Positions 1 through 64,000 of a DNA stretch of 64,000 bases are shown here, piece by piece. How positions within the stretch are numbered: position 1 is the stretch's first letter; the number at the start of each line of letters is the position of its first letter. The position numbers were made by a program, and so were the translations under genes. Source of the DNA: an uncultured bacterium (lineage in GTDB: Bacteria > Hydrogenedentota > Hydrogenedentia > Hydrogenedentales > CAILVY01). Location of the stretch: positions 62,001-126,000 of the forward strand of contig CALEDJ010000006.1 of assembly GCA_937951485.1 (NCBI GenBank), written 5' to 3'. The notes beneath the pieces are model-generated. The model was not told the origin of the DNA, searched no databases, and saw only the letters and a list, made by a program, of their open reading frames with translations.

Positions 1-115
1 GCAGGGCTTCCAGCACGGCGTTGTCAAAACGCGCCTCACCGACCGGCAAATGAAGCGCGATCAGAAAGCCGAACAGCAACAAGGCCGCCGGTTTCCATTC
101 TTCCTTCCACTGCAT
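1..115 (-). CDS. Permease of the ArsP/UPF0718 type, N-terminal fragment
   Basis: Reading leftwards from an ATG at 115, the first 38 codons run off the window edge. The peptide opens MQWKEEWKPAALLLFGFLIA and continues into a hydrophobic first helix, then PVGEARFDNAVLEAL. This pattern is typical of the large multi-helix permeases (ArsP or UPF0718) that sit next to ArsR regulators and export organoarsenicals or other toxic species. A GAGGAG ribosome site lies about 9 bases before the ATG. The regulator upstream on the same strand ends 125 bases away, so the two probably form one ArsR-controlled unit. Only the start is visible, so the exact permease class is inferred. Confidence 0.6.
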   Translation of the reverse strand, partial: MQWKEEWKPAALLLFGFLIALHLPVGEARFDNAVLEAL

Positions 116-175
116 ATGGTTAGATTCTCCTCGCCGTATGGGGCGCCGCAGCACGCCTGTAATTGGTCGCCTGCC

Positions 176-190
176 ATATTTGCCAAATAT
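176..190. promoter_or_regulatory. Short palindrome upstream of the permease, possible second ArsR site
   Basis: Arms ATATTTG and CAAATAT face each other around one base. The run CCAAATATTC (183-192) recurs exactly at 598-607, inside the spacer of the arsR promoter. That makes it a candidate shared operator. No strong promoter is seen beside this copy. Confidence 0.35.
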
Positions 191-239
191 TCATGTATCG
201 GATATTCACTTCATCTTGTCGCCGATGGAATCGCTGCGG

Positions 240-563
240 TCAGCCACGCGCCAGCGCCATGCGTCGTTCGGCGTTTTCCTTTACGACGTTTTCGATGCAA
301 TCAAAGAACCCGAGAATACACGGGCATTGCAGGCGGTAAAAAACCTGAAGACCCCGCTTGTCGTCCTCGACAATCCCGGCGTTCTTGAGTACCGACAGGT
401 GCTTGGATACTGTGGACATGTCCGCGCCGATCATCTCACGCAGTTCGCACACGCAGCGCTCGCCCTGGGCGAGTTCCTGCACGATGAACATGCGCGTGGG
501 ATGGGCGAGCGCCTTGATGATCTGCGCGTGCACCTCCAGACGCGCCTGGGTATGTGCATCCAT
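240..563 (-). CDS. ArsR-family metal- or metalloid-responsive repressor
   Basis: This 107-residue protein has the size and layout of ArsR/SmtB winged-helix repressors. The helix-turn-helix core is ADMSTVSKHLSVLKNAGIVE (about residues 47-66). Just before it lies CVCEL (about 37-41), the cysteine pair of the alpha-3 sensing site in classical ArsR proteins. Further cysteines (QCPC near 80, FFDC near 88) could complete a thiol site for As(III), Sb(III) or a related ion. An AGGAG site precedes the ATG. It is transcribed toward the truncated permease, which fits autoregulated efflux. The inducer is not determined by the sequence. Confidence 0.9.
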   Translation of the reverse strand: MDAHTQARLEVHAQIIKALAHPTRMFIVQELAQGERCVCELREMIGADMSTVSKHLSVLKNAGIVEDDKRGLQVFYRLQCPCILGFFDCIENVVKENAERRMALARG

Positions 564-583
564 GGGGGGGTCTCCTGTTTCCT

Positions 584-621
584 ATTTGACATTTTAACCA
601 AATATTCTCCCCATGTCAAAT
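584..621 (-). promoter_or_regulatory. Near-consensus sigma-70 promoter of arsR with inverted repeat
   Basis: On the minus strand TTGACA (619-614), 17 bases and TAAAAT (596-591) form an almost perfect promoter pointing at the arsR-like gene. The 9-base arms ATTTGACAT and ATGTCAAAT (613-621 and 584-592) form an exact inverted repeat around the core. The spacer contains CCAAATATTC, repeated at 183-192. Occupancy by the repressor would block RNA polymerase directly; this is inferred. Confidence 0.75.
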
Positions 622-659
622 GGACCGAACGAATCAGACGGGCAGGCGCGCCGCGCCGG

Positions 660-1886
660 TCATGGCGTATCCCCGGCGCATATCCATTCCGGGGCCAGCG
701 CCACGTGCTTGATGCTTTTCCCGACATTGCCCGCGGGCTGATGGGTGTAGGTGACGTGGATGCGGCCGTCCGCCGCCTGAATCATGAAGGGATAATGGAA
801 ACTGCCGCCCTTTTCCCGTTCAAGATGCCGGGTCCATTTCCAGGTTTCGCCTTCGTCGTCGGACATTGCCAGCGCCAGGCTGTCACGGCCTCGCTCGGTA
901 TCGTTGCAGGCCAGCACCCAGCGGCCGTCGCGCAGGGTCAGCGCCTCCACGCTGGCGTTGGGATTGGGGAAATCCGTCGGCACGGCCACCGACCAGGTCT
1001 CGCCATCGTCCCCGGATTCGCTGCGTAGAATCCGGCGGAGTATGTCGTTCTCCTCGCGCATGTAGGCAACGAGCGTGCCGTCCTTCTTGCGGGCGAGGCT
1101 GGGCTGGTTGAGCGCCGCGCCGACGATGGGCGCGCTCGGTCGCCACGACGCCCCGTCGTCGTCGGAAATCGCCATCAGCCCGAACAGAAAGCCGTCGGAA
1201 TAGAGCGGCAGCAGGATGCGGCCGGACGGCAGCACTTCCGGGCGGCAGCGTGTCATCCATCCCCGCTGGCGCACGCTGAGATTCTTCGCGTCTTTCAGGA
1301 TGCGCGGCGCGGCGCGCATCAGGAACCATTTCATGCGCGGTTCCGGGTCGGGGTATCGCATAGCGACTTCCGCGAGACCCTCTTCCGTCGCTCGGACGAA
1401 ACGGTCGCCGGGATCGAAAAGCATCAGGTCCTGCCAATGCCATTTCGGCGGCCCGTCCCCCTCGTAGTCACGGGACCTGCGGAAACGCAACAGCGAATCC
1501 TCCCACCGCTCCGCAGGCACCGCAATCCAGAACAGCCACAACTCCCCGTGCCGGTCCACAAAGAGCACCGGATTGCAGTCCGGGAAATTCGGTGTATCCG
1601 CCATCGGAAACGGCGCGCTCCAGGCCGACGCCCCTTTGCGCAGGCGCGCCCCGAAAAGTTGCACATCCATGCTGCGCCGCTCGCCCGACCCCTGGAACCA
1701 GCAGGCGATGAAGTCCCCGTTCGGGCATTCCGCGATGGTGCTGGAATGGGTGTGCTGCTCCTGCAAAGGAAAAATCAGTTCTGCATGAAAATATGGTTCG
1801 GCATGACCGGCCCACGCGGCAAAAACTCCGATAACAGCCAGAACTGCCACTGTCCCCAGTATCCCTGACGCGTATCGAATATACAT
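660..1886 (-). CDS. Secreted sialidase-like (BNR repeat) protein
   Basis: The protein is about 408 residues when started at MYIRYASG, where GGAGGGGAAC sits just upstream. Residues 5-25 form a signal or anchor helix, so it is probably exported. Three Asp-box motifs of the S-x-D-x-G-x-x-W type are visible: SDDDGASW (about 240), SGDDGETW (about 290) and SDDEGETW (about 341). These mark blades of a six-bladed sialidase propeller. The family includes exo-alpha-sialidases and related glycosidases, but many BNR proteins from such bacteria have unproven substrates. Sialidase activity is therefore a possibility, not a claim. It is separated from arsR by about 100 bases and appears to be a single gene. 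Confidence 0.8.
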   Translation of the reverse strand: MYIRYASGILGTVAVLAVIGVFAAWAGHAEPYFHAELIFPLQEQHTHSSTIAECPNGDFIACWFQGSGERRSMDVQLFGARLRKGASAWSAPFPMADTPNFPDCNPVLFVDRHGELWLFWIAVPAERWEDSLLRFRRSRDYEGDGPPKWHWQDLMLFDPGDRFVRATEEGLAEVAMRYPDPEPRMKWFLMRAAPRILKDAKNLSVRQRGWMTRCRPEVLPSGRILLPLYSDGFLFGLMAISDDDGASWRPSAPIVGAALNQPSLARKKDGTLVAYMREENDILRRILRSESGDDGETWSVAVPTDFPNPNASVEALTLRDGRWVLACNDTERGRDSLALAMSDDEGETWKWTRHLEREKGGSFHYPFMIQAADGRIHVTYTHQPAGNVGKSIKHVALAPEWICAGDTP

Positions 1887-2119
1887 TTTTTGTTCCCCTC
1901 CGTTATCATGGTTCACGTCACAATGGTATCGTATCCGATGAGGATTCTGCACGGGGGGCATGCCGCGAACGATAAAGACATGTCACACGGGCGTCCAGGC
2001 AAACCTGGGCGCAAAACAGCGGTGGCAAGCCACCGCAGTCCAAAGGATATGGGGACCTGCGGTCGGATGAGCGGGAATACATGTGATTGCGAACCATCTG
2101 TAGTGGGAAAGGGCGGACG

Positions 2120-3337
2120 ATGATGCTTGATGGGAAGGACGTGGAAGTGATTGCGTCGCGGCTGGATGAGGCGACGCGGGAGCGGGTGGCGGCGGCGGTG
2201 GACCGGATTGTGGCGGCGAAGGATCGGGGCGGCCGCGTGGCGGTGGTGACGGGGAGCGGACCGAATGTTCACGAGGGGGTGACCACGCTTATCGCGGCGA
2301 TGATGCGGGCGGGCATCGTGGACGGCGTGTCCACGAGTTCGGCGGTGGTCGCGCATGAGATGGGCGGCACGCTGGACAAGGTGAAGCGTTGCCAGGGCGC
2401 CGCCGTAGGGGTTGCGGAGCGTTTTCTGCCGCGCGGCGGCGAGTTTGAACTCACGCTGATGGACGACGCAACGCTGGATGAAATCCGACAACATATGCCG
2501 GTGGACATGAGCCTGATCTCCCGGCTGAAGCAGGCGGAAGGCAGGACGATCATCAAGGCGGCGGGCAATCTCGGCTACCCGATGGGGTTGTGGCTTGAAC
2601 TCCTGTCGCAGGAGATCATGGTCCTTGCACGGGGGCACGGGATGTCCTTCGAGGAGGTGGCCGGCCTCGGGGCGGATCCGCGCACCATGATCGGCGCGGG
2701 CGCGGCGTTGGGGCTGCCGGTACTGGTGACCATCCCGCAGTTGGTGGGCGGCGGGGCGGTCGGCCTGAACATCGGGGACAGCATCAGCCTGCGCGAGCGG
2801 GCGACGCGGCTGGCGCGGATGCTCAGCGATGCGGAGGTGATCATCGAGTCCGCCGTGGCGCTGACCCAGGAAATCCACGACGGCCCCTTCGAGCGCTATA
2901 CCGGCCACGGGATGTGGTCGGCGTGGATGGGCCACTTTACCTACTCGCTGGAAGGAAAGACCCTCGTCCGCATTGACTTGGACCCCGCGCTGGAAAAGGT
3001 GTATCAGGCGGAGCGGGCGGGTGGCGCGGTGCAACAGGCTATCGCCGAGGGACTACCGAAGACCAAACTGTTCCAGGTGCCGTTCCGCATGGAGATGTCG
3101 GGCTTCGCCCGGCACGAGGGCAGTATCCCGATCATCGGCGACATCGGCGCGGTGTGGCCGCTGATTGCGGTGGGCGTCGCGCAGCGCCTTGGCCGCCCGA
3201 TTGATTTCATGTCTTACCCGCAGGACACCGACAAGGGCCGGGAGATGCGCGAATTCATCGTGCGGGAGGTGAGACCGATGAGCCGCACGAAGATGATAGC
3301 GGGGCTGCACACCCTGATCACGAAACAAAAAGAATAG
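2120..3337 (+). CDS. Conserved protein of unknown function, possibly deoxyhypusine-synthase-like fold
   Basis: I do not recognise this 405-residue soluble protein with certainty. Near residues 38-48 it has VVTGSGPNVHE, followed by an amphipathic helix and GIVDGVSTSSAVVAHEMGG (about 61-79). This strand-loop-helix plan recalls NAD-binding folds such as deoxyhypusine synthase, but the diagnostic active-site lysine segment of that enzyme is not evident. Later features are a glycine-rich stretch VGGGAVGLNIGDS (about 215-227) and GSIPIIGDIGAVWPL near 340. No signal peptide or membrane helix is seen. I start it at the first of two adjacent ATGs, 2120, behind GGGAAAGGG. It stands alone, divergent from the sialidase-like gene. 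A role in amine or nucleotide metabolism is only a guess. Confidence 0.55.
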   Translation: MMLDGKDVEVIASRLDEATRERVAAAVDRIVAAKDRGGRVAVVTGSGPNVHEGVTTLIAAMMRAGIVDGVSTSSAVVAHEMGGTLDKVKRCQGAAVGVAERFLPRGGEFELTLMDDATLDEIRQHMPVDMSLISRLKQAEGRTIIKAAGNLGYPMGLWLELLSQEIMVLARGHGMSFEEVAGLGADPRTMIGAGAALGLPVLVTIPQLVGGGAVGLNIGDSISLRERATRLARMLSDAEVIIESAVALTQEIHDGPFERYTGHGMWSAWMGHFTYSLEGKTLVRIDLDPALEKVYQAERAGGAVQQAIAEGLPKTKLFQVPFRMEMSGFARHEGSIPIIGDIGAVWPLIAVGVAQRLGRPIDFMSYPQDTDKGREMREFIVREVRPMSRTKMIAGLHTLITKQKE

Positions 3338-3450
3338 GGCCTATAGACCATATATGACCTACAGGCCACATGAAAGTCCGCTGGACACCGCCCAAAAATG
3401 GCCGCTCAACGTCCATGGTGGATTCCGCTCGGCTTCACCCACCCTGCAAA

Positions 3451-3545
3451 ACTCCCTCTCCCCCCGGGAGAGGGGTGGGGTGAGGGGGCATGTCAATATG
3501 ATCGAGGGTTTTTCTCAACGCCAAGAATGTTTTAGACAAAACTGA
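3451..3545 (+). repeat. Dispersed hairpin repeat, copy A
   Basis: A perfect hairpin, CCCTCTCCC and GGGAGAGGG around CCC (3454-3474), is followed by TGGGGTGAGGG and a tail containing TGTCAATATG and TTTTCTCAACGC. The same hairpin plus tail occurs in the opposite orientation near 10415-10490. The rest of the 3338-3573 gap shows no gene. Confidence 0.8.
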
Positions 3546-3573
3546 TTCGCTCTATGGTTTCCCGTGCGTTACA

Positions 3574-4524
3574 TCACAGCCCGGCGTCAAGGGCTTTCTG
3601 CGTGGTCATTGCCCACGCGGTGCTGATTGGGAAGCGCTCGTTCTCCGTGCCGTATCCCAAGCCTGTGGGGTCAATGTCGGGTCGGGGCACAAAGCGCAGG
3701 AACTCTACATGACCGTCGAGGTAGAGCACATTGCTGCCGCCGGGAATATGATTGAAAATGCTGACATCCAGGCCGGTTACGTCCCAGATGGTGACGATTT
3801 CAGACTGGGCCTGCGCGGAAGCGGCCGGGTTGTTGATATCCGTGATAAAGAAGCGCTCAATCCCTTCGCGCAAACGATAGATGTTGATTGGCTGCGCGGG
3901 GATTTTCTGGTTCCCGGGATGATTGAATACATAATCCCTGTCGTTGTTGATTTCCACGGCGTTCGCTTCAGCAGGGCTGCCGCCGCCCCATGGGGCAACG
4001 ATGTTGAATACGTAGAAGGACAGGATGCCGGTGAATGGGTCTACCGGGACCAACCAGGCGTTGTCGGCAATCGCCCACCCAAGATAGAAATAGGAACGAT
4101 CGGACGTATCTATTCCGGGCGTATAACCGATTCCCCGGGGATCGCCATCCAACAGCGAAATCAGCACTTGGCCGTTGGCGTCCAGCCATTCTCCGTTTGG
4201 ACCAAGAAAGCGGCTGGGGCTGTCGGTTGCGTCCGAGGGGCAGAAAATGACATTCAAATCTGTTAAGTACTCGGGATAGGTCGCCTTCATGGAGAACAAG
4301 AAATTGCCGGGATTGACGGATTTCGGCGGAAATCTTTCGCCTTTCGACTCATTGGCGTACATTTTCATCACCAGGCCCAATTGCTTCAGATTATTCTGGC
4401 AGGAGGAACGCCGGGCCGCTTCGCGCGCCCGGGCGAGCGCCGGCAGCAGGATGGCGGCAAGAATACCGATGATGGCGATGACCACAAGGAGTTCGATCAG
4501 GGTGAAGCCTTTTTCGCGATTCAT
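3574..4524 (-). CDS. Prepilin-like (type II pseudopilin) protein with N-methylation signal
   Basis: The head [20 protein letters not shown] is a textbook type III signal: short basic leader, cleavage after Gly before Phe, and Glu at mature position 5. A hydrophobic spine follows. Near the C-terminus, [14 protein letters not shown] matches the closing motif of the large DUF1559-like prepilin families of Planctomycetes-type bacteria. Total length is about 316 residues. I choose the ATG at 4524 rather than 4533, because AAGGAG then lies 9 bases upstream. The protein would be processed by a prepilin peptidase and placed in the inner membrane or a pilus/secretion filament. The pilT gene at the far end of the window shows that type IV pilus machinery may be present. 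Confidence 0.9.
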
Positions 4525-4592
4525 AGTAAACATCTCCTTTTTGTTGGAATTGATGTGAAAGGGTGTCGTACCCTTGACACAGACCGGGCATT

Positions 4593-4622
4593 ATTTTACT
4601 TGAAAGGGCATTTGGTGTCAAG
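4593..4622 (-). promoter_or_regulatory. Sigma-70 promoter of the prepilin-like gene
   Basis: On the minus strand TTGACA (4621-4616), a 17-base spacer and TAAAAT (4598-4593) point at the prepilin-like gene. An inverted copy of the -35 region, CTTGACAC, lies at 4573-4580 just downstream of the likely start point, so arms CTTGACAC and GTGTCAAG bracket the promoter. Confidence 0.75.
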
Positions 4623-4683
4623 TATTTCGTAATTTTCATATACTGTTTGTGCTAGTATTCCTATTTGTAAACAAGGGAATATT

Positions 4684-5049
4684 GTGGATATGAGTTTCGT
4701 GTCCGGGCGTCTGGATCGGGAACGAAGAACGATCGCCGTGATGATCCATATGTATTGCCGGGATCACCATGGCGCAACGGAAACGTTATGTTTGGAATGT
4801 CGGGAACTGCTGGAGTATGCTGAAGCACGGTTGGCGCGTTGTCCTTTCCAGGAAGGCAAGACGACCTGCGCGAAGTGTCCGGTGCACTGTTATAAACCGG
4901 CGCGGCGCGAACAGGTGCGCGCGGTGATGCGGTATGCCGGACCACGGATGCCGCGTCAGCATCCGGTATTGGCGTTATGGCATCTGGCGGATGGACTGCG
5001 GCGGCAACCCTTACGCAAGAAGGCGGGGAAAACGGAAGGCAAGCCCTGA
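4684..5049 (+). CDS. YgbA-like cysteine-rich protein (nitrous-oxide-stimulated promoter family)
   Basis: The 121-residue protein carries the hallmark pattern of the YgbA_NO family: CLECRELLEYAEARLARCPF, then TCAKCPVHCYKP and a basic VMRYAGPRM segment. The regularly spaced cysteines suggest a metal or Fe-S site. In enterobacteria ygbA belongs to the nitric-oxide-responsive NsrR regulon, but no NsrR-type site is evident here. The start may be GTG 4684 or ATG 4690; AAGGGA upstream fits either. Only 17 bases separate its stop from purU, so the two are probably co-transcribed. The biochemical function of the family is poorly known. Confidence 0.75.
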   Translation: MDMSFVSGRLDRERRTIAVMIHMYCRDHHGATETLCLECRELLEYAEARLARCPFQEGKTTCAKCPVHCYKPARREQVRAVMRYAGPRMPRQHPVLALWHLADGLRRQPLRKKAGKTEGKP

Positions 5050-5066
5050 TTGGCGGGGAGGAAAAC

Positions 5067-5918
5067 ATGCAGACGGCGATTTTACGACTCAATTGCGAGG
5101 ACAAGAAGGGGATTGTCTATAACGTGTCCAGGTTTCTATATGAACGCGGCGGCAACATCATTGACGCGCAGCAGCACACGGAGGAATTGGATAACCGTTT
5201 TTTCATGCGCGTGCATTTTGACCGTCGGGAGATGACGATCACCAAAGAGCAACTGCGGCAGGAATTGGCGGCATTGGCGGATGATTTCGGCATGGAGACG
5301 GAAATCAGTTTCGGGGATGAACGCAAACGCATGGCCATCATGGTCTCCAAATACGACCATTGCCTCTATGATCTTTTCCTCCGCCATCAATACGGGGAAA
5401 TCCGGGCGGATATCGTGCTGGTCGTAAGCAATCACCCGGACCTGGAACATGTGGCCGCCAATTTCCGCGTGCCCTTCGTCTGCGTGCCGGTTGACAAGAA
5501 CGACCGAGAAGCGGCGGAACAAAGGACTTTGGAGTTGTTCCGCCAGCACTATGTGGATTTTGTGGTCCTGGCGCGGTACATGCAGATACTGTCGCCGTTG
5601 CTGGTGAACGCGTTCCGGAACCGAATGATAAATGTGCACCACGGTTTCCTGCCCGCGTTCAAGGGGGCGCGGCCGTATCATCAGGCCTACGAACACGGGG
5701 TGAAACTCATCGGCGCCACCAGCCACTATGTAACCGAGGAATTGGACACAGGTCCCATCATCTGTCAGGAAAGTGTGCGCGTGGACCACACGCACAGCGT
5801 GCAGGACCTCGTCGCCATGGGGCGCGACATCGAGAAGCGGGTGCTCGCCGAAGCGGTAAAGGCCCACGCCGAAGACCGCATCATGGTGTACCGCCGCCGC
5901 ACCATCGTCTTCACGTGA
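5067..5918 (+). CDS. purU: Formyltetrahydrofolate deformylase
   Basis: PurU hydrolyses 10-formyl-tetrahydrofolate to formate and tetrahydrofolate, balancing one-carbon pools and feeding formate to purine synthesis. Residues 1-80 form an ACT regulatory domain (CEDKKGIVYNVSRFLYERGG). The remainder is a formyltransferase fold. Catalytic residues are in place: Asn and His in MINVHHGFLPAF (about 188-192) and Asp in LDTGPII (about 225), with ARPYHQAYEHGVKLIGAT between them. The usual HHS is HHG here. Length, 283 residues, matches the family. The start at MQTAIL follows GGGGAGGAAAAC. It is the second gene of a two-gene unit with the YgbA-like gene. Confidence 0.95.
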   Translation: MQTAILRLNCEDKKGIVYNVSRFLYERGGNIIDAQQHTEELDNRFFMRVHFDRREMTITKEQLRQELAALADDFGMETEISFGDERKRMAIMVSKYDHCLYDLFLRHQYGEIRADIVLVVSNHPDLEHVAANFRVPFVCVPVDKNDREAAEQRTLELFRQHYVDFVVLARYMQILSPLLVNAFRNRMINVHHGFLPAFKGARPYHQAYEHGVKLIGATSHYVTEELDTGPIICQESVRVDHTHSVQDLVAMGRDIEKRVLAEAVKAHAEDRIMVYRRRTIVFT

Positions 5919-5928
5919 ACTTCTGACC

Positions 5929-8067
5929 TTACGGAGCGGTCCGCGTCTCGCCGGGGCGGTATTCTTCTTTGAGATTGGCCCGCAAGGCAGCCTCATCGAG
6001 CCAGACCGGCTTGGTTTCCCGCGCCACGAAAATGGGTGCCTGGTCGGCGTAATGGGGCGAATCCGGGCGCGAAGTGGCGCTGCCGAACTGGTGGATGCTG
6101 CGCGATCGCACGGTTCCATCCGGGTCCCAAGTGACCATCAGCACATAGGAGTCGCCGGCCTCGCCTTCCAGGTATTTTCCAGTCCATCTTCCGTAAACGC
6201 AATGCAGGATGTCCGGGCCGCCGCCCATGCCCAGGTTTACGTCCCCGCGCACGAGGCGGTTCACCTGCTCCCAAGGCACCGCAACGGACCCGTAGGTATC
6301 TTTCAGCAGATGGGCTTTTTCATGGAAAAGTTTCATCAGATCGGGAACGGGATTATCGAACATTATGGCGCGCACCACAGGTTCCATGGTGAGCACTGCG
6401 ATGGCCGTGCCGGTGTTTTCCCGGTTGGTCATGAAGTCCCAGTCTTTGATGACCTCCCATGCCTCCTGGACGACCGGGTCATCAAACGGCGCGGCCTCAA
6501 GTATTTTCTTGTAGAGTTCAGCGGCCATGGAGTTCGTCGAATACGCCATATCGTACTTATATTCGTAAAATTCCTCTTCCGTGATGGAGTCGTCCGCGCC
6601 GAGGAGTTCCAGCAGGCGGAGGGCGCGGTTGGTCATCATCGTCTCAATACCAAAGGTCGGGCAGAAATCGTCGGGATTCGGGTTATCCGGCCCGATAGTG
6701 GTCCGGTATGGCGTTGAATTGCAGTTTTGAACAAAACCGGAAACAGGGTTTTTCAACCGGGGCATCTGTTCAAACGACGCATATTCGGTCCACAACGTTT
6801 CCGAGGTGTCTCCGGGAAGATATTTTTCCCAGTCATAATGCTTGTTCCTCAGGGGGAATAACGCATTGTAAATGTACCAGATATTGCCTTCCTTGTCGGC
6901 GTATCCGACATTCAAAGAAGGGATTGCACGCAGGCGCATCGCTTCCTCGAATTCGAGGATATGACGCGATTTGCCCATGCGGTAACACTGCTCCACCTGT
7001 CGGATATCGCCATAGCCGGCATAGCGTATCGCATAGACGCCGTGGGGACGTCGAATAACGGGGCCATGGACGGAAAACAGCGCCTCCTGTCTGAACGTCC
7101 ATTTCAATGAACCCCAGAGCCGCACGGTGACAGGCACTTTCCGGACTTCCAGGTCGCGCCATTCGCCGTCAAACCGGTACTGGTTGGGATTCTCGGGGTT
7201 CATTTCAAGCACATAGATGTCCACGAGGTCGGGCTGATTGACGGTGTGCGCCCAGCCGAGGTTGCGGTTGTGTCCGTGCAGGATAACCGGTGTGCCGGGG
7301 AAAACCCCGCCGACGATATCCAGTCCCTCCTCGCTTTTCAGGCGCGCTTCGTACCACGCCACAGGCCCGGTCCAGGGCTGGTGGGAATTGACGGCGAGGT
7401 GGGTCTTGCCGTCCGGCGTGCGACGGGGCGCGATGGCGAAGGTGTTGGAGCCTATCGGCAGATGGCGCGTGAGAAAGCCGCCCTGTCGCGCGGCCAGTTT
7501 CGGAGATACTTCCTGTGGACGTTTGTCGCCCATCAGCCGGCGCACGGCGCCGTCCATGCCGAAGAAGAAGGGTGTCTTGGCGACAAACCCCATCACCACG
7601 TCGCGGCCTGTCGCGGGGAGCACGCCCGGTACGACTTCCTCCGGATGGAGCGCGGCATAGTGGTTATATCCGTCCGCATAGGCGTCACAGATGGCGCGCA
7701 CTTCCGGGGAAAGGTCTGTTTCGTATTTGGCATCCACAATCTCACGGAATCGGAACAACTGCACCAGATAATCGAAAGGAGCCGCTTCGCGGCCCATGAC
7801 GGTGGCCAGTTTCGCCCGAGACAACAGCAGCGCCTCCTGCACGGTGGGGAAATCGTCTTCGCAATGGGCATAGGCCAGGCCATAGGCGACATCCGCGTCG
7901 GTTTTGCCGTAAATATGGGGCACGCCGTAGGTGTCGCGCAGGATGCGTACCTCATATTTTCCCGGCGGCGGGATCAGGGACGCGGTGTCCAAAGGCGGGG
8001 CGCAGGAAACCAGGAAGATGCATGACAGGCAACAGGCTGATACCAGCAAAACATTCGGAGATTTCAT
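5929..8067 (-). CDS. Penicillin-acylase-family Ntn hydrolase, lipoprotein (downstream copy)
   Basis: This 712-residue precursor starts at MKSPNVLLVS behind GAGGTAG and has a signal ending in LVSCA, a lipobox. Family members (penicillin G acylase, AHL acylase) self-cleave before a serine that becomes the catalytic N-terminus. Here the site is IGSNTFAIAP (Ser near 205), followed by NSHQPWTGPVAWYEA, the oxyanion and structural region. The upstream part would become the alpha chain (VRILRDTYGVPHIYG opening). Amide substrates of this family include beta-lactams, acyl-homoserine lactones and N-acyl amino acids; the actual one is unknown. Its upstream neighbour on the same strand is a clear paralogue, 25 bases away, so the pair is one operon. 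Confidence 0.9.
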   Translation of the reverse strand: MKSPNVLLVSACCLSCIFLVSCAPPLDTASLIPPPGKYEVRILRDTYGVPHIYGKTDADVAYGLAYAHCEDDFPTVQEALLLSRAKLATVMGREAAPFDYLVQLFRFREIVDAKYETDLSPEVRAICDAYADGYNHYAALHPEEVVPGVLPATGRDVVMGFVAKTPFFFGMDGAVRRLMGDKRPQEVSPKLAARQGGFLTRHLPIGSNTFAIAPRRTPDGKTHLAVNSHQPWTGPVAWYEARLKSEEGLDIVGGVFPGTPVILHGHNRNLGWAHTVNQPDLVDIYVLEMNPENPNQYRFDGEWRDLEVRKVPVTVRLWGSLKWTFRQEALFSVHGPVIRRPHGVYAIRYAGYGDIRQVEQCYRMGKSRHILEFEEAMRLRAIPSLNVGYADKEGNIWYIYNALFPLRNKHYDWEKYLPGDTSETLWTEYASFEQMPRLKNPVSGFVQNCNSTPYRTTIGPDNPNPDDFCPTFGIETMMTNRALRLLELLGADDSITEEEFYEYKYDMAYSTNSMAAELYKKILEAAPFDDPVVQEAWEVIKDWDFMTNRENTGTAIAVLTMEPVVRAIMFDNPVPDLMKLFHEKAHLLKDTYGSVAVPWEQVNRLVRGDVNLGMGGGPDILHCVYGRWTGKYLEGEAGDSYVLMVTWDPDGTVRSRSIHQFGSATSRPDSPHYADQAPIFVARETKPVWLDEAALRANLKEEYRPGETRTAP

Positions 8068-8092
8068 TTTTTCTACCTCTTTTTTTCGCCGA

Positions 8093-10291
8093 TTATTGCA
8101 AATACCACGGCCCATGAAATTCCCCCGGTCGGTATTCCCGTTTCAGGTTGGCCCGGATATTGTTCTCGTAGAACAATGTGGGCCGGGTCTCTTCTACCGC
8201 AAAAAGAGGCGCCTGGTCGGCGTAATGCGGGGAATTCGCGTCTATTGTCGCCGCACCGAACTGGTGGATGCCTTCGGACACCATCCGCCCGTCGGCGGTC
8301 CATTCGACCATGAGAAAATAGCAATCGCCGTTGACGGCCTTGAATCGGCCGTCTTCCTGGAGCGATGGGTCCAACGCACGCAGACAATCCATACCGCCGC
8401 CGAGTCCAAGGTCCAGTTCGCCCCGTTGCAGCCGCATGACGTCCTGCCAAGGGACATCCAGACGCCCATGTTTTTCCATGAGCAGTTCCGCGGTGCGGCG
8501 CAGGCGGGCAATGATATCGTCGCTTCCTTCGCGCCACGCTTGCCCCTCGACGTAAGCGCCCGATGCCAGCACGGCCAACGCGGCGGCGCGGTTGTTCTTG
8601 TCCGTGCTGCGATCCCATCCTGTCAGCAGGGCTGCGGCTTCCTGCAGCAGGGGTTCATCGGGAATCGTCGCCTCGCGCACCGCCGCCTGGAATCGGGCGG
8701 GACCGGATTTTTCTGAATAAACCTTGTCATACTTATAAGCATAGAACTCCTCGCGGGTGATTGCGGGGTCGGCCCCATAGGTTTCCAGGGCGCGCCACCC
8801 GCGATTCGTCATGCCGGATTGAATGCCCATTGTTTCCGGAAAATCTTCCGGACGCGGGTTCCCGTCTCCGTCCGTCGTGTAATACGGCGAATTGTTGCAG
8901 TTCTGGGCGAATCCCGACGGCGGATTCAACAGTTGGGGAACACTGTCAAAGGGGTGAAAGGTGGTCCACAGAGTTTCTGAGGTGTCCCCGGGAAGGATGC
9001 CGTGCCAATCATAACCCTCATTGCGGACGGGGAATTGGCCATTGTAAGCATAATAGATGTTCCCTTGACGGTCTGCATAGAGGGTGTTCAACGACGAAAG
9101 ACCACCCATGCGCATGGCCGCCAGGAATTCATCCAGATTGCGCGCCTTGTTCATGCGGTACCATTGCTCCAACTGCCGGACTTCCCCATAACCGGCGAAA
9201 CGAATGGCGAAGACGCCGTCCGCCCGTCGCACTGCGGGACCGTGCACCGACCAGAGCAGTTCTCGCGAAAAGGTCCACGAAAGACGGCCCCAGAGCCGCA
9301 CGTTGATCCGCGCCATCCCGCGCTCCAGGTCAAGCCATTGGCCGTCAAACAGATACTGGTTGGGATTCTCCGGATTGATGGTCAGTCGGTAGATGTCCGC
9401 GAGATCGGGCTGGTTGATGGTGTGGCACCAACCCTTGTTCTCGTCGTGTCCCTTGAAAATAAGCGGCGCGGCGGGAAAGGTGCCGCCGATCATGTTCCAG
9501 CCCTCTTCGCTGCGGACGTGTGCCTCATACCACGTGACCGGACCGGTCCACGGCTGGTGCGAATTGATGGCGAGGCGTGTTGCGCCGTCGGCTGAGCGCG
9601 ACGGCCCAACGGCCCAGGCGTTGGACCCCATCGCGAGTCCCCGCGTGAAAGGATTTTCCTCCGGGATGTTCATCCCAATCTGCCCCCTGTGGTCAATGGG
9701 GATGGCCCTGTCGTCCTCAAAGAGCGATTTCAGGTAATTGTCGAGGCGATAGAAAAAGGGGGCTTTCAGCGTGGCGCCCGCCACGATGTCCCTGGCTGTC
9801 ACCGGGAGTTCGAGATGCGGCATCTTTTCGGGATGCAGCGCCGCAAAATGGTTGATGCCATCCGCGTATGCATCAAGCAGCGAACGGAGTTCGGGACTGA
9901 GATCGGTTTCAAATCGGGCGTCCACAAACTCCCGCACGCGGAACCAATGAACCAGATAGTCGAATTTGGCAAATTCGCGTCCCAGCACAGAGGCCATTCT
10001 TCCCCGGACCAGCAGCATCTGCTCTTCGATGGTGGCCCAATCATCCTCGCAGTGGGCATAGGCCAATCCATAGGCGACATCGGCATCCCGTTTGCCGAAA
10101 ATGTGCGGAACGCCCCAGTTATCGCGCAGAATCCGGACATCATATTTTCCGGCAGGCGGAATAAAAGCGCTGCGGTCGCCGGGCCTGCCCTCGCAACCGA
10201 CAATCAGTGTCGATCCGACAGTCAACAAAAGGGCAAACAGCCCCGTCAGAAAAGACCTGGACCTGGAAGTCCTGAGAAAAATTGTTGACAC
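8093..10291 (-). CDS. Penicillin-acylase-family Ntn hydrolase, lipoprotein (upstream copy)
   Basis: About 732 residues. I start it at GTG 10291 (first residues VSTIFLRTSR), since GGGAGGGAG precedes it; an in-frame ATG at 10381 would put 30 unlikely residues before the signal. The signal ends LIVGCEG, a lipobox. The autocleavage serine is in AMGSNAWAVGP (about 221), with NSHQPWTGPVTWYEA beyond. Segments such as KYDVRILRDNWGVPHIFGK and HADQAPLFAVEETRP-like ends match the neighbouring paralogue position by position, so the pair arose by tandem duplication. Probably acts on amides in the periplasm or on the outer membrane. Confidence 0.9.
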   Translation of the reverse strand: MSTIFLRTSRSRSFLTGLFALLLTVGSTLIVGCEGRPGDRSAFIPPAGKYDVRILRDNWGVPHIFGKRDADVAYGLAYAHCEDDWATIEEQMLLVRGRMASVLGREFAKFDYLVHWFRVREFVDARFETDLSPELRSLLDAYADGINHFAALHPEKMPHLELPVTARDIVAGATLKAPFFYRLDNYLKSLFEDDRAIPIDHRGQIGMNIPEENPFTRGLAMGSNAWAVGPSRSADGATRLAINSHQPWTGPVTWYEAHVRSEEGWNMIGGTFPAAPLIFKGHDENKGWCHTINQPDLADIYRLTINPENPNQYLFDGQWLDLERGMARINVRLWGRLSWTFSRELLWSVHGPAVRRADGVFAIRFAGYGEVRQLEQWYRMNKARNLDEFLAAMRMGGLSSLNTLYADRQGNIYYAYNGQFPVRNEGYDWHGILPGDTSETLWTTFHPFDSVPQLLNPPSGFAQNCNNSPYYTTDGDGNPRPEDFPETMGIQSGMTNRGWRALETYGADPAITREEFYAYKYDKVYSEKSGPARFQAAVREATIPDEPLLQEAAALLTGWDRSTDKNNRAAALAVLASGAYVEGQAWREGSDDIIARLRRTAELLMEKHGRLDVPWQDVMRLQRGELDLGLGGGMDCLRALDPSLQEDGRFKAVNGDCYFLMVEWTADGRMVSEGIHQFGAATIDANSPHYADQAPLFAVEETRPTLFYENNIRANLKREYRPGEFHGPWYLQ

Positions 10292-10847
10292 CGCCGCTCC
10301 CTCCCGGATGAATGGACCGAACAATATCTGCCTTGGTTTCAGAGAATGCCTGAGAAACATCCCTGCCTGGTCTGGAACCAATGCCTCAAGGCTTGGTTCC
10401 AGTGCTGTTCATAATATTCTCAGCGTTGAGAAAAGCCTTCGATACATATTGACATCCCCCCTCACCCCACCCCTCTCCCGGAAGGAGAGGGCGCAACAGC
10501 ATTCCTCAGATGGCGCACCGATCTCCCGCTCCCGGAAGGAGAGGGCGCAACAGCATTCCTCAGGTTTCGCGGTAAACGCCCTCTCCCTCTGGGAGAGGGA
10601 TGGGGTGAGGGGGAACAAAACGGCACACCTTGGCACAGGGGTCAATGATGCCTCAGGAATTCCCACGGAGATGTTTTCGTATAGGAAAAGCCCGCCATAT
10701 CATCTTGATTCAACAGGATTTTCCAATGGGTTTTGGGCAGGGCCGTTCATCTTCTTAACGACCTGTTTTGGACAACACTGACTTGGCCCCTTAAGAGATA
10801 CCCAATTTCGTCTCATCAGTCGCAATTTCAGTTTCAAGTTCAGTAGG
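10292..10847. other. 556-base intergenic stretch, mostly repeats
   Basis: No gene is seen. The stretch holds inverted copies of the dispersed hairpin repeat (10415-10616) and, at 10760-10780, a GTTTTGGACAACACTGA segment resembling GTTTTAGACAAAACTGA at 3530-3546. The segment between 10620 and 10760 has no recognised content. Confidence 0.6.
10415..10616. repeat. Composite of dispersed hairpin repeat copies B and C with a 35-base direct repeat
   Basis: Copy B (about 10415-10490) is the reverse complement of the element at 3451-3545, including the TTTTCTCAACGC and TGTCAATATG tail. Copy C (about 10573-10616) has the hairpin CCCTCTCCCTCTGGGAGAGGG-type core and GGGGTGAGGG in plus orientation. Between them a 35-base unit starting CTCCCGGAAGGAG occurs twice exactly, at 10475-10509 and 10529-10563. 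Confidence 0.8.
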
Positions 10848-12587
10848 ATGTGCAACAAAAGGTCTCTGTTTGTGCTTACCACCATCCCTTTTCCGTTGAC
10901 TTTGATGGCAGCAACCGTTCTGGTGGCCTGTTCCGTCACGGCCCAACCCATGTTTCCTGCGGGGTCTCCCCCATCGTCCTGTCTGGATGTGGTTGAATTG
11001 CAGGATGCGGGGCTGGACCTCAAACTTGCCGCCACCACCCTTCAGGGGCTTGTCAACCGGGGTCCGGAATCCAAGATATATCTTCAACTCGCGGAATGGG
11101 ACGCTTTCTGGCTGGAGCGCCTGAAGGAGAAGGGACTGATTGCCGAGGCGCGGACCCTGTCTCCCGTGTCGCTTTTCGAGAAATACCGCGACACATACGA
11201 CCGTGTCATCGTATATGACCCCGCATTGCCCGCCACGATCAACATCGCCACGATGATGGCATCACTGAAAGATGCGGTGGCGGCGTGGCCGGACCATGAA
11301 GCATGGATCAGCGCGGGCAAACAGATCGAGGACTTGCGCGGACGCTGGAAGACGAATGTGGCGGCCTATGAGTGGGCCTTCGAGACGCTCTGGCCGAAGA
11401 TGAATCAGCGCATTCTTGCCTGTTATCACCCCACCGCCACTCAGCATCACATGCGCGACTATTTTGTCCGCAACCGCGTCTTTCATTGCTGGGTGACCGG
11501 TGAAGAACAGCAAGCCGGCGAGCGATCGAACCATGCCGCTGAACGCGCTTTTCTGGAAAGACTGCTGGCTGCCGCGCCGGTGAATACGCCGGTGCTTGGA
11601 TTCTGGTATTCGGGGCTGGACAGGGGCATGGATGAGTACCGTGGGGCAGGTGTAGCGGGGGAATATGGAAAACTGACAATTCCCTGTGACTGGACCACGA
11701 ATCTGTCTGTGCTCAGCGGCGCCATCGTGGATACCGGCCCGATGGTGGCAGCCTACCGCCGACGACTGGCGGAAGGCCGGCGGGATTACCCCTCCGACAG
11801 GGTCTATATCTGCCACAGCATCGTGGAATCCGGCGATGCGCCTTCTTATCTGCAGAGCCGACAATACCGGATATGGCAGGACCCGGCCCGTGGCGGCATA
11901 CCCATCAACTGGGCAATGGGACCGGGGATATTTGAACTGGCCCCATTGGTGGCGGCGCACTATTTTGAAACCGCAACCCCGAACGACTATCTCTTCATGG
12001 CCCTGTCCGGCGCGGCTTATTGCCATCCCTATCGCAACTTTATGAAGCGTACAGCGAATCTCGAAACCGGCTGGCAGGATTATCTCGCGCTGACCGCTGC
12101 GTATATGCGCCGCATGGGATGTAATGAGATGGTTCTGTACACGGACGCCTGGCGGCCTTATGTTCGGGCGCAGCAAGACCCCGTGACCCAGCGATTCACT
12201 GCGTCCATTCAGGATTTACAGACGATTGTATTGGGCATGGGGCGGGATGATGGCATGGGTGCCCTGAACGGAAATTACTGGCTGGGGTCCCCCCCTGTGC
12301 TGGTTTCCCATGTTTTGACACGTTGGCCGGTGGATTACGCCGAACGCACCCGTGAAGAAAATATTGCCTGGCAGGTGGAAGCCATCCGGGAGCAGACCCC
12401 GTCGGAGCGTCCCGCATTCTTGATGGTGATGGCGCTCAGTTGGGCTTTCGATCCCAAAGATATCGTCGAAGTCCACCGAAGATTGGGCGCGGAATATGAA
12501 GCCCTGACCATTCCGCAATTCAATGAGGCATTCCGACAATATCATCCGCCTTCATCCGAAGGGGCGACAGATGCCGAAACCCTTTGA
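10848..12587 (+). CDS. Secreted GxGYxYP-domain protein, putative glycoside-hydrolase-like
   Basis: The 579-residue protein begins with a signal peptide ending near CSVTAQ. The core resembles the GxGYxYP family (putative glycoside hydrolases of saprophytic and gut bacteria): LAATTLQGLVNRGPESKIYL at about 60-79 and DAFWLERLKEKG at about 85-96. The name-giving motif is altered: near 388 the sequence is NDYLFMALSGAAYCHPYRNF, so GxGYxYP has become GAAYCHP. No ideal ribosome site precedes ATG 10848; initiation slightly downstream is possible. It starts a run of three exported enzymes on the plus strand. Enzymatic activity is not established for the family. Confidence 0.75.
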   Translation: MCNKRSLFVLTTIPFPLTLMAATVLVACSVTAQPMFPAGSPPSSCLDVVELQDAGLDLKLAATTLQGLVNRGPESKIYLQLAEWDAFWLERLKEKGLIAEARTLSPVSLFEKYRDTYDRVIVYDPALPATINIATMMASLKDAVAAWPDHEAWISAGKQIEDLRGRWKTNVAAYEWAFETLWPKMNQRILACYHPTATQHHMRDYFVRNRVFHCWVTGEEQQAGERSNHAAERAFLERLLAAAPVNTPVLGFWYSGLDRGMDEYRGAGVAGEYGKLTIPCDWTTNLSVLSGAIVDTGPMVAAYRRRLAEGRRDYPSDRVYICHSIVESGDAPSYLQSRQYRIWQDPARGGIPINWAMGPGIFELAPLVAAHYFETATPNDYLFMALSGAAYCHPYRNFMKRTANLETGWQDYLALTAAYMRRMGCNEMVLYTDAWRPYVRAQQDPVTQRFTASIQDLQTIVLGMGRDDGMGALNGNYWLGSPPVLVSHVLTRWPVDYAERTREENIAWQVEAIREQTPSERPAFLMVMALSWAFDPKDIVEVHRRLGAEYEALTIPQFNEAFRQYHPPSSEGATDAETL

Positions 12588-12682
12588 AAAGGAACAGGGT
12601 CTAATGATACCCGGATTTATCGGCTGAAAAAGCGGTGTGTCGCGCACAGGGAAGCCGGTTCAATTCAGAGAGGATTTCCATT

Positions 12683-14047
12683 ATGCGGTTTCGCGCTGTT
12701 CATGGCTTGTTGACCGTCGCTGTGCTGTGCAGCGGCTGGACGATTCCTTCATTTGCGCAGCGGGCGCAAACGCCGGCGGGCTGGCGCAGTCCGGAAATCA
12801 TCGAGAATCCCGAGGTGAAACTTGTGGATTCCGAGGGGGCGGGCAAACTCTACCAGGTGGGCGAACACCTGGTATGCGTCATGGAGGGGACGCATGAGGA
12901 AATGGGCTTCCAGCATGGCCGTCTGCTCGCCAGGCATGTGCGCCATGTAATCAAGGGAGGCTATTTGGTCAAGACGCTGTGGGATCGCGGTTATACGCTT
13001 GAATACGCGATGGCCCAGTCCGAGCGCATGGAGAAGCATTTTCCGACGGAATATGTCACAGAGATGAAGGCGCTGGTGGAAGGCTTGAAGGCGGCGGGCG
13101 TGGATGATGTCACCTACGAAGAAGTCCGCATGGGCGTCACCTCGTCTGAAATCCTGCACTACGGCCCCGACGCGCCGCCGGGATGTTCGAATTTTGCGGC
13201 CTGGGGGAAATGGACCCCGGACGGACGATTGATCCATGCGCGGAATCTGGACTGGAACGTCAGCGCAGATGCGCAAGATGATGCGGCAATCCTGATTTGG
13301 CGGCCCAAGGATGGCATCCCGTTCATGATGCTCGGCTGGGCGGGCGGTATCGGCAGCGTAAGCGGCATGAACGCCCAAGGCATCACCATCGGGGAAATGA
13401 CCTCGACTTCCCCCGATGCCACTTTCGACGGCCTGCCGCTGTTCCTGATCATGCGGCGTATCCTGGAGAAAGCCCGGACGCTGGATGCGGCCGTAGCGAT
13501 CATGCAAGCCGGCCCCCGTACCACGGGCTGGAACTTTATCATCGGCGACGGAAAAATCCCGGACGCGCGCGCGCTTGAGGTGGACGCCAAGGTCTGCGAG
13601 GTTTACGCCCCAATGGACCCGAAAGAAAACGAGAATACCGGTCATTGGGCGATGGAAGACGCCGTGCGGCGTACAAACCACCCTGTCGGTGAAGACCAAC
13701 TCTTCAAACTGGCCACGGTGATGGGGCCTTCCGTCGGGATCAATATCGAGAATCGCGATCAACTCCGCGCTGCAATCCCCCTCTTGAAAATCCAGAATAC
13801 CTGGCTGCGCTACGACTGGCTGGGCAAGCAAATCCAGGAGCGTCCCGGCGCGATGGATGTGCGCGACGCCATTGACCTGCTCGCCAACGGACCGGTCTTC
13901 AACCACGTGACCCTGCACTCTTTCGTGTTCGACCCCAAGAACGACGCCGCTTATGTGGCCAATGCAGGCAACAATCCGCCCGTTACCGCCACCCTGCGCG
14001 CTTTCACCCGCATTGATCTCAAGGAGTGGCTGGTTTCGGGGTCTTGA
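12683..14047 (+). CDS. Secreted C45-type Ntn acyltransferase/amidase
   Basis: 454 residues with a signal peptide ending SFAQR. The start ATG 12683 follows GAGAGGA. The core is that of C45 peptidases (acyl-CoA:6-aminopenicillanate acyltransferase relatives): GTHEEMGFQHGRLLA at about 71-85 and PPGCSNFAAWGKWTPDGRLI near 165-184. Self-cleavage before the Cys of GCSNF would expose the nucleophile, and HARNLDWN follows as in the family. It lies about 95 bases after the GxGYxYP gene and 80 bases before the ADP-ribosylglycohydrolase-like gene. With the two penicillin acylases nearby, it is the third Ntn amidase within 8 kb. The substrate is unknown. Confidence 0.85.
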   Translation: MRFRAVHGLLTVAVLCSGWTIPSFAQRAQTPAGWRSPEIIENPEVKLVDSEGAGKLYQVGEHLVCVMEGTHEEMGFQHGRLLARHVRHVIKGGYLVKTLWDRGYTLEYAMAQSERMEKHFPTEYVTEMKALVEGLKAAGVDDVTYEEVRMGVTSSEILHYGPDAPPGCSNFAAWGKWTPDGRLIHARNLDWNVSADAQDDAAILIWRPKDGIPFMMLGWAGGIGSVSGMNAQGITIGEMTSTSPDATFDGLPLFLIMRRILEKARTLDAAVAIMQAGPRTTGWNFIIGDGKIPDARALEVDAKVCEVYAPMDPKENENTGHWAMEDAVRRTNHPVGEDQLFKLATVMGPSVGINIENRDQLRAAIPLLKIQNTWLRYDWLGKQIQERPGAMDVRDAIDLLANGPVFNHVTLHSFVFDPKNDAAYVANAGNNPPVTATLRAFTRIDLKEWLVSGS

Positions 14048-14128
14048 GCGTCTCCGCATTGCATCTGCTCCGGGGGCGATGGTATTGTGCGGCCAATCAA
14101 ACGTGGTGGGAGAAGGAGGATGCCTGCG

Positions 14129-15313
14129 ATGAAACGATTTCTTTTGGGCACATTGATTGTTTTATGGCTTGTCGGCGGCTCCCATTGTGACGCGGACACC
14201 GTTGCGTTGAGCAAAGAATCCTTTCTGGACAAGTGCAAAGGCGCGTGGGCGGGCCAGATGATCGGGGTCTGCTTTGCCGATATCTACGAGTTCAAGTCCA
14301 ACGCCAAACCCATCACGGAACCCTTGGAGCCTTGGAAACCCGAACGCATCCATGGCGCCCTGATGCAGGACGACCTCTATGTTGAAATGACGTTTTTGAA
14401 GGCGCTTGAAGAGCACGGCCTGGAAATTACGTATGAGCAGGCGGGAAAAGCGTTTGCCGACACAAAGTACAAATTGTGGCATGCCAACCGTGTCGGACGT
14501 GACAACGTCCGGGCGGGTATCATGCCGCCGATGTCCGGGCATCCCGACCATAATTCCCATTCCGACGACATTGATTTTCAGATCGAGGCAGACCTCTTCG
14601 GCATTCTGTGTCCCGGGATGCCGCAGGAAGCGCAGCGGCTCTGCAACATCTTCGGGCGGATCATGAACTACGGCGATGGACTCTACGGAGGCATCTTTGT
14701 GGCCGGGATGTACGCGGCCGCGTATTTTGAAGATGAAAACGTGCTGCATGTCATTCAAGAGGGGCTGCGTTGCATTCCCCCAGAATCCACCTATCATCAG
14801 TGTATTTCCGACGTAATCCACTGGCACGCGGAACACCCGGACGACTGGCTTGCGGTGTGGCACAAGATTGAAGAGAAATGGCAGACCGATGAGGATTGCC
14901 TGCCGAATAACCCCGTCAACATTGACGCCAAGTTGAATGGCGCGTATGTCGTGATGGGCCTGTTGTACGGCGGCGGCGATGTGCTGAAGACGGTGGAAAT
15001 CGCCACCCGCTGCGGCCAGGACGCCGACTGCAACGCCTCCACCGCCGCCGGTGTACTGGGCTGCATGAAGGGTTTTGCCGCGCTCGGCGACCATTGGACC
15101 AGCGGCATTGACGCGATTCGAGACAAGCCATTCTCCTTCACCCCTCACTCCTTTGACACGCTTATTCCGGCGTGTCAGCAGTTGACCGAAGGGATCATCA
15201 AGAAAACCGGCGGCCAGGTGGAGGATGAGGACTACGTCATTCTGCGGCAGCAGCCAAAAGCCCCCAATACATTGGAGCAGTTGCGCAGGCCTTCATGGGC
15301 GAAGATGGACTGA
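14129..15313 (+). CDS. Exported ADP-ribosylglycohydrolase-family protein
   Basis: 394 residues. AAGGAGG lies 9 bases before ATG 14129, so that start is preferred over 14087 or 14120. An N-terminal signal (FLLGTLIVLWLVGG) suggests export, unusual for a family whose known members remove ADP-ribose in the cytoplasm. Family signatures are KCKGAWAGQMIGVCFADI (about 33-50), QDDLYVEM in the place of the usual DDT metal motif, HSDDIDFQIEADL near 150, and GQDADCNASTAAGVLGCMKG near 305 holding the second metal-binding acidic cluster. The missing Thr in the first motif makes classical catalysis uncertain. It may act on glycosidic bonds other than ADP-ribose. Confidence 0.8.
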   Translation: MKRFLLGTLIVLWLVGGSHCDADTVALSKESFLDKCKGAWAGQMIGVCFADIYEFKSNAKPITEPLEPWKPERIHGALMQDDLYVEMTFLKALEEHGLEITYEQAGKAFADTKYKLWHANRVGRDNVRAGIMPPMSGHPDHNSHSDDIDFQIEADLFGILCPGMPQEAQRLCNIFGRIMNYGDGLYGGIFVAGMYAAAYFEDENVLHVIQEGLRCIPPESTYHQCISDVIHWHAEHPDDWLAVWHKIEEKWQTDEDCLPNNPVNIDAKLNGAYVVMGLLYGGGDVLKTVEIATRCGQDADCNASTAAGVLGCMKGFAALGDHWTSGIDAIRDKPFSFTPHSFDTLIPACQQLTEGIIKKTGGQVEDEDYVILRQQPKAPNTLEQLRRPSWAKMD

Positions 15314-15482
15314 AAAGGACTGCAAGGACGAAAAGGACAAAAAATAAAAAACAAAAAGCATTGAAGAAAAGCCAATCCGCCTTACAATAGTCGTGTCAGG
15401 TTTTGTCAAATAGCGGCTGGTCTTTCCGTATTCGTCCTTGTCCGTGGGTGTCCGTGTCAGTCTGTGTCGGTCGTCCTTGGGG
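15312..15482. repeat. Degenerate GGAC/GTCC-rich repeat tract
   Basis: Between two convergent genes, GGACTGCAAGGACGAAAAGG at the left and a run of units such as CGTCCTTGTCCGTGGG and GTCCGTGTC at the right face each other. Similar tracts occur at 49076-49175 and 58775-58805. No gene is seen here. Confidence 0.6.
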
Positions 15483-15485
15483 TTT

Positions 15486-16538
<1,053 letters not shown>

Positions 16539-16602
16539 CGTGTTTCTCCTTTGCCGCTGTTGGGAAATTGGCGCTTATTCTACGCATTTGATTGGGAAAC
16601 AC

Positions 16603-16645
16603 AAAAAAGCGCCCCCGGGGACCGTAAAGGCCCCCGAAGGCGCTT
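16603..16645 (-). terminator. Rho-independent terminator after the BACON lipoprotein gene
   Basis: On the minus strand AAGCGCC pairs with GGCGCTT, with an inner GGGG/CCCC-rich stem, followed directly by TTTTTTG. It sits 20 bases past the lipoprotein stop. Confidence 0.85.
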
Positions 16646-16665
16646 ATATGTATCGTCAGTACGTT

Positions 16666-19242
16666 TTACGGCTTGCGGAGTATTCGTCCATGCGCGGTAA
16701 GGTACAGTTGCAGACTCAGGATTTGTCTCTCCACATCTGATTTTACTTCCGGGAAACTCATGGACATGGCGGTGAGGCCGGTTGATGCGTCCAGCCCCAC
16801 AATCCCGTTGCCGGTGGTGCGCGCCAGCGGGACCGCCTGTTGCGCAAGGACATGCCGCGAAGCGGAAAACATCACGGTACTGTACATCGGGTCATACGGA
16901 AGTTGTGACAACAGGGATGCCGGGATGACATGGCTGCCATCGTCGCCCAGAAGGCATTGCACAACTCCCGTTTGAAACTGCATCGTGTCCAAGTCAAAAG
17001 CGCTGCTGCTGACGGAGACCTCCACATAATCCCCCGGCGCGCTTGCGTCCCAGGCAAGCACGAGTTCCGACGACAAATCAATATCCACCGTATTGAACCA
17101 AATCCGCGAGGTGATTTCCGGCGAGGTGAATGTGAGCAGATCAGGCAACCTGGATGCCGCACTGAAAGCGGCGATGTCAAAGCCGCCGGGCCACGAAAAC
17201 TGCGTTGTTGCGCCCGGCGGAATGCCGATCATCTCGCCTTCCTGTACGAACATGCTGTACATCCAGGGCTGAATGGACATCATGGGTTCTCCCGCCATCC
17301 AGTCCGCCAACCGGACCAACGGCGTCTGGGATCCGTTGGCGCTGAGCAGCCCAGGCGCACCGGGGTCCAATGCCCCGATGAACGCCGTCGGGTCAATTTC
17401 CGGCAGCCTGTAGTCATCCATGGAGTACGCATAGACGTGGACACTGCACGTGTCCGAACCGTCAAACCCGAAGGTGTCGCCCGTACCGGCAAAGAAGAAG
17501 GCGCTGGCGTTCAGACTTGTCGTCGCCTGACCGGCATCCAAGTCCGCCACTATCCAGCCCACAAAGTCGCCATCTTCGGGATATTCCACGCTGATATTCG
17601 CTTCCACGCAGTTCCCCGCGCCGCAACTCGTGCCGGCTTCCGGCGTGACGGAAACCGGCGGTCGGCCGATGACGAACACCGTTGTTTCAATGCCGGCCAG
17701 GGCACCCATGCAGAAGTCTCCCCGGCTGTCGGTAATGCCGCGCGAACCGATCGATGAATAGACATTCACCCCGGCCACGGGCGCGCCGTTCTTGTCTGTG
17801 ACGCGGCCCCGGATGCACGAGTCGTAACTGGCTTCGATGTCGCCGACGGCGATGCAGCCGCCCGTGGCGCAGGACGCGCTGGCATCGGGAACGGTGACGG
17901 AGACGTTCACGATGGGCATGGTACCGCCGGGTAGCGTGACCTCCACCTGAACGGTCGAATCGCGTTTCACATCCACACAGAAGTAGCCGTTTGTGTCGCT
18001 GTTTCCATAACTCCAACCGTTATAATCCACACCTTTGGCAATGACGGAGGCGCCGGCCACCGGCATGCCCGCGTCGTCCAGAATACGCCCTGTAATGCAG
18101 TTCTTCTGTTCAATGGGCGCGTCACAGTTCCACCATGACAGATGCGGGATTTCCGCCGTATAGACGCGGATGCCTCCCACTTCTTCCACCGTGCCGGTTC
18201 CGGATTCCATCCAGATGCCCTGGATTTCATCGTAATGCCACAGCGGCACAACTTCCCCAACGCCCAAGGGCGTGTCTTCGGGAAGGGCCAGTTGAATCGT
18301 CGCGGTGCTGCCCGGAGCAAGGTCGAGCGGCTCGTCGTCCTGGAAAATGGAGAAATCGGCCAGAGCGAAGGTTTCCAGCATGACTTCTGACCCCTGCTTG
18401 GCGGCAATCGCCATGAAGGACCCCGGAAAGGCCGCCATGTCCGCATCGCTGGTCACATCAAGCGGCGTGATATGCACCGACACCGGCCCGGTCGCCTTTC
18501 GGCCGGATTTGGTGACAAGGCCCCCCTCCGGAATATCAATCGCATTGCCCTGGCCGTCATCCACGGTGCCGCCGGCCGCGGCGTCGGAAAGCACCTGGCC
18601 GGGCGCAAGTGCTTTGAGTGCCGCAGTGGCAGCACAGGAAGCCCCGCCGAGCACCTCCACACGCACCCCGCCGGGGGCATAGCCGGCTTTCGCGAAGGTG
18701 AGCGTGCGCGTTCCCGCGGGTTCATCGTCCAGCGCAAAGCAGCCGTAGCCATCCGTGTAGGTTTCCGCGCCGCTGTCGCTCTGAACGGAGACGAAGGCAA
18801 GTCCTGCGCCCTTGGTGTCACCGACAAAACCCAAAATGACGCCCTTTTCTTCGACCGGTGCAGGAACGGTCATGCTGACAGCAAGAGACTTTGAAGCGGT
18901 TTGCGACGAAGACACCACAATAGTTCCCGTATAAGTGTCTGCGGGTCGTCCGCTTCGATCCACTTGCACCGTAATGGTCACAGGGTCTGCGGGACCGGCG
19001 CTTTCGCCGACATCGGGATTTATGGAAGAAATCCATGAGGCGGTGCTGGTGACTGCAAACGACATCTTTCCTGCCTTGCTGTTCGCATTCCAGACCTGAA
19101 ATGTCAGGGAATTCGAAGTTTCTCCAAACACTAAAGAGGCCGCAGACAGTGCGATTTCCGGCGCAGGCGGCTTCTTGGGACATCCTGAGATCAGTGCGGC
19201 CGCCAACATCACCACAGCGATAGGAAACATGTACATCTTCAT
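16666..19242 (-). CDS. Large lipoprotein with BACON and carboxypeptidase-regulatory-like domains
   Basis: 858 residues. The signal MFPIAVVMLAAALISGCPKK ends in a lipobox. Residues about 29-120 resemble a BACON domain (SLVFGETSNSLTFQVWNANS, then STASWISSINPDVGESAG). At least three carboxypeptidase-regulatory-like beta sandwiches follow: GFVGDTKGAGLAFVSVQSD near 140, GRILDDAGMPVAGASVIAKG near 390 and GRVTDKNGAPVAGVNVYSS near 475, each continuing into a 'G-Y-F-C-x-D' type strand. Between the first two, KRK-type linkers and a ZU5-like segment (DIPEGGLVTKSGRKATGPVS) are visible. The make-up indicates a cell-surface adhesion or carbohydrate-contact protein. No catalytic motif is seen. It is monocistronic with its own terminator. 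Confidence 0.8.
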   Translation of the reverse strand: MKMYMFPIAVVMLAAALISGCPKKPPAPEIALSAASLVFGETSNSLTFQVWNANSKAGKMSFAVTSTASWISSINPDVGESAGPADPVTITVQVDRSGRPADTYTGTIVVSSSQTASKSLAVSMTVPAPVEEKGVILGFVGDTKGAGLAFVSVQSDSGAETYTDGYGCFALDDEPAGTRTLTFAKAGYAPGGVRVEVLGGASCAATAALKALAPGQVLSDAAAGGTVDDGQGNAIDIPEGGLVTKSGRKATGPVSVHITPLDVTSDADMAAFPGSFMAIAAKQGSEVMLETFALADFSIFQDDEPLDLAPGSTATIQLALPEDTPLGVGEVVPLWHYDEIQGIWMESGTGTVEEVGGIRVYTAEIPHLSWWNCDAPIEQKNCITGRILDDAGMPVAGASVIAKGVDYNGWSYGNSDTNGYFCVDVKRDSTVQVEVTLPGGTMPIVNVSVTVPDASASCATGGCIAVGDIEASYDSCIRGRVTDKNGAPVAGVNVYSSIGSRGITDSRGDFCMGALAGIETTVFVIGRPPVSVTPEAGTSCGAGNCVEANISVEYPEDGDFVGWIVADLDAGQATTSLNASAFFFAGTGDTFGFDGSDTCSVHVYAYSMDDYRLPEIDPTAFIGALDPGAPGLLSANGSQTPLVRLADWMAGEPMMSIQPWMYSMFVQEGEMIGIPPGATTQFSWPGGFDIAAFSAASRLPDLLTFTSPEITSRIWFNTVDIDLSSELVLAWDASAPGDYVEVSVSSSAFDLDTMQFQTGVVQCLLGDDGSHVIPASLLSQLPYDPMYSTVMFSASRHVLAQQAVPLARTTGNGIVGLDASTGLTAMSMSFPEVKSDVERQILSLQLYLTAHGRILRKP

Positions 19243-19560
19243 CGTTTCTTCCTTTCGTCTTTGTCCAAACGGCAGTGCTTATGCCCCCCGCTTATCTTGA
19301 AGGCTTATTATAGCATGTCCTTCTTCGTGGCAATGCCGGTCATTTTTCGGGCGAATGAAGCAGGCGATCATCGCTCTGTGCGCGGTTTCATCCGGGCAGC
19401 CGGACGGCAGGGCAAAAGCGATGGCAAGCCGCTGCAATCCAAAGGAAAACCCCCTGATGGCATGAAGTGACGGGACTGGACGCGGCGGTGTAAACTACGC
19501 GGGCACAAGGCGCTATGTTGGTGTACTTGTTTGGACCGCCCGGGTTCATGGAAAGGCTTT

Positions 19561-20175
19561 ATGTCGCATAATGGAATCCTCGTGGAACCGCTCACGCCGG
19601 CGCGGGTACAGGAAGCGGCGGACATTCTGGGCCTTGCTTTTCAAAACGATCCCATTTGCGCGTATATGATTCCTGATCCGGTACAGCGTGCGGCGGTGCT
19701 GCACTGGATGCATTCGCGCTGGGCGAAGGTATTGATGGAGTGCGGCGGCGCGTTTATCACCGGGGGCGGTGAGGGCGTGGCCCTGTGGATACCGCCACAC
19801 GCCAAGCCCGGCTTGGGCGCGTATATCCGCCACGGGCTGCTTCTTGTCCCCTTTCGATTGGGGTTGCGCAATCTTTCCAGGTCCGCGCGTGTTCAATTGG
19901 ATGTTTTACGCCGTCAGCGCGACGAAATATCAGAACCGCATTGGGTACTGGATGTGCTGGGTGTTGCTCCGGCATTTCAGCGGCGGGGATTCGGCGGGGC
20001 CTTGCTGGCGCATGTGTTTCGGCTGGCGGATGCCGGCGGACACCCCTGTTACGTGATCACCCACAACGCCAGGAATATCGCGTTTTATGGGAAACATGGG
20101 TTTCGGCTCATCAAGATGGCGCACACCTTGCCCGACGGGCCCCCGACCTGTTCACTGCGCCGCCCGTCGCAATAA
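19561..20175 (+). CDS. GNAT-family N-acetyltransferase
   Basis: 204 residues from ATG 19561, which follows GAAAGG. The acetyl-CoA loop is VLGVAPAFQRRGFGGALLAH (about 133-152), the canonical V-x-P-x-x-Q-x-x-G-x-G-x-x-L motif. The C-terminal ARNIAFYGKHGFR (about 172-184) is the usual substrate-side strand. The acceptor is not known. It faces the WecD-like gene convergently, with only two bases between the stops. Confidence 0.9.
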   Translation: MSHNGILVEPLTPARVQEAADILGLAFQNDPICAYMIPDPVQRAAVLHWMHSRWAKVLMECGGAFITGGGEGVALWIPPHAKPGLGAYIRHGLLLVPFRLGLRNLSRSARVQLDVLRRQRDEISEPHWVLDVLGVAPAFQRRGFGGALLAHVFRLADAGGHPCYVITHNARNIAFYGKHGFRLIKMAHTLPDGPPTCSLRRPSQ

Positions 20176-20177
20176 GG

Positions 20178-20930
20178 TCATTGGTTTTCACGTACGAGAT
20201 CGTTTCCGGCGCTTTCCTGAATCCAGAAATGGTAAAAGAATTGAATCTTCTCAACGGAGTAGCCGCATTTTTCGTAAAGGCGGCAGGCCGGAACATTGTC
20301 CGCCTGGGTCACAACCTGCGCATGCGCATAACCATGTTCAAAAAACCAGCGCTGCGCTGCGCGAACCAGTTGCGTTCCGTATCCTCTGCCACGGTGTTCT
20401 GAGTCTACCGCGATAAGCCCGATGTCTCCCCTGCTCAGACGTTCGCGGAGGGTCACCATGCCGACGGTCCGTCCGTGTTCCTGCACTGTGAGTACTTCTT
20501 TGGCCATTTCCTTTCGCAAGGACCCGATAATCCAGTGCCTGTAGAGGCGCTCAAACTTTTCTCTGGGAAAACGCGGGTCAACGGCAAATCGTGAATAGCG
20601 CCCACTCTGAATCGCCAGGTCCACAAACGGCCCTGCGTCCATGTCCGGGTGATATGGGAAGACGGATGCCGGCGCGGACCCCCAATCCACATCGGCGCTG
20701 TTCAGGTCCATGAAATAGGTGGTTTTTTTATCCACAAGGTTGCCCCCCCACCATTGGACGACCTTGTCATCCATGAAAGCATCTGAAGCCCAATAGACCA
20801 GTTGAACTTCATTCCGGCGCAGGGTGTCAAGAGCCTTTTCAAGGTCTTCTGCGGACATCACTGCCGAACATATTCTTGCGGTTCGAATGCCGAAAAAACG
20901 GGTGTCCCACTCAAGCAATTCGAAACTCAT
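20178..20930 (-). CDS. GNAT acetyltransferase resembling dTDP-fucosamine acetyltransferase (WecD-like)
   Basis: 250 residues. The N-terminus FELLEWDTRFFGIRTARI is typical of the WecD/RffC group, which acetylates dTDP-4-amino-4,6-dideoxygalactose for surface polysaccharide. The acetyl-CoA motif is IGLIAVDSEHRGRGYGTQLV (about 170-189), then ADNVPACRLYEKCGYSVEKI. It lies five bases from the glycosyltransferase gene at 20936 on the same strand, so a role in modifying a lipid-linked amino sugar or surface glycan is plausible. The donor is acetyl-CoA; the sugar acceptor is inferred. Confidence 0.8.
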   Translation of the reverse strand: MSFELLEWDTRFFGIRTARICSAVMSAEDLEKALDTLRRNEVQLVYWASDAFMDDKVVQWWGGNLVDKKTTYFMDLNSADVDWGSAPASVFPYHPDMDAGPFVDLAIQSGRYSRFAVDPRFPREKFERLYRHWIIGSLRKEMAKEVLTVQEHGRTVGMVTLRERLSRGDIGLIAVDSEHRGRGYGTQLVRAAQRWFFEHGYAHAQVVTQADNVPACRLYEKCGYSVEKIQFFYHFWIQESAGNDLVRENQ

Positions 20931-20935
20931 GATTT

Positions 20936-21865
20936 TCAGGGTAATTCCTGTTTGACGATGTAATACGGTTTTCGCTGCACTTCAAGGTAGATGCGATTGA
21001 TGTATTCGCAGATGAATCCCAGCGCGGCAAGCTGCACGCCGGTGAAGAAAAAAAGCAGCGCGGCAATGATAACGGCCTCGCTGGGCGCGCCTCCGACAAA
21101 AAACACCGCTCCGATCACAACGGCCATCAGGAATCCTATCAGGGAAAAGAGCCAGCCCACAAAGGCGATCAGTTGCAGGGGAGTCGCCGTGATGCTGGTC
21201 ACGAGATCAAAACCTGTTCGTATGAGAACCGGCAGCGTGTAGTTGGTGCGGCCGGTTCGGCGTTCCTCGTGGTTCACCGGAATCTCGGCGATATTGCGGG
21301 TAAGCCAACCGATATCCGCCGGCAAATAGCGCGAACGGTGTTCGAAGAGGATGAGCCGGTCAATAAACTCCCTCCGATATGCCTTCAGCGAACACCCACA
21401 GTCATGGAGATTGGTGCGAGTGAGGCGTCCAATGAAAACATTCAATATGCGGGAGACCATTTTACGATGGAATGCATCCTGCCGGTGCATACGCCAGCCG
21501 GAAACCACTTCATAGCCTTCATCAAGTTTTTCGACAAGTTTCGGGATTTCCTCCGGCGGGTTCTGCAAGTCGGCATCCAACGTGATAACAATGCTTCCGC
21601 GGACGATATGAAACCCCGCATACAACGCCGCCGTCTGTCCGAAATTGCGCGCCAGTTGCAACACCCTCACCCGCTTGTCTTTGTTCCGCAGGGTGCGCAA
21701 CACCTCAAAACTGCGGTCCACACTGCCGTCGTCCACCAGGATAAACTCGTAAGTCCGGCCCATCTGTTCGAGCGTTGCCGTTACGCGGTCGTACAGTTTC
21801 GGCAGGATTTCTTCTTCATTGTACACGGGGACAACGATTGAAATTTCGGGCGTATCGCACTTCAT
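20936..21865 (-). CDS. Polyprenyl-phosphate glycosyltransferase, GT2 (GtrB/ArnC/DPM1-like)
   Basis: 309 residues. The GT-A domain opens ISIVVPVYNEEEILPKLYDR, carries VDDGSVDRSF (about 43-52) and the metal-binding DAD in ITLDADLQNPPEEIPKL (about 93-109). Two C-terminal membrane hairpins (about 228-255 and 262-292) anchor it, as in transferases that move a sugar from UDP or GDP to undecaprenyl phosphate. The segment NLHDCGCSLKAYRRE is a family signature. Overlapping function with the adjacent WecD-like acetyltransferase suggests a small surface-glycan module. No ribosome site of note precedes the ATG. Confidence 0.9.
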   Translation of the reverse strand: MKCDTPEISIVVPVYNEEEILPKLYDRVTATLEQMGRTYEFILVDDGSVDRSFEVLRTLRNKDKRVRVLQLARNFGQTAALYAGFHIVRGSIVITLDADLQNPPEEIPKLVEKLDEGYEVVSGWRMHRQDAFHRKMVSRILNVFIGRLTRTNLHDCGCSLKAYRREFIDRLILFEHRSRYLPADIGWLTRNIAEIPVNHEERRTGRTNYTLPVLIRTGFDLVTSITATPLQLIAFVGWLFSLIGFLMAVVIGAVFFVGGAPSEAVIIAALLFFFTGVQLAALGFICEYINRIYLEVQRKPYYIVKQELP

Positions 21866-21954
21866 GGATGTTCCTTTTTGGGGTTGCGCCCGCGGAGATT
21901 GTATAGGAGAAGGTCGGAACGCCGCAAAATGTGGGTTTCCTGAATCTGACGTTC

Positions 21955-23109
21955 TTACTCTGAGGGCGGAAATTCAAGATGAATTTCACGTAAGACGGCT
22001 TTTTTCACATGGAGTTCTGCACCGTCATAGGAGCGGGCGGTGATGGCCCGGATGAGTTCCGACATGGCTCCGTCATAACGCAGGCGGATGCGGGCGACGT
22101 CTTCCGAATAGAACAGCACGATGGCCTCTTGCGTTTCTGGTATGTCACGCAGCGTCGCCAGCAATGCGTCAAATCGTTCTTGAGAACCGGGATGGATTAT
22201 GGTCAACAGGAGTCTATCGTCCTCCCGGGCGCCGAGTGCGGCAATCACCACTGCGACCGTTGTATCCGCAGCCAGTTTGGCCGCAGCGTCCTCCAGTGCC
22301 TGTTCGCCGCCCTCGCGCGGATTCAAACTATACACAGATGCGACAGCGCTGAGATCATCGGTCATCTTGCCGTCAATCCCCCGAAAAACACGCAGGGTGA
22401 TGACGGCGCGGTTGCGAACGACATCGGCGCCGGTCGGCGCGCTTTCAGGGGCACAGGCCGCTTCGCCAACGATGAGTACGTCCATGGCGATGGCCTGGGC
22501 CATGCGGCTGCATGTCTCCAGGGTTGCGGCGGGCAGGGCGGCCAACTGCTCCGGCGTGGCTGGTAGACCCGGATGGGTGATGTCGCAGACATCTATGCGC
22601 TGTCGCCCCAGGGCCTCTTTTAGAACGGACGCCACGATATTCCCGCGGAAGAGCGCTTCTGGTTCATTTCCAGCCTCAATGCGTTCATCAATCACAATCA
22701 GAACACGGGGCATTGTGGGAAGCCGTGGCAACATGGTCGCGGCGAGATCCTGGCGCAGCGGTTTCTCCAGCACATGGGCGTCTATTTCCACCCGCGTAAC
22801 CCCATCCATTTGGTCATGGCGCAGGATTTCGAAGTTGCGGACATATCCGTGGGCCTTGCGAACAATCGGGTCGAGCGGCAAATGGTCTATGCCCGGGGCC
22901 AGGGAATGGAGCACCGATATGACCGCCTCCCGACGGGCCTCATCAATGGCTGCATTCCGAGCCGCCAGCCCCACGCCTGCGGCGCGCCCTTCCGTGCGCA
23001 CCGTGATGATATCCACATCCCCCGCGCAGACGTGGGCGAGACAAAACACAAGGAAGCCCCCCGCCTGGAACGCCAGGCGATGAAAGGCTTCCTTGCCAGA
23101 AACGTTCAT
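21955..23109 (-). CDS. Secreted FlgT-/LPP20-like protein of unknown function
   Basis: 384 residues from ATG 23109. A signal peptide (FLVFCLAHVCAGDV) is followed by VGLAARNAAIDEARREAVIS (about 43-62), the pattern of FlgT N-terminal and LPP20 domains: a short strand, then an alanine-rich helix rich in charged residues. The middle part (RVLIVIDERIEAGNEPEALF, about 134-153) resembles the nucleotide-like fold found in the FlgT middle region or CsgG-like proteins. No flagellar gene is in the window, so a motility role is not implied. It follows the metallopeptidase gene by 11 bases on the same strand, so they are probably co-transcribed. The open frame continues upstream to 23631 without a credible start, inside the metallopeptidase gene. 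Confidence 0.65.
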   Translation of the reverse strand: MNVSGKEAFHRLAFQAGGFLVFCLAHVCAGDVDIITVRTEGRAAGVGLAARNAAIDEARREAVISVLHSLAPGIDHLPLDPIVRKAHGYVRNFEILRHDQMDGVTRVEIDAHVLEKPLRQDLAATMLPRLPTMPRVLIVIDERIEAGNEPEALFRGNIVASVLKEALGRQRIDVCDITHPGLPATPEQLAALPAATLETCSRMAQAIAMDVLIVGEAACAPESAPTGADVVRNRAVITLRVFRGIDGKMTDDLSAVASVYSLNPREGGEQALEDAAAKLAADTTVAVVIAALGAREDDRLLLTIIHPGSQERFDALLATLRDIPETQEAIVLFYSEDVARIRLRYDGAMSELIRAITARSYDGAELHVKKAVLREIHLEFPPSE

Positions 23110-23120
23110 GGGCGATGCGG

Positions 23121-23864
23121 TCAATTGCGACGCTGGGTGATGAGGATGAGGCGGATCAGTTGCAGAACGGCCGCCGCAGCCGCCGCGACATAGGTCAGTG
23201 CCGCCGCATTCAGCACCGCCCGTGCGCCGTCCAATTCCTCGTCCGTCAGGTATCCGCCGCTCGCCAGCGCAAGCAACGCACGCCGACTGGCGTTGAACTC
23301 CACGGGGAGCGTCACAATGGTGAAGGCGACCGCTGCGGCAAAAAGCCAGATGCCGGCCGTTATCAGCCACGGCACGGCATAGCCCATGTACCCGAGAATC
23401 AGGCCGCCGAAGATCAGCGGAAAAGCCAGCGTGGACCCGATGGACGACGCCGGATACATCAGTTGGCGCAATTGCATCGGGGCGTAGTTGTCGGCGTCCT
23501 GCAGGGCGTGGCCGACTTCGTGTGCCGCGATGCCCAAGGCGGCGATGCTCCGGCCGTGATAGACCCCCTCGGACAGCCGCAAGGTCTTGTCGCGGGGATC
23601 GTAATGGTCCGTCATCTCGCCGGGAATGCATTCGATATTAACCGCCTCGCCCAAGATTCCTTTACCGATCGCCCCCGCCACCGCCATGTTCCGGTTGCGC
23701 AGGATTAACCGGGCGACATCCGCGCCGGTCAGCCCGGCGCGCACGCCTGCTTTCGAGTATTTTGCATAGGCGCCCCGCACCCGTGCCTGCGCCCAAAGAG
23801 CAAACAGAATGGCGGGGATCATCAGCAGGTCCGCCGGATGAAACATGTAGAATCCCATCGGCAT
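23121..23864 (-). CDS. YugP-type membrane zinc metallopeptidase
   Basis: 247 residues. The zinc-binding HEVGH (about 113-117) sits in LGIAAHEVGHALQDADNY. An N-terminal helix (LMIPAILFALWAQARV) and two or three later helices (about 140-180 and 220-238) place it in the membrane. The third ligand is probably Glu in VEFNASRRAL, as in the YugP (DUF2, zinc_peptidase_2) family. Cellular targets are unknown. GGAGGTG lies 8 bases before ATG 23864. A decayed bactofilin C-terminus is found just upstream, at 23891-24029. Confidence 0.9.
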   Translation of the reverse strand: MPMGFYMFHPADLLMIPAILFALWAQARVRGAYAKYSKAGVRAGLTGADVARLILRNRNMAVAGAIGKGILGEAVNIECIPGEMTDHYDPRDKTLRLSEGVYHGRSIAALGIAAHEVGHALQDADNYAPMQLRQLMYPASSIGSTLAFPLIFGGLILGYMGYAVPWLITAGIWLFAAAVAFTIVTLPVEFNASRRALLALASGGYLTDEELDGARAVLNAAALTYVAAAAAAVLQLIRLILITQRRN

Positions 23865-23890
23865 TATGTGTTCACCTCCGTATTTTACGA

Positions 23891-24029
23891 CGCGAGGCCC
23901 GCATGGAAAACGGACCGTTCATCGCTGCGCCCGCTTCCATATCGGGTCTCCGCGTCTGAATAGCATTACTCACTACGCACTCCGCCGCGCGCAGTCATAT
24001 TTGTATACATCCTGCCGGCAAAAAATATT
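23891..24029 (-). pseudogene. Decayed bactofilin C-terminal remnant
   Basis: On the minus strand two frames give IFFAGRMYTNMTARGGVRSE then stop, and SNAIQTRRPDMEAGAAMNGP followed by FSMRAS. The second aligns with DIQTRSLVMEEGAALNG and ACSMRAS of the intact bactofilin at 25161-25856 (about 16 of 26 identical). A net deletion of about 17 bases separates the two parts. It is clearly a dead paralogue, kept only as its tail and joined to the YugP gene. Confidence 0.8.
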
Positions 24030-24185
24030 CGTGCGCCTGTGGGGAGGCCAACTTTCCACAGGCCTCTCATCGGCAGTCATAATGCTGTTTCTGATTCCAC
24101 TTTTCAATCGTGCGATGATCGTCTTGAATCGGAACACTCCAGTGTATCCTGTCTCCAGTAAAAAGATCAATTAATCTCAATAGAC

Positions 24186-24448
24186 GAGGCATTTGCGAAA
24201 TGGACCATTGTTGCGTTCAAGAACACGAAACATCCGGGATTTGTAACCGTTCACGGGGTCAAGAATGCGAAAACACCCGGGAAACCGCACTTTTTCGGCG
24301 CACAAGTCGTCGCATTTTGCCGCATTTTCGCGCCGTTCTCCCGCTGCAATTGCGAAAAACCCCATGTTTTTGGGGGGGCAACCCCGTGAACGGTTACCGG
24401 GATTTTTGATGAAACTGAGGTCCGAAACGCCCGTTTCGCAAATGCCTC
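24186..24448. repeat. Foldback repeat, long copy
   Basis: Arms at 24186-24260 and 24381-24448 are inverted relatives: GAGGCATTTGCGAAA opens the left and, reversed, closes the right; AACCGTTCACGGGGT (near 24246-24260) faces ACCCCGTGAACGGTT (24381-24395). A shorter member of the same family lies at 53463-53556. The gap 24030-24550 has no gene; besides this element it contains a short CCTGTGG/CCACAGG hairpin near 24036-24062. Confidence 0.75.
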
Positions 24449-24550
24449 CAGGCTGGTGTTTATTTAACATGAGGTTTTGCTTTGCTGGATTCCCGCCAGC
24501 GGGAATGCGGGGCGAAAAAGTTGTGACGAAGGCAAGGTGATTGAACCCAA

Positions 24551-25079
24551 TTGTCCGAGAAACTATACTGTCGTTGCTTGATTATGAAAAAGTTTTCGCA
24601 GAAATATGAGTATAGATATATGTATGTGGCATGTGGACGGGATTTGTCCTTCTTTGGAAAGCGCCTGGGATATGAATACCATCGGTGCACGCAATGCGGT
24701 TCCCTTCAGATGGCACCCCTTCCCGCAAAAGAAACGCTGTACCGGTCATACGGGAATGAATACGTGTCCGCAAATCATCTTGGGGCCGATGGCGATGCGT
24801 ATCGCCTCGGCACCCAGGCGTATTTCCATGCGATTCTCGATACTTTGTTGCGACACGGTCTCAACGGACGCATAACAAGGCGTGGAACTGCTCGCGGCGA
24901 AGCACGGTTTTGAATTGGCGGACATGCGCCCTGCGGCGCAGTTTTTCGACGGCGGACTGACCGGTGTCATTCAGCATGGTCTGATGTCAGTGAACAGGAT
25001 CGGCTGGCGTTTATTGGGCATCCGTTGGCCCCTGGTAACAGGACACATTTTCGTTTTCAGGAAAACCCGTGAATGCTGA
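24551..25079 (+). pseudogene. Internally deleted SAM-dependent methyltransferase
   Basis: The N-terminal piece ends in a degenerate zinc-binding head: YHRCTQCGSLQMAPLPAKET and LYRSYGNEYV, then a helix DTLLRHGLNG, as in class I methyltransferases that modify sugars. The SAM-binding Rossmann centre is absent. From about 24882 a second frame resumes with the family's C-terminal end: LLAAKHGFELADMRPAAQFF and RWPLVTGHIFVFRK. The join around 24870-24885 is therefore an internal deletion of several hundred bases with a frameshift. The first CxxC of the zinc head also looks damaged. The gene cannot make an active enzyme. Confidence 0.75.
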
Positions 25080-25138
25080 ACCAAGGGACGACACTCCGAT
25101 TTTGGGCGTGCTATCCCCCCTCTCTCCATTGACAGGAC

Positions 25139-25163
25139 ACAAAAGGCGCTGTTCAGCGCCTTA
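25139..25163 (-). terminator. Terminator overlapping the bactofilin stop codon
   Basis: On the minus strand AAGGCGCTG, two bases, CAGCGCCTT then TTGTG form a compact hairpin that begins within the TAA stop. Confidence 0.75.
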
Positions 25164-25856
25164 CCTTTGAACCGGGGCGGATACAGTTTTATTTTCCGGC
25201 GCGGAAGCCCGCATCGAACACGCGCCGTTCAACGCGGCACCCTCTTCCATGACGAGGCTTCGTGTCTGAATATCGCCATTGACCACGCAGCCGGCCGCGA
25301 GTTTCAGCGCGCCGGGAGTGGTCATATTGCCATACACCTGACCGGCCAGAAATATCCTTTTCCCGGCGGAACCGCCCGCATTGAGCCGGCCGGTCTTGCC
25401 AAGTTCCAATTCTTCAGAACATTCGATTTTGCCCTCGATCAGTCCTTCAATGCGGGCTGAAACGGCCCGAACATTGCCGCTGATGACCCCGCTCGGTCCA
25501 AGCGCCAGACGACCATCCACCATGACATTGCCGGACACTCGCCCCGAAATCTCTGTGTCGCAGCCGCCGGACACTGACCCCTCGACCGTGACCCCCTCCG
25601 GAATGACCATCTTTGTCTGAACAACATTTCGCGAGCGACGAATCGCGATATCGTCCGCAATCGGCGCCGCAGGCGGCGCAACAGCGGCCATGCGATCCTC
25701 ACCGCGACCGCTCTGCAACGCCTCGTTGAACCGTGCGCTCCATCGGGCGAACATCCCCGGTTTTTCGCTGCCTTCCTCGTTTTCGGGATGATTCGCGTCT
25801 CTCGCTGCATTCCTGGTCACAATGTCTTCTTTCTTGTTCATCTTCGGGTTCGCCAT
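25161..25856 (-). CDS. Bactofilin (polymer-forming cytoskeletal protein)
   Basis: 231 residues from ATG 25856. After a basic, unstructured N-terminus, the bactofilin core starts near residue 82 with VIPEGVTVEGSVSGGCDTEI and continues as regular six-residue beta-helix turns: GRVSGNVMVDGRLALG, SGVISGNVRAVSARIEGLIE and later AGQVYGNMTTPGALK. Bactofilins form filaments that organise cell-wall synthesis, stalks or chromosome segregation. The end is NGDIQTRSLVMEEGAALNGA plus an Ala/Pro tail. It shares the strand of the MauE-like gene, 68 bases downstream of it. A dead paralogue of its C-terminus lies at 23891-24029. Confidence 0.9.
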   Translation of the reverse strand: MANPKMNKKEDIVTRNAARDANHPENEEGSEKPGMFARWSARFNEALQSGRGEDRMAAVAPPAAPIADDIAIRRSRNVVQTKMVIPEGVTVEGSVSGGCDTEISGRVSGNVMVDGRLALGPSGVISGNVRAVSARIEGLIEGKIECSEELELGKTGRLNAGGSAGKRIFLAGQVYGNMTTPGALKLAAGCVVNGDIQTRSLVMEEGAALNGACSMRASAPENKTVSAPVQR

Positions 25857-25924
25857 ATGGTTGCATACGCCTATGCATATTCCCGTCCACCGGGAAACAG
25901 TGTACTCTGTCGGCGGGAAAATGG

Positions 25925-26869
25925 TCAACCATCGTTGTCTTGTCGGACAATTTGCAGGAGTTCCGTGATTTCCGGGGGATGCCCGTCCCAGAAGCGCAGC
26001 GGCCTGCCATCGCGCACGTAGTACATCCGGAAGGTGTCCTGGCCGATGAGCGAAAAATATAAGAGGGGCCGATTGCCCAGCGAATGCAACGGAAATTCGG
26101 GATTGGTTTCGAGCCGGAACCGTTCCAGTCCGCCTTCTTCCTCTTCAAGGCAAAGGGCAACCATGGGTGGGAGATCGGGATGCACCAGCAACTGGTTCAG
26201 TACGGGCACCTCGCGGATGCATTCTTCGCAGGTCAGACTGAGGACGACAACCAGGTACTCGCCGCTTCCGAGATCAAAGACGCCCTCTTCGGTTTCCGCG
26301 ATGAATTGGGAAAACAATGCGGTGTCTTGCCCGCTGTTCAGGGGAACATCCCTGTCAAGCAAATAGAACGCATATGCCACAATAGCGACGGCGCCCAAAG
26401 CGCACAGGAAAGACTTACAGCATTTCACGGACAGACCGTCCAACCTGGGATGCTTCCAGGCGGCAAACCATCCCATGCCGCCCAGCAGCATAAGCGCAAT
26501 GTTTTTCGCGATTGAAATGCCCGGACTCATCTCCAACGGCCCGAAACAGCCGCAATCCTCGATATCAAAAAACACCCATCCGTAGATAATGAGCAGCGTG
26601 AAGACGATCAACACCCCTTGCAACGCGGCATGGGTGACGTGTCGCAGACGCAGCCGCAACAGCAGCGCCATGCCGATGGCCATCTCGATGAAGAGCGTCC
26701 CAAGGGCGGCGCAGGGCAATAGCGCCTTGTTTTCGATCACGCCATAGGCGTAAATCTGCACGGCGAATGTATTGACACCGCGGGCTTTGAGCACAGCCCC
26801 GGCGATGAACACCGCACCGACGATCAACTCCGCGAATCGGCCCCATTTTGTCCAACCATGCAGCAGCAT
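25925..26869 (-). CDS. MauE/DoxX-like membrane protein fused to a thioredoxin-like domain
   Basis: 314 residues. The first half has about four membrane helices in DoxX/MauE arrangement and the signature DIEDCGCFGPLEM (about 100-112), where CxCFG is seen in MauE-like redox proteins. The second half is soluble and thioredoxin-like, with LVVVLSLTCEECIREVPVLN (about 207-226) presenting a CxxC site in the form CEEC. This layout suggests a membrane-delivered disulfide or cofactor-maturation protein, probably exposing the thioredoxin domain to the periplasm. The partner protein is unknown. The neighbouring gene on the same strand is bactofilin, 68 bases downstream. Confidence 0.75.
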   Translation of the reverse strand: MLLHGWTKWGRFAELIVGAVFIAGAVLKARGVNTFAVQIYAYGVIENKALLPCAALGTLFIEMAIGMALLLRLRLRHVTHAALQGVLIVFTLLIIYGWVFFDIEDCGCFGPLEMSPGISIAKNIALMLLGGMGWFAAWKHPRLDGLSVKCCKSFLCALGAVAIVAYAFYLLDRDVPLNSGQDTALFSQFIAETEEGVFDLGSGEYLVVVLSLTCEECIREVPVLNQLLVHPDLPPMVALCLEEEEGGLERFRLETNPEFPLHSLGNRPLLYFSLIGQDTFRMYYVRDGRPLRFWDGHPPEITELLQIVRQDNDG

Positions 26870-27353
26870 TATTTTATTGATATCTCCATTGTACTATGTT
26901 GACTGCAAAAAAATATTCACGACTCTCCAGTCGCTTGAATCAACCTGCGGGCGACCAGAACCGTCATTGCGAGCGAAGCGAAGCAATCTCGCACAGCGAC
27001 GTCGCATTGCTTATCCAGATTGCTCCACTCAGCGGCGCGATGCGCCGCGCCGTTCGCAACGACGGTATACAGGTGATGCGACATCAAACCTGTCTCTTAC
27101 GCCATTCGGCCAGGGCGTTACATATCTTTTCAACCGCAACGCGGCGGAAACGCGCCAGGCGCCCGGTATTGAAACACAGGATTCCGCCCGCGTATTCATT
27201 TTTTGAGTTTCCGGCCGACATTCCGACACAGAAAAAACGAAGCAAAAGCCGCCCCTGCATGACACCCATGCCTGGTCCGCAACGATCCGCATCCCGCAAT
27301 CCTACCGGGCGCGCCCGCGCGATGCAAGGGGAAAGGCTTTGCTCCGCGCTCCC
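26870..27353. other. 484-base intergenic stretch
   Basis: Apart from the dispersed palindrome at 26961-27065, no gene is convincing. A 71-codon minus-strand open frame (27084-27299) has no ribosome site or recognisable motif. A remnant of a lost gene is possible at about 27090-27230, but I cannot identify it. Confidence 0.5.
26961..27065. repeat. GTCATTGCGAGCGAAGCGAAGCAATC-type dispersed palindrome
   Basis: The left arm CGTCATTGCGAGCGAAGCG (from 26962) and its continuation AAGCAATCTC are matched by AGATTGCT (near 27018) and GTTCGCAACGACGG at the right. This palindrome is a well-known intergenic repeat class found in many bacteria, usually as solitary foldback copies. Confidence 0.8.
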
Positions 27354-28628
27354 CTATTGCGAATCCTGTTCCTTGGTTCTTGGGATGGATTGTTCGCCGT
27401 GGGGGAGGATTTCAAGGCGGATGAGAGAGAGATAACTGGGGCCTCCGTCGAGAATGGTGAGGCGGTAGGGGTCAAGGGCGATGACCTCGCCTTTCTGGGG
27501 GATGCGGCCCAAAGCGTGCATGACCCAGCCGCCGAGAGTTTCGACTTCCTCGTCGTCAATTCTGATTCCGGTCTGCTCGAAGACGGTATCGAGGGGGGTG
27601 CGGGCCTGGATGACAAAGTCGTGATCGCCGACCTTGCGCACGAGCGGTTCTTCGTTGTCGTATTCGTCGTGGATTTCGCCGAAGATTTCTTCGAGAATAT
27701 CTTCGATGGTGACGAGGCCGTCGGTGCCGCCGTATTCGTCGGTGACAATGGCCATGGACTGCTTGGCGTCGCGCATGGCCTTGAGCACGTCGTCGAGTTT
27801 CATGGTGTCGTGCACGTAGAGGACGTCTTTGATGAAGCGCCGGATGTTGTCCTGTTCGGGTGCCGTGTCCTTGAGGATGTCGAATGCGTTGACGACGCCG
27901 ATGATGTTGTCAATGGTGTCTTTGTAGATGGGGATGCGGGTGTATCCGCTTTCCATGAAGTGCGCGATGAGTTCTTTCCGGGATGCGGTGTCGGGCAAGG
28001 CATGGATGTTTACGCGGGGGATCATGATCTCCTTGACGAAACGACGTTGGAGGTCCATGACGGAGTGGATCATTTCCTTTTCTTCGTGTTCGATGGTTCC
28101 CCGATCGGCGCTTTCGTCCACAAGCACGCGCATGTCTTCGGTGGAGCGCATGATGCCCCGGATGCTGCGTTCGTCGTCCACGCGGGGCGCAAGGAATTTT
28201 CTGGATATCCACGCGAGGGGGGCGGCGAAGGGTGAGAGCAGGCGATAGCAGAAATGCATCAAGGAGATCAGCGCGAGCGAGATGCGGGTGGGATGGGTGC
28301 GTGAGATGCTCTTGGGGATGATCTCGCCGAACAGGAGCACGGCGGGGGTGACGATGATCATGGCCCAGACCGCGCCCAGTTCGCGGGTGATGGGGATGGT
28401 GGCGGCGAGCAGGGCAATGTTGTTGCCGATAAGGACAGCGGTAATCATGCGTTCCGGTCGGTCGAGATAGCGCTGGAGGCGGCGGGCGTTGTTTTTGCCG
28501 CCTTGCTGGGCGAGATGGCGGACCCGGATAGGATTGCAGGCGTAGAAGGCGGTTTCAAAACCGGAAAACACGGCGCTGAAAATCAGGGCGAGAATGAAGA
28601 TCATCATGAGATCGAAAAGGGCGATCAT
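27354..28628 (-). CDS. CNNM/CorC-type transporter (DUF21, CBS, CorC_HlyC), downstream copy
   Basis: 424 residues. The first 190 residues are a DUF21 membrane domain (GFETAFYACNPIRVRHLA near 22-39, then three further helices). CBS domains follow (IMIPRVNIHALPDTASRKEL near 205, VNAFDILKDTAPEQ near 250), then the CorC_HlyC domain beginning near 340. Members are implicated in magnesium/cobalt efflux and are often called hemolysins. The gene starts with ATG overlapping the stop of the preceding paralogue (ATGA). It is the last gene of the eno-phoH-pgpH-ybeY operon, a context widely conserved for this family. Confidence 0.9.
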   Translation of the reverse strand: MIALFDLMMIFILALIFSAVFSGFETAFYACNPIRVRHLAQQGGKNNARRLQRYLDRPERMITAVLIGNNIALLAATIPITRELGAVWAMIIVTPAVLLFGEIIPKSISRTHPTRISLALISLMHFCYRLLSPFAAPLAWISRKFLAPRVDDERSIRGIMRSTEDMRVLVDESADRGTIEHEEKEMIHSVMDLQRRFVKEIMIPRVNIHALPDTASRKELIAHFMESGYTRIPIYKDTIDNIIGVVNAFDILKDTAPEQDNIRRFIKDVLYVHDTMKLDDVLKAMRDAKQSMAIVTDEYGGTDGLVTIEDILEEIFGEIHDEYDNEEPLVRKVGDHDFVIQARTPLDTVFEQTGIRIDDEEVETLGGWVMHALGRIPQKGEVIALDPYRLTILDGGPSYLSLIRLEILPHGEQSIPRTKEQDSQ

Positions 28629-30151
28629 TCGGGTTCTCTCTCCGTTGGACGTTCCAGCAGGCGCATTTTCACACGGGTGATGCGCTTGCCCTCAACCGCT
28701 TCGATCGTATAGGAGATGCCGTCGTGTTCAATTTCTTCTCCCGGTTCGGGCATATGGTCAATGGCGTCCATGAGAAATCCGGCCAAAGTGCTGTGCTCTT
28801 CGTCCTTGAGCGGCACACCGACGATCTGCTCGAGTTCATCCAGGGGGAAGCGCCCATCCACGCGGAAGCACCCGATGCCTGCCGGTTCACACAACAGTTG
28901 ATCCAGGTCGTCCTCTTCGCCGATGTCGCCCACCACTTCGCGGATGGCATCCTGAAGGGTGACCAACCCGCGCGTGCCTCCATATTCATCCACTACGATG
29001 GCCAGGTGTGTGCGGAGGCGTTGAGCGTGTCGGACGAAATCGGCGACTTTCATGGTTTCGGGTACGAAATGGGCCTTTCGAACGAGCGGGCGGATGGGCT
29101 GGTCTGTGCGGCCGGAGACAGCGACCGGCAGCAGGTCCTTTGCAATCAAAACGCCGGTGATGTGATCGAGATCGTCCTGATAGATGGGGATGCGGGAGTA
29201 TTCGTGTTCCCGCACAACTTCAAGCGCTTCGGCGACGGTGGCATTGGCCTTGAGCGCGACCATCTCCGGGCGCGGCACGAGAATTTCGCGGATCATCGCA
29301 TCGCTGAATTCCAGGATGCCCTGGATCATGTTCCGTTCATCCTCCTGTATCACCCCCGTGGCTTCGCCGTCGGAGAGGACCGACTTGAATTCTTCGTCCG
29401 TCATGAAAGGGGCCGGGCGCACCTCGCTGAAGCGGGTGACCCGAAAGATGAACCCGACCAGCAACAGGATGGCGCGGCGAAGGGGAATCAACGCGCGGTC
29501 AATCAGAATCAGGGGCGGCGCGACGAAGCGCGCGAACGCTTCGCCGTTATAGACCACGACCAATTTGGGAATGATCTCGCCGAAAACCACGAGGATGGCG
29601 GTGCAGAGAACAACGGCCAGCACGTAGGCAATCAGGTCGGACATGGCGCCGGCGAATACCGTCTCGAAGAACTCTTCCACGCGCGCGCCGAGCACCACGC
29701 CGATGAGCACATTGACGATGTTGTTGCAGATGAGAATGGAAGTGAGCAAATCGCCGGGGTGTTCCATGAGCCGCCCAACGAGTCGGTCCAGCAGCCATTC
29801 GCTCTCGCGCATGCCGCGCAGGCGCACCGGATGGAGTGAAAAGAGCGCAACCTCGGATCCGGAGGCGAAGGCGCTCGCGAACAACAGCAACAGCGTGGCA
29901 AACCATATGCGGAAGGGAAAAAGCCGCGACCAAGCGGATGCCGGATTCAAGGGCGCCTCCGGGATTTCATCGGCATGCGCCACACCCTGCAACAGGGCCT
30001 CCCTCGCAGATTCCTCCCCCCCACCTTGCAGGGTCCCCGCCAAAACGATGGCCAAGCCGACCCAAAGCATCGTCAGCGCAACGCGCCCCATACAGGGCCG
30101 TCTTGGCCCGGGGCCTTCATTTTCGCCGGACAGGGCTGTGCTTGTGTTCAC
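28625..30151 (-). CDS. CNNM/CorC-type transporter (DUF21, CBS, CorC_HlyC), upstream copy
   Basis: 508 residues, started at GTG 30151, since AAGGGG lies 8 bases upstream and no ATG with a ribosome site is nearer. The N-terminus carries an extra hydrophobic segment before the DUF21 helices (ASGSEVALFSLHPVRLRGM near 92-110). CBS repeats include REILVPRPEMVALKANATV near 292 and VLIAKDLLPVAVSGR near 338. DEYGGTRGLVTLQDAIRE (about 398-415) is the second-CBS signature. It is a paralogue of the gene that follows; the two overlap by four bases. Only 15 bases separate it from ybeY upstream. Confidence 0.9.
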   Translation of the reverse strand: MNTSTALSGENEGPGPRRPCMGRVALTMLWVGLAIVLAGTLQGGGEESAREALLQGVAHADEIPEAPLNPASAWSRLFPFRIWFATLLLLFASAFASGSEVALFSLHPVRLRGMRESEWLLDRLVGRLMEHPGDLLTSILICNNIVNVLIGVVLGARVEEFFETVFAGAMSDLIAYVLAVVLCTAILVVFGEIIPKLVVVYNGEAFARFVAPPLILIDRALIPLRRAILLLVGFIFRVTRFSEVRPAPFMTDEEFKSVLSDGEATGVIQEDERNMIQGILEFSDAMIREILVPRPEMVALKANATVAEALEVVREHEYSRIPIYQDDLDHITGVLIAKDLLPVAVSGRTDQPIRPLVRKAHFVPETMKVADFVRHAQRLRTHLAIVVDEYGGTRGLVTLQDAIREVVGDIGEEDDLDQLLCEPAGIGCFRVDGRFPLDELEQIVGVPLKDEEHSTLAGFLMDAIDHMPEPGEEIEHDGISYTIEAVEGKRITRVKMRLLERPTEREPE

Positions 30152-30166
30152 GTGGGGCGCCCCTTG

Positions 30167-30643
30167 TTATCGGCGGCGCGCCGCAGTCTTGGGATAATGC
30201 CAGACGTCTTCAGGATTCTTCCCCAGATATTTGGCCTGCTTGTCCCTCATGCGCCGCGTTGCCGCCATATTTCCGTGCCTCATACCCAACAGGTGCAGCA
30301 GGCCGTGAGCGAACAAGAGGCGGATTTCCTGACGCATAGCGGCGCGGTCTCCGCCGCAAAACCGCTCAACCGTTTCCAAAGAGATCACGATATCTCCGAG
30401 AATGCGGACCCCATGGCAGGTCTTTCCCGGTTGCTGAAAGGACAGTACATCTGTCGGATGCGGTTTGCGGCGGTATTGTCGGTTGAGTTCCGTGATGAAG
30501 GGATCATCGCAGAACAACAGGCTTAATTCGACATCTTCGCGAACACCCTCGCCTGCACAAATGCGCTCGGCCAGGCGTTCCAGCGCATCGCGCCGGTACA
30601 ATCCCCGCCGTACGGATTCATTGCGGACATCCAGATGAACCAT
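30167..30643 (-). CDS. ybeY: Endoribonuclease/rRNA maturation factor YbeY
   Basis: 158 residues. YbeY takes part in 16S rRNA 3' end maturation and ribosome quality control. The zinc site lies in LFAHGLLHLLGMRHG (about 112-126), giving the three histidines of H-x3-H-x5-H. The normally conserved Asp before the last His (GxDH) is Arg here. PTDVLSFQQP (about 64-73) is the family's upstream signature. Size fits. It is placed between pgpH and the CNNM genes in the same strand, the order commonly seen in bacteria. Confidence 0.92.
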   Translation of the reverse strand: MVHLDVRNESVRRGLYRRDALERLAERICAGEGVREDVELSLLFCDDPFITELNRQYRRKPHPTDVLSFQQPGKTCHGVRILGDIVISLETVERFCGGDRAAMRQEIRLLFAHGLLHLLGMRHGNMAATRRMRDKQAKYLGKNPEDVWHYPKTAARRR

Positions 30644-30655
30644 TCCCCTTCCTCC

Positions 30656-33199
30656 CTATTCCGTCCCGCCGGACATGACAATGACATTGTCGGTCTTTTT
30701 CTCCGGTTCCGGTTTCGGCTCCGGATAGGCCAGGCGGGTGTGCAGGTTAGACATGATTCTGCTAGACACCACTTCGGCGATCTCATCAAGTTGTTTCAAG
30801 GTGAGGTGGCATTCGTCAAACTGGCGATCGGCCGAGCGGGCGGCGATGATTTTATCAACAAATTCCCGCACCCGCTCCAGGTTGGGATTCTTGATGGAGC
30901 GGACTCCCGATTCCGCGGCATCGCAGATCATCAGGATAGCAGTTTCCGGGCGCTGGGGTTTGGGACCTGGATAGCGGTAATCCTCTTCGCGGACATCTCC
31001 ATGCTTCCGCTGCTCCAACGCCTGCTGGTAGAAAAAACCGATCTTGCAAGTGCCGTGATGTTCGAGAATGCCGTCAATAATGGGTTTGGGAAGGTGGTAC
31101 CTTCGGGCGATTTTCACGCCTTCATGGACGTGCGCTGCAATGGCGCGCGCGCTCATTCTCGGCGACAGGCGATCATGAACATTCTCGCCCTTCTGGTTTT
31201 CGGAGAAGTATTCGGACCGTTCCATTTTGCCGAGATCGTGGTAATAAGCGCAGACCCTGGCCAGCAGGCCGTTGGCGTTGATGGCTTCAGCGGCGGCTTC
31301 CGCAAGTTGGCCGATCATGAGCGAATGCGCATAGGTGGCGGGGGCCTTGATGGCGAGTTGGCTCAACACTTCGTTGTTCAGGTCGGAGTATTCCAGGAGT
31401 TGAATGTCGGTGGTGATGCCGAAGAGACGCTCAAGGGGGGAGAGCAAGCCCGGCACAATGAGCAGACAAAGGAATCCATTCATGCCGATCAACGCCAGGC
31501 GGCGCAACGCCGCTTCGTTGAACAGTGAATCGGTGGCAAGTGAAATCGCCATAATGGCAAGCAGGCCGACAGCCATGGCTTGAAGAGAGGCGGCGGCCAT
31601 ATCGCTGCGGCGACGGACCTGGAAGATGCTGAAGACGCCGGCCATGGACATGGCGGAACCGAGGGCCAGAAGCCGCCAGTCGTAGCCGTATTGGATGGAA
31701 ACGAGCGCCGCCGTCAGGAAACTGACCATCGCGGCGAGGCGAACATCCACCAGAATGGCATAGAGAATGCCGACAGCGGCCACGGGCAGCACAAATCCTG
31801 AGGGCTCAAAATAGGAGGCGATACGGCCTGTCACCAGCATTGCGGTCATCAGGAGCAGGGCAAGGTTCACTTGCGTGCGCCAGTTCTCGGGCGCGCGCCC
31901 CTGTTGCAGCAATCCCACGGAACGCAGAAGACACAGCAGGGCCAATCCCGCCAGGATGGCGTTGGAAATCGCAATGGAGACAATGCGTCGTGCGGGCTGC
32001 TGCTCGCTCTGCAACACGCTGATATAGGTTGTAACATCGGACCGGGACTGGGCGGTCCAGCGCTTGCCGCGGTCCTGGATGATCTCCCCCGCTTCCACCT
32101 GTTTCGTTACAGGCGGCACCGCTTCACGGGTGCGTTCCCGTACCCCGGCGGTATAGACCATGTCCAGACGAATGGTGTCCACGATAAACGGTCTGGCCAT
32201 TTGAAGAGCGGCATCGTGGAGTTTGGCCCATTCCGTGGGTTCCGGGGTTTCCCGGGCTGCGCGCCGGGCGGTTTCTTGTAGGCGGACGCTCAGCACTTCC
32301 ACCGCTTCGGTGGGATCGGGCACGGTTGCCAGTTCCATTTCGGTGCTCAACTGCTGGTCAGCCATCGGCGCATCGCGCAGAATTACAATGCGACGCGCAG
32401 CGGCGCTCAAGTCAATGTGTTCTTCGCGAACCCCCTGCATCAGCACATATTCGAGGCTCTGCATGGCCAAATCACCCAACCGGTCTCCATAACCGAAGAC
32501 CAGCCGCCCAGGGTCATCGGGTGTCAACCCGATGACGGGGCGGGCTGTTTCCGCCGCGTTCGCCGGGAGTGTCATGGCTGAATCCTGGGTCTGCCGCGCC
32601 TGTTCGTCGGCAACCGGCGCGAACTGGCGCTGCGGCAGTGACTTGGTATCGGGCGTCAGCCAAAGCGTCAAAACAGCAGGGTCCGGCAGTCCTTCCGCGT
32701 CGGGAGCATCCTTCAGTGTGGCCACATAGGCCGTCACAGCACGCACGGCGACCTCTTCAGCCGATTGGGCGGAAGTCGAGTTGCGCAGCGCCTCCAGGAC
32801 AGCCACCCGAACGGCGTCGCGATGGGCATTCACCGCTTCGATCCGCTGCCGCAATCCTTTCAGGGCGGTCTGCACCCGGTCTCGGTCCACCCGATAATAG
32901 TCCGGGATTTTGGCCACCGCGGCATCGCGGGCCTCTTTGGTTGCTTGCAGGTCCACCGTCTCAAAGAAAAACGCGGCGCGGATTTCCTGGTCAGCCACTT
33001 TGGAGGTGTCAATGTCTTCGGCGATGAGCGCATCGCGCTTGGGTTCCCGCGTGAGTGCAAGAACCATCACCACCAGCACTGTGGCGAGCGTCGCACCGAA
33101 AATCCATTTCTCCCGGGGCGATACGGCCGAAGCGTCCCCACCGCTGCGTGGCGCCGGGGCGCCGGGGCGCAAACGTTTGACTGTTCCACGACCGATCAT
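30656..33199 (-). CDS. Membrane-anchored c-di-AMP phosphodiesterase of the PgpH/7TMR-HD type
   Basis: 847 residues: a short cytoplasmic head, one membrane helix (about 33-50), a long extracytoplasmic domain (about 55-425), seven membrane helices (about 428-610) and a C-terminal HD domain. The HD core includes TYAHSLMIGQLAEAAAEAIN, then VCAYYHDLGKMERSEYFSEN (HD near 675) and the later ILEHHGTCKIGFFY. PgpH-type enzymes hydrolyse c-di-AMP to pApA. The C-terminus is basic (PEPKPEPEKK). It overlaps phoH by four bases (ATGA), and ybeY follows 12 bases later, the standard gene order. Confidence 0.92.
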   Translation of the reverse strand: MIGRGTVKRLRPGAPAPRSGGDASAVSPREKWIFGATLATVLVVMVLALTREPKRDALIAEDIDTSKVADQEIRAAFFFETVDLQATKEARDAAVAKIPDYYRVDRDRVQTALKGLRQRIEAVNAHRDAVRVAVLEALRNSTSAQSAEEVAVRAVTAYVATLKDAPDAEGLPDPAVLTLWLTPDTKSLPQRQFAPVADEQARQTQDSAMTLPANAAETARPVIGLTPDDPGRLVFGYGDRLGDLAMQSLEYVLMQGVREEHIDLSAAARRIVILRDAPMADQQLSTEMELATVPDPTEAVEVLSVRLQETARRAARETPEPTEWAKLHDAALQMARPFIVDTIRLDMVYTAGVRERTREAVPPVTKQVEAGEIIQDRGKRWTAQSRSDVTTYISVLQSEQQPARRIVSIAISNAILAGLALLCLLRSVGLLQQGRAPENWRTQVNLALLLMTAMLVTGRIASYFEPSGFVLPVAAVGILYAILVDVRLAAMVSFLTAALVSIQYGYDWRLLALGSAMSMAGVFSIFQVRRRSDMAAASLQAMAVGLLAIMAISLATDSLFNEAALRRLALIGMNGFLCLLIVPGLLSPLERLFGITTDIQLLEYSDLNNEVLSQLAIKAPATYAHSLMIGQLAEAAAEAINANGLLARVCAYYHDLGKMERSEYFSENQKGENVHDRLSPRMSARAIAAHVHEGVKIARRYHLPKPIIDGILEHHGTCKIGFFYQQALEQRKHGDVREEDYRYPGPKPQRPETAILMICDAAESGVRSIKNPNLERVREFVDKIIAARSADRQFDECHLTLKQLDEIAEVVSSRIMSNLHTRLAYPEPKPEPEKKTDNVIVMSGGTE

Positions 33200-34182
33200 C
33201 GGCTTTCCTTTTCCAGTGCGGCGCTTTCCGCAACCCGCTGCGCTTCGTTCTCATAGGCATCAACGATCCGTTGCACCAACGGGTTGCGCACCACATCATG
33301 CTTGGTCAGGTGCACGATGCCAATGCCGGGAACCTCACGCAGGATGCGGCGCGCTTCCACCAGTCCCGATTTCACGCCCCGGGGCAAGTCAATCTGGGTG
33401 ATGTCGCCGGTAATCACGGCGCGCGACCCCTCCCCCAGCCGCGTCAGAAACATCAGCATCTGTTCGCTGGTCGTGTTCTGCGCTTCATCCAGGATGACAA
33501 AGGCCCGGTCGAGCGTGCGCCCGCGCATATAGGCCAGAGGAGCCACCTCGATACGTTCTTCGTCAAGCAGGCGCCGGATGCGGCCCATGTCCACCATGGC
33601 GTAGAGGGCATCATAGAGGGGGCGCAGGTATGGATTCACCTTTTCCTCCAAACCGCCGGGGAGAAAACCGAGACTTTCCCCCGCTTCCACCGCCGGGCGG
33701 GTGAGAATAAGGCGGCGCACCTGCTTGTTCAACAGGGCGGATACCGCCGCCGCCATGGCCAGATAGGTTTTTCCTGTGCCGGCAGGGCCGATCACAAGCG
33801 TCATGTGGCATTCGAGAATGGTGTCCAGATACTGCCGCTGGCCATGCGTGCGCGGATGAATGCGGATGTCTTCGCGTAAGACGGGACTGCGTTCACCGAG
33901 CACCTCGGTGCTTGGGGGCGCAATCCGCTGGCGCGCCTCCATGAGGGCGTTGTTCAAGTCCGCCAAGGACGGCGTATGGCCGCGCCGCACCGCTGCGAGC
34001 ATTTCCGTGAGCAAATTTCCCGCGGCATGTGCGTTGGCATCCTCGCCGACGATCACTACTTTCGCACCCCGGTCCACAATACGCACATGGACCTCATCCT
34101 GGATGCGACGGCGCAATTCCCCGTTTCTGCCCAGGAGTTTGATGGCTTCTTCCTGGTTATTTAAATAGATTTCCCTACTCAG
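33196..34182 (-). CDS. PhoH-family ATPase
   Basis: Walker A is GPAGTGKTYLAMAAAV and the PhoH signature ILTRPAVEAGESLGFLPGGL follows; Walker B is VILDEAQNTT. These RNA-linked ATPases often work with YbeY. The family N-terminus is readable upstream of the first TTG (34116): EIYLNNQEEAIKLLGRNGEL is in frame. The only open start there is CTG 34182, whose TGA-overlap CTGA with the ftsB/divIC stop mimics a coupled ATGA start. I therefore place the start at CTG 34182 (328 residues) and flag the unusual codon. TTG 34116 (306 residues) is the alternative but would lose conserved residues. Its 3' end overlaps pgpH by four bases. Confidence 0.85.
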   Translation of the reverse strand: MSREIYLNNQEEAIKLLGRNGELRRRIQDEVHVRIVDRGAKVVIVGEDANAHAAGNLLTEMLAAVRRGHTPSLADLNNALMEARQRIAPPSTEVLGERSPVLREDIRIHPRTHGQRQYLDTILECHMTLVIGPAGTGKTYLAMAAAVSALLNKQVRRLILTRPAVEAGESLGFLPGGLEEKVNPYLRPLYDALYAMVDMGRIRRLLDEERIEVAPLAYMRGRTLDRAFVILDEAQNTTSEQMLMFLTRLGEGSRAVITGDITQIDLPRGVKSGLVEARRILREVPGIGIVHLTKHDVVRNPLVQRIVDAYENEAQRVAESAALEKESR

Positions 34183-34562
34183 TGTTGTGGTCGTACCTCA
34201 TGTTCGGTCCGGGATTCGCCATCCGCCCGCTCTGCGGACGGCGTCTGCGGCGTTTCGTCATACCGAGTCTCCACGCCTGCCTCTATTATACGATAAACCG
34301 TCTCTCCCGGACGCACCAACTGTCGGACGCGACGCACCGACGCCTCTATCTCCACCGGGTCGTGGTCCAGCCCCTCGACCCGCTCCTTGTGCTGAACGAG
34401 TTCACGTTCCAAGGATTCGATCTGCCGGCGGACGGCATCCACCGCCTGTTGGTGCTGCCGCTGCGCTTCATAGCGCCCGTGGATGTCGCGCTGCACGGCA
34501 TAGGCCGCAGCAAGGGCCGCACACCCGATAAATACAAGGATATAGAGTATTCGACGCGTCAT
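34179..34562 (-). CDS. Septum formation initiator (FtsB/DivIC family)
   Basis: 127 residues: a single N-terminal membrane helix (LYILVFIGCAALAAAYAV), then a coiled coil (QHQQAVDAVRRQIESLEREL, about 37-56) and the family end HDPVEIEASVRRVRQLVRPG plus GETVYRI. Bacterial FtsB/DivIC forms a bridge with FtsL and FtsQ/DivIB at the division site. The C-terminal tail after about 105 is polar and low complexity. Neighbours are enolase upstream (about 48 bases) and phoH downstream (CTGA overlap). Enolase-ftsB pairing is common in other phyla too. Confidence 0.85.
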   Translation of the reverse strand: MTRRILYILVFIGCAALAAAYAVQRDIHGRYEAQRQHQQAVDAVRRQIESLERELVQHKERVEGLDHDPVEIEASVRRVRQLVRPGETVYRIIEAGVETRYDETPQTPSAERADGESRTEHEVRPQH

Positions 34563-34610
34563 GGGCGCTTTCGACAGGAGAGGAGTGCAAGCCTCCTCCC
34601 CGTTGCATGA

Positions 34611-35948
<1,338 letters not shown>

Positions 35949-36031
35949 CTACCGCACCCCGGCTCGGGGAGCAAGACCCCAGAGTTGGATTTGAGACAGA
36001 AAAGGCTTTGAAAACCTCCCTGGTCCTCGTC

Positions 36032-36841
36032 CTAGTTTTTCCAGGGAAAGAGAAAATCCCTGAATCCTCTGTTCAGGTAATCATCCTCCGCATCCCCAAA
36101 ATCAATATTCACCGTCTTCGCGGCGGCACCCGAAGCACGGACCGCCGCCACGGCGGCATATTTTCGCGATAACATCTCGTAGGCGCTCGCAGACAATGCC
36201 ATCATCGGCGCGATTGAAAAGCACATGAAGATGGGCGGCAGCATACAAAAAGCGCCGCAAAATAACATATATACCATTAATCCGACACAAAACAATGGAT
36301 TGTCAAGCACCAACAACATACACACTTTCCATGCAGCAAACACGCCCGCGTTTTTCTGCACCAGAGCCGGCATGACCAATAGCGACGCCATGCCCGTGAA
36401 GATCAAGCACCATAGGGCCAGCGCGCTCAGGGCATATCCCAGCCACGGCAGCGTCGCGCCCAGTTGCGCGGCGTAGAACCAGGCGCTTGTGGTCAAGCAT
36501 GCGAGCGCGGCAAGGAAAACGACTGCTACGCCCACGGCGCGCAGCGCATAGCGCCGCAGCCCCCAGAAAAAATCCGACAGGGCGGCATCGCGCTTCTCGA
36601 TGAGTATTTTCATGAAATGGGCCATGCCCGCGCAGGCCATGGGCAGCGCGCCGCCAAGCGCCAGCAAAGCCAGCGGCGGAGCCAGCACCACCATCAACAC
36701 ACCGTCTCCTGAGGCCAATGCCGCCCACGCCATGCCAAGCGGCATAACAAGGGCCAAGGCGCATAAGAAATTCAGCAACAACAACTTGCCCAGATGATCA
36801 TATGTCATCCAGAAGGCCATTTTCAGGGTTCGGCTCAACAT
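36032..36841 (-). CDS. Multi-helix membrane protein of unknown function
   Basis: 269 residues with about six predicted membrane helices (for example LLLLNFLCALALVMPLGMAW and LSALALWCLIFTGMASLLVM). The C-terminus ends in a polar tail, FGDAEDDYLNRGFRDFLFPW. The segment HFMKILIEKRDAALSDFFWG after the second helix resembles DUF624/YesL-type proteins, but I cannot be sure. No catalytic motif is seen. It is independent of the eno operon, which starts about 130 bases away and is on the same strand. Confidence 0.6.
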   Translation of the reverse strand: MLSRTLKMAFWMTYDHLGKLLLLNFLCALALVMPLGMAWAALASGDGVLMVVLAPPLALLALGGALPMACAGMAHFMKILIEKRDAALSDFFWGLRRYALRAVGVAVVFLAALACLTTSAWFYAAQLGATLPWLGYALSALALWCLIFTGMASLLVMPALVQKNAGVFAAWKVCMLLVLDNPLFCVGLMVYMLFCGAFCMLPPIFMCFSIAPMMALSASAYEMLSRKYAAVAAVRASGAAAKTVNIDFGDAEDDYLNRGFRDFLFPWKN

Positions 36842-36949
36842 GATTCATCGCAATGCGGGGTTAAACTCATGGGATTACCGCTGTCTTGCGAAGACTTGTC
36901 GCAACCCCCGTCTGTTCCGGTTTTCATTGTCGAAAAACGCCCCTCTCCG

Positions 36950-37945
36950 CTAGAGCAGAACCCGCACGCGACCGCGCTTGCGCAGTTCATCCATCCATTG
37001 GCGATACCGATCATCGGCATACCGGGCACGAAGAAGGGGTTCGATTTTTGTGCGCGCCTCCTCATACGATGCTTGCCCCGTCTCCTCCCGCACATCCGCT
37101 TTCAAGAGATGAAAGCCGAATTCCGTTTCGATCACGGGACTCAATTCTCCGGAATTCAGTGCGAAAGCGGCTTCTTCCAGCGCAGGAACCAAATCGCCCC
37201 GCGAAACCCATCCAATCAGGCCGCCTTCGGCGGCATCCGGGCCTTCCGAATGCATCCGCGCCGCGACCGCGAAGTCCAGCCCGTTCAGAATCTCATTGCG
37301 TAGCGCCTCCAGCCGGGCGCGCCCCTGCGCCCGCGATTCTGGATCGTTTTCCGCGCCCAGGAATATCCGGCGGATGCGCACCCGCTCAGGATGGATGAAC
37401 TCTTCGAGATGCTCCTGGTAATACTGGACCATGTCCGATTCGGAGATGACCGCCTCGCGCTCGAAATCCCGGCGCTTGCGTACGCCCATCGTTATCGCCA
37501 TGATCTGCTTGCGCATACGCTGGCGGACATCGCTCAGGGTTTCGCCCGCCTCCTCCAGCAGTTTCAGGAATTCCTCGGACGATCGGTACTGGCTGCGGAT
37601 TTTGTCCAGGCGTTCCTCCACTGCCTCATCGCTGACCTGCATCCCCGCGAATTGCGCCTCCCGGTACAGAATCTTCATCTCTATCGCCTGGTCCAGCGCT
37701 TCGCGCACCGCCTTGTCGCGTTCGCGCTCAAACTCCTCGCGTGATCGGGCCGTGGACTGCAGATTCACCAACAGCGGATGGATTTCATCCAGCACCTCGC
37801 TGTAGAGAATCACTTCCGGCCCTACCGTCGCCACCACCATGTCCACCAGTTCCGCGCCCGAAGCCGCGCCGCCGCCGGCCACAACGCCAAGCGCCGCCGC
37901 GCATATCGTGATTACCATTCTTTTTTTCCGCATAGAAATACCCAT
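36950..37945 (-). CDS. SurA-like periplasmic peptidyl-prolyl isomerase
   Basis: 331 residues. A signal peptide (VITICAAALGVVAGGGAASG) leads to the SurA N-terminal domain: VDMVVATVGPEVILYSEVLD (about 34-53) and RDKAVREALDQAIEMKILYR (about 76-95). One parvulin domain follows (about 175-280), with RIRRIFLGAENDPESRA, FAVAARMHSEGPDAAEGGLI, then GWVSRGDLVPALEEAAFALN and FGFHLLKADVREE. SurA-type chaperones handle outer-membrane proteins, in keeping with a Gram-negative cell. AAGGG lies six bases before ATG 37945. Some similar proteins carry two parvulin domains; only one is present here. Confidence 0.88.
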   Translation of the reverse strand: MGISMRKKRMVITICAAALGVVAGGGAASGAELVDMVVATVGPEVILYSEVLDEIHPLLVNLQSTARSREEFERERDKAVREALDQAIEMKILYREAQFAGMQVSDEAVEERLDKIRSQYRSSEEFLKLLEEAGETLSDVRQRMRKQIMAITMGVRKRRDFEREAVISESDMVQYYQEHLEEFIHPERVRIRRIFLGAENDPESRAQGRARLEALRNEILNGLDFAVAARMHSEGPDAAEGGLIGWVSRGDLVPALEEAAFALNSGELSPVIETEFGFHLLKADVREETGQASYEEARTKIEPLLRARYADDRYRQWMDELRKRGRVRVLL

Positions 37946-38066
37946 TATCGGCCCTTATCGTTAAGGGTTTTAGAGTCATAAGGATAACACACTCTCCGCA
38001 CACCGCACAAAAAAAGCCATGACAAATGTATGGCGGAAGTGGATGACGCATAGCCGGTATTATCCG

Positions 38067-38318
38067 AAGAACGGTAATACTGGCCATGAGTTCCCACCCA
38101 AAACCAAGTCACGATATTCCCCTCGAACACCCCCAAAGCCCGATATCTCGAAGAAACGCGCCCCCCAGATGCTCTCGGCCTTATTGATTCATTTGAACCG
38201 TAATGACGGGTGAAATGGATTTTCCAGCCAGAGGCGACAGGCTTTCGGACCTGTTCTTTGATATCAGGGGGAGCCGGCCATAATGCTCCCAGAACGACGG
38301 CAAGGTAGCCGAGTTCAC
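38067..38318 (-). pseudogene. Broken toxin gene (RelE/ParE-type) of a toxin-antitoxin module
   Basis: Three frames must be joined: VNSATLPSFWEHYGRLP (from GTG 38318), ACRLWLENPFHPSLRFK then a stop codon and INKAESIWGARF, and finally RALGVFEGNIVTWFWVGTHG. Together they read like a complete toxin of about 85 residues whose usual form has FKCIN at the stop (Cys replaced by TGA). At least two frameshifts are present, one in a run of C residues (five where six would keep frame). The GTG overlaps the stop of the antitoxin gene (GTGA), as in coupled modules. It is non-functional. Confidence 0.8.
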
Positions 38319-38545
38319 AGGCTGTCCATGTCGATCGGGGTTGTTTTCCGTTCCGCGATTTCTTTTCGCGCTTTTTGCGTCGTCACAGTCAAGGCATCCT
38401 GCGTTCTGTCGAATGACTCCTGCCATTGTTGCTCTTCGCGAAGGTCCTGGATGTGCTCGCGCACATGCTCAAGCGTTCGTTCCTGAAGAGTTTTTGGAAG
38501 AGTATCCAATATTTTCAACAATGTCTCAGTGGTTGCGGACGTCAT
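38315..38545 (-). CDS. Antitoxin-like protein without a working toxin
   Basis: 76 residues, mostly helical and charged: TTETLLKILDTLPKTLQERT then LEHVREHIQDLREEQQWQES. This resembles small antitoxins that pair with RelE/ParE-type toxins in many free-living bacteria. Its stop overlaps the initiation codon of the dead toxin gene. The ribosome site is weak (AAGACA). As the toxin is inactivated, this gene is now an orphan and may be drifting or may act in trans on related toxins. Confidence 0.6.
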   Translation of the reverse strand: MTSATTETLLKILDTLPKTLQERTLEHVREHIQDLREEQQWQESFDRTQDALTVTTQKARKEIAERKTTPIDMDSL

Positions 38546-38751
38546 GGCGTGTCTTGCTTATGCGGCTGTTCATGCTCGATGCATTTTTGGGGAATCTACG
38601 AAACATCAACGGCATGCATTTGTAACCCTCGATTGCGATCGCAAACGACTTTCTTTTTTGTCAATTAGTTCCGATGGCGGCAGTCTCTTGCCAACAACCC
38701 CGGCAATAGCCCGACATTGCATGTGGAGAGCAGATACCGCATAATTTTGGC

Positions 38752-40755
38752 ATGATGACTGCGGCACTCACGCTGGTCCTGGCGGCCGGCATCAGAATCT
38801 GGACGGAACCATCGCTGATGCAGACTGACGGCGGCGCGCGCAGCGCGCATGCGGCGGACACCGCGCGGGTCTATGCCGCGCGCGGCGAGTCGGAGTCATT
38901 CCAGTTGTGCTACCGGGCGGGGCGCAAGGGGACAACCAATCTCCGGGTGGAGGCTTTTCCGCCAGGCGAGCAGATCGGCGCGCCTGCGGTGCGGATGGTG
39001 GGATTCCTGGAGGCACAGCCGCCGTCGCCGCGCGCGGGTTCCTATGCGCATATCCGCCCCGACCCGTTGCTGGACGCGGTTCCCGTCACGCTGTCGCGCG
39101 GCGATACCGTGGTCTATTGGGTCACCTATCACATCCCGCGAGACGCCAAGCCAGGCACTTACCAGGGACGATTGCGGCTGCTCAGCGATGACCGGCGTCC
39201 ACGCACGGTGTCGGTGCGACTGGAGGTCTTCAATTTTACGTTGCCGGAAATCCCCTCCTTGCGGGGCGTTTTCCGCATGGACCGCAACGCGCTGCGTCTG
39301 TATTACCATCTGGACGCGGTGGCGATTTCCGACTGGGCGCCGATTTACGACAACCTGACCGCGTACCGGATATCGCCGCTGTTGCGCCTGCGATGGCCGG
39401 ACGACGACAATCTGGACCCGCTGCAGGACCATATCGCGTATCTCCTCGATGCGCGGCGCGCGGCATGCGTCGCTTTGGATGCCGGGCGGGATGTGCTGCC
39501 CAAACCGAATCCCGGCGTATCTCCGGACCCATTACAGCAGACGATGCAAGGCCTGATTGACTCACTGGATGAAAAGCATTGGCGCAGCCGGGTATGCCTG
39601 GCCGTGGAATCCCCGTCCAATCGGGATCAGTGGCCGGAATTGCGCGACCAGTGCGCGCGGATCGCGCGCCTGGATACGCGCCTGCCCGTCCTGCTTTCGG
39701 GGCCGCCGCACCTGTTCTTCGAGCGGTTTGTGGACCGTTGGGCGACGCCGTTCCCGGCGTTTTCGCCCGAACTGTTCGGGCGCTTTCGCGCGGGACTTTC
39801 CCTGAGCGGTCCCGCACCCCGGCTGTCGGCATCCGTATCCGCGTCCGCAGCCGGTCCGATGCTCCACGGGCAGGGGGCGTTGTCCGCGCCGGAAGACGCC
39901 TGCGATGCCAGCATTTTCACCGTGTGGACTTCCGACAAAGCCCCCACCTCGCGGTCTCCGGCATGGTTCCAACTGGATTTTGCGAATCCCACCGCGGTGA
40001 ATGCCGTGAATATCTTATGGGAACCGGGGATGGAAAGCGATGCGATTGAAGTGCTGATTTCCCGCGAAGGGACCTTTTTCTCCCCCGCCACGGTCACATG
40101 GGACTATCTGGCGCCGGCGGAACCCTACGCGACCAGCGTCGCGTTGGGACGCTTCCGGTATCCTGCGGAAATTCGCAGCCTGCGGCTGCTGTTCCGCAAC
40201 AGTCTCGGCGGCGGACCGATAGGCATTGCGGAAATTGATCTGGAGATGGAAACAGAAATGGGCGTTTCGGACCCCATCGCGTCCATCGCGCCGTGGTTGC
40301 TGATTGCGCGGGATGCGTTCCCTTCGCTCGCCGCTGATGCGCTGCCCATTGAGGCGCGCCTGATTCCGTGGGTCTGCTGGGCGCACGACTACGAGGGATT
40401 CTTCTCTCCTGCCCTGAACGAGTGGCCCCGCGGCTGGCAGGAACTGTACACGCAGCGGCCGGTGCTTTGGCGCGGCGCGGAAGACGGGTCCGGCTGCCTG
40501 ATATATCCCGGCCCGGACGGCCCTGTGCCGTCCGTCCGGTTCGAACGCCTGCGCGACGGCATGGAAGATTATGAATACCTGATCGCGGTGCAAAACGCCA
40601 TCGCCGCCGGGCAAATCAAGGACCGCGAACTCGAAGAATGGACAACGAAGAAATTCTTCCCGCCCTGGCCCGCGCCCGAGGACCTCGCCCAGTTCGCTGA
40701 GAAATTGTCCGCCATGCGCATCCGCGCCGGACGCGCCCTCGGCGCATTGAATTGA
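38752..40755 (+). CDS. Secreted DUF4091 protein with a discoidin-like domain
   Basis: 667 residues. A signal peptide (MMTAALTLVLAAGIRIW) starts at two adjacent ATGs. The N-terminal part (about 30-165) is a beta-sandwich with YHIPRDAKPGTYQGRLRLLS (about 126-145). A glycosidase-like barrel section follows. About 385-500 looks like a discoidin/F5-8 type C module: SPAWFQLDFANPTAVNAVNI and LRLLFRNSLGGGPIGIAEI. The family hallmark RDGMEDYEYL stands at about 600. DUF4091 proteins are thought to act on complex glycans; no activity is proven. Unlike most relatives, the discoidin module is inside, not at the end. Confidence 0.75.
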   Translation: MMTAALTLVLAAGIRIWTEPSLMQTDGGARSAHAADTARVYAARGESESFQLCYRAGRKGTTNLRVEAFPPGEQIGAPAVRMVGFLEAQPPSPRAGSYAHIRPDPLLDAVPVTLSRGDTVVYWVTYHIPRDAKPGTYQGRLRLLSDDRRPRTVSVRLEVFNFTLPEIPSLRGVFRMDRNALRLYYHLDAVAISDWAPIYDNLTAYRISPLLRLRWPDDDNLDPLQDHIAYLLDARRAACVALDAGRDVLPKPNPGVSPDPLQQTMQGLIDSLDEKHWRSRVCLAVESPSNRDQWPELRDQCARIARLDTRLPVLLSGPPHLFFERFVDRWATPFPAFSPELFGRFRAGLSLSGPAPRLSASVSASAAGPMLHGQGALSAPEDACDASIFTVWTSDKAPTSRSPAWFQLDFANPTAVNAVNILWEPGMESDAIEVLISREGTFFSPATVTWDYLAPAEPYATSVALGRFRYPAEIRSLRLLFRNSLGGGPIGIAEIDLEMETEMGVSDPIASIAPWLLIARDAFPSLAADALPIEARLIPWVCWAHDYEGFFSPALNEWPRGWQELYTQRPVLWRGAEDGSGCLIYPGPDGPVPSVRFERLRDGMEDYEYLIAVQNAIAAGQIKDRELEEWTTKKFFPPWPAPEDLAQFAEKLSAMRIRAGRALGALN

Positions 40756-40832
40756 AGGGAGACCTGCGGTCGGCGGCGTGGCGCATTCCGCACTCCGCAT
40801 ACCGCATGCTGTCAAACGAGTTTCCGTCCGCC

Positions 40833-40866
40833 CAAAAACAACCCCCGGCGCATCACGCCGGGGGTT
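40833..40866 (-). terminator. Terminator of the first discoidin-like gene
   Basis: AACCCCCGGCG and CGCCGGGGGTT pair around five bases and on the minus strand run into TGTTTTTGG. It also lies between convergent genes, so may serve both. Confidence 0.85.
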
Positions 40867-40888
40867 GCGAAAACGCCACCAAGCCGCC

Positions 40889-41575
40889 TCACACCGCGCG
40901 ACCCAGCACCTCCACTTCCACATAGTGGTTCATGTCGTTGGCCGTGTTGCCGTTGCTGTACAAGCGCACATACCGCGCCTTCACGCCATCTGCCGGAATC
41001 AGCCGCCCCTTGTGGTTTTCGATATACTCTTTATCCTTGCCCACGCCAAGGCCGGACGAATTGTCATGATCGTTGTTGTACACCGTGGTCACACCGTCCT
41101 TGAAATCCGGGTCGTTGGACACCTGCACCACCACATCGAAGTACACGCGTTTGCCCTCGTGGAAATGCCACACCAGGATCGCGTAAATCTCGTGATCCTT
41201 TTCGAGGTCAATCTGCACCCATTGCAGGCCCGCGCCCAGTTCCACCAGGCTCGTCTTCGCGTAATCCTTGTCGCCGTCGGTGATCTGTTCCAGCCGACCC
41301 ACAATCGGGTTCTTGAAACTGCTGGTCACCGGCTTGCCTCTGGAGACCACCGCCGTGCCTTGCGGCGCCATAAACGGCGGGCGATCTTTGTAATCTTCCG
41401 GCTCCAGGTTCGGACCCCAGTAATCGAGCGGGGTGCCGCCGAAGAACGGCTCAGGAAGTTCGATCGGTACTTCCACCAAATCCTCGGCATGCGCCGTCCC
41501 CAGAGCGCCAAAATACAGGCATCCAGCCACCGCCAAGAGGGCCATCGTCCCACAGATTCCCACGACTTCTTTCAT
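40889..41575 (-). CDS. Exported discoidin-like domain protein, copy 1
   Basis: 228 residues with a signal peptide (AVAGCLYFGALGTAHAED). The mature part resembles a single F5/8 type C (discoidin) domain: GKPVTSSFKNPIVGRLEQIT, DGDKDYAKTSLVELGAGLQW, VQIDLEKDHEIYAILVWHFH and ARYVRLYSNGNTANDMNHYV. Discoidin modules bind glycans or other surface ligands. AAAAGGAG precedes the ATG. A paralogue lies at 42581-43270 with matching segments; mazEF sits between the two. Function unknown. Confidence 0.7.
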   Translation of the reverse strand: MKEVVGICGTMALLAVAGCLYFGALGTAHAEDLVEVPIELPEPFFGGTPLDYWGPNLEPEDYKDRPPFMAPQGTAVVSRGKPVTSSFKNPIVGRLEQITDGDKDYAKTSLVELGAGLQWVQIDLEKDHEIYAILVWHFHEGKRVYFDVVVQVSNDPDFKDGVTTVYNNDHDNSSGLGVGKDKEYIENHKGRLIPADGVKARYVRLYSNGNTANDMNHYVEVEVLGRAV

Positions 41576-41805
41576 GATTTTCTCCTTTTGCGCCGTGTTG
41601 CGACGCGCTCTATTTTACTTTCCGCGACACCCCAGGCAACCATCCGCGCCCGGCCTTGCCGGCCCTGTTGCGCGTTTTCATACACCGTTGCACAGTGGTG
41701 ATGTTGGATTATTCACCGTCTAAATGGACGCGAAACGCCGCCTGATATTCACCGCGGCATTTCCGACGGGAACCCCAGTATAGCAAATTCCCGCGTCGCT
41801 TTCAT

Positions 41806-41843
41806 ATTTTGCGCGCAGCACAAGATTTTGCGCGCAGCACAAG
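41806..41843. repeat. Tandem 19-base duplication
   Basis: ATTTTGCGCGCAGCACAAG occurs twice in a row just downstream of mazF. The rest of the gap 41576-41870 shows no gene. Confidence 0.85.
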
Positions 41844-41870
41844 ACTCAGCGGAGGCGAAGGCTGATCACG

Positions 41871-42203
41871 TCAATAGATACATGCGTCAAGCAAAGCGAG
41901 CACTTCTTCAAGCACGGCGGGGGATGCTTTGCCGATGCGCCTGGCAGCACGACTGCGGAAGTCGAGAGATTTGACCTGTTCAACCATGATATAGCCGGTT
42001 ACCGGTGCATCATCCCCCACGGAGACATGGAAGGGAAAATTGCGGCTGGTGTTGGTCAATGGGCATACGATGGCAAGCCCGGTGTGCCTGGTGAAAAGGG
42101 TGTTGCTGATTACCAGGGCGGGGCGACGGCCTTTCTGCTCATGTCCGGATTGCGGGTTGAAGGTGAGCGATACGTAGTCGCCTTTAGCCGGAATATACGG
42201 CAT
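41871..42203 (-). CDS. mazF: MazF/PemK-type endoribonuclease toxin
   Basis: 110 residues, the usual size. Hallmarks: GDYVSLTFNPQSGHEQKGRR (about 8-27), RPALVISNTLF (about 27-37), and VVCPLTNTSRNFPF-like IVCPLTNTSRNFPFHVSVGD (about 46-65). MazF toxins cut mRNA at short sequence motifs; the recognition site here is unknown. It starts three bases after the mazE stop. Both genes sit on the strand of, and between, two discoidin-like paralogues, suggesting insertion of the module. Confidence 0.93.
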   Translation of the reverse strand: MPYIPAKGDYVSLTFNPQSGHEQKGRRPALVISNTLFTRHTGLAIVCPLTNTSRNFPFHVSVGDDAPVTGYIMVEQVKSLDFRSRAARRIGKASPAVLEEVLALLDACIY

Positions 42204-42206
42204 GCG

Positions 42207-42455
42207 TCACCAGACCTCCCGTCCGATCGGTTCTCCCCACTCCGTCTCTTCCGCGCGATAGTTTTTCGGGATTTGCCGTACCAGTTCCCGAAGATTGCGT
42301 TTCCCCCGGATACGCCGCGTCGGCATAATGGTAATCACGCCGTCCTTCGCGGTGACGGCGACCTCGTCGCCGACGGCCAGCGCTGCCCTTTCGAGGACAT
42401 CTACCGGAAGGCGCAAGCCCTGGCTGTTGCCCCATTTCTGAATTCGGGTGACCAT
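42207..42455 (-). CDS. mazE: MazE-type antitoxin
   Basis: 82 residues from ATG 42455, behind AGGAGA. The N-terminal swapped-hairpin DNA-binding fold is RIQKWGNSQGLRLPVDVLER (about 4-23) and EVAVTAKDGVITIMPTRR (about 32-49). The C-terminal half (KNYRAEETEWGEPIGREVW end) is the toxin-binding tail. MazE neutralises MazF and represses its own promoter. The first open codons at 42482 are less likely as a start. Confidence 0.93.
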   Translation of the reverse strand: MVTRIQKWGNSQGLRLPVDVLERAALAVGDEVAVTAKDGVITIMPTRRIRGKRNLRELVRQIPKNYRAEETEWGEPIGREVW

Positions 42456-42580
42456 GTCGCTGTCTCCTGATGTATAGCCCAAGTATATCCAAACATGATT
42501 TTCCTGTCAAGTAGCGCTGGTGCGTCACACCGCAGGAGCGGTGTGACGAGGGAGATATCGAAGGTTTTTCAGGGGATGTC

Positions 42581-43270
42581 TCACCCACCTTGAGGTATGC
42601 CAAAGACTTCCACTTCGATGTAGTGGTTGTTTGCGCTGTTGCTGTTGCCCTTGGTGTAGAGGCGGACGTAGCGGGCACGCGCGCCGGCAGCGGGAATCAG
42701 GCGGCCTTTGTGGGTTTCCACATAGAGTTTGTCTTTGCCCGCGCCGAGTCCCGCTTCGTTCTCCGTGTCATTGTTGTAAAGAGTGCGCACGCCCTCCTTG
42801 AATTCGGGATCATTCGAGACCTGGACAATGACGCAGAAATAGACCCGCCTGGCGTCATAATTGTGCCAGACGGCGACGGCGTGAATTTCCGCTGTCTCTT
42901 CCAAGTCAATCTGGACCCATTGCAGGCCGGGGCTGAGTTCCACGACGCTTTCCGGACCGAAGCCCTTGTCGCCGTCGGTGATTTGCGCCAGCGTCCCCCG
43001 GCGCGGCGTTGCCACGCTTGCAGTGACGGGTTTCCCGCGCGAGAGCAGCCGGACTCCGTCCGGCACGCGGATGGGCGGAGGTTCGCGGTGGTCTTCGGGT
43101 TCCAGGTTTTCATGCCAGAAATCGGCGGGCCGCGCGTCAGGGTGCGGCGGCGGGTATTCCACCGTCAGGGTTCCCTGCGCGAATGCGCCAAACGCAAAGC
43201 ACAGCAGCCATGCCGTTGGCGCGAAGTGAATGGGCGCAGCGCGTTTCTTCCCTTGGCGTTGCGAAACCAT
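42581..43270 (-). CDS. Exported discoidin-like domain protein, copy 2
   Basis: 229 residues. A signal sequence (APTAWLLCFAFGAFAQ) is followed by the same order of segments as in copy 1: FWHENLEPEDHREPPPIRVP, GKPVTASVATPRRGTLAQIT, LSPGLQWVQIDLEETAEIHA and ARYVRLYTKGNSNSANNHYI. The paralogues share the Pro-rich start, the discoidin core and the C-terminal VEVxG end. No ideal ribosome site precedes the ATG 43270. The two probably arose by duplication and were later separated by mazEF. Confidence 0.7.
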   Translation of the reverse strand: MVSQRQGKKRAAPIHFAPTAWLLCFAFGAFAQGTLTVEYPPPHPDARPADFWHENLEPEDHREPPPIRVPDGVRLLSRGKPVTASVATPRRGTLAQITDGDKGFGPESVVELSPGLQWVQIDLEETAEIHAVAVWHNYDARRVYFCVIVQVSNDPEFKEGVRTLYNNDTENEAGLGAGKDKLYVETHKGRLIPAAGARARYVRLYTKGNSNSANNHYIEVEVFGIPQGG

Positions 43271-43332
43271 GTGATGCGTGACATCGCCCTCCGTTTTTCA
43301 AGCGCGCCGTCGCGGCGACCAGTGTCAGTCTA

Positions 43333-43638
43333 TCACCATCCGGCGTCGTCAGGAAAGCAGTTGACGTACTTCACGCTGTGGCGCGGTTCGGCCATCATCG
43401 GGGCGACGGCGTCGCGCCAGCGCTGGTAATGCGCGGTTTCCTTATGGCGCGCCGGGGCATCCGCGTCGCGATAGACCTCCACCAGCATGAATCTAGTGGG
43501 ATCATCCTGCTGCTGCAACACATCGAAACGCGCAATGCCGGATTCCTGCATGCTGCTGCGCGCATTTTCCAGCGTCGCCTCCCGGAACGCCTCCACAGCG
43601 TCGGGCTTTATCACGCAATGCACGTGAACGATGAGCAT
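43333..43638 (-). CDS. Antibiotic biosynthesis monooxygenase-domain (ABM) protein
   Basis: 101 residues, a typical single ABM domain: [20 protein letters not shown] (about 5-24), [20 protein letters not shown] (about 33-52), then [20 protein letters not shown]. Members include heme-degrading and quinol monooxygenases and enzymes of unknown activity. AAAGGATGCG precedes the ATG. It stands between the discoidin-like copy 2 and the dynamin-like genes on the same strand, but 40 bases from the latter, so co-transcription is possible. Confidence 0.85.
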
Positions 43639-43680
43639 GATCGCATCCTTTCGGTTGCAATGTCCGTTCGCCGGGAAATC

Positions 43681-45858
43681 TCAATGTGTTGTGGCGGGCA
43701 TGTGCGCATATTCCCTGACAATCGCTTCGGCCTCTTCACGAAGCGTATGAAGCATGGTGACTTTTGGCTCGAGCCGCGTGATGATGGCCTCGCGTTCGCG
43801 ACGGATTTGCGTTTCACGGGCGATGAGTTCGTCGCATTCCCGCTGCACCCGGCCCACTGCGTTGTCCACTTCCTCCTGAACCGCATCGCGGAAGGCCGCG
43901 GCGCGGCGCCGCAGATATTCCGTCACGGATTCCAGCATCGGGGGAGCGGGGTTGCCTTGGCGATCTTTGCCGCCATGGAGGAGCATGTTCATGACGTTTT
44001 CGCGGATGATGGGCAAGAGTTTGCGAATCCAGCGCTCTTCGCTCCAGGCGAGCCGGGCGAGGAATCCGCTGATGACGCCGAGCAGCCCGCCCAGTCCCGC
44101 GCCAATTGCCGTGCCGATTATGGGCACCACGGAACCGACCGCCGCACCCGCCGCCGCGCCGACCACCGCGCCGCCCGCGCCGAAGGCGGCATAGCCGCCC
44201 GCCATCGAGGCGCGGACGTTTTCCAGGTCCACCGCGCCGGGCGCGGTCAGTTGCATGTGCAGGCTGCGCACATCGCCCAGATGCTCCGCGATGGCGTCGC
44301 GGGTGATGCTCTCGGTCTCGTCCACGAAGGCGTTGATCTTGGCGAGAATGCCGGAGACGAATTCATCCACCTGGTGCTCGATGTGCGCGGCCAGCGGCTT
44401 GAACTGATTGCGTCGGGATTCCTTGAGGTTGTTGTCGATCCGCAGCCAGCCCAGAATCGGCTGGATTACATTGACATTGATCGCGCCCTCGACCATCGCG
44501 TCGCGGAACAGCGCCTCGTAACCGGGATAGGTTTCGCCGTCCCATTCGCCGCCCATGGCGCGTGCCTCGTAGCGACACATCACCTGTTCGGCCTTCGTGC
44601 GGACAGTCTCCAACTCGGCCATCAAAGTTTCCCGTTTCGCGCGGAGTTCGTCAAAGAGCGTCGGGTCCTTTGCCAGATTCAATTCGTTTTCCAGGGAAAT
44701 CACAAAATCCGCCGCGCGTTCGCGCACGAACTTCGCCGCCGTCTCCAGCACCTTGCCGGCCTTGTTCTCATTGAGCAGGAAATCCAGCAGCCGCTCCTTG
44801 AGGTGCGGCAGACGGCTCTGTCCCATGAGATAGGCCGCCAGGTCGCGGACGGGATTTTCACTCGCGCGGATGCGGTCCGCCACGCTGGTGGGGAGGGAGA
44901 CGCGGTTGTCGTCCAACACTTCCTGCAGCGTAATGAGGCCGCGCTCCAACTGCTGTGCGCGCAGGGCGCGGTAGCCGGAGAGGAAAAAGATGTCCGGATT
45001 GTCAGGAAGCCCGTGCCGTTTGAACGCCTGCATCAGGCTCCACGCCGGGCCGTGGGCGGCGCGGAGATCAATTTCCTCCGGGTCTATCTTGTCCGCCTTG
45101 TTGAGCACGAAAAACACATGCCGCCCGCGCAGGGTCATGATGCGCTTGATGAAATTGAGGTCGTGGATGTTACCCGCGAAATTGCTGTCCACGAAGCAGA
45201 TGACGAGGTGGCTGTGCTCGATGATGCCGAAGGTGATTTCCTGGCGTGTTTCCGACACGGAATGCACGCCCGGCGTGTCCACGAACACGATGTCCTCTTC
45301 CAGCATCTCGCTGGGGAGAAAGAGGTTGATTTCGTCAATCTTGTCGCGCAGCGGCGCGAGCAGCGGATACGCCTCATCGGCAATCACGGTGACAAGCGGC
45401 TCGAGGCTTTTGCGCATCGCGGCGGGCTTGCCGTTCGGATAGGTCACGCGGATTTCGCGGCCGTCGTTCAACCTGGCGACGGATGCCGGCAACGGCGCGA
45501 TCAGTTCATCCAACGCGGCCACTTCACTGTCCGGAGCGCGTTCGCGCAGGCGTACCCCAAGTTGCAGGGGGCCGCCCCGCTGAATAAAGGTAAGACGCGA
45601 CGTGCATTCCTCGACATCCATGGGCAGAAAATCGCCCCCGAGAAAGGCGTTGATCGCCGTGGATTTCCCCACGTTGAACGCGCCCAGAAAGACCACGCGG
45701 TATTTGCCGTCCTCGACTATCCGGCGCTGATAGCCGATGGCTTTTTGTTCATAGGAGCGGCTGCCCCGGAAATCGTCATCCTCGCGCACGAATCGGCCCA
45801 ATGCGGCCAGCCCCGACAGAATCCATGCGCGCTTGTCTTCATGTTCCCTGAAGTTCAT
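43681..45858 (-). CDS. Bacterial dynamin-like GTPase, large
   Basis: 725 residues. GTPase motifs: G1 FLGAFNVGKSTAINAFLGGD (about 55-74), G2 Thr in CTSRLTFI near 86, G3 FVDTPGVHSVS near 189-199 and G4 FVLNKADKIDPE near 247. A long helical stretch follows. About 548-605 is a glycine/alanine-rich hydrophobic segment, including AFGAGGAVVGAAAGAAVGSV, which could insert in a membrane as in BDLP and DynA/MxA-like proteins. The C-terminus is a coiled coil. The GTPase core and membrane segment argue for membrane remodelling or stress response. A smaller relative overlaps its start by four bases, so they likely act together. Confidence 0.85.
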   Translation of the reverse strand: MNFREHEDKRAWILSGLAALGRFVREDDDFRGSRSYEQKAIGYQRRIVEDGKYRVVFLGAFNVGKSTAINAFLGGDFLPMDVEECTSRLTFIQRGGPLQLGVRLRERAPDSEVAALDELIAPLPASVARLNDGREIRVTYPNGKPAAMRKSLEPLVTVIADEAYPLLAPLRDKIDEINLFLPSEMLEEDIVFVDTPGVHSVSETRQEITFGIIEHSHLVICFVDSNFAGNIHDLNFIKRIMTLRGRHVFFVLNKADKIDPEEIDLRAAHGPAWSLMQAFKRHGLPDNPDIFFLSGYRALRAQQLERGLITLQEVLDDNRVSLPTSVADRIRASENPVRDLAAYLMGQSRLPHLKERLLDFLLNENKAGKVLETAAKFVRERAADFVISLENELNLAKDPTLFDELRAKRETLMAELETVRTKAEQVMCRYEARAMGGEWDGETYPGYEALFRDAMVEGAINVNVIQPILGWLRIDNNLKESRRNQFKPLAAHIEHQVDEFVSGILAKINAFVDETESITRDAIAEHLGDVRSLHMQLTAPGAVDLENVRASMAGGYAAFGAGGAVVGAAAGAAVGSVVPIIGTAIGAGLGGLLGVISGFLARLAWSEERWIRKLLPIIRENVMNMLLHGGKDRQGNPAPPMLESVTEYLRRRAAAFRDAVQEEVDNAVGRVQRECDELIARETQIRREREAIITRLEPKVTMLHTLREEAEAIVREYAHMPATTH

Positions 45859-46706
45859 GCGGCGACTCCTTGCGTCATTTCGGTGAGCGATGCGGCCAAT
45901 GGCATCGTAAACAGCATGTCAAAATCAATATCCCGGTGTCCGGCGGCGTGGCGCGCCTCGAATTCGTACAGCGTCACCCGGAGCGCGTCGAATCCCGCGT
46001 CGCAGCGATCCCGCACTTCGCGCTTCATGCGCATCCGGTATTCGTTTGACTGCAATCCGCGCGCGGCCTCCAATCGCGCCGACAAAGGCAGAAACGGCGG
46101 CGCCGGGCGGATGCCATAGGCTTCCATGCGCAGACGGGCGCGGTCGCTCAGACGTCGGATTTCATCCGCGTTGAGATGGTCCGCCTTGTTGGCCGCCACC
46201 AGCAAGGATCCGCCGAAGACCTGTTGATGATGCGCGATGAAATCCATGGTGTGTTTTGCGGACCAGTACTCGATGTCCGTTACCACCACGAGCAGCACGG
46301 GCGGGCGTGGCGTGGGCAGCGTCAGGCGTGGCGACTCAAACCCGTCGGCCGACATGCCCGCGGTGTCCGCGAACACCAGACTGCGAAACGGCGTGCCCGG
46401 CAGTAATGCGCCCAGCGCGTCAAAGCCGTCCGGGTTTCCCGCTTTCCTTCGAATGTTCAGAAATTCTTCGTGGGTTATCGAAGTCGGCCCCTCCCCCCCA
46501 CGCTTCCATGCCGCAAAATGCGCCTCGCTCAGTTCAGCGCGCGCGAGGAATGTGGGCAGCGCACGGCTCTCCTCCCGGCAAGCAGGCAGCGTCTCCCGGC
46601 GCAATAAAGCATTGATGAGGGCGCTCTTGCCGACATTGAAATCGCCCATGAACAACGCGCAGGGCGGCATTGCGCCCCCCCCGCATCCGACATATGATTC
46701 CAACAT
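45855..46706 (-). CDS. Small dynamin-like GTPase partner
   Basis: 283 residues from ATG 46706, behind AAGGAAAGGACAG; the open frame extends upstream without good starts. GTPase motifs: G1 FMGDFNVGKSALINALLRRE (about 19-38), G3 FADTAGMSADG (about 106-116) and G4 VAANKADHLNADE near 165-177. It lacks the long helical and membrane-inserting part of its partner. Its TGA overlaps the partner's ATG (ATGA). Paired bacterial dynamin-like proteins often form hetero-oligomers, so a two-subunit complex is likely. The ligand membrane is unknown. Confidence 0.8.
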   Translation of the reverse strand: MLESYVGCGGGAMPPCALFMGDFNVGKSALINALLRRETLPACREESRALPTFLARAELSEAHFAAWKRGGEGPTSITHEEFLNIRRKAGNPDGFDALGALLPGTPFRSLVFADTAGMSADGFESPRLTLPTPRPPVLLVVVTDIEYWSAKHTMDFIAHHQQVFGGSLLVAANKADHLNADEIRRLSDRARLRMEAYGIRPAPPFLPLSARLEAARGLQSNEYRMRMKREVRDRCDAGFDALRVTLYEFEARHAAGHRDIDFDMLFTMPLAASLTEMTQGVAA

Positions 46707-46995
46707 GACTGTCCTTTCCTTCGGGAATGTTGTTGTGTTCTGTTTTCTGGAAACGTCGTGTGGGGGGGCGATGCCCCACCCGGCCGAGGCGGCTGGTTTG
46801 CGTGCATAGTGTAGCATGTGCCTCGGGCGCGGTGCGAGCATGGCGATCCGCCAGTGATGCGACGTTTCGGGGGCCGCAAATATGCCTGCCGACTGGATGA
46901 TATCGCAAGATGCACCATCTGCTAATACTGCCGAAAACGCGTTCTTATCCGGCGGGGAATTAGGTCTTGACAAAAGAAATGCGGTTCGTGTTAGA
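46707..46995. other. Intergenic stretch upstream of the acyl-CoA dehydrogenase
   Basis: Divergent spacer between the small dynamin-like gene and the acyl-CoA dehydrogenase gene. Apart from the promoter/operator at 46967-47021 and GGG-rich tracts, no gene is seen. Confidence 0.5.
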
Positions 46996-47021
46996 ATGTT
47001 TACCTGTCGTTAGGTAAACAT
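46967..47021 (+). promoter_or_regulatory. Promoter with a TetR/FadR-type operator for the acyl-CoA dehydrogenase
   Basis: TTGACA (46967-46972) and TAGAAT (46992-46997) form a promoter with a long 19-base spacer. The perfect inverted repeat ATGTTTACCT-GTCGTT-AGGTAAACAT (46996-47021) overlaps the -10 box and start point. A repressor bound here would block initiation; fatty-acid regulators of the TetR or GntR class use sites of this kind. The regulator gene is not in the window. Confidence 0.75.
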
Positions 47022-47044
47022 TAACAACGAGAGGGCGATTGGGT

Positions 47045-48979
47045 ATGGCTACAGAAGATACGAAAGCAAAAGATGCCGCGATGGCGCTGGCCGAGGAAGC
47101 CCGCGAAACCGAATGGAAATTCCCGAGTTTCACCGCCGAGATGTTCCGGGGCAATTTCCGTTGGGACCTGATGCATCCCTATCCGGAGCAGGACCCGGAG
47201 GACAAGAAGATCGGTGATGAACTCATCGCCAGGACGAAAGAGATTCTTGAACAATACGTGGATCCTTTCGAGATTGACGCCACGGGCGAATATCCGAAGG
47301 AGGCGCTGGAGAAGTTGGCGGAGTTGGGCCTCTTCGGGATGAAGATTTCCAAAGAATACGGCGGCATGGGTCTTTCCCAGATCAACTACGCCCGCATGCT
47401 TTCGTTCATCGGCAGTTACTGCCAGAGCACGGTTACGTGGCTGTCGGCACATCAGAGCATCGGGGTACCCCAGCCGCTCAAGGATTTCGGCACGGAAGAG
47501 CAAAAGAAAAAGTATCTGCCGCGATTGGCCAAAGGCGAAATCTCAGCCTTTGCCCTGACCGAGCCGGATGTGGGGTCCGACCCGGCGAAGATGTCAACCA
47601 CGGCCACGCCTTCCGCGGATGGAACGTATTATTTGTTGAATGGGGACAAACTCTGGACGACCAACGGCCCGGATTCCGACATTATTGTCGTAATGGCGAA
47701 AACGCCGCCGAAGATCAAGAACGGCAAGGAGATTCCACAGATCACGGCCTTCATCGTTGAAACGAACTGGCCGGGCGTGGAAGTGGCGCACCGCTGCAAA
47801 TTCATGGGCCTGAAAGGACTCTCGAACGGCATGCTGCGCTTCAACAATGTGAAGGTGCCTGCAGAGAACGTCATAGGCAAGCCTGGCATGGGATTGAAGA
47901 TTGCGCTGACCACCCTGAACACCGGCCGCCTGGGCGTGCCGGCGGCCGGCGGCGGCGGCTGCAAGGGGTTTCTGGACGACTGCGCGTGGTGGGCCAAGAA
48001 CCGCGTGCAGTGGGGGCGGCCCGTGGGCGAACACCAGGCGATCTCGAAGAAAATCGCCAACTTTGCCGCCGACACCTTCGCCATGCAGGCCATGGTATTT
48101 CTGACTTGCTCCTTTGCCGACAGGAAAAACGCGGACATCCGGCTCGAAGCGGCCGCAGCCAAGTATTTCTGCACCGAAAAGACGTGGACCGCTTTGGATG
48201 ATCTCCTGCAGGTGATGGGGGGGCGCGGCTATGAAACAGCGATCTCGCTGTACAACCGGGGCGATCGTCCGTTCCGCGTCGAACGCGCCATGCGTGACAT
48301 GCGCGTCGGCCGCATCTTCGAAGGTTCCTCGGAAGTGATGCACCTCATCATGGCGCGTGAAGCGATGGACACCCACTTCAAATTGATCATGCCGATTATC
48401 ATGCCGCAGAAGGGCCAGAAGGAAAGCAAGTTCAAACTGATCATGAACGCGGCGAAGTTCTACATCAGTTGGTATCCCAAAACCTGGATGCCCGCAAACA
48501 CCAACTTTAATGTGAAGCATCTCAATGCAGCCAATCGCGACCATCTGGTGTTCTGCGCGAAAACCTGCAAGCGGCTTGCCCGCCGACTTTTCCACACCAT
48601 GGCCAAATACCAGGCGAAGTTGGAGTACGAGCAGATTCTGCTTGGCAATTTTGTGGAAATCGGCACCCACCTTTTCGTAATGGCCGCCAGCCTCGCCTTC
48701 GCCGAACATCTGCTGGCGAAGAATCCCAACGACCAGACCCCGCAGGAATTGGCCGACCTCTTCTGCAAGAATGCGCGCCAGCACATTGACGCGCAGTTCC
48801 GCGCCGTTAAGAAAAACCACAATTACCTCTATCGCAAAGTGGCCAAGAATCTGATGGATGGCAAGTATGCCTGGCTCGCCAACGATATCTATGACGGTGT
48901 GCCGCCCAAGTACCGCGATTACGCGAAGAACGCCCCCAAACCGCACAAGGTCGAGGACATGCAGGAAGCACCGAAATAA
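47045..48979 (+). CDS. Acyl-CoA dehydrogenase, long form
   Basis: 644 residues from ATG 47045, behind GAGAGGG. The first two thirds is a standard acyl-CoA dehydrogenase: GLFGMKISKEYGGMGLSQIN (about 96-115), FALTEPDVGSDPAKMSTTA (about 167-185) for FAD/substrate contacts, RVERAMRDMRVGRIFEGSSE (about 408-427), whose final Glu is the usual place of the base or close to it. The last 200 residues form an extra helical domain like those of VLCAD/ACAD9-type enzymes. It carries out the first step of fatty-acid beta-oxidation. A strong terminator follows, so it is probably a single gene controlled by the upstream palindrome. Confidence 0.92.
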   Translation: MATEDTKAKDAAMALAEEARETEWKFPSFTAEMFRGNFRWDLMHPYPEQDPEDKKIGDELIARTKEILEQYVDPFEIDATGEYPKEALEKLAELGLFGMKISKEYGGMGLSQINYARMLSFIGSYCQSTVTWLSAHQSIGVPQPLKDFGTEEQKKKYLPRLAKGEISAFALTEPDVGSDPAKMSTTATPSADGTYYLLNGDKLWTTNGPDSDIIVVMAKTPPKIKNGKEIPQITAFIVETNWPGVEVAHRCKFMGLKGLSNGMLRFNNVKVPAENVIGKPGMGLKIALTTLNTGRLGVPAAGGGGCKGFLDDCAWWAKNRVQWGRPVGEHQAISKKIANFAADTFAMQAMVFLTCSFADRKNADIRLEAAAAKYFCTEKTWTALDDLLQVMGGRGYETAISLYNRGDRPFRVERAMRDMRVGRIFEGSSEVMHLIMAREAMDTHFKLIMPIIMPQKGQKESKFKLIMNAAKFYISWYPKTWMPANTNFNVKHLNAANRDHLVFCAKTCKRLARRLFHTMAKYQAKLEYEQILLGNFVEIGTHLFVMAASLAFAEHLLAKNPNDQTPQELADLFCKNARQHIDAQFRAVKKNHNYLYRKVAKNLMDGKYAWLANDIYDGVPPKYRDYAKNAPKPHKVEDMQEAPK

Positions 48980-49006
48980 TTCGCGGACACGGACACGGGA
49001 TTATTG

Positions 49007-49049
49007 CTGCGGGAACCGCTGAAATGGCGGTTCCCGCAGTTGCTTCTTT
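49007..49049 (+). terminator. Strong terminator after the acyl-CoA dehydrogenase gene
   Basis: CTGCGGGAACCGC and GCGGTTCCCGCAG pair perfectly over 13 bases around TGAAATG, followed by TTGCTTCTTTT. Confidence 0.9.
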
Positions 49050-49075
49050 TGGGGGTAGAACAGTTCTTTTTTCTA

Positions 49076-49175
49076 TCGGACGGGCCGGACGGAGCGGACA
49101 GAGTCGGACAAAGTCGGAGTTGTCCTTGGCACCCTTACCGTCCTTTTCGTCATTTGCGTCATTTTCGTTATAATG
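49076..49175. repeat. Degenerate GGAC/GTCC-rich repeat tract, second copy
   Basis: Units such as CGGACGGGCCGGACGGAG, then GGACAGAGTCGGACAAAG and GTCCTTTTCGTCATTTGCG form an irregular run related to the tract at 15312-15482 (shared GTCCTTTTCGTC). The remainder of the gap 48980-49317 contains only the terminator and the clpB leader; no recognisable heat-shock promoter was found. Confidence 0.6.
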
Positions 49176-49317
49176 CTTCAAAATGAATCACCTGCTGTCC
49201 TGAAATGCATCCGTGAAATTGCCCTCATTTCGTAAATTCTTTCACATCAATAATTTTCGTTAGGCATAGCGCTTGCATATCTTAAGTGAACTCGAATAGA
49301 AAGGAGCCTTTGATTCA

Positions 49318-51915
49318 ATGCGATTGGATAAACTGACAATCAAAGCGCAGGACGCGCTGTCCGAGGCGATGGATCTGGCATCGCAGCATGGGCATCCTGA
49401 GATCACCGCATTGCACCTGCTGGCGGCGATGCTGCGTCAGGAGCAGGGCGCGGTTGCTTCGGTGCTGCAGAAAATCGGCGTGCCGCCCAGCCAGGTTCTG
49501 TCGCAAACCCAGGAGGCGCTGAACCGTCTTCCGCGGGTATCCGGGGGCGGCGCGATGCCGGGTCTGGGCGCGGAGGCACAGCAGGTGCTGGATGCGGGCT
49601 GGCGCTTTGCGCAGACCCTGCGGGACGAATACCTGAGCACCGAGCATATTCTGCTGGGTATCGTCAAGCATGGCAAGAATGCGGCGTCGGCGGTGCTCTC
49701 CGCGCACGGCGCGACGGAAGACGCCGTGTTGCAGGCGCTGAAGATGGTGCGCGGCAATCAACGCGTGGATGACCCGAATGCGGAAAGCACCTATGACGCC
49801 CTGCAGAAATACAGCCGTGACCTGACCCGACTCGCCCGCGCCGGGAAACTGGATCCGGTCATCGGACGCGATGAGGAAGTGCGCCGGGTGATCCAGGTCT
49901 TGTCGCGACGGACCAAGAACAATCCCGTGCTCATCGGTGAGCCGGGCGTGGGAAAAACAGCCATTGTAGAGGGACTGGCACAGCGTATCGTCGCGGGCGA
50001 CGTGCCCGAGGGCCTGAAAAACAAACGCGTGGCCACACTGGACCTGTCGGCGATGGTCGCGGGCGCGAAGTTCCGTGGCGAATTCGAGGAACGCCTGAAG
50101 GCGGTATTGGCCGCGGTGCAGGAGTCTGAGGGCGGTATTATTCTGTTCATTGACGAGATGCACACGCTGGTGGGCGCAGGCGCGGCGGAAGGCGCGATGG
50201 ACGCCTCGAACATGCTCAAGCCCATGCTGGCGCGGGGTGAACTGCACTGCATCGGCGCGACCACGCTCGATGAATACAAAAAGCATGTGGAAAAAGACCC
50301 GGCGCTGGAGCGGCGGTTCCAGCCGATTTTCGTGGGGGAACCGAACGTCGAGGATACGATTGCGATATTGCGCGGGCTGAAAGAACGCTATGAGGTGCAC
50401 CACGGTGTGCGGATTCAGGACGCCGCGCTGGTGGCCGCCGCGACGATGAGCCACCGCTACATTTCCGACCGCTTCCTGCCGGACAAGGCAATTGACCTCG
50501 TGGACGAGGCCGCGTCGCGGCTGCGCATCGAAATTGACAGCATGCCCTACGAGATTGACGTGCTTGATCGCCGCATCCGCCAACTGGAAGTGGAACACCT
50601 CGCGCTGAAGAAGGAAAAAGACAAGTCGGGCATGGAACGCCGCGAGGCCATCGAGCGCGAAATGGCGGACCTGCGTGAGGAATTGAACGCGAAAAAGGCG
50701 CAATGGCAGGCGGAAAAAGAAGTGATTGAGCGCATCCGCGACATCAGCAGCCGGATGGATGACGCCCGCCGCCAGGCTGAAATTGCCGAACGCCAAGGCG
50801 ATTTGGGCAAGGTGGCGGAAATCCGTTACGGCATGCTCAATGACCTGCAACGCCAACTGGAAGCGGAAAACGCGCGGCTGGCAAAAATACAGGAAAAAGG
50901 CAGTTTCCTCAGCGAGGAAGTCACCGAAGAACACATCTCTAAAATCGTTTCGCACTGGACCGGGATCCCCGTGGACAAACTGCTGGAAGGCGAAATGGAA
51001 CGTCTGGTCAAAATGGAAGATCGCCTGGCCGAACGGGTGGTCGGCCAGGAAGACGGCATCCGGGTGGTTTCCGACGCGGTGCGGCGCGCACGCGCCGGAC
51101 TCAAGGAGCCGAACCGACCCATCGGCTCGTTCATCTTCCTCGGTCCGACGGGCGTCGGCAAGACAGAACTCGCCCGCGCGCTGGCGGAACTCCTCTTCGA
51201 CGACGAGAACGCAATGGTGCGCATAGACATGTCGGAGTATATGGAAAAACACACGGTGTCGCGGCTCATCGGCGCACCGCCGGGCTACGTCGGCTACGAG
51301 GAAGGCGGCCAGTTGACCGAGGTCATCCGCCGCCGTCCATACAGCGTTGTGTTGTTGGATGAAGTTGAAAAAGCGCACCCGGATGTTTTCAACATCCTGT
51401 TGCAGTTGCTGGACGACGGGCGTTTGACGGACGGCCAAGGGCGCACGGTAGACTTCAAGAACACCGTGGTCATCATGACCTCCAACCTGGGCAGTGAAGT
51501 TTTCCGCGAATCCCAAGCCTCCTACGAGGAACAGGTCAACGCCGTCAACCAGTTGCTGCGCATGCACTTCCGGCCGGAATTCCTCAACCGGGTGGATGAC
51601 ATCGTCATCTTCCATCCGCTGAAAAAGGAACATATTCGCCGGATTGTGGATATACAGATCAGACATGTGGCGAAGCGGCTGGCCGAGAAATCGGTGAAAA
51701 TTGAACTAACTGACGCGGCGCGCGACTTCCTGGCCGAGGAAGGATTCGAGCCAGCCTACGGCGCGCGGCCCCTCAAGCGGGTCATTCAGCGCCAGGTGCT
51801 CGACCCGCTGGCCTTGGACATGTTGTCCGGCCGCGTCCCCGAAGGTTCTTGTGTTATAATTGATGTGCAGGACAGGGAATTGACGAGGCATATTCAATCG
51901 TCCCAAGCGGCCTAG
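49318..51915 (+). CDS. clpB: ClpB chaperone disaggregase
   Basis: 865 residues. ClpB threads aggregated proteins through its ring, working with DnaK. Present are the N-domain (about 1-150), first AAA+ module (Walker [19 protein letters not shown] near 204, Walker [18 protein letters not shown] near 274), the coiled-coil middle domain (about 400-525: [16 protein letters not shown]-like [20 protein letters not shown]) and the second module (Walker [20 protein letters not shown] near 610; [20 protein letters not shown] near 678). Both pore-loop regions are intact. GGAG lies 11 bases before ATG. It is a single gene between a repeat tract and higBA. Confidence 0.96.
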
Positions 51916-52043
51916 TGTGGCTGTTGACCATCGGCCGGGCCTAGGACCGGTCAAACCCTCCCCGAGGCCGGGCGTATCCCCAGCGCCCGGTCTCGCAGTT
52001 TATACAGGCGTGGCGGCGATTCATCAATCGTTTTGTCGGCATA

Positions 52044-52072
52044 TTGACATTTGTCACGTGACATGTTACCTT
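52044..52072 (+). promoter_or_regulatory. Promoter/operator of higBA
   Basis: TTGACA (52044-52049) with a weak TACCTT -10 (52067-52072) at 17-base spacing. The palindrome TGTCACGTGACA (52052-52063) lies in the spacer, a fitting position for autorepression by HigA. Confidence 0.6.
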
Positions 52073-52078
52073 GTCCAT

Positions 52079-52360
52079 ATGATCAAGACATTCGCTGACC
52101 GGCATACGCGCGATTTGTATCTTAGCGGCAAATCGAAACGCTTGCCGCCGGGGATTGTGCGGCGCGCGAAGCGCAGACTCGAATACATAGACTTGGCATC
52201 TTGTCTTGACGATTTACGTGTTCCCCCGAGCAACCGAATGCACGAACTTATGGGGAATCGCAAAGGACAGTACTCAATTGCAGTCAACGATCAGTGGCGT
52301 ATCTGCTTCCGTTTTGTCAACGGCGATGCCTACGATGTTGAGATTACCGATTATCACTGA
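52079..52360 (+). CDS. higB: HigB-type toxin
   Basis: 93 residues from ATG 52079. The compact RelE-fold core reads MIKTFADRHTRDLYLSGKSK, RLPPGIVRRAKRRLEYIDLA and NRKGQYSIAVNDQWRICFRF; the last strand holds residues (Arg, Tyr-type) used by HigB to cut mRNA on the ribosome. The end VEITDYH is typical. The toxin gene precedes the antitoxin gene, the HigBA order. The frame continues upstream to 51917 with no credible start. Confidence 0.92.
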   Translation: MIKTFADRHTRDLYLSGKSKRLPPGIVRRAKRRLEYIDLASCLDDLRVPPSNRMHELMGNRKGQYSIAVNDQWRICFRFVNGDAYDVEITDYH

Positions 52361-52373
52361 GTGGAGGCATGAC

Positions 52374-52688
52374 ATGAGCATTCCGAACACAATGCAAAGA
52401 AGAGTGCGCCCTACGCATCCCGGCGAAATGCTGCGCGAAGATTTTATGCCTGATTACGGCCTCACTGTGGCGGGACTCGCCAGAGCGTTGGGAGTATCAC
52501 GGCAAAGCGTCAACGAATTGCTCCGGGAGCGGCGGGCCCTCAGTCCGCAGATGGCATTGCGCCTCGCCCGTCTTTTCGGCAACACGCCGGAGTTCTGGCT
52601 CAACGCGCAGCGCGCTGTGGACCTGTGGGACGCCGCCCGAACCATCAAAACAAGCATGCATCGCATCCGCCCTTTGCAAAGCGCGTGA
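52374..52688 (+). CDS. higA: HigA-type antitoxin
   Basis: 104 residues. The N-terminus VRPTHPGEMLREDFMPDYGL is the HigA signature, followed by a helix-turn-helix (LARALGVSRQSVNELLRERR, about 40-59) and NTPEFWLNAQRAVDLWDA. HigA blocks HigB and represses the operon through this domain. GGAGG lies before ATG 52374 and the gene begins 13 bases after the toxin stop. Confidence 0.93.
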   Translation: MSIPNTMQRRVRPTHPGEMLREDFMPDYGLTVAGLARALGVSRQSVNELLRERRALSPQMALRLARLFGNTPEFWLNAQRAVDLWDAARTIKTSMHRIRPLQSA

Positions 52689-52840
52689 TTACCCGTCTCA
52701 ATCCGCTATCGTCTGCACTGTTCCGCTGTAACACATTGGCATAGCGTATTGAAACCTGCGCACAGTGGAAAACACTGTGTTGGATAGGGTATGACTATCC
52801 GCGTTGTGGAACGGAACATGAATCACGGGAGGGTGACGTG

Positions 52841-53416
52841 ATGCAGGCAGTGGCGATCAATGGAAGCGCGCGGGAAGCGGGCAACACGGAGATATTGTTG
52901 CAGCAGTGCCTGAAAACGCTGGCGTTTGAGGGCATACCGGGGGAATTGATCCGTTTGTCGGAAAAGCGGGTGACGCCGTGCACCGCGTGCGCGAAATGCT
53001 TCAAGAACCGCGATGGCAAGTGCATCATCACGGACGATGCATTTCACGAAATCTATGGGAAGATGTGCGCGGCGGACATTATCATTGTGGGGTCGCCGGT
53101 CTATTTCGGGTCGGCCACGGCGGAAATGACGGCGCTTCTGGACCGGGCGGGCTATGTGGCGCGGGCGAACGGGAATGTCTTCTCGCGCAAACTGGGCGGG
53201 CCGGTGGTGGTGGCGCGGCGTGCCGGCCAGAATTTTACCTATGCCCAATTGATGTTCTGGTACATGATCATGGACATGATCGTGCCCGGGTCCACCTACT
53301 GGAATATCGGCTTTGGACTTGCCCCGGGCGAGGTCAAAGAAGATGAAGAGGCCATGCAGACGGTCACGCGCTTCGCGGAGAACCTGGCCTGGCTGGCGAA
53401 GAAAATCCACGAGTAA
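52841..53416 (+). CDS. Flavodoxin-like NAD(P)H-dependent FMN reductase
   Basis: 191 residues from ATG 52841 (GGGAGG precedes; a GTG at 52838 is also possible). The flavodoxin-like fold opens with AINGSAREAGNTEILLQQCL (about 5-24), the phosphate-binding loop. TPCTACAKCFKNRDGKCIIT (about 47-66) has four cysteines in a CxxCxxC pattern typical of the iron-sulfur flavoprotein group, here with FMN. GSPVYFGSATAEMTALLDRA (about 87-106) is the family signature. It probably reduces quinones or nitro compounds or assists electron transfer. A foldback repeat separates it from the CocE gene. Confidence 0.85.
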   Translation: MQAVAINGSAREAGNTEILLQQCLKTLAFEGIPGELIRLSEKRVTPCTACAKCFKNRDGKCIITDDAFHEIYGKMCAADIIIVGSPVYFGSATAEMTALLDRAGYVARANGNVFSRKLGGPVVVARRAGQNFTYAQLMFWYMIMDMIVPGSTYWNIGFGLAPGEVKEDEEAMQTVTRFAENLAWLAKKIHE

Positions 53417-53462
53417 AGATCACCGCCGGGGAATTGCCAGACGGAACGGGCGTTTTCCCACA

Positions 53463-53556
53463 GGCATTTGTGAAATGGACTATTTTTCCTGTGTGGATGG
53501 GAAATATCAGGATTTTCCGATAACACCGGCATCAAAAATGCCCCTTTCACAAAAAT
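53463..53556. repeat. Foldback repeat, short copy
   Basis: The left arm GGCATTTGTGAAATGGAC (from 53463) matches GGCATTTGCGAAATGGAC at 24188; the right arm AAATGCCCCTTTCACAAA corresponds to AAACGCCCGTTTCGCAAA at 24425. The element folds on itself. It fills most of the gap 53417-53592. Confidence 0.75.
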
Positions 53557-53592
53557 ACGTCTTCACAGCACCAGGAGGCTCGTTCGCGATAG

Positions 53593-55740
53593 TCAGGGCC
53601 TGTTCTCGTGCGGAAGGCTTTTTTGGCTTCGGGCAAAATACACACCGGCAACGCCGATAAATATCAACACAACGGTCACCAGAGCGGGAATTGTATTGGA
53701 GGGCATTTTTTGCGGCGGGGATTCAATCTCGCTGGTGACCGGCAGCAGGATGTGTGACGGGCGTGTGGCATCATGATAGATGGTGTTTATGGCGACCTGC
53801 ATGTGGGTGTGCTGATTCCAGGGTTCTCCCGTGTTGGGATTGACGTCGTAGCGGTCGTGGTTGCTGCTTGATATGGCAACGCGGATTCGATGGCCCGCAT
53901 TGAACGCAATGCACGTTTCCCACAGATCAATTTCAAACTCATAGACCTCGCCCGGAACGAGAAACTCCGCCGTCCGCATGGTGTTGCGGTGTCGCGCACG
54001 GACGATGCCGTCGCAGACGATCATGGATCGGCCGTCGGGATACACGTCACAGAGTTTCGCGGTGAAATCCGTATCCACGGCGCTGCTCGAAGCCCAGAGA
54101 CGCACGATTACCTTGCCGCAGACCTCGACATACTGACTTAATGGCGGGGTCGTGAAGAGGAGCACGTCCGGCCGTGATTCCACCGGCCGCTGATCATAGG
54201 GTCCTTTGGTCCCGAAATTGTTGGCACCGCCGATTGTCGGCACAGGGTCGTTCGGATCGAAGGTGTAACTCCGGCGACTTTCCTGAACAGTGGGCGGCGA
54301 GGTGCTCAACAGTCCGTTTGCATGAAAATAGTATGCTACATCAGCAGCCGGGACGGGCCAGTCATCGGCATAGCGCCATTCATTGCCCGGCGCGTTCGGA
54401 TCGTCCACGTCCCCCAGAACGTAATAACAGACCGGAGGATCGTCCATCATCCCCATGTCAATGCCTTTGACCCAATGGTCTGTCCAGTCGAGGATATTGT
54501 CGTATGGGGCCGGGGGCTTTCTGGCATTCGGCCAGACAAAACCGCCCTGCACATTGGCGTGCCCATAGGCTTCAATGATGAGTTTCTGGCGTCCACGCGC
54601 GCCGGGTCCGCCGTGATGCTGAATGTTTACGAAACTGTTGATGGCGCCGCGCAACCAGAGGTCATACCAGCCGCCCCGATGGACCATCGGCCAGTTGACA
54701 AGGTGATACCGTGTTTCAAAGTTCAGGTATGCGTAGAGTTCGTCATTATAGAAGGGGTCGTTCGTGACCATTGCCATCACGAGATCATAAACCTCCTGAC
54801 CACGCAGCATTGTCCAGTTTTCTATCAGATTCTTCCGGAACGCGCCACCATGAAATAATCCCTGACTGTACAAATCAGAACCGGCTTCTTTGACATATTG
54901 ACAGACCAGCCCGGGCGGGTCGCTTCCGGCCAGCATGTACTGGGTAATGCCGCGGGCCGAGCCGCCGTAGGTCGCGATTTGACCATTACACCAGGGCTGT
55001 GCGCGAATCCACAGCACGGTTTCATATCCGTCTTTGTTTTCGCCCCATCCATCGTCCAGAAACATTCGGAACATGCCTTCCGATGCAAACAGGCCGCGAC
55101 AGTCCTGGACGACCAGGGCATAGCCCCGAAGACGGTGCTCATGTCCGGGACGATTCCCGTCGGTGTTTTTGTTGTACGTGGTCCGGTACAGGATAACGGG
55201 CCAGGGACCGTCACCGAGGGGCAGATATACATCCGTGGCCAACCGCACCCCGTCGGACATTTCGATCATGTAGGTGGTTTTGTCCGGCAAGCCGAGGGGC
55301 TCCAACGCGAAATCAATTCCGACGACATTGCTGCGGCAGTCAATCTCGACGACGCCGGGCTGCGTGATGTCGGCATAGGTGGGCCGGTCACCGTTGTAAG
55401 ACACACCGTCATGGATTTGATTGATATAGGTCGTTCCAGGGTACATGGTAAACACCAGTACCCTGTCAAGACCAGGCATCGCGTTGTCCACGGTGTACGA
55501 AAATATGCCCGAAGCATTGGTCTGTCCGCTCACTTCGATGGGAATCAGGTCTTCGGGATCGCCCGCACCGAGAGCAATCGTCCGTACTGCGCCGACAGGG
55601 CAATTGCCCAATGGGGCGCCGGTCTGGGTGTTGGTCACCTGGCCCGATACGGTCACGGGCGCCGCGTCGGCGCAGACGGCAATCACAAGCCCGATCAGTC
55701 CCATCGCGAACGCTATAGCATGCGTATTTTTGTCAGTCAT
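53593..55740 (-). CDS. Secreted CocE/NonD-family hydrolase (S15 fold)
   Basis: 715 residues. A signal peptide (FAMGLIGLVIAVCADAAP) precedes a carboxypeptidase-regulatory-like beta-sandwich (about 30-150: SGQVTNTQTGAPLGNCPVGA). The alpha/beta hydrolase then begins with EMSDGVRLATDVYLPLGDGP (about 160-179), with the nucleophile elbow TYGGSARGITQYMLAG (Ser near 260). A C-terminal jelly-roll (about 480-640) is of PepX_C type. A final membrane helix (IPALVTVVLIFIGVAGVYFA, about 682-701) may anchor it on the surface. CocE enzymes act on esters; others on dipeptides or amides. The nucleophile motif GxSxxG is conserved. Confidence 0.88.
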   Translation of the reverse strand: MTDKNTHAIAFAMGLIGLVIAVCADAAPVTVSGQVTNTQTGAPLGNCPVGAVRTIALGAGDPEDLIPIEVSGQTNASGIFSYTVDNAMPGLDRVLVFTMYPGTTYINQIHDGVSYNGDRPTYADITQPGVVEIDCRSNVVGIDFALEPLGLPDKTTYMIEMSDGVRLATDVYLPLGDGPWPVILYRTTYNKNTDGNRPGHEHRLRGYALVVQDCRGLFASEGMFRMFLDDGWGENKDGYETVLWIRAQPWCNGQIATYGGSARGITQYMLAGSDPPGLVCQYVKEAGSDLYSQGLFHGGAFRKNLIENWTMLRGQEVYDLVMAMVTNDPFYNDELYAYLNFETRYHLVNWPMVHRGGWYDLWLRGAINSFVNIQHHGGPGARGRQKLIIEAYGHANVQGGFVWPNARKPPAPYDNILDWTDHWVKGIDMGMMDDPPVCYYVLGDVDDPNAPGNEWRYADDWPVPAADVAYYFHANGLLSTSPPTVQESRRSYTFDPNDPVPTIGGANNFGTKGPYDQRPVESRPDVLLFTTPPLSQYVEVCGKVIVRLWASSSAVDTDFTAKLCDVYPDGRSMIVCDGIVRARHRNTMRTAEFLVPGEVYEFEIDLWETCIAFNAGHRIRVAISSSNHDRYDVNPNTGEPWNQHTHMQVAINTIYHDATRPSHILLPVTSEIESPPQKMPSNTIPALVTVVLIFIGVAGVYFARSQKSLPHENRP

Positions 55741-55902
55741 GGCGCGCGGGTCTCCTTGTCAACAACAGCCGCAGGTTCAAGGCCAAACGCTCATCAGTGC
55801 GTCTCGCATCCTGGCACTTCACGCTGGACATGACCATATACTGCATTCTGAAAAAGTTCTGTCTGCGTTGTTCACAGGGGTGCAGCCAATATGTTGAGAG
55901 AA

Positions 55903-58632
55903 TTACTTTACGTCCAGTTTGATATCATCCACATAGACCACGACGGCGTGGTCGGCGTTCGAGACGAAGCCGAACCAGTCGAGAGTACGGAATCGGGGAT
56001 TGCAGGGCAGGTCCAGGCAATGCACAGGGGCTTCGCCCGGCATGGTGATGCTGAGGCTCCAAGAGCCGTTCGCCGCTCGGCCCAGGGGACAGGTGATGGT
56101 CACATCAATCCAGGTGTCGGCGGGCCAGTTTCCCAGCACCTTTCCTCCGCTGCGTATGGTGCCGTCCGCGTTTAACCAGAGGCTCGGACCGGCATGGTAG
56201 GGGGAATGGCTGTCGCGCCATTCGTGGTAGAACACCGCACCGTTTTCAAGCCGGATGGAAAAAGAAGCGGTCGCCGTGCCGTGGCGCAGTCCGGGGGCAT
56301 AGACAAGGTACGGATAAAAAACGTGTACAAGACCGGATGCGTCGGTGAATTTCAGGCTGTGCCTTCCGGATTTGGCGTGTTCGTCTGAAACCCGGATACG
56401 GGCATCGGCCTCCTCGCCGAGGGTCTCCGCATCCGGCGCGGTCAAGCCCGGCGAAACGGCTTCAAAGTCCTGCGCGATGCGCCTTGTGGCAGGCGGCTGC
56501 GGCAATGGGTGTACGTAGCGTTCGACGCGCCGTGGTTTTTCGACCCATTCCGGGTCGCCGTAGAGGCCGATCTTGTCCACATCAATCGGTTTGAAACCGA
56601 TTCTGAATGCGGGAGAATCCGGCTTGATCCTGAAATCCCGCGCTTCAATGTTTTCAAACAGCGGGTCGGCGACAATTGAATGTTTGTCAAAGCCTTGCGC
56701 CTGCCATTGCTCCCAGGAACGCCCCGCGAATTCCAGTTCCTCGCCAGATGCATCCCAGAACAGGTTGTTATCGGAGCGCCAGTGGCCGTTGCGCCAGGTG
56801 CCGCCCAGCAGTCGGCCATTGTTGTAGTAAATGATATTGCGGTCGAACGTGAAGGAAATGTGGTCTTCTTCGCGGGAACGAATCAGTTGTTCGCGGTGGG
56901 AAAAAGCGAGGATATTGTTTCTGTAGATGTTTTCCTTGCCATAGTGTTGATGCGTGGTGCCGGTCTGGGTGTTGAAGACGATGTTGTTTTCCATGAGGAT
57001 GCCGGTACTGCCCTCGTCGGTGTAGAGTCCCCAGCCGCCGGAGATTTTGGGGTTGGAAATGATGTCATGGATATAGTTGTTGCGCAGGACGGTGCCGGGG
57101 GAATCGCCGAGGGTGTAGATGCCGCCCATGTCGCTGAGCTGGCCCTTGCCGACATTATGGATGCGGTTGTATTCGATGATGTTGTGGTGGGCGGAACTGG
57201 GCGCGTATCCCCAGGACCATCCGACGGAGACGCCGGTATAACGGAAGTCGCAGATTTCATTGTGTGAAATGCGGTTGTGGGAACTGCGGCCGATCCATAC
57301 CCCGACCGCGCCGCGATAGATGCGGCCGCCATCGTGGATAAAGCAGTTGTCCACCGTATTGCGAAGCGCCGCCTCCTGTTCCGTCGCGGGGTCGCCGGTT
57401 TCACCGATGCGAACGCCGCCCGCGCCGAGATCGAAGATTTCGGTGCGGGTCAGCAGGTTGTCCCGACTTCCTTTGCGGAACCAGACGCCATAGCCGCCGA
57501 CATGGCCGATGACGCAATCTTCAATGACGCACTGCCGCGCGCCCGTGGCTTCAAACGCGGCGGATACGCTCCAGGCCGCCTGGCTGTCGCTGTGCCCTTC
57601 CAGGCCGATAGGGTAGTCGGCGTAGTGGAGGCGCAACCCACGAAAATGCAGATGTTCCACGAACCGGCCTTCGGCGGGTTGGCCGTCCAGTCGGATCAAC
57701 TGCTGCGCCACGGGAAAGACGGCATCGGCGGCTTGCATGTCCTCGCCGGGCATCGGAATATAGTAAAGTTTCCCCTCCCGGCAGTTGAGGAACCATTCCC
57801 CCGGCTGATCGAGCGCCTCGAAGAGATGCTCGATGAAATACCACTGGTCCCCGCGCCAATAGCCGAAATGCCATCGGGCCGGGCCGGTGAAGGTGAGGAT
57901 GCGATCCGCTTCATCGAGTTCCTTTACGCGATGCAGCGAGGTCTCCCAGGAATGGAACACCACAAAGACCGCGTCTTCCAGCGAGGGCCAACGCTGGACA
58001 TCGCCGGGCCGGTAGCGAAACCTGACCGCGCTTTTCCCATCCGGGCCGCCGCCGGGGTCCTTTTCCATGACCGGCCCGTCCATATACAAAAACTCCTCAT
58101 CCGTGGGGTAATCCCCCGCCGGATGATGGGCGTTGGGCGTGCGCGCGGGCGTGCGGCGTTCGCCGTTGACCCACAGCGCGCCGATGCGGTCGGCGCGTTC
58201 GCGCGCTTCGGGCACATCCGCCACCCAGAAATCGCCTTCCTGCCGCCAGCCGCCGATGCGGCGGCCGCCGTGGAGAATGGGTGCTTCCCCGGGATAGGCT
58301 TCGTAGGCGACGAGCGCGCCCGGCGTGCCGGAATCTTCCGGCCCGAACAGGATCGGTTCCGCGATGAAATAGACGCCTTCTCGCACCAGTACCCGTACAG
58401 GTCCCGCCACATCACCGGATGTTCTCATCCGGCGCAATACGTCGCGCGCGCCGGCAATCGTGGCGCAGGGACCGTCCGTTTTCCCTGCATTCGGTTCCGC
58501 CAAGGTCCCCGACCAGGCATCATTGCCGTGCGGCGATACATAAAGTGTCAATGCTTGGTCCTCAGAAAACGCGGCGAAAGACACCGCGATGGCCAGCATG
58601 GCAACTGGAAACAGACAGTACCTGGCAAACAT
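55903..58632 (-). CDS. Secreted right-handed beta-helix protein (pectate-lyase-like)
   Basis: 909 residues from ATG 58632 behind AGAGAGATTG. A signal peptide is followed by TLYVSPHGNDAWSGTLAEPN (about 28-47), the opening of the DUF1565-like or GH-like beta-helix families. Parallel beta-helix coils run to about 600, with right-handed repeats such as HNRISHNEICDFRYTGVSVG and VLRNNYIHDIISNPKISGGW. A beta-sandwich closes the C-terminus. The architecture suggests a glycan-binding or cleaving exoenzyme; no clear catalytic set was identified. It is a single gene, on the minus strand, followed about 160 bases later by the CocE-type gene, so co-transcription is possible. Confidence 0.8.
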   Translation of the reverse strand: MFARYCLFPVAMLAIAVSFAAFSEDQALTLYVSPHGNDAWSGTLAEPNAGKTDGPCATIAGARDVLRRMRTSGDVAGPVRVLVREGVYFIAEPILFGPEDSGTPGALVAYEAYPGEAPILHGGRRIGGWRQEGDFWVADVPEARERADRIGALWVNGERRTPARTPNAHHPAGDYPTDEEFLYMDGPVMEKDPGGGPDGKSAVRFRYRPGDVQRWPSLEDAVFVVFHSWETSLHRVKELDEADRILTFTGPARWHFGYWRGDQWYFIEHLFEALDQPGEWFLNCREGKLYYIPMPGEDMQAADAVFPVAQQLIRLDGQPAEGRFVEHLHFRGLRLHYADYPIGLEGHSDSQAAWSVSAAFEATGARQCVIEDCVIGHVGGYGVWFRKGSRDNLLTRTEIFDLGAGGVRIGETGDPATEQEAALRNTVDNCFIHDGGRIYRGAVGVWIGRSSHNRISHNEICDFRYTGVSVGWSWGYAPSSAHHNIIEYNRIHNVGKGQLSDMGGIYTLGDSPGTVLRNNYIHDIISNPKISGGWGLYTDEGSTGILMENNIVFNTQTGTTHQHYGKENIYRNNILAFSHREQLIRSREEDHISFTFDRNIIYYNNGRLLGGTWRNGHWRSDNNLFWDASGEELEFAGRSWEQWQAQGFDKHSIVADPLFENIEARDFRIKPDSPAFRIGFKPIDVDKIGLYGDPEWVEKPRRVERYVHPLPQPPATRRIAQDFEAVSPGLTAPDAETLGEEADARIRVSDEHAKSGRHSLKFTDASGLVHVFYPYLVYAPGLRHGTATASFSIRLENGAVFYHEWRDSHSPYHAGPSLWLNADGTIRSGGKVLGNWPADTWIDVTITCPLGRAANGSWSLSITMPGEAPVHCLDLPCNPRFRTLDWFGFVSNADHAVVVYVDDIKLDVK

Positions 58633-59086
58633 GATTTCAATCTCTCTGTGGGGTGACACGCCAGAAAGTTCAGATGGAAACGAATACGCCGAGTCTAATG
58701 GATTCCTGAGGCGGTTTCAAAAAGAAGGCTTTTGAGAGATTGTTTTTTTGCGGGATGGCGGGCATCGCCACGGGCCACGGACAGATAAGGACCGACATGG
58801 ACAGGCAAGTACCGGGAAAAAACAACACCGAAAGTGCGCTTACAGACAAGATCCTGGAAAGAACCAGCCCAAGAGATTTGAAAAGGCATGGGGTGGTTCG
58901 GGTTGTCATGTGGGGCGGGATGCTGGTATCGTTAAGGGCGCTGGAGGGCAAACGCCGGGACGGAAATGAATCGCTCGGAGAAGAAACGGGAGATGTGTTT
59001 TTTGACGAGAAGCGTGGTGCGACGCAGCCGGGGGAGATTCCGGCGAGGATGGCGTAGTAACGCAACATGAAGGAGCGGATGACAAC
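58633..59086. other. 454-base intergenic stretch
   Basis: Between the divergent beta-helix and glycogen phosphorylase genes. It includes a GGAC-rich run at 58775-58805 (GGACAGATAAGGACCGACAT) related to the tracts at 15312 and 49076. Both promoters must be in this stretch, but no clear -10/-35 pair was seen. No convincing gene. Confidence 0.5.
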
Positions 59087-61645
59087 ATGCCTCGCGTAGT
59101 GAAATTTACCGTGGTGCCAAAACTTCCGGAACCGATAGCGCGGTTGTCGGATATTGCGGACAACATCTGGTGGTGCTGGGACCCGGAGGCGATTGACCTG
59201 TTTTTCCGGATGGACCGGGACCTGTGGACGCAAGTGCACGAGAACCCGCGCCGGCTGTTGGGGGAAGTGAGCCAGGTGCGGCTGGAAGAACTGGCAAAAA
59301 GCGACAGTTTCCTGGCTCATCTGGACAGGGTCTGGAACAAACTGCAGCAGTATATGGCCACCAACACGTGGTGGGACCGCAATCCACAGGCGCCAAAGGA
59401 TCTTTGCGTGGCATACATGTCGGCGGAATACGGGCTGCATGAATCCATCAGCATCTATTCGGGCGGTTTGGGGGTGCTGGCTGGGGATCATTTGAAGGCG
59501 GCGAGCGACTTGGGATTGCCGCTCGTGGGCGTGGGTCTGCTATACCGGGAAGGATATTTTCGCCAGTATCTGAACGCGGACGGATGGCAGCAGGAGACCT
59601 ATCCGCGCAATGACTTCTACAACATGCCGATTCAGTTAATGCGCGATGAATCCGGGAAACGACTGCTCATCGAAGTGGAGTTTCAGGAAAAGCCGGTCAA
59701 AGCCCAGATTTGGAAATGCCAGGTGGGTCGTGTGCCGTTGTATCTTCTGGACGCCGATGTAGAGGAGAACGATATGGCGGACCGGGCCATCACGGCGCAA
59801 CTTTACGGGGGCGACCGCGAAACACGGATTCGACAGGAGATCATGCTGGGCATGGGCGGCGTCATTGCCATGCACCGGCTCAACATCAAACCCACCATTT
59901 ACCACATGAACGAAGGCCATGCCGCGTTTATGACGTTGCAGCGCATCAAGGAACTGGTGCTTCATGAGAAACTGACGTTCCACGAAGCGGTGGAGACGGT
60001 GAAGGCGGGCAGTTACTTCACCACCCATACGCCGGTGCCGGCGGGCAATGACATGTTCGACCCCGGCATGATCGAGCGGTATTTCCGAAAGTACTGTCAT
60101 GATGTGGGCATTCACGTGAATGAATTGCTGGGACTGGGGCGGCAGAATCCTCAAGATTCCCGCGAGCCGTTCTGCATGACGGTGCTGGCGCTGCGGCTCA
60201 GCGCAGGCGCGAATGGCGTGAGCAAACTGCATGGCGAGGTCTCGCGCAACATGTGGTCGCAGACCTGGAAGAATCTGCCGGAGAATGAAGTGCCCATCAC
60301 TTCGATCACCAATGGCGTGCATATTCGATCCTGGATTTCGCGCGATTTGGCCGACCTGTATGACCGATATCTGGGTCCCGGTTGGGTGAACACGCCCGAT
60401 GACCATACCATCTGGCGGCGGATTGATGAGTTGCCGGATACGGAGTTGTGGCGGACGCATGAGCGCCGCCGGGAGCGCCTCGTTAATTTCGCCCGCGCGC
60501 GGCTGCAAAAGCAGTTGATCAACCGGGGCGCGCCCAGCGAGGAAATCCGTCATGCCAATGAAGTGCTTGACCCGGAGGTGCTTACCATCGGCTTTGCGCG
60601 CCGCTTCGCGACCTATAAGCGCGCCACGCTGATCTTGCACGACATTGAACGGATGAAGAGCATCCTGCTGACGCCCGGCCGCCACGTGCAGATGATTATT
60701 GCCGGGAAAGCGCATCCGCAGGACACAGCGGGCAAGGAAATGATCCGGCAACTGGTTCATTTCTGCCGTGACCCGGAGATACGAAATCATGTGGTGTTCC
60801 TGGAGGACTACGACATCAATGTGGCGCGATACATGGTGCAGGGGGTGGATTGCTGGTTGAACACGCCGCGCCGCCCCATGGAGGCCAGCGGCACCAGCGG
60901 CATGAAAGCGGCCGCCAACGGGGCACTCAATATCAGTATCCCCGATGGATGGTGGTGCGAGGCGGAGTTTTTGGGCGACAACGGCTGGAGCATCGGACGA
61001 GGCGAGCGTTATGACAGCACCGAGGAACAGGACCGCGTCGAGAGCGAGGCGCTTTACGAAATTCTGGAAAAGGAGGCGGTGCCGATTTTCTATGACCGCG
61101 GGCGGGATGGACTTCCCCGGGGCTGGATCGCGCGCATGAAAGCGGCCATCCGCACCATCTGCCCCGTCTTCAACACCTATCGGATGGTGCAGGAATACGC
61201 GGACCGCAGTTATATTCCATGTTCCATCCGCAAACTGGAACTGAAACAAAACAACAGGCATCGTTCTCGTGCGCTGGCGCATTGGAAGGAAATGGTGTAT
61301 GCCAATTGGGCGCAGGTGCATTTCGTCAATATCGAATCGGGGCCGACGGAAGGGCTTCCGGTGGGTACAAGCCTACAGGTGACCGCCGAGGTGTTTTTGG
61401 GGCAACTCGGCAGTTCCGATGTCATGGCGGAAATTTTCTACGGCGATCTGGACCCCTATGGCCAGATTCCCGTCGGGCGCACGGTGGAAATGACCTGTAC
61501 GAAAGAACTGGGCAAGGGCGTGTATCGCTTTGAAGGCGCCATCGTCTGCCGGGAAACCGGACAGCAGGGCTTCACGGTGCGGGTCATTCCCTCGCATCCG
61601 GATCTCTGGCAGAAGCACGAAATGGCGCTGGTCACATGGGCATAG
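59087..61645 (+). CDS. Alpha-glucan (glycogen/maltodextrin) phosphorylase
   Basis: 852 residues. The N-terminal domain (ARLSDIADNIWWCWDPEAID near 18-37) is the DUF3417-type head of the short alpha-glucan phosphorylases. The GT35 core includes NGVHIRSWISRDLADLYDRY (about 406-425), FARRFATYKRATLILHDIER near 505 and, with the pyridoxal-phosphate lysine, EASGTSGMKAAANGALNIS near 602-620. The enzyme splits alpha-1,4-glucan with phosphate to give glucose-1-phosphate. GGAG lies 11 bases before the ATG. The murB gene begins 22 bases after its stop, so it may be co-transcribed. Confidence 0.93.
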   Translation: MPRVVKFTVVPKLPEPIARLSDIADNIWWCWDPEAIDLFFRMDRDLWTQVHENPRRLLGEVSQVRLEELAKSDSFLAHLDRVWNKLQQYMATNTWWDRNPQAPKDLCVAYMSAEYGLHESISIYSGGLGVLAGDHLKAASDLGLPLVGVGLLYREGYFRQYLNADGWQQETYPRNDFYNMPIQLMRDESGKRLLIEVEFQEKPVKAQIWKCQVGRVPLYLLDADVEENDMADRAITAQLYGGDRETRIRQEIMLGMGGVIAMHRLNIKPTIYHMNEGHAAFMTLQRIKELVLHEKLTFHEAVETVKAGSYFTTHTPVPAGNDMFDPGMIERYFRKYCHDVGIHVNELLGLGRQNPQDSREPFCMTVLALRLSAGANGVSKLHGEVSRNMWSQTWKNLPENEVPITSITNGVHIRSWISRDLADLYDRYLGPGWVNTPDDHTIWRRIDELPDTELWRTHERRRERLVNFARARLQKQLINRGAPSEEIRHANEVLDPEVLTIGFARRFATYKRATLILHDIERMKSILLTPGRHVQMIIAGKAHPQDTAGKEMIRQLVHFCRDPEIRNHVVFLEDYDINVARYMVQGVDCWLNTPRRPMEASGTSGMKAAANGALNISIPDGWWCEAEFLGDNGWSIGRGERYDSTEEQDRVESEALYEILEKEAVPIFYDRGRDGLPRGWIARMKAAIRTICPVFNTYRMVQEYADRSYIPCSIRKLELKQNNRHRSRALAHWKEMVYANWAQVHFVNIESGPTEGLPVGTSLQVTAEVFLGQLGSSDVMAEIFYGDLDPYGQIPVGRTVEMTCTKELGKGVYRFEGAIVCRETGQQGFTVRVIPSHPDLWQKHEMALVTWA

Positions 61646-61667
61646 CCCGGCCGGGTGGAAATCCACG

Positions 61668-62540
61668 ATGGACAAGCCCCCCTTTGAATTCGCCGTGCCG
61701 GATTATCCACTGGGACCCCATACCTATTACCGGGTGGGCGGGCCTGCGCGTTGGGCGCTAATCCCAAGAAACGCGGATGAAGCCGAGGCCGCCTGGCGGT
61801 GGGCACAGGCGCAAGACACCCCGATGCTGGTTCTAGGGGGCGGCTCCAATGTGCTTGTCTCAGATGAGGGCTTTCCGGGCATTGTGCTGTTCACCACCAG
61901 CCTGAACCGACTGGAATCGCTTGGTGAGGATCGCTACCACGTGGAGGGGGGCGTTGAACTTGACGCATTGGTGCGGAAAGTGATGCTGGCCAACAATTAT
62001 GAGGGCGTGGGCGCCTTGACCGGCATCCCCGGCACGGTGGGCGGGGCCATCTTTATGAACGCGGGCACCGCCAACGGCAGCGTCTGCGCGTTGCTGGAGT
62101 CCGTGGACATGGCGCGTGCCGATGGGCGGGTGCGCCTTGCGATGGATGCGTCTCTCTATGCCTATCGCAGCCAGCGTTTCTGTGGGCCCGGCGACCTCAT
62201 CCTGGGCGGTTTATTTCGTTTTCGCCGTGCTGAGGCGGATCAACGCGCCGTCTATGAGCACTATACCCAGCGTCGCCTGGAAACCCAGCCGCAAGGATAT
62301 TGCTGCGGCAGCGTGTTCAAGAACCCGCCGGGCGCGCATGCCGGACGGCTCATCGAAGCATGTGGATTGAAGGGGACGCGCCTGGGCGGCGCGGTGATCA
62401 GCCCGAAACACGCGAATTTCATCATGAATGACCGGGATGCCCGTTTTGAGGACATTATCGGATTGATTGCATTGGCGAAGCGGCAGGTCCATGAGCGTTT
62501 TGGCATCCATCTGGAAGAAGAAGTGCGCATCATCCGCTGA
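61668..62540 (+). CDS. murB: UDP-N-acetylenolpyruvoylglucosamine reductase
   Basis: MurB reduces UDP-GlcNAc-enolpyruvate with NADPH to form UDP-MurNAc for peptidoglycan. At 290 residues it has the short (type II) form. FAD loop PMLVLGGGSNVLVSDEGFPG (about 53-72), GIPGTVGGAIFMNAGTANGS (about 120-139), the catalytic Ser in GYCCGSVFKNPPGAHAGRLI (Ser near 213) and closing EEEVRIIR (Glu near 285) are present. The start ATG 61668 follows GGGTGGAA; upstream in-frame residues are part of the phosphorylase region. It lies 22 bases after the phosphorylase gene. Confidence 0.95.
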   Translation: MDKPPFEFAVPDYPLGPHTYYRVGGPARWALIPRNADEAEAAWRWAQAQDTPMLVLGGGSNVLVSDEGFPGIVLFTTSLNRLESLGEDRYHVEGGVELDALVRKVMLANNYEGVGALTGIPGTVGGAIFMNAGTANGSVCALLESVDMARADGRVRLAMDASLYAYRSQRFCGPGDLILGGLFRFRRAEADQRAVYEHYTQRRLETQPQGYCCGSVFKNPPGAHAGRLIEACGLKGTRLGGAVISPKHANFIMNDRDARFEDIIGLIALAKRQVHERFGIHLEEEVRIIR

Positions 62541-62678
62541 TTGACCTCCCCGTCCGATTTTTCGGCGCCGGGAACGATCGGCGTGAACAGGTTGGCGATT
62601 GCATCATGTCGGGCATTGGGATATTATCCATTCCGGTTGTGCCGCCGACGGCCGATGACGCCGGACAAGGGACGTTTC

Positions 62679-63737
62679 ATGAACATTGAGGACCTCTTCG
62701 ACCTGGTGGCGCGGGAAAAGGCTTCTGACCTTCTGATCAGCGCCGGCGCGCCGCCCATTCTGCGCATCAACGGACAGTTATTCCGGAGCCGCACCGAAGC
62801 GTTGACGCCGGAACAGACCCGCAACCTGATCTATGATTTCCTGACGGAAGAGCAACGGGCGCAGTTCGAGGCGAACAAAGAACTGGATTTTTCGCTGGCG
62901 GTCGGGCGCAGACACCGGTTCCGGGTCAATGTGTATTTGCAGAAGCAGGCGGTAACGGCAGCCTTGCGGCCCATCCCCGAGAAGATTCCGTCATTAAAGG
63001 AACTGGGCATCCCCCCCGTGGCGGAGGAATTGGCCAAGGCGCGCCAGGGGTTGATCCTCGTGACCGGCCCCACCGGCAGCGGGAAGACCACCACGCAGGC
63101 CGCCATCATTGATCTCATCAACAACCAGCGCGCGTGTCACATTATCACGGTGGAGGATCCCATAGAATACATACATAACCATAAGCGGAGCATTGTGGAC
63201 CAGCGGGAAGTCGGCGGGGATACGACCAGTTTTGCGCGGGCGTTGAAATATGTGCTCCGCCAGGACCCGGACGTAATCCTGATTGGGGAAATGAGGGACC
63301 TGGAGACCATACAGGCGGCGCTCACAGCGGCGGAGACCGGCCACCTGGTGCTGGCCACCTTGCACACCAATGACGCCATTCAGACAGTGGACCGCATTAT
63401 TGATGTGTTTCCCGCGGAGCAGCAACAGCAAATCCGGTTCCAGTTGTCCATGTGCCTGCTGGCCATCATGTCACAGCGGCTACTGCCGAAAGTGAACAAC
63501 TCCGGGCGCATACTCGCCTGCGAAATTCTCCGCAACAACACCGCCATTGCCAATCTTATCCGCGAGGGCAAGACCCATCAGGTGTATAGCGTCGTAGAGA
63601 CCAGTTCCAAGGATGGCATGATTACCATGGACCGTTCGGTAAAACTTTTGTATAACGCCGGCATGATCTCTTACGAAGACGCCGTGGCGACGATGCGCAA
63701 TCCAAAGGAAATCAAGGATTTGGAGAAGCAGCCTTGA
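62679..63737 (+). CDS. pilT: PilT-type twitching motility ATPase
   Basis: 352 residues from ATG 62679, behind AAGGGACG. PilT powers pilus retraction. The N-terminal PAS-like domain (ASDLLISAGAPPILRINGQL, about 13-32) is followed by the ATPase core: Walker A LVTGPTGSGKTTTQAAIIDL (about 127-146), the Asp box VEDPIEYIHNHKRSIVDQRE (about 158-177), Walker B VILIGEMRDLETIQAALTAA (about 198-217) and the His box ATETGHLVLATLHTNDAIQT-like ETGHLVLATLHTNDAIQT. The C-terminal helices end KEIKDLEKQP. With the prepilin-like gene near the window start, it argues for a type IV pilus system. Confidence 0.94.
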   Translation: MNIEDLFDLVAREKASDLLISAGAPPILRINGQLFRSRTEALTPEQTRNLIYDFLTEEQRAQFEANKELDFSLAVGRRHRFRVNVYLQKQAVTAALRPIPEKIPSLKELGIPPVAEELAKARQGLILVTGPTGSGKTTTQAAIIDLINNQRACHIITVEDPIEYIHNHKRSIVDQREVGGDTTSFARALKYVLRQDPDVILIGEMRDLETIQAALTAAETGHLVLATLHTNDAIQTVDRIIDVFPAEQQQQIRFQLSMCLLAIMSQRLLPKVNNSGRILACEILRNNTAIANLIREGKTHQVYSVVETSSKDGMITMDRSVKLLYNAGMISYEDAVATMRNPKEIKDLEKQP

Positions 63738-63948
63738 GGTTCGGAAACCTTTGAGGGAACGGCAACGGGAATAAACGGTTGGCGTCTGAAGGAAAACATG
63801 TGATAGGGTGTAACCGGCGACATCAAAGGAAATGTGTGGCGATGGGCGGCGTGAATTCAAGGGGTGTGCCCGCGCTGCAAATGAATCGGATACCGGGCGA
63901 ACACAGCATCACGCCTTGGTTCAGGGCGGAACGTGGAGGGAGTTGGCA
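63738..63948. other. Short intergenic region between pilT and the next gene
   Basis: No coding region or terminator could be supported. A GGTTCGGAAACC inverted repeat lies just past the pilT stop but lacks a T-run. Confidence 0.4.
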
Positions 63949-64000
63949 ATGATCGCGATGCTTCAGCGGGAAAAAGGTCGGCTACGGCGGAAGACCTTTA
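63949..64000 (+). CDS. Start of a gene running off the window edge
   Basis: GGAGGGAG sits 7 bases before ATG 63949, which opens MIAMLQREKGRLRRKTF and continues past the end. Too little is visible to assign it. Given the pilT neighbour, a second pilus ATPase or other pilus gene is possible, but this is a guess. Confidence 0.4.
   Translation, partial: MIAMLQREKGRLRRKTF

Follow-up and report, generated by a model that had tools for sequence, protein, structure and literature searches.

Why do bacterial dynamins come in pairs, and what can a partner contribute that consists of a G domain with no stalk? This question is touched by a locus in a 64,000-nucleotide stretch of DNA from an uncultured bacterium of the phylum Hydrogenedentota (contig CALEDJ010000006.1, positions 62,001 to 126,000), referred to here as the window; coordinates are counted from its first letter unless a locus is named. 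Bacterial dynamins are often encoded as operon pairs, and in the Cj-DLP1/2 pair hydrolysis requires heterotypic dimerization of the G domains (PMC6104087). The pair in the window is an asymmetrical one, with a large and a small protein.

Organization of the Gene Pair

On the minus strand, the small gene lies upstream and is followed by the large gene. The following features define the arrangement:

45855..46706, minus strand: small gene, 283 aa, predicted stalkless dynamin-type G domain (translation; AF2 model with pLDDT 85; top Foldseek/VIA matches IniA and mitofusin)
43681..45858, minus strand: large gene, 725 aa, predicted BDLP/IniA/mitofusin-like dynamin with a complete G domain, stalk and hydrophobic tip (Pfam, AF2, Foldseek/VIA)
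45855..45858, minus strand: ATGA overlap of 4 nt, the stop of the small gene and the start of the large gene (reading of the ORFs)
45866..45871, minus strand: AAGGAG, Shine–Dalgarno-like site for the large gene, located within the small gene (sequence reading)
46712..46716, minus strand: AAGGA, Shine–Dalgarno-like site of the small gene, which supports the ATG at 46706 (sequence reading)

Both start codons thus have a Shine–Dalgarno-like AAGG(A/G) at 5–8 nt upstream. As far as gene layout goes, these adjoining, overlapping genes with homologous G domains constitute a bacterial dynamin pair. The first-pass annotation had described an overlapping large and small dynamin-like pair, and this is upheld by the reading frames, the ATGA overlap, the Pfam Dynamin_N match of the large protein, and the fold and profile of the small one. 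The overlap would couple the translation of the two genes, with both chains produced from one mRNA, and the fixed stoichiometry that was proposed from it may follow. A promoter scan returned one promoter-like match upstream of the small gene, with a match count equal to that expected by chance. A 913-aa ORF on the plus strand (43378-46119), running across the large gene, was attributed to chance, as an antisense frame in GC-rich DNA.

The Large Protein

The large protein matches Pfam Dynamin_N with 77.1 bits against a cut-off of 27. It carries one G domain and not two, and the key residues of G1–G4 are invariant among its relatives, which occur either with a small partner (partnered) or without one (solo). 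The motifs are located as follows:

45661..45684, minus strand: G1/P-loop GAFNVGKS, residues 59-66 (alignment)
45598..45612, minus strand: switch I EECTS, residues 83-87, with T86 as the G2 threonine, invariant in pair and solo relatives
45268..45279, minus strand: G3 DTPG, residues 194-197 (alignment)
45091..45102, minus strand: G4 NKAD, residues 253-256 (alignment)
44050..44193, minus strand: Gly/Ala-rich hydrophobic tip, approximately residues 556-603, candidate membrane paddle (hydropathy; low model confidence at 541-584)

The AF2 model, with a mean pLDDT of only 76, shows N-terminal neck helices, the G domain and a long bundle of helices, with a tip that is poorly modeled. Predicted helices at residues 336-535 and 607-718 flank this tip, in which a Gly/Ala stretch (approximately residues 562-603) reaches a 19-residue hydropathy of 1.94. 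The nearest structures in Foldseek and VIA are BDLP, IniA, the mitofusins and SynDLP, with BDLP and IniA ranking highest in Foldseek. Judged by its model, the large protein belongs to the BDLP/mitofusin type of dynamins, and its tip is presumed to insert in the membrane.

The Small Protein

In the AF2 model of the small protein (pLDDT 85), a single long helix follows a compact G domain. Its predicted fold gives VIA Z scores of 21.3 with IniA and 19–20 with mitofusin 1/2, as opposed to about 14 with EngB and Era. An hhalign profile-profile comparison with the G domain of the large protein yields 98.8%, ungapped across switch I, and Pfam Dynamin_N gives 20 bits, below the cut-off of 27. Predicted fold and profile-profile match both identify the small protein as a dynamin-type G domain. 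Assignment as an Era/EngB-like ribosome GTPase was rejected, as the structural match is weaker than that to dynamins and no NCBIfam cut-off is reached.

Neither a stalk or middle domain nor a membrane-binding element is found in its 283 residues, which end in the single long helix. There is also no hydrophobic segment, the 19-residue hydropathy of the window protein having a maximum of 1.09 versus the 1.94 of the large tip, in line with a putative membrane part on the large side only. The motifs of the small protein are as follows:

46623..46646, minus strand: G1/P-loop GDFNVGKS, residues 21-28 (G, D, N, G, K and S invariant in the family)
46548..46577, minus strand: switch I REESRALPTF, residues 44-53, with R48 aligned to the large G2 threonine T86 (hhalign)
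46356..46367, minus strand: G3 DTAG, residues 114-117 (D and G invariant)
46251..46271, minus strand: EYWSAKH loop, residues 146-152 (E146, Y147, W148 and H152 invariant in 16/16)
46179..46190, minus strand: G4 NKAD, residues 173-176 (motif alignment)
45948..46022, minus strand: C-terminal helix, residues 229-253, with the conserved VRxxCDAGFDALRVALYEFEA (alignment and AF2)

The EYWxAKH loop aligns in hhalign with a loop of the large protein carrying DSxxxGNxH. The key difference from the large protein lies in switch I. The G2 threonine is kept in all 16 partnered large proteins, whereas none of the 16 small proteins has it; the column holds arginine in 14, histidine in one and methionine in one. 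The small protein had been described as little more than a GTPase, and this holds with respect to the stalkless G domain; the label “GTPase” itself needs a caveat because the G2 threonine is missing. Loss of this residue is no proof of lost hydrolysis. Going by its motifs, the small protein probably binds GTP and hardly hydrolyzes it. In five of the 16 relatives NKxD has become NMxD; these form one whole lineage, family f10 (L096, L097, L098, L100 and L101), and the change suggests altered guanine binding there.

The two proteins could in principle be the domains of one chain divided between two genes, as in LeoC/LeoB. The genes adjoin in the LeoC/LeoB order with the P-loop in the upstream part, and the best PADLOC match of the large protein is LeoBC, at a weak 60.6 bits. 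However, the large protein has a complete set of G1–G4 and N-terminal neck helices, and the G fold of the small protein is likewise complete, with G1, G3 and G4. This split-gene reading was tested and rejected because each chain carries its own G motifs, and it is regarded as extremely improbable. The NCBIfam LeoA/HP0731 model (NF041922) scores 25.4 bits on the large protein against a cut-off of 325, which is not reached.

Conservation and Evolution of the Pair

The small family is present in 19 of 68 Hydrogenedentota genomes, and all 14 named matches of the genome scan belong to Candidatus Hydrogenedentota. Lack of conservation had been named as an argument against the pair, and the opposite is observed: in the 17 genomes where the contig resolves the locus, the large gene always directly follows the small one, and in the other two of the 19 the small gene sits at a contig end. 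The genes overlap in 16 of these 17, by the 4-nt ATGA in 12 and by 7–14 nt in four, with a 140-nt gap in the last. Such a recurrence speaks against a chance arrangement.

A wider search covered 386 genomes, with thresholds of E 1e-30 for the large protein and E 1e-12 for the small profile. The large protein was found in 41 genomes, all in the order of the host, comprising 19 of the partnered and 22 of the solo type. None of the 41 holds both types. Solo-type proteins are 32–39% identical to the large protein of the window (where measured), and no small-family match at E 1e-12 occurs in their genomes; therefore, the partner is dispensable for dynamin function in general. The sole outside match to the small profile in this search comes from a distant genome (G270), where it falls on the G domain of a 588-aa dynamin that has no small neighbor.

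In a maximum-likelihood tree of 34 large proteins, 16 partnered and 18 solo members fall on two sides of one branch with a support of 100/100, so that a single gain or loss of the partner is enough to account for the pattern. The confinement of the co-occurrence to one clade of one phylum likewise suggests that a single evolutionary event may be responsible. In the G-domain tree, the small proteins form one long-branched clade outside the large proteins. Because of these long branches, the tree does not settle whether the small gene originated by duplication of the large one.

Could the small protein be a decaying remnant, left when the second partner of an ancestral symmetrical pair lost its stalk, and of little function now? 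The missing G2 threonine and the altered G4 in 5/16 members agree with decay, as does the mean distance of 0.52 among small proteins versus 0.44 among large ones, indicating that the small protein evolves faster. Nonetheless, the frame is intact in all 16 full-length members of the alignment, 44 columns are invariant, and the two genes evolve under purifying selection, with a dN/dS of approximately 0.07–0.14 for the small gene. A remnant is thus disfavored and held to be very improbable.

Distances among the small and the large proteins correlate with an r of 0.90, a value that shared descent also predicts. Among columns conserved in partnered large proteins, those that differ in solo ones number 20 of 63 in residues 186-300, the stretch from switch II to past G4, and 21 of 151 in the rest of the protein (p 0.004 by Fisher test, in a contrast of two clades with the region boundary picked after the counts were known). 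Such an enrichment is what a changed G-domain contact would leave, with partner binding inseparable from other changes in this comparison.

Genomic Neighborhood

A survey of conserved neighbors had been suggested for this locus, and it gave the following picture. In families f1 and f11, an acyl-CoA dehydrogenase gene lies divergently upstream of the pair. Beyond the pair on the downstream side, 10 of 16 partnered loci encode F5/8-type-C proteins whose N termini resemble signal peptides; this protein family occurs nearly throughout the phylum (61 of 68 Hydrogenedentota genomes). Flanks shared across families in this manner are consistent with vertical chromosomal inheritance. The downstream genes of the window are as follows:

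40889-41575 and 42581-43270, minus strand: two F5/8-type-C (discoidin-like) genes, the only two copies in the genome, within 5 kb downstream of the pair
41871-42203 and 42207-42482, minus strand: genes for a MazF/PemK-like toxin and a MazE-like antitoxin, flanked by the two F5/8-type-C genes

The MazEF-type toxin-antitoxin pair is 1.2–1.8 kb from the dynamin pair and outside the conserved core.

In seven genomes, representing three families (f3, f9 and f11), the large gene is followed by a third gene of approximately 210 aa, often with the same ATGA overlap (e.g., L091:7755-8381, minus strand; L093:5688-6320, plus strand; L095:11312-11935, plus strand). Its product has a hydrophobic stretch that could form two transmembrane helices, and it reaches no Pfam family cut-off. 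The third gene was not found in genomes of the phylum outside the partnered clade. It is missing from the genome of the window, where an ABM-domain gene comes after the large gene.

The first-pass annotation had suggested a phage-stress role, and an anti-phage or abortive-infection system built on the dynamin pair is the corresponding rival reading. DynA of Bacillus has been reported to delay phage lysis (PMC8844932), and Leo-type dynamins, to which the large protein is weakly matched, are included in PADLOC-DB. On the other hand, the neighbors tested against PADLOC-DB gave no match to defense genes, and a pattern scan of viral contigs found none encoding a relative, a result by which a mobile or viral origin was also rejected. 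The distribution is vertical across the clade and the flanks are conserved between families. With no defense context, no viral copies and vertical synteny, phage defense is therefore unsupported and is considered improbable.

At solo loci, no common gene stood out as a hidden partner beyond family-local synteny. Within the solo clade, the dynamin gene of family f7 (L075, L080 and L081) is preceded at approximately 80 nt by an ORF of 835–838 aa and followed by one of 333 aa.

A separate observation concerns a second, this time symmetrical, overlapping pair of GTPase proteins of approximately 590 aa each, encoded in one genome on contig C7 (L135:3843-5630 and L003:31-1800, both minus strand). 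These proteins pass Dynamin_N by a small margin, and hydrophobic segments are apparent in them.

Proposed Mechanism

The preferred reading, with a probability of roughly 60%, is a heterotypic asymmetric dynamin, in which a switch-I-deficient G domain is the obligate partner of the membrane-bound large protein, pairing with it and gating it. The arrangement suggests a two-part dynamin that contacts the membrane through one part alone. The Gly/Ala tip of the large protein would insert in the membrane, and the small protein would dock onto it G domain to G domain, across the nucleotide pockets. Dimers between the G domains of two large proteins would link adjacent stalks or opposing membranes. 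Dimers between large and small would replace or time these, with hydrolysis triggered in the large subunit only. As GTP is probably bound and hardly hydrolyzed, the small protein would function as a nucleotide-dependent activator or gate. The cellular task is likely to be housekeeping remodeling or repair of the cell membrane.

An analogy in principle is provided by eukaryotic proteins. Septins of the SEPT6 group have no switch-I threonine and serve as non-hydrolyzing subunits of heteromers (PMC8640212), and GIMAP2/GIMAP7 likewise illustrate a subunit unable to hydrolyze alone within G-domain heteromers (PMC8201404). Septins and GIMAPs differ in being eukaryotic and not dynamins, so that they serve as an analogy only. 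Seen in this light, the most likely role of the small protein is that of a G-domain partner which binds GTP, hydrolyzes it poorly and gates the cycle of the large protein.

Activation and inhibition by the small protein are not distinguished by the sequence. As a negative regulator, the small protein would cap the large G domain and block dimers between large proteins, so that the dynamin would stay soluble and inactive pending a releasing signal. The contact evidence is the same as for the gating partner, a G domain with no stalk, tip or G2 threonine is a natural cap, and co-translation would permit its immediate binding to the large protein. However, the P-loop, G3 and most of G4 are strongly constrained, which may be needless for a cap; this argument is tempered by the weakened G4 of one lineage. 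A purely inhibitory role is on balance unlikely.

A further conceivable, if doubtful, scheme has the small protein as a pseudo-GTPase locked with GTP, completing the active site of the large protein in trans, e.g., through the conserved switch-I arginine. Only the heterodimer would then fire, and the membrane-bound and the soluble G domain would share catalysis between them.

Relation to Known Dynamin Pairs

Among known categories, the locus fits the bacterial dynamin pair best, as a variant with one partner cut down to a switch-I-deficient G domain. Fused DynA and unlinked examples had been listed among the known pairs; this list is incomplete, as the linked LeoBC/LeoA (PMC4159319) and Cj-DLP1/2 (PMC6104087) are the closest precedents.

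The LeoC-LeoB/LeoA system of E. coli ETEC H10407 resembles the present pair in its linked dynamin-like genes, short upstream P-loop protein and glycine-rich paddle in the full-length partner, and heterotypic action has been proposed for Leo (PMC4159319). Of the G domain, LeoC contains just the portion with the P-loop and switch 1, and it also has a membrane anchor (PMC4159319). One G domain is thus spread over two chains in LeoC and LeoB, with LeoC anchored, whereas here each chain has its own. The small protein differs from LeoC in having no membrane part and a full G fold with G1, G3 and G4.

Cj-DLP1 and Cj-DLP2 of Campylobacter jejuni are likewise an operon pair of dynamins, but each has a G domain, neck and trunk, unlike the stalkless small protein (PMC6104087). 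They form a 2:2 tetramer via an N-terminal assembly domain that has been called Campylobacter-specific (PMC6104087). Bacillus subtilis DynA, a fused pair, and Nostoc BDLP1 share the BDLP-like fold of the large protein. In DynA, membranes are bound by the D1 half only (PMC4159319). The other half of DynA is itself a full dynamin within that single chain, whereas the second G domain here is separate, stalkless and without the G2 threonine. The NCBIfam DynA model (dynamin GTPase, NF052648) gives 22.4 bits on the large protein against a cut-off of 1600, which is not reached. The G domains of IniA and the mitofusins are the closest structures to the small protein, but they reside within full-length membrane-acting proteins.

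No such pair is described in the literature searched, in which subscription papers and preprints are thinly covered. The published pairs compared here have stalks on both sides or consist of a split chain. A natural pair with a G-domain-only partner isolates the G-domain contact and could be used to test whether heterotypic G-dimerization alone drives the cycle, with the solo clade in the same phylum as a built-in matched control.
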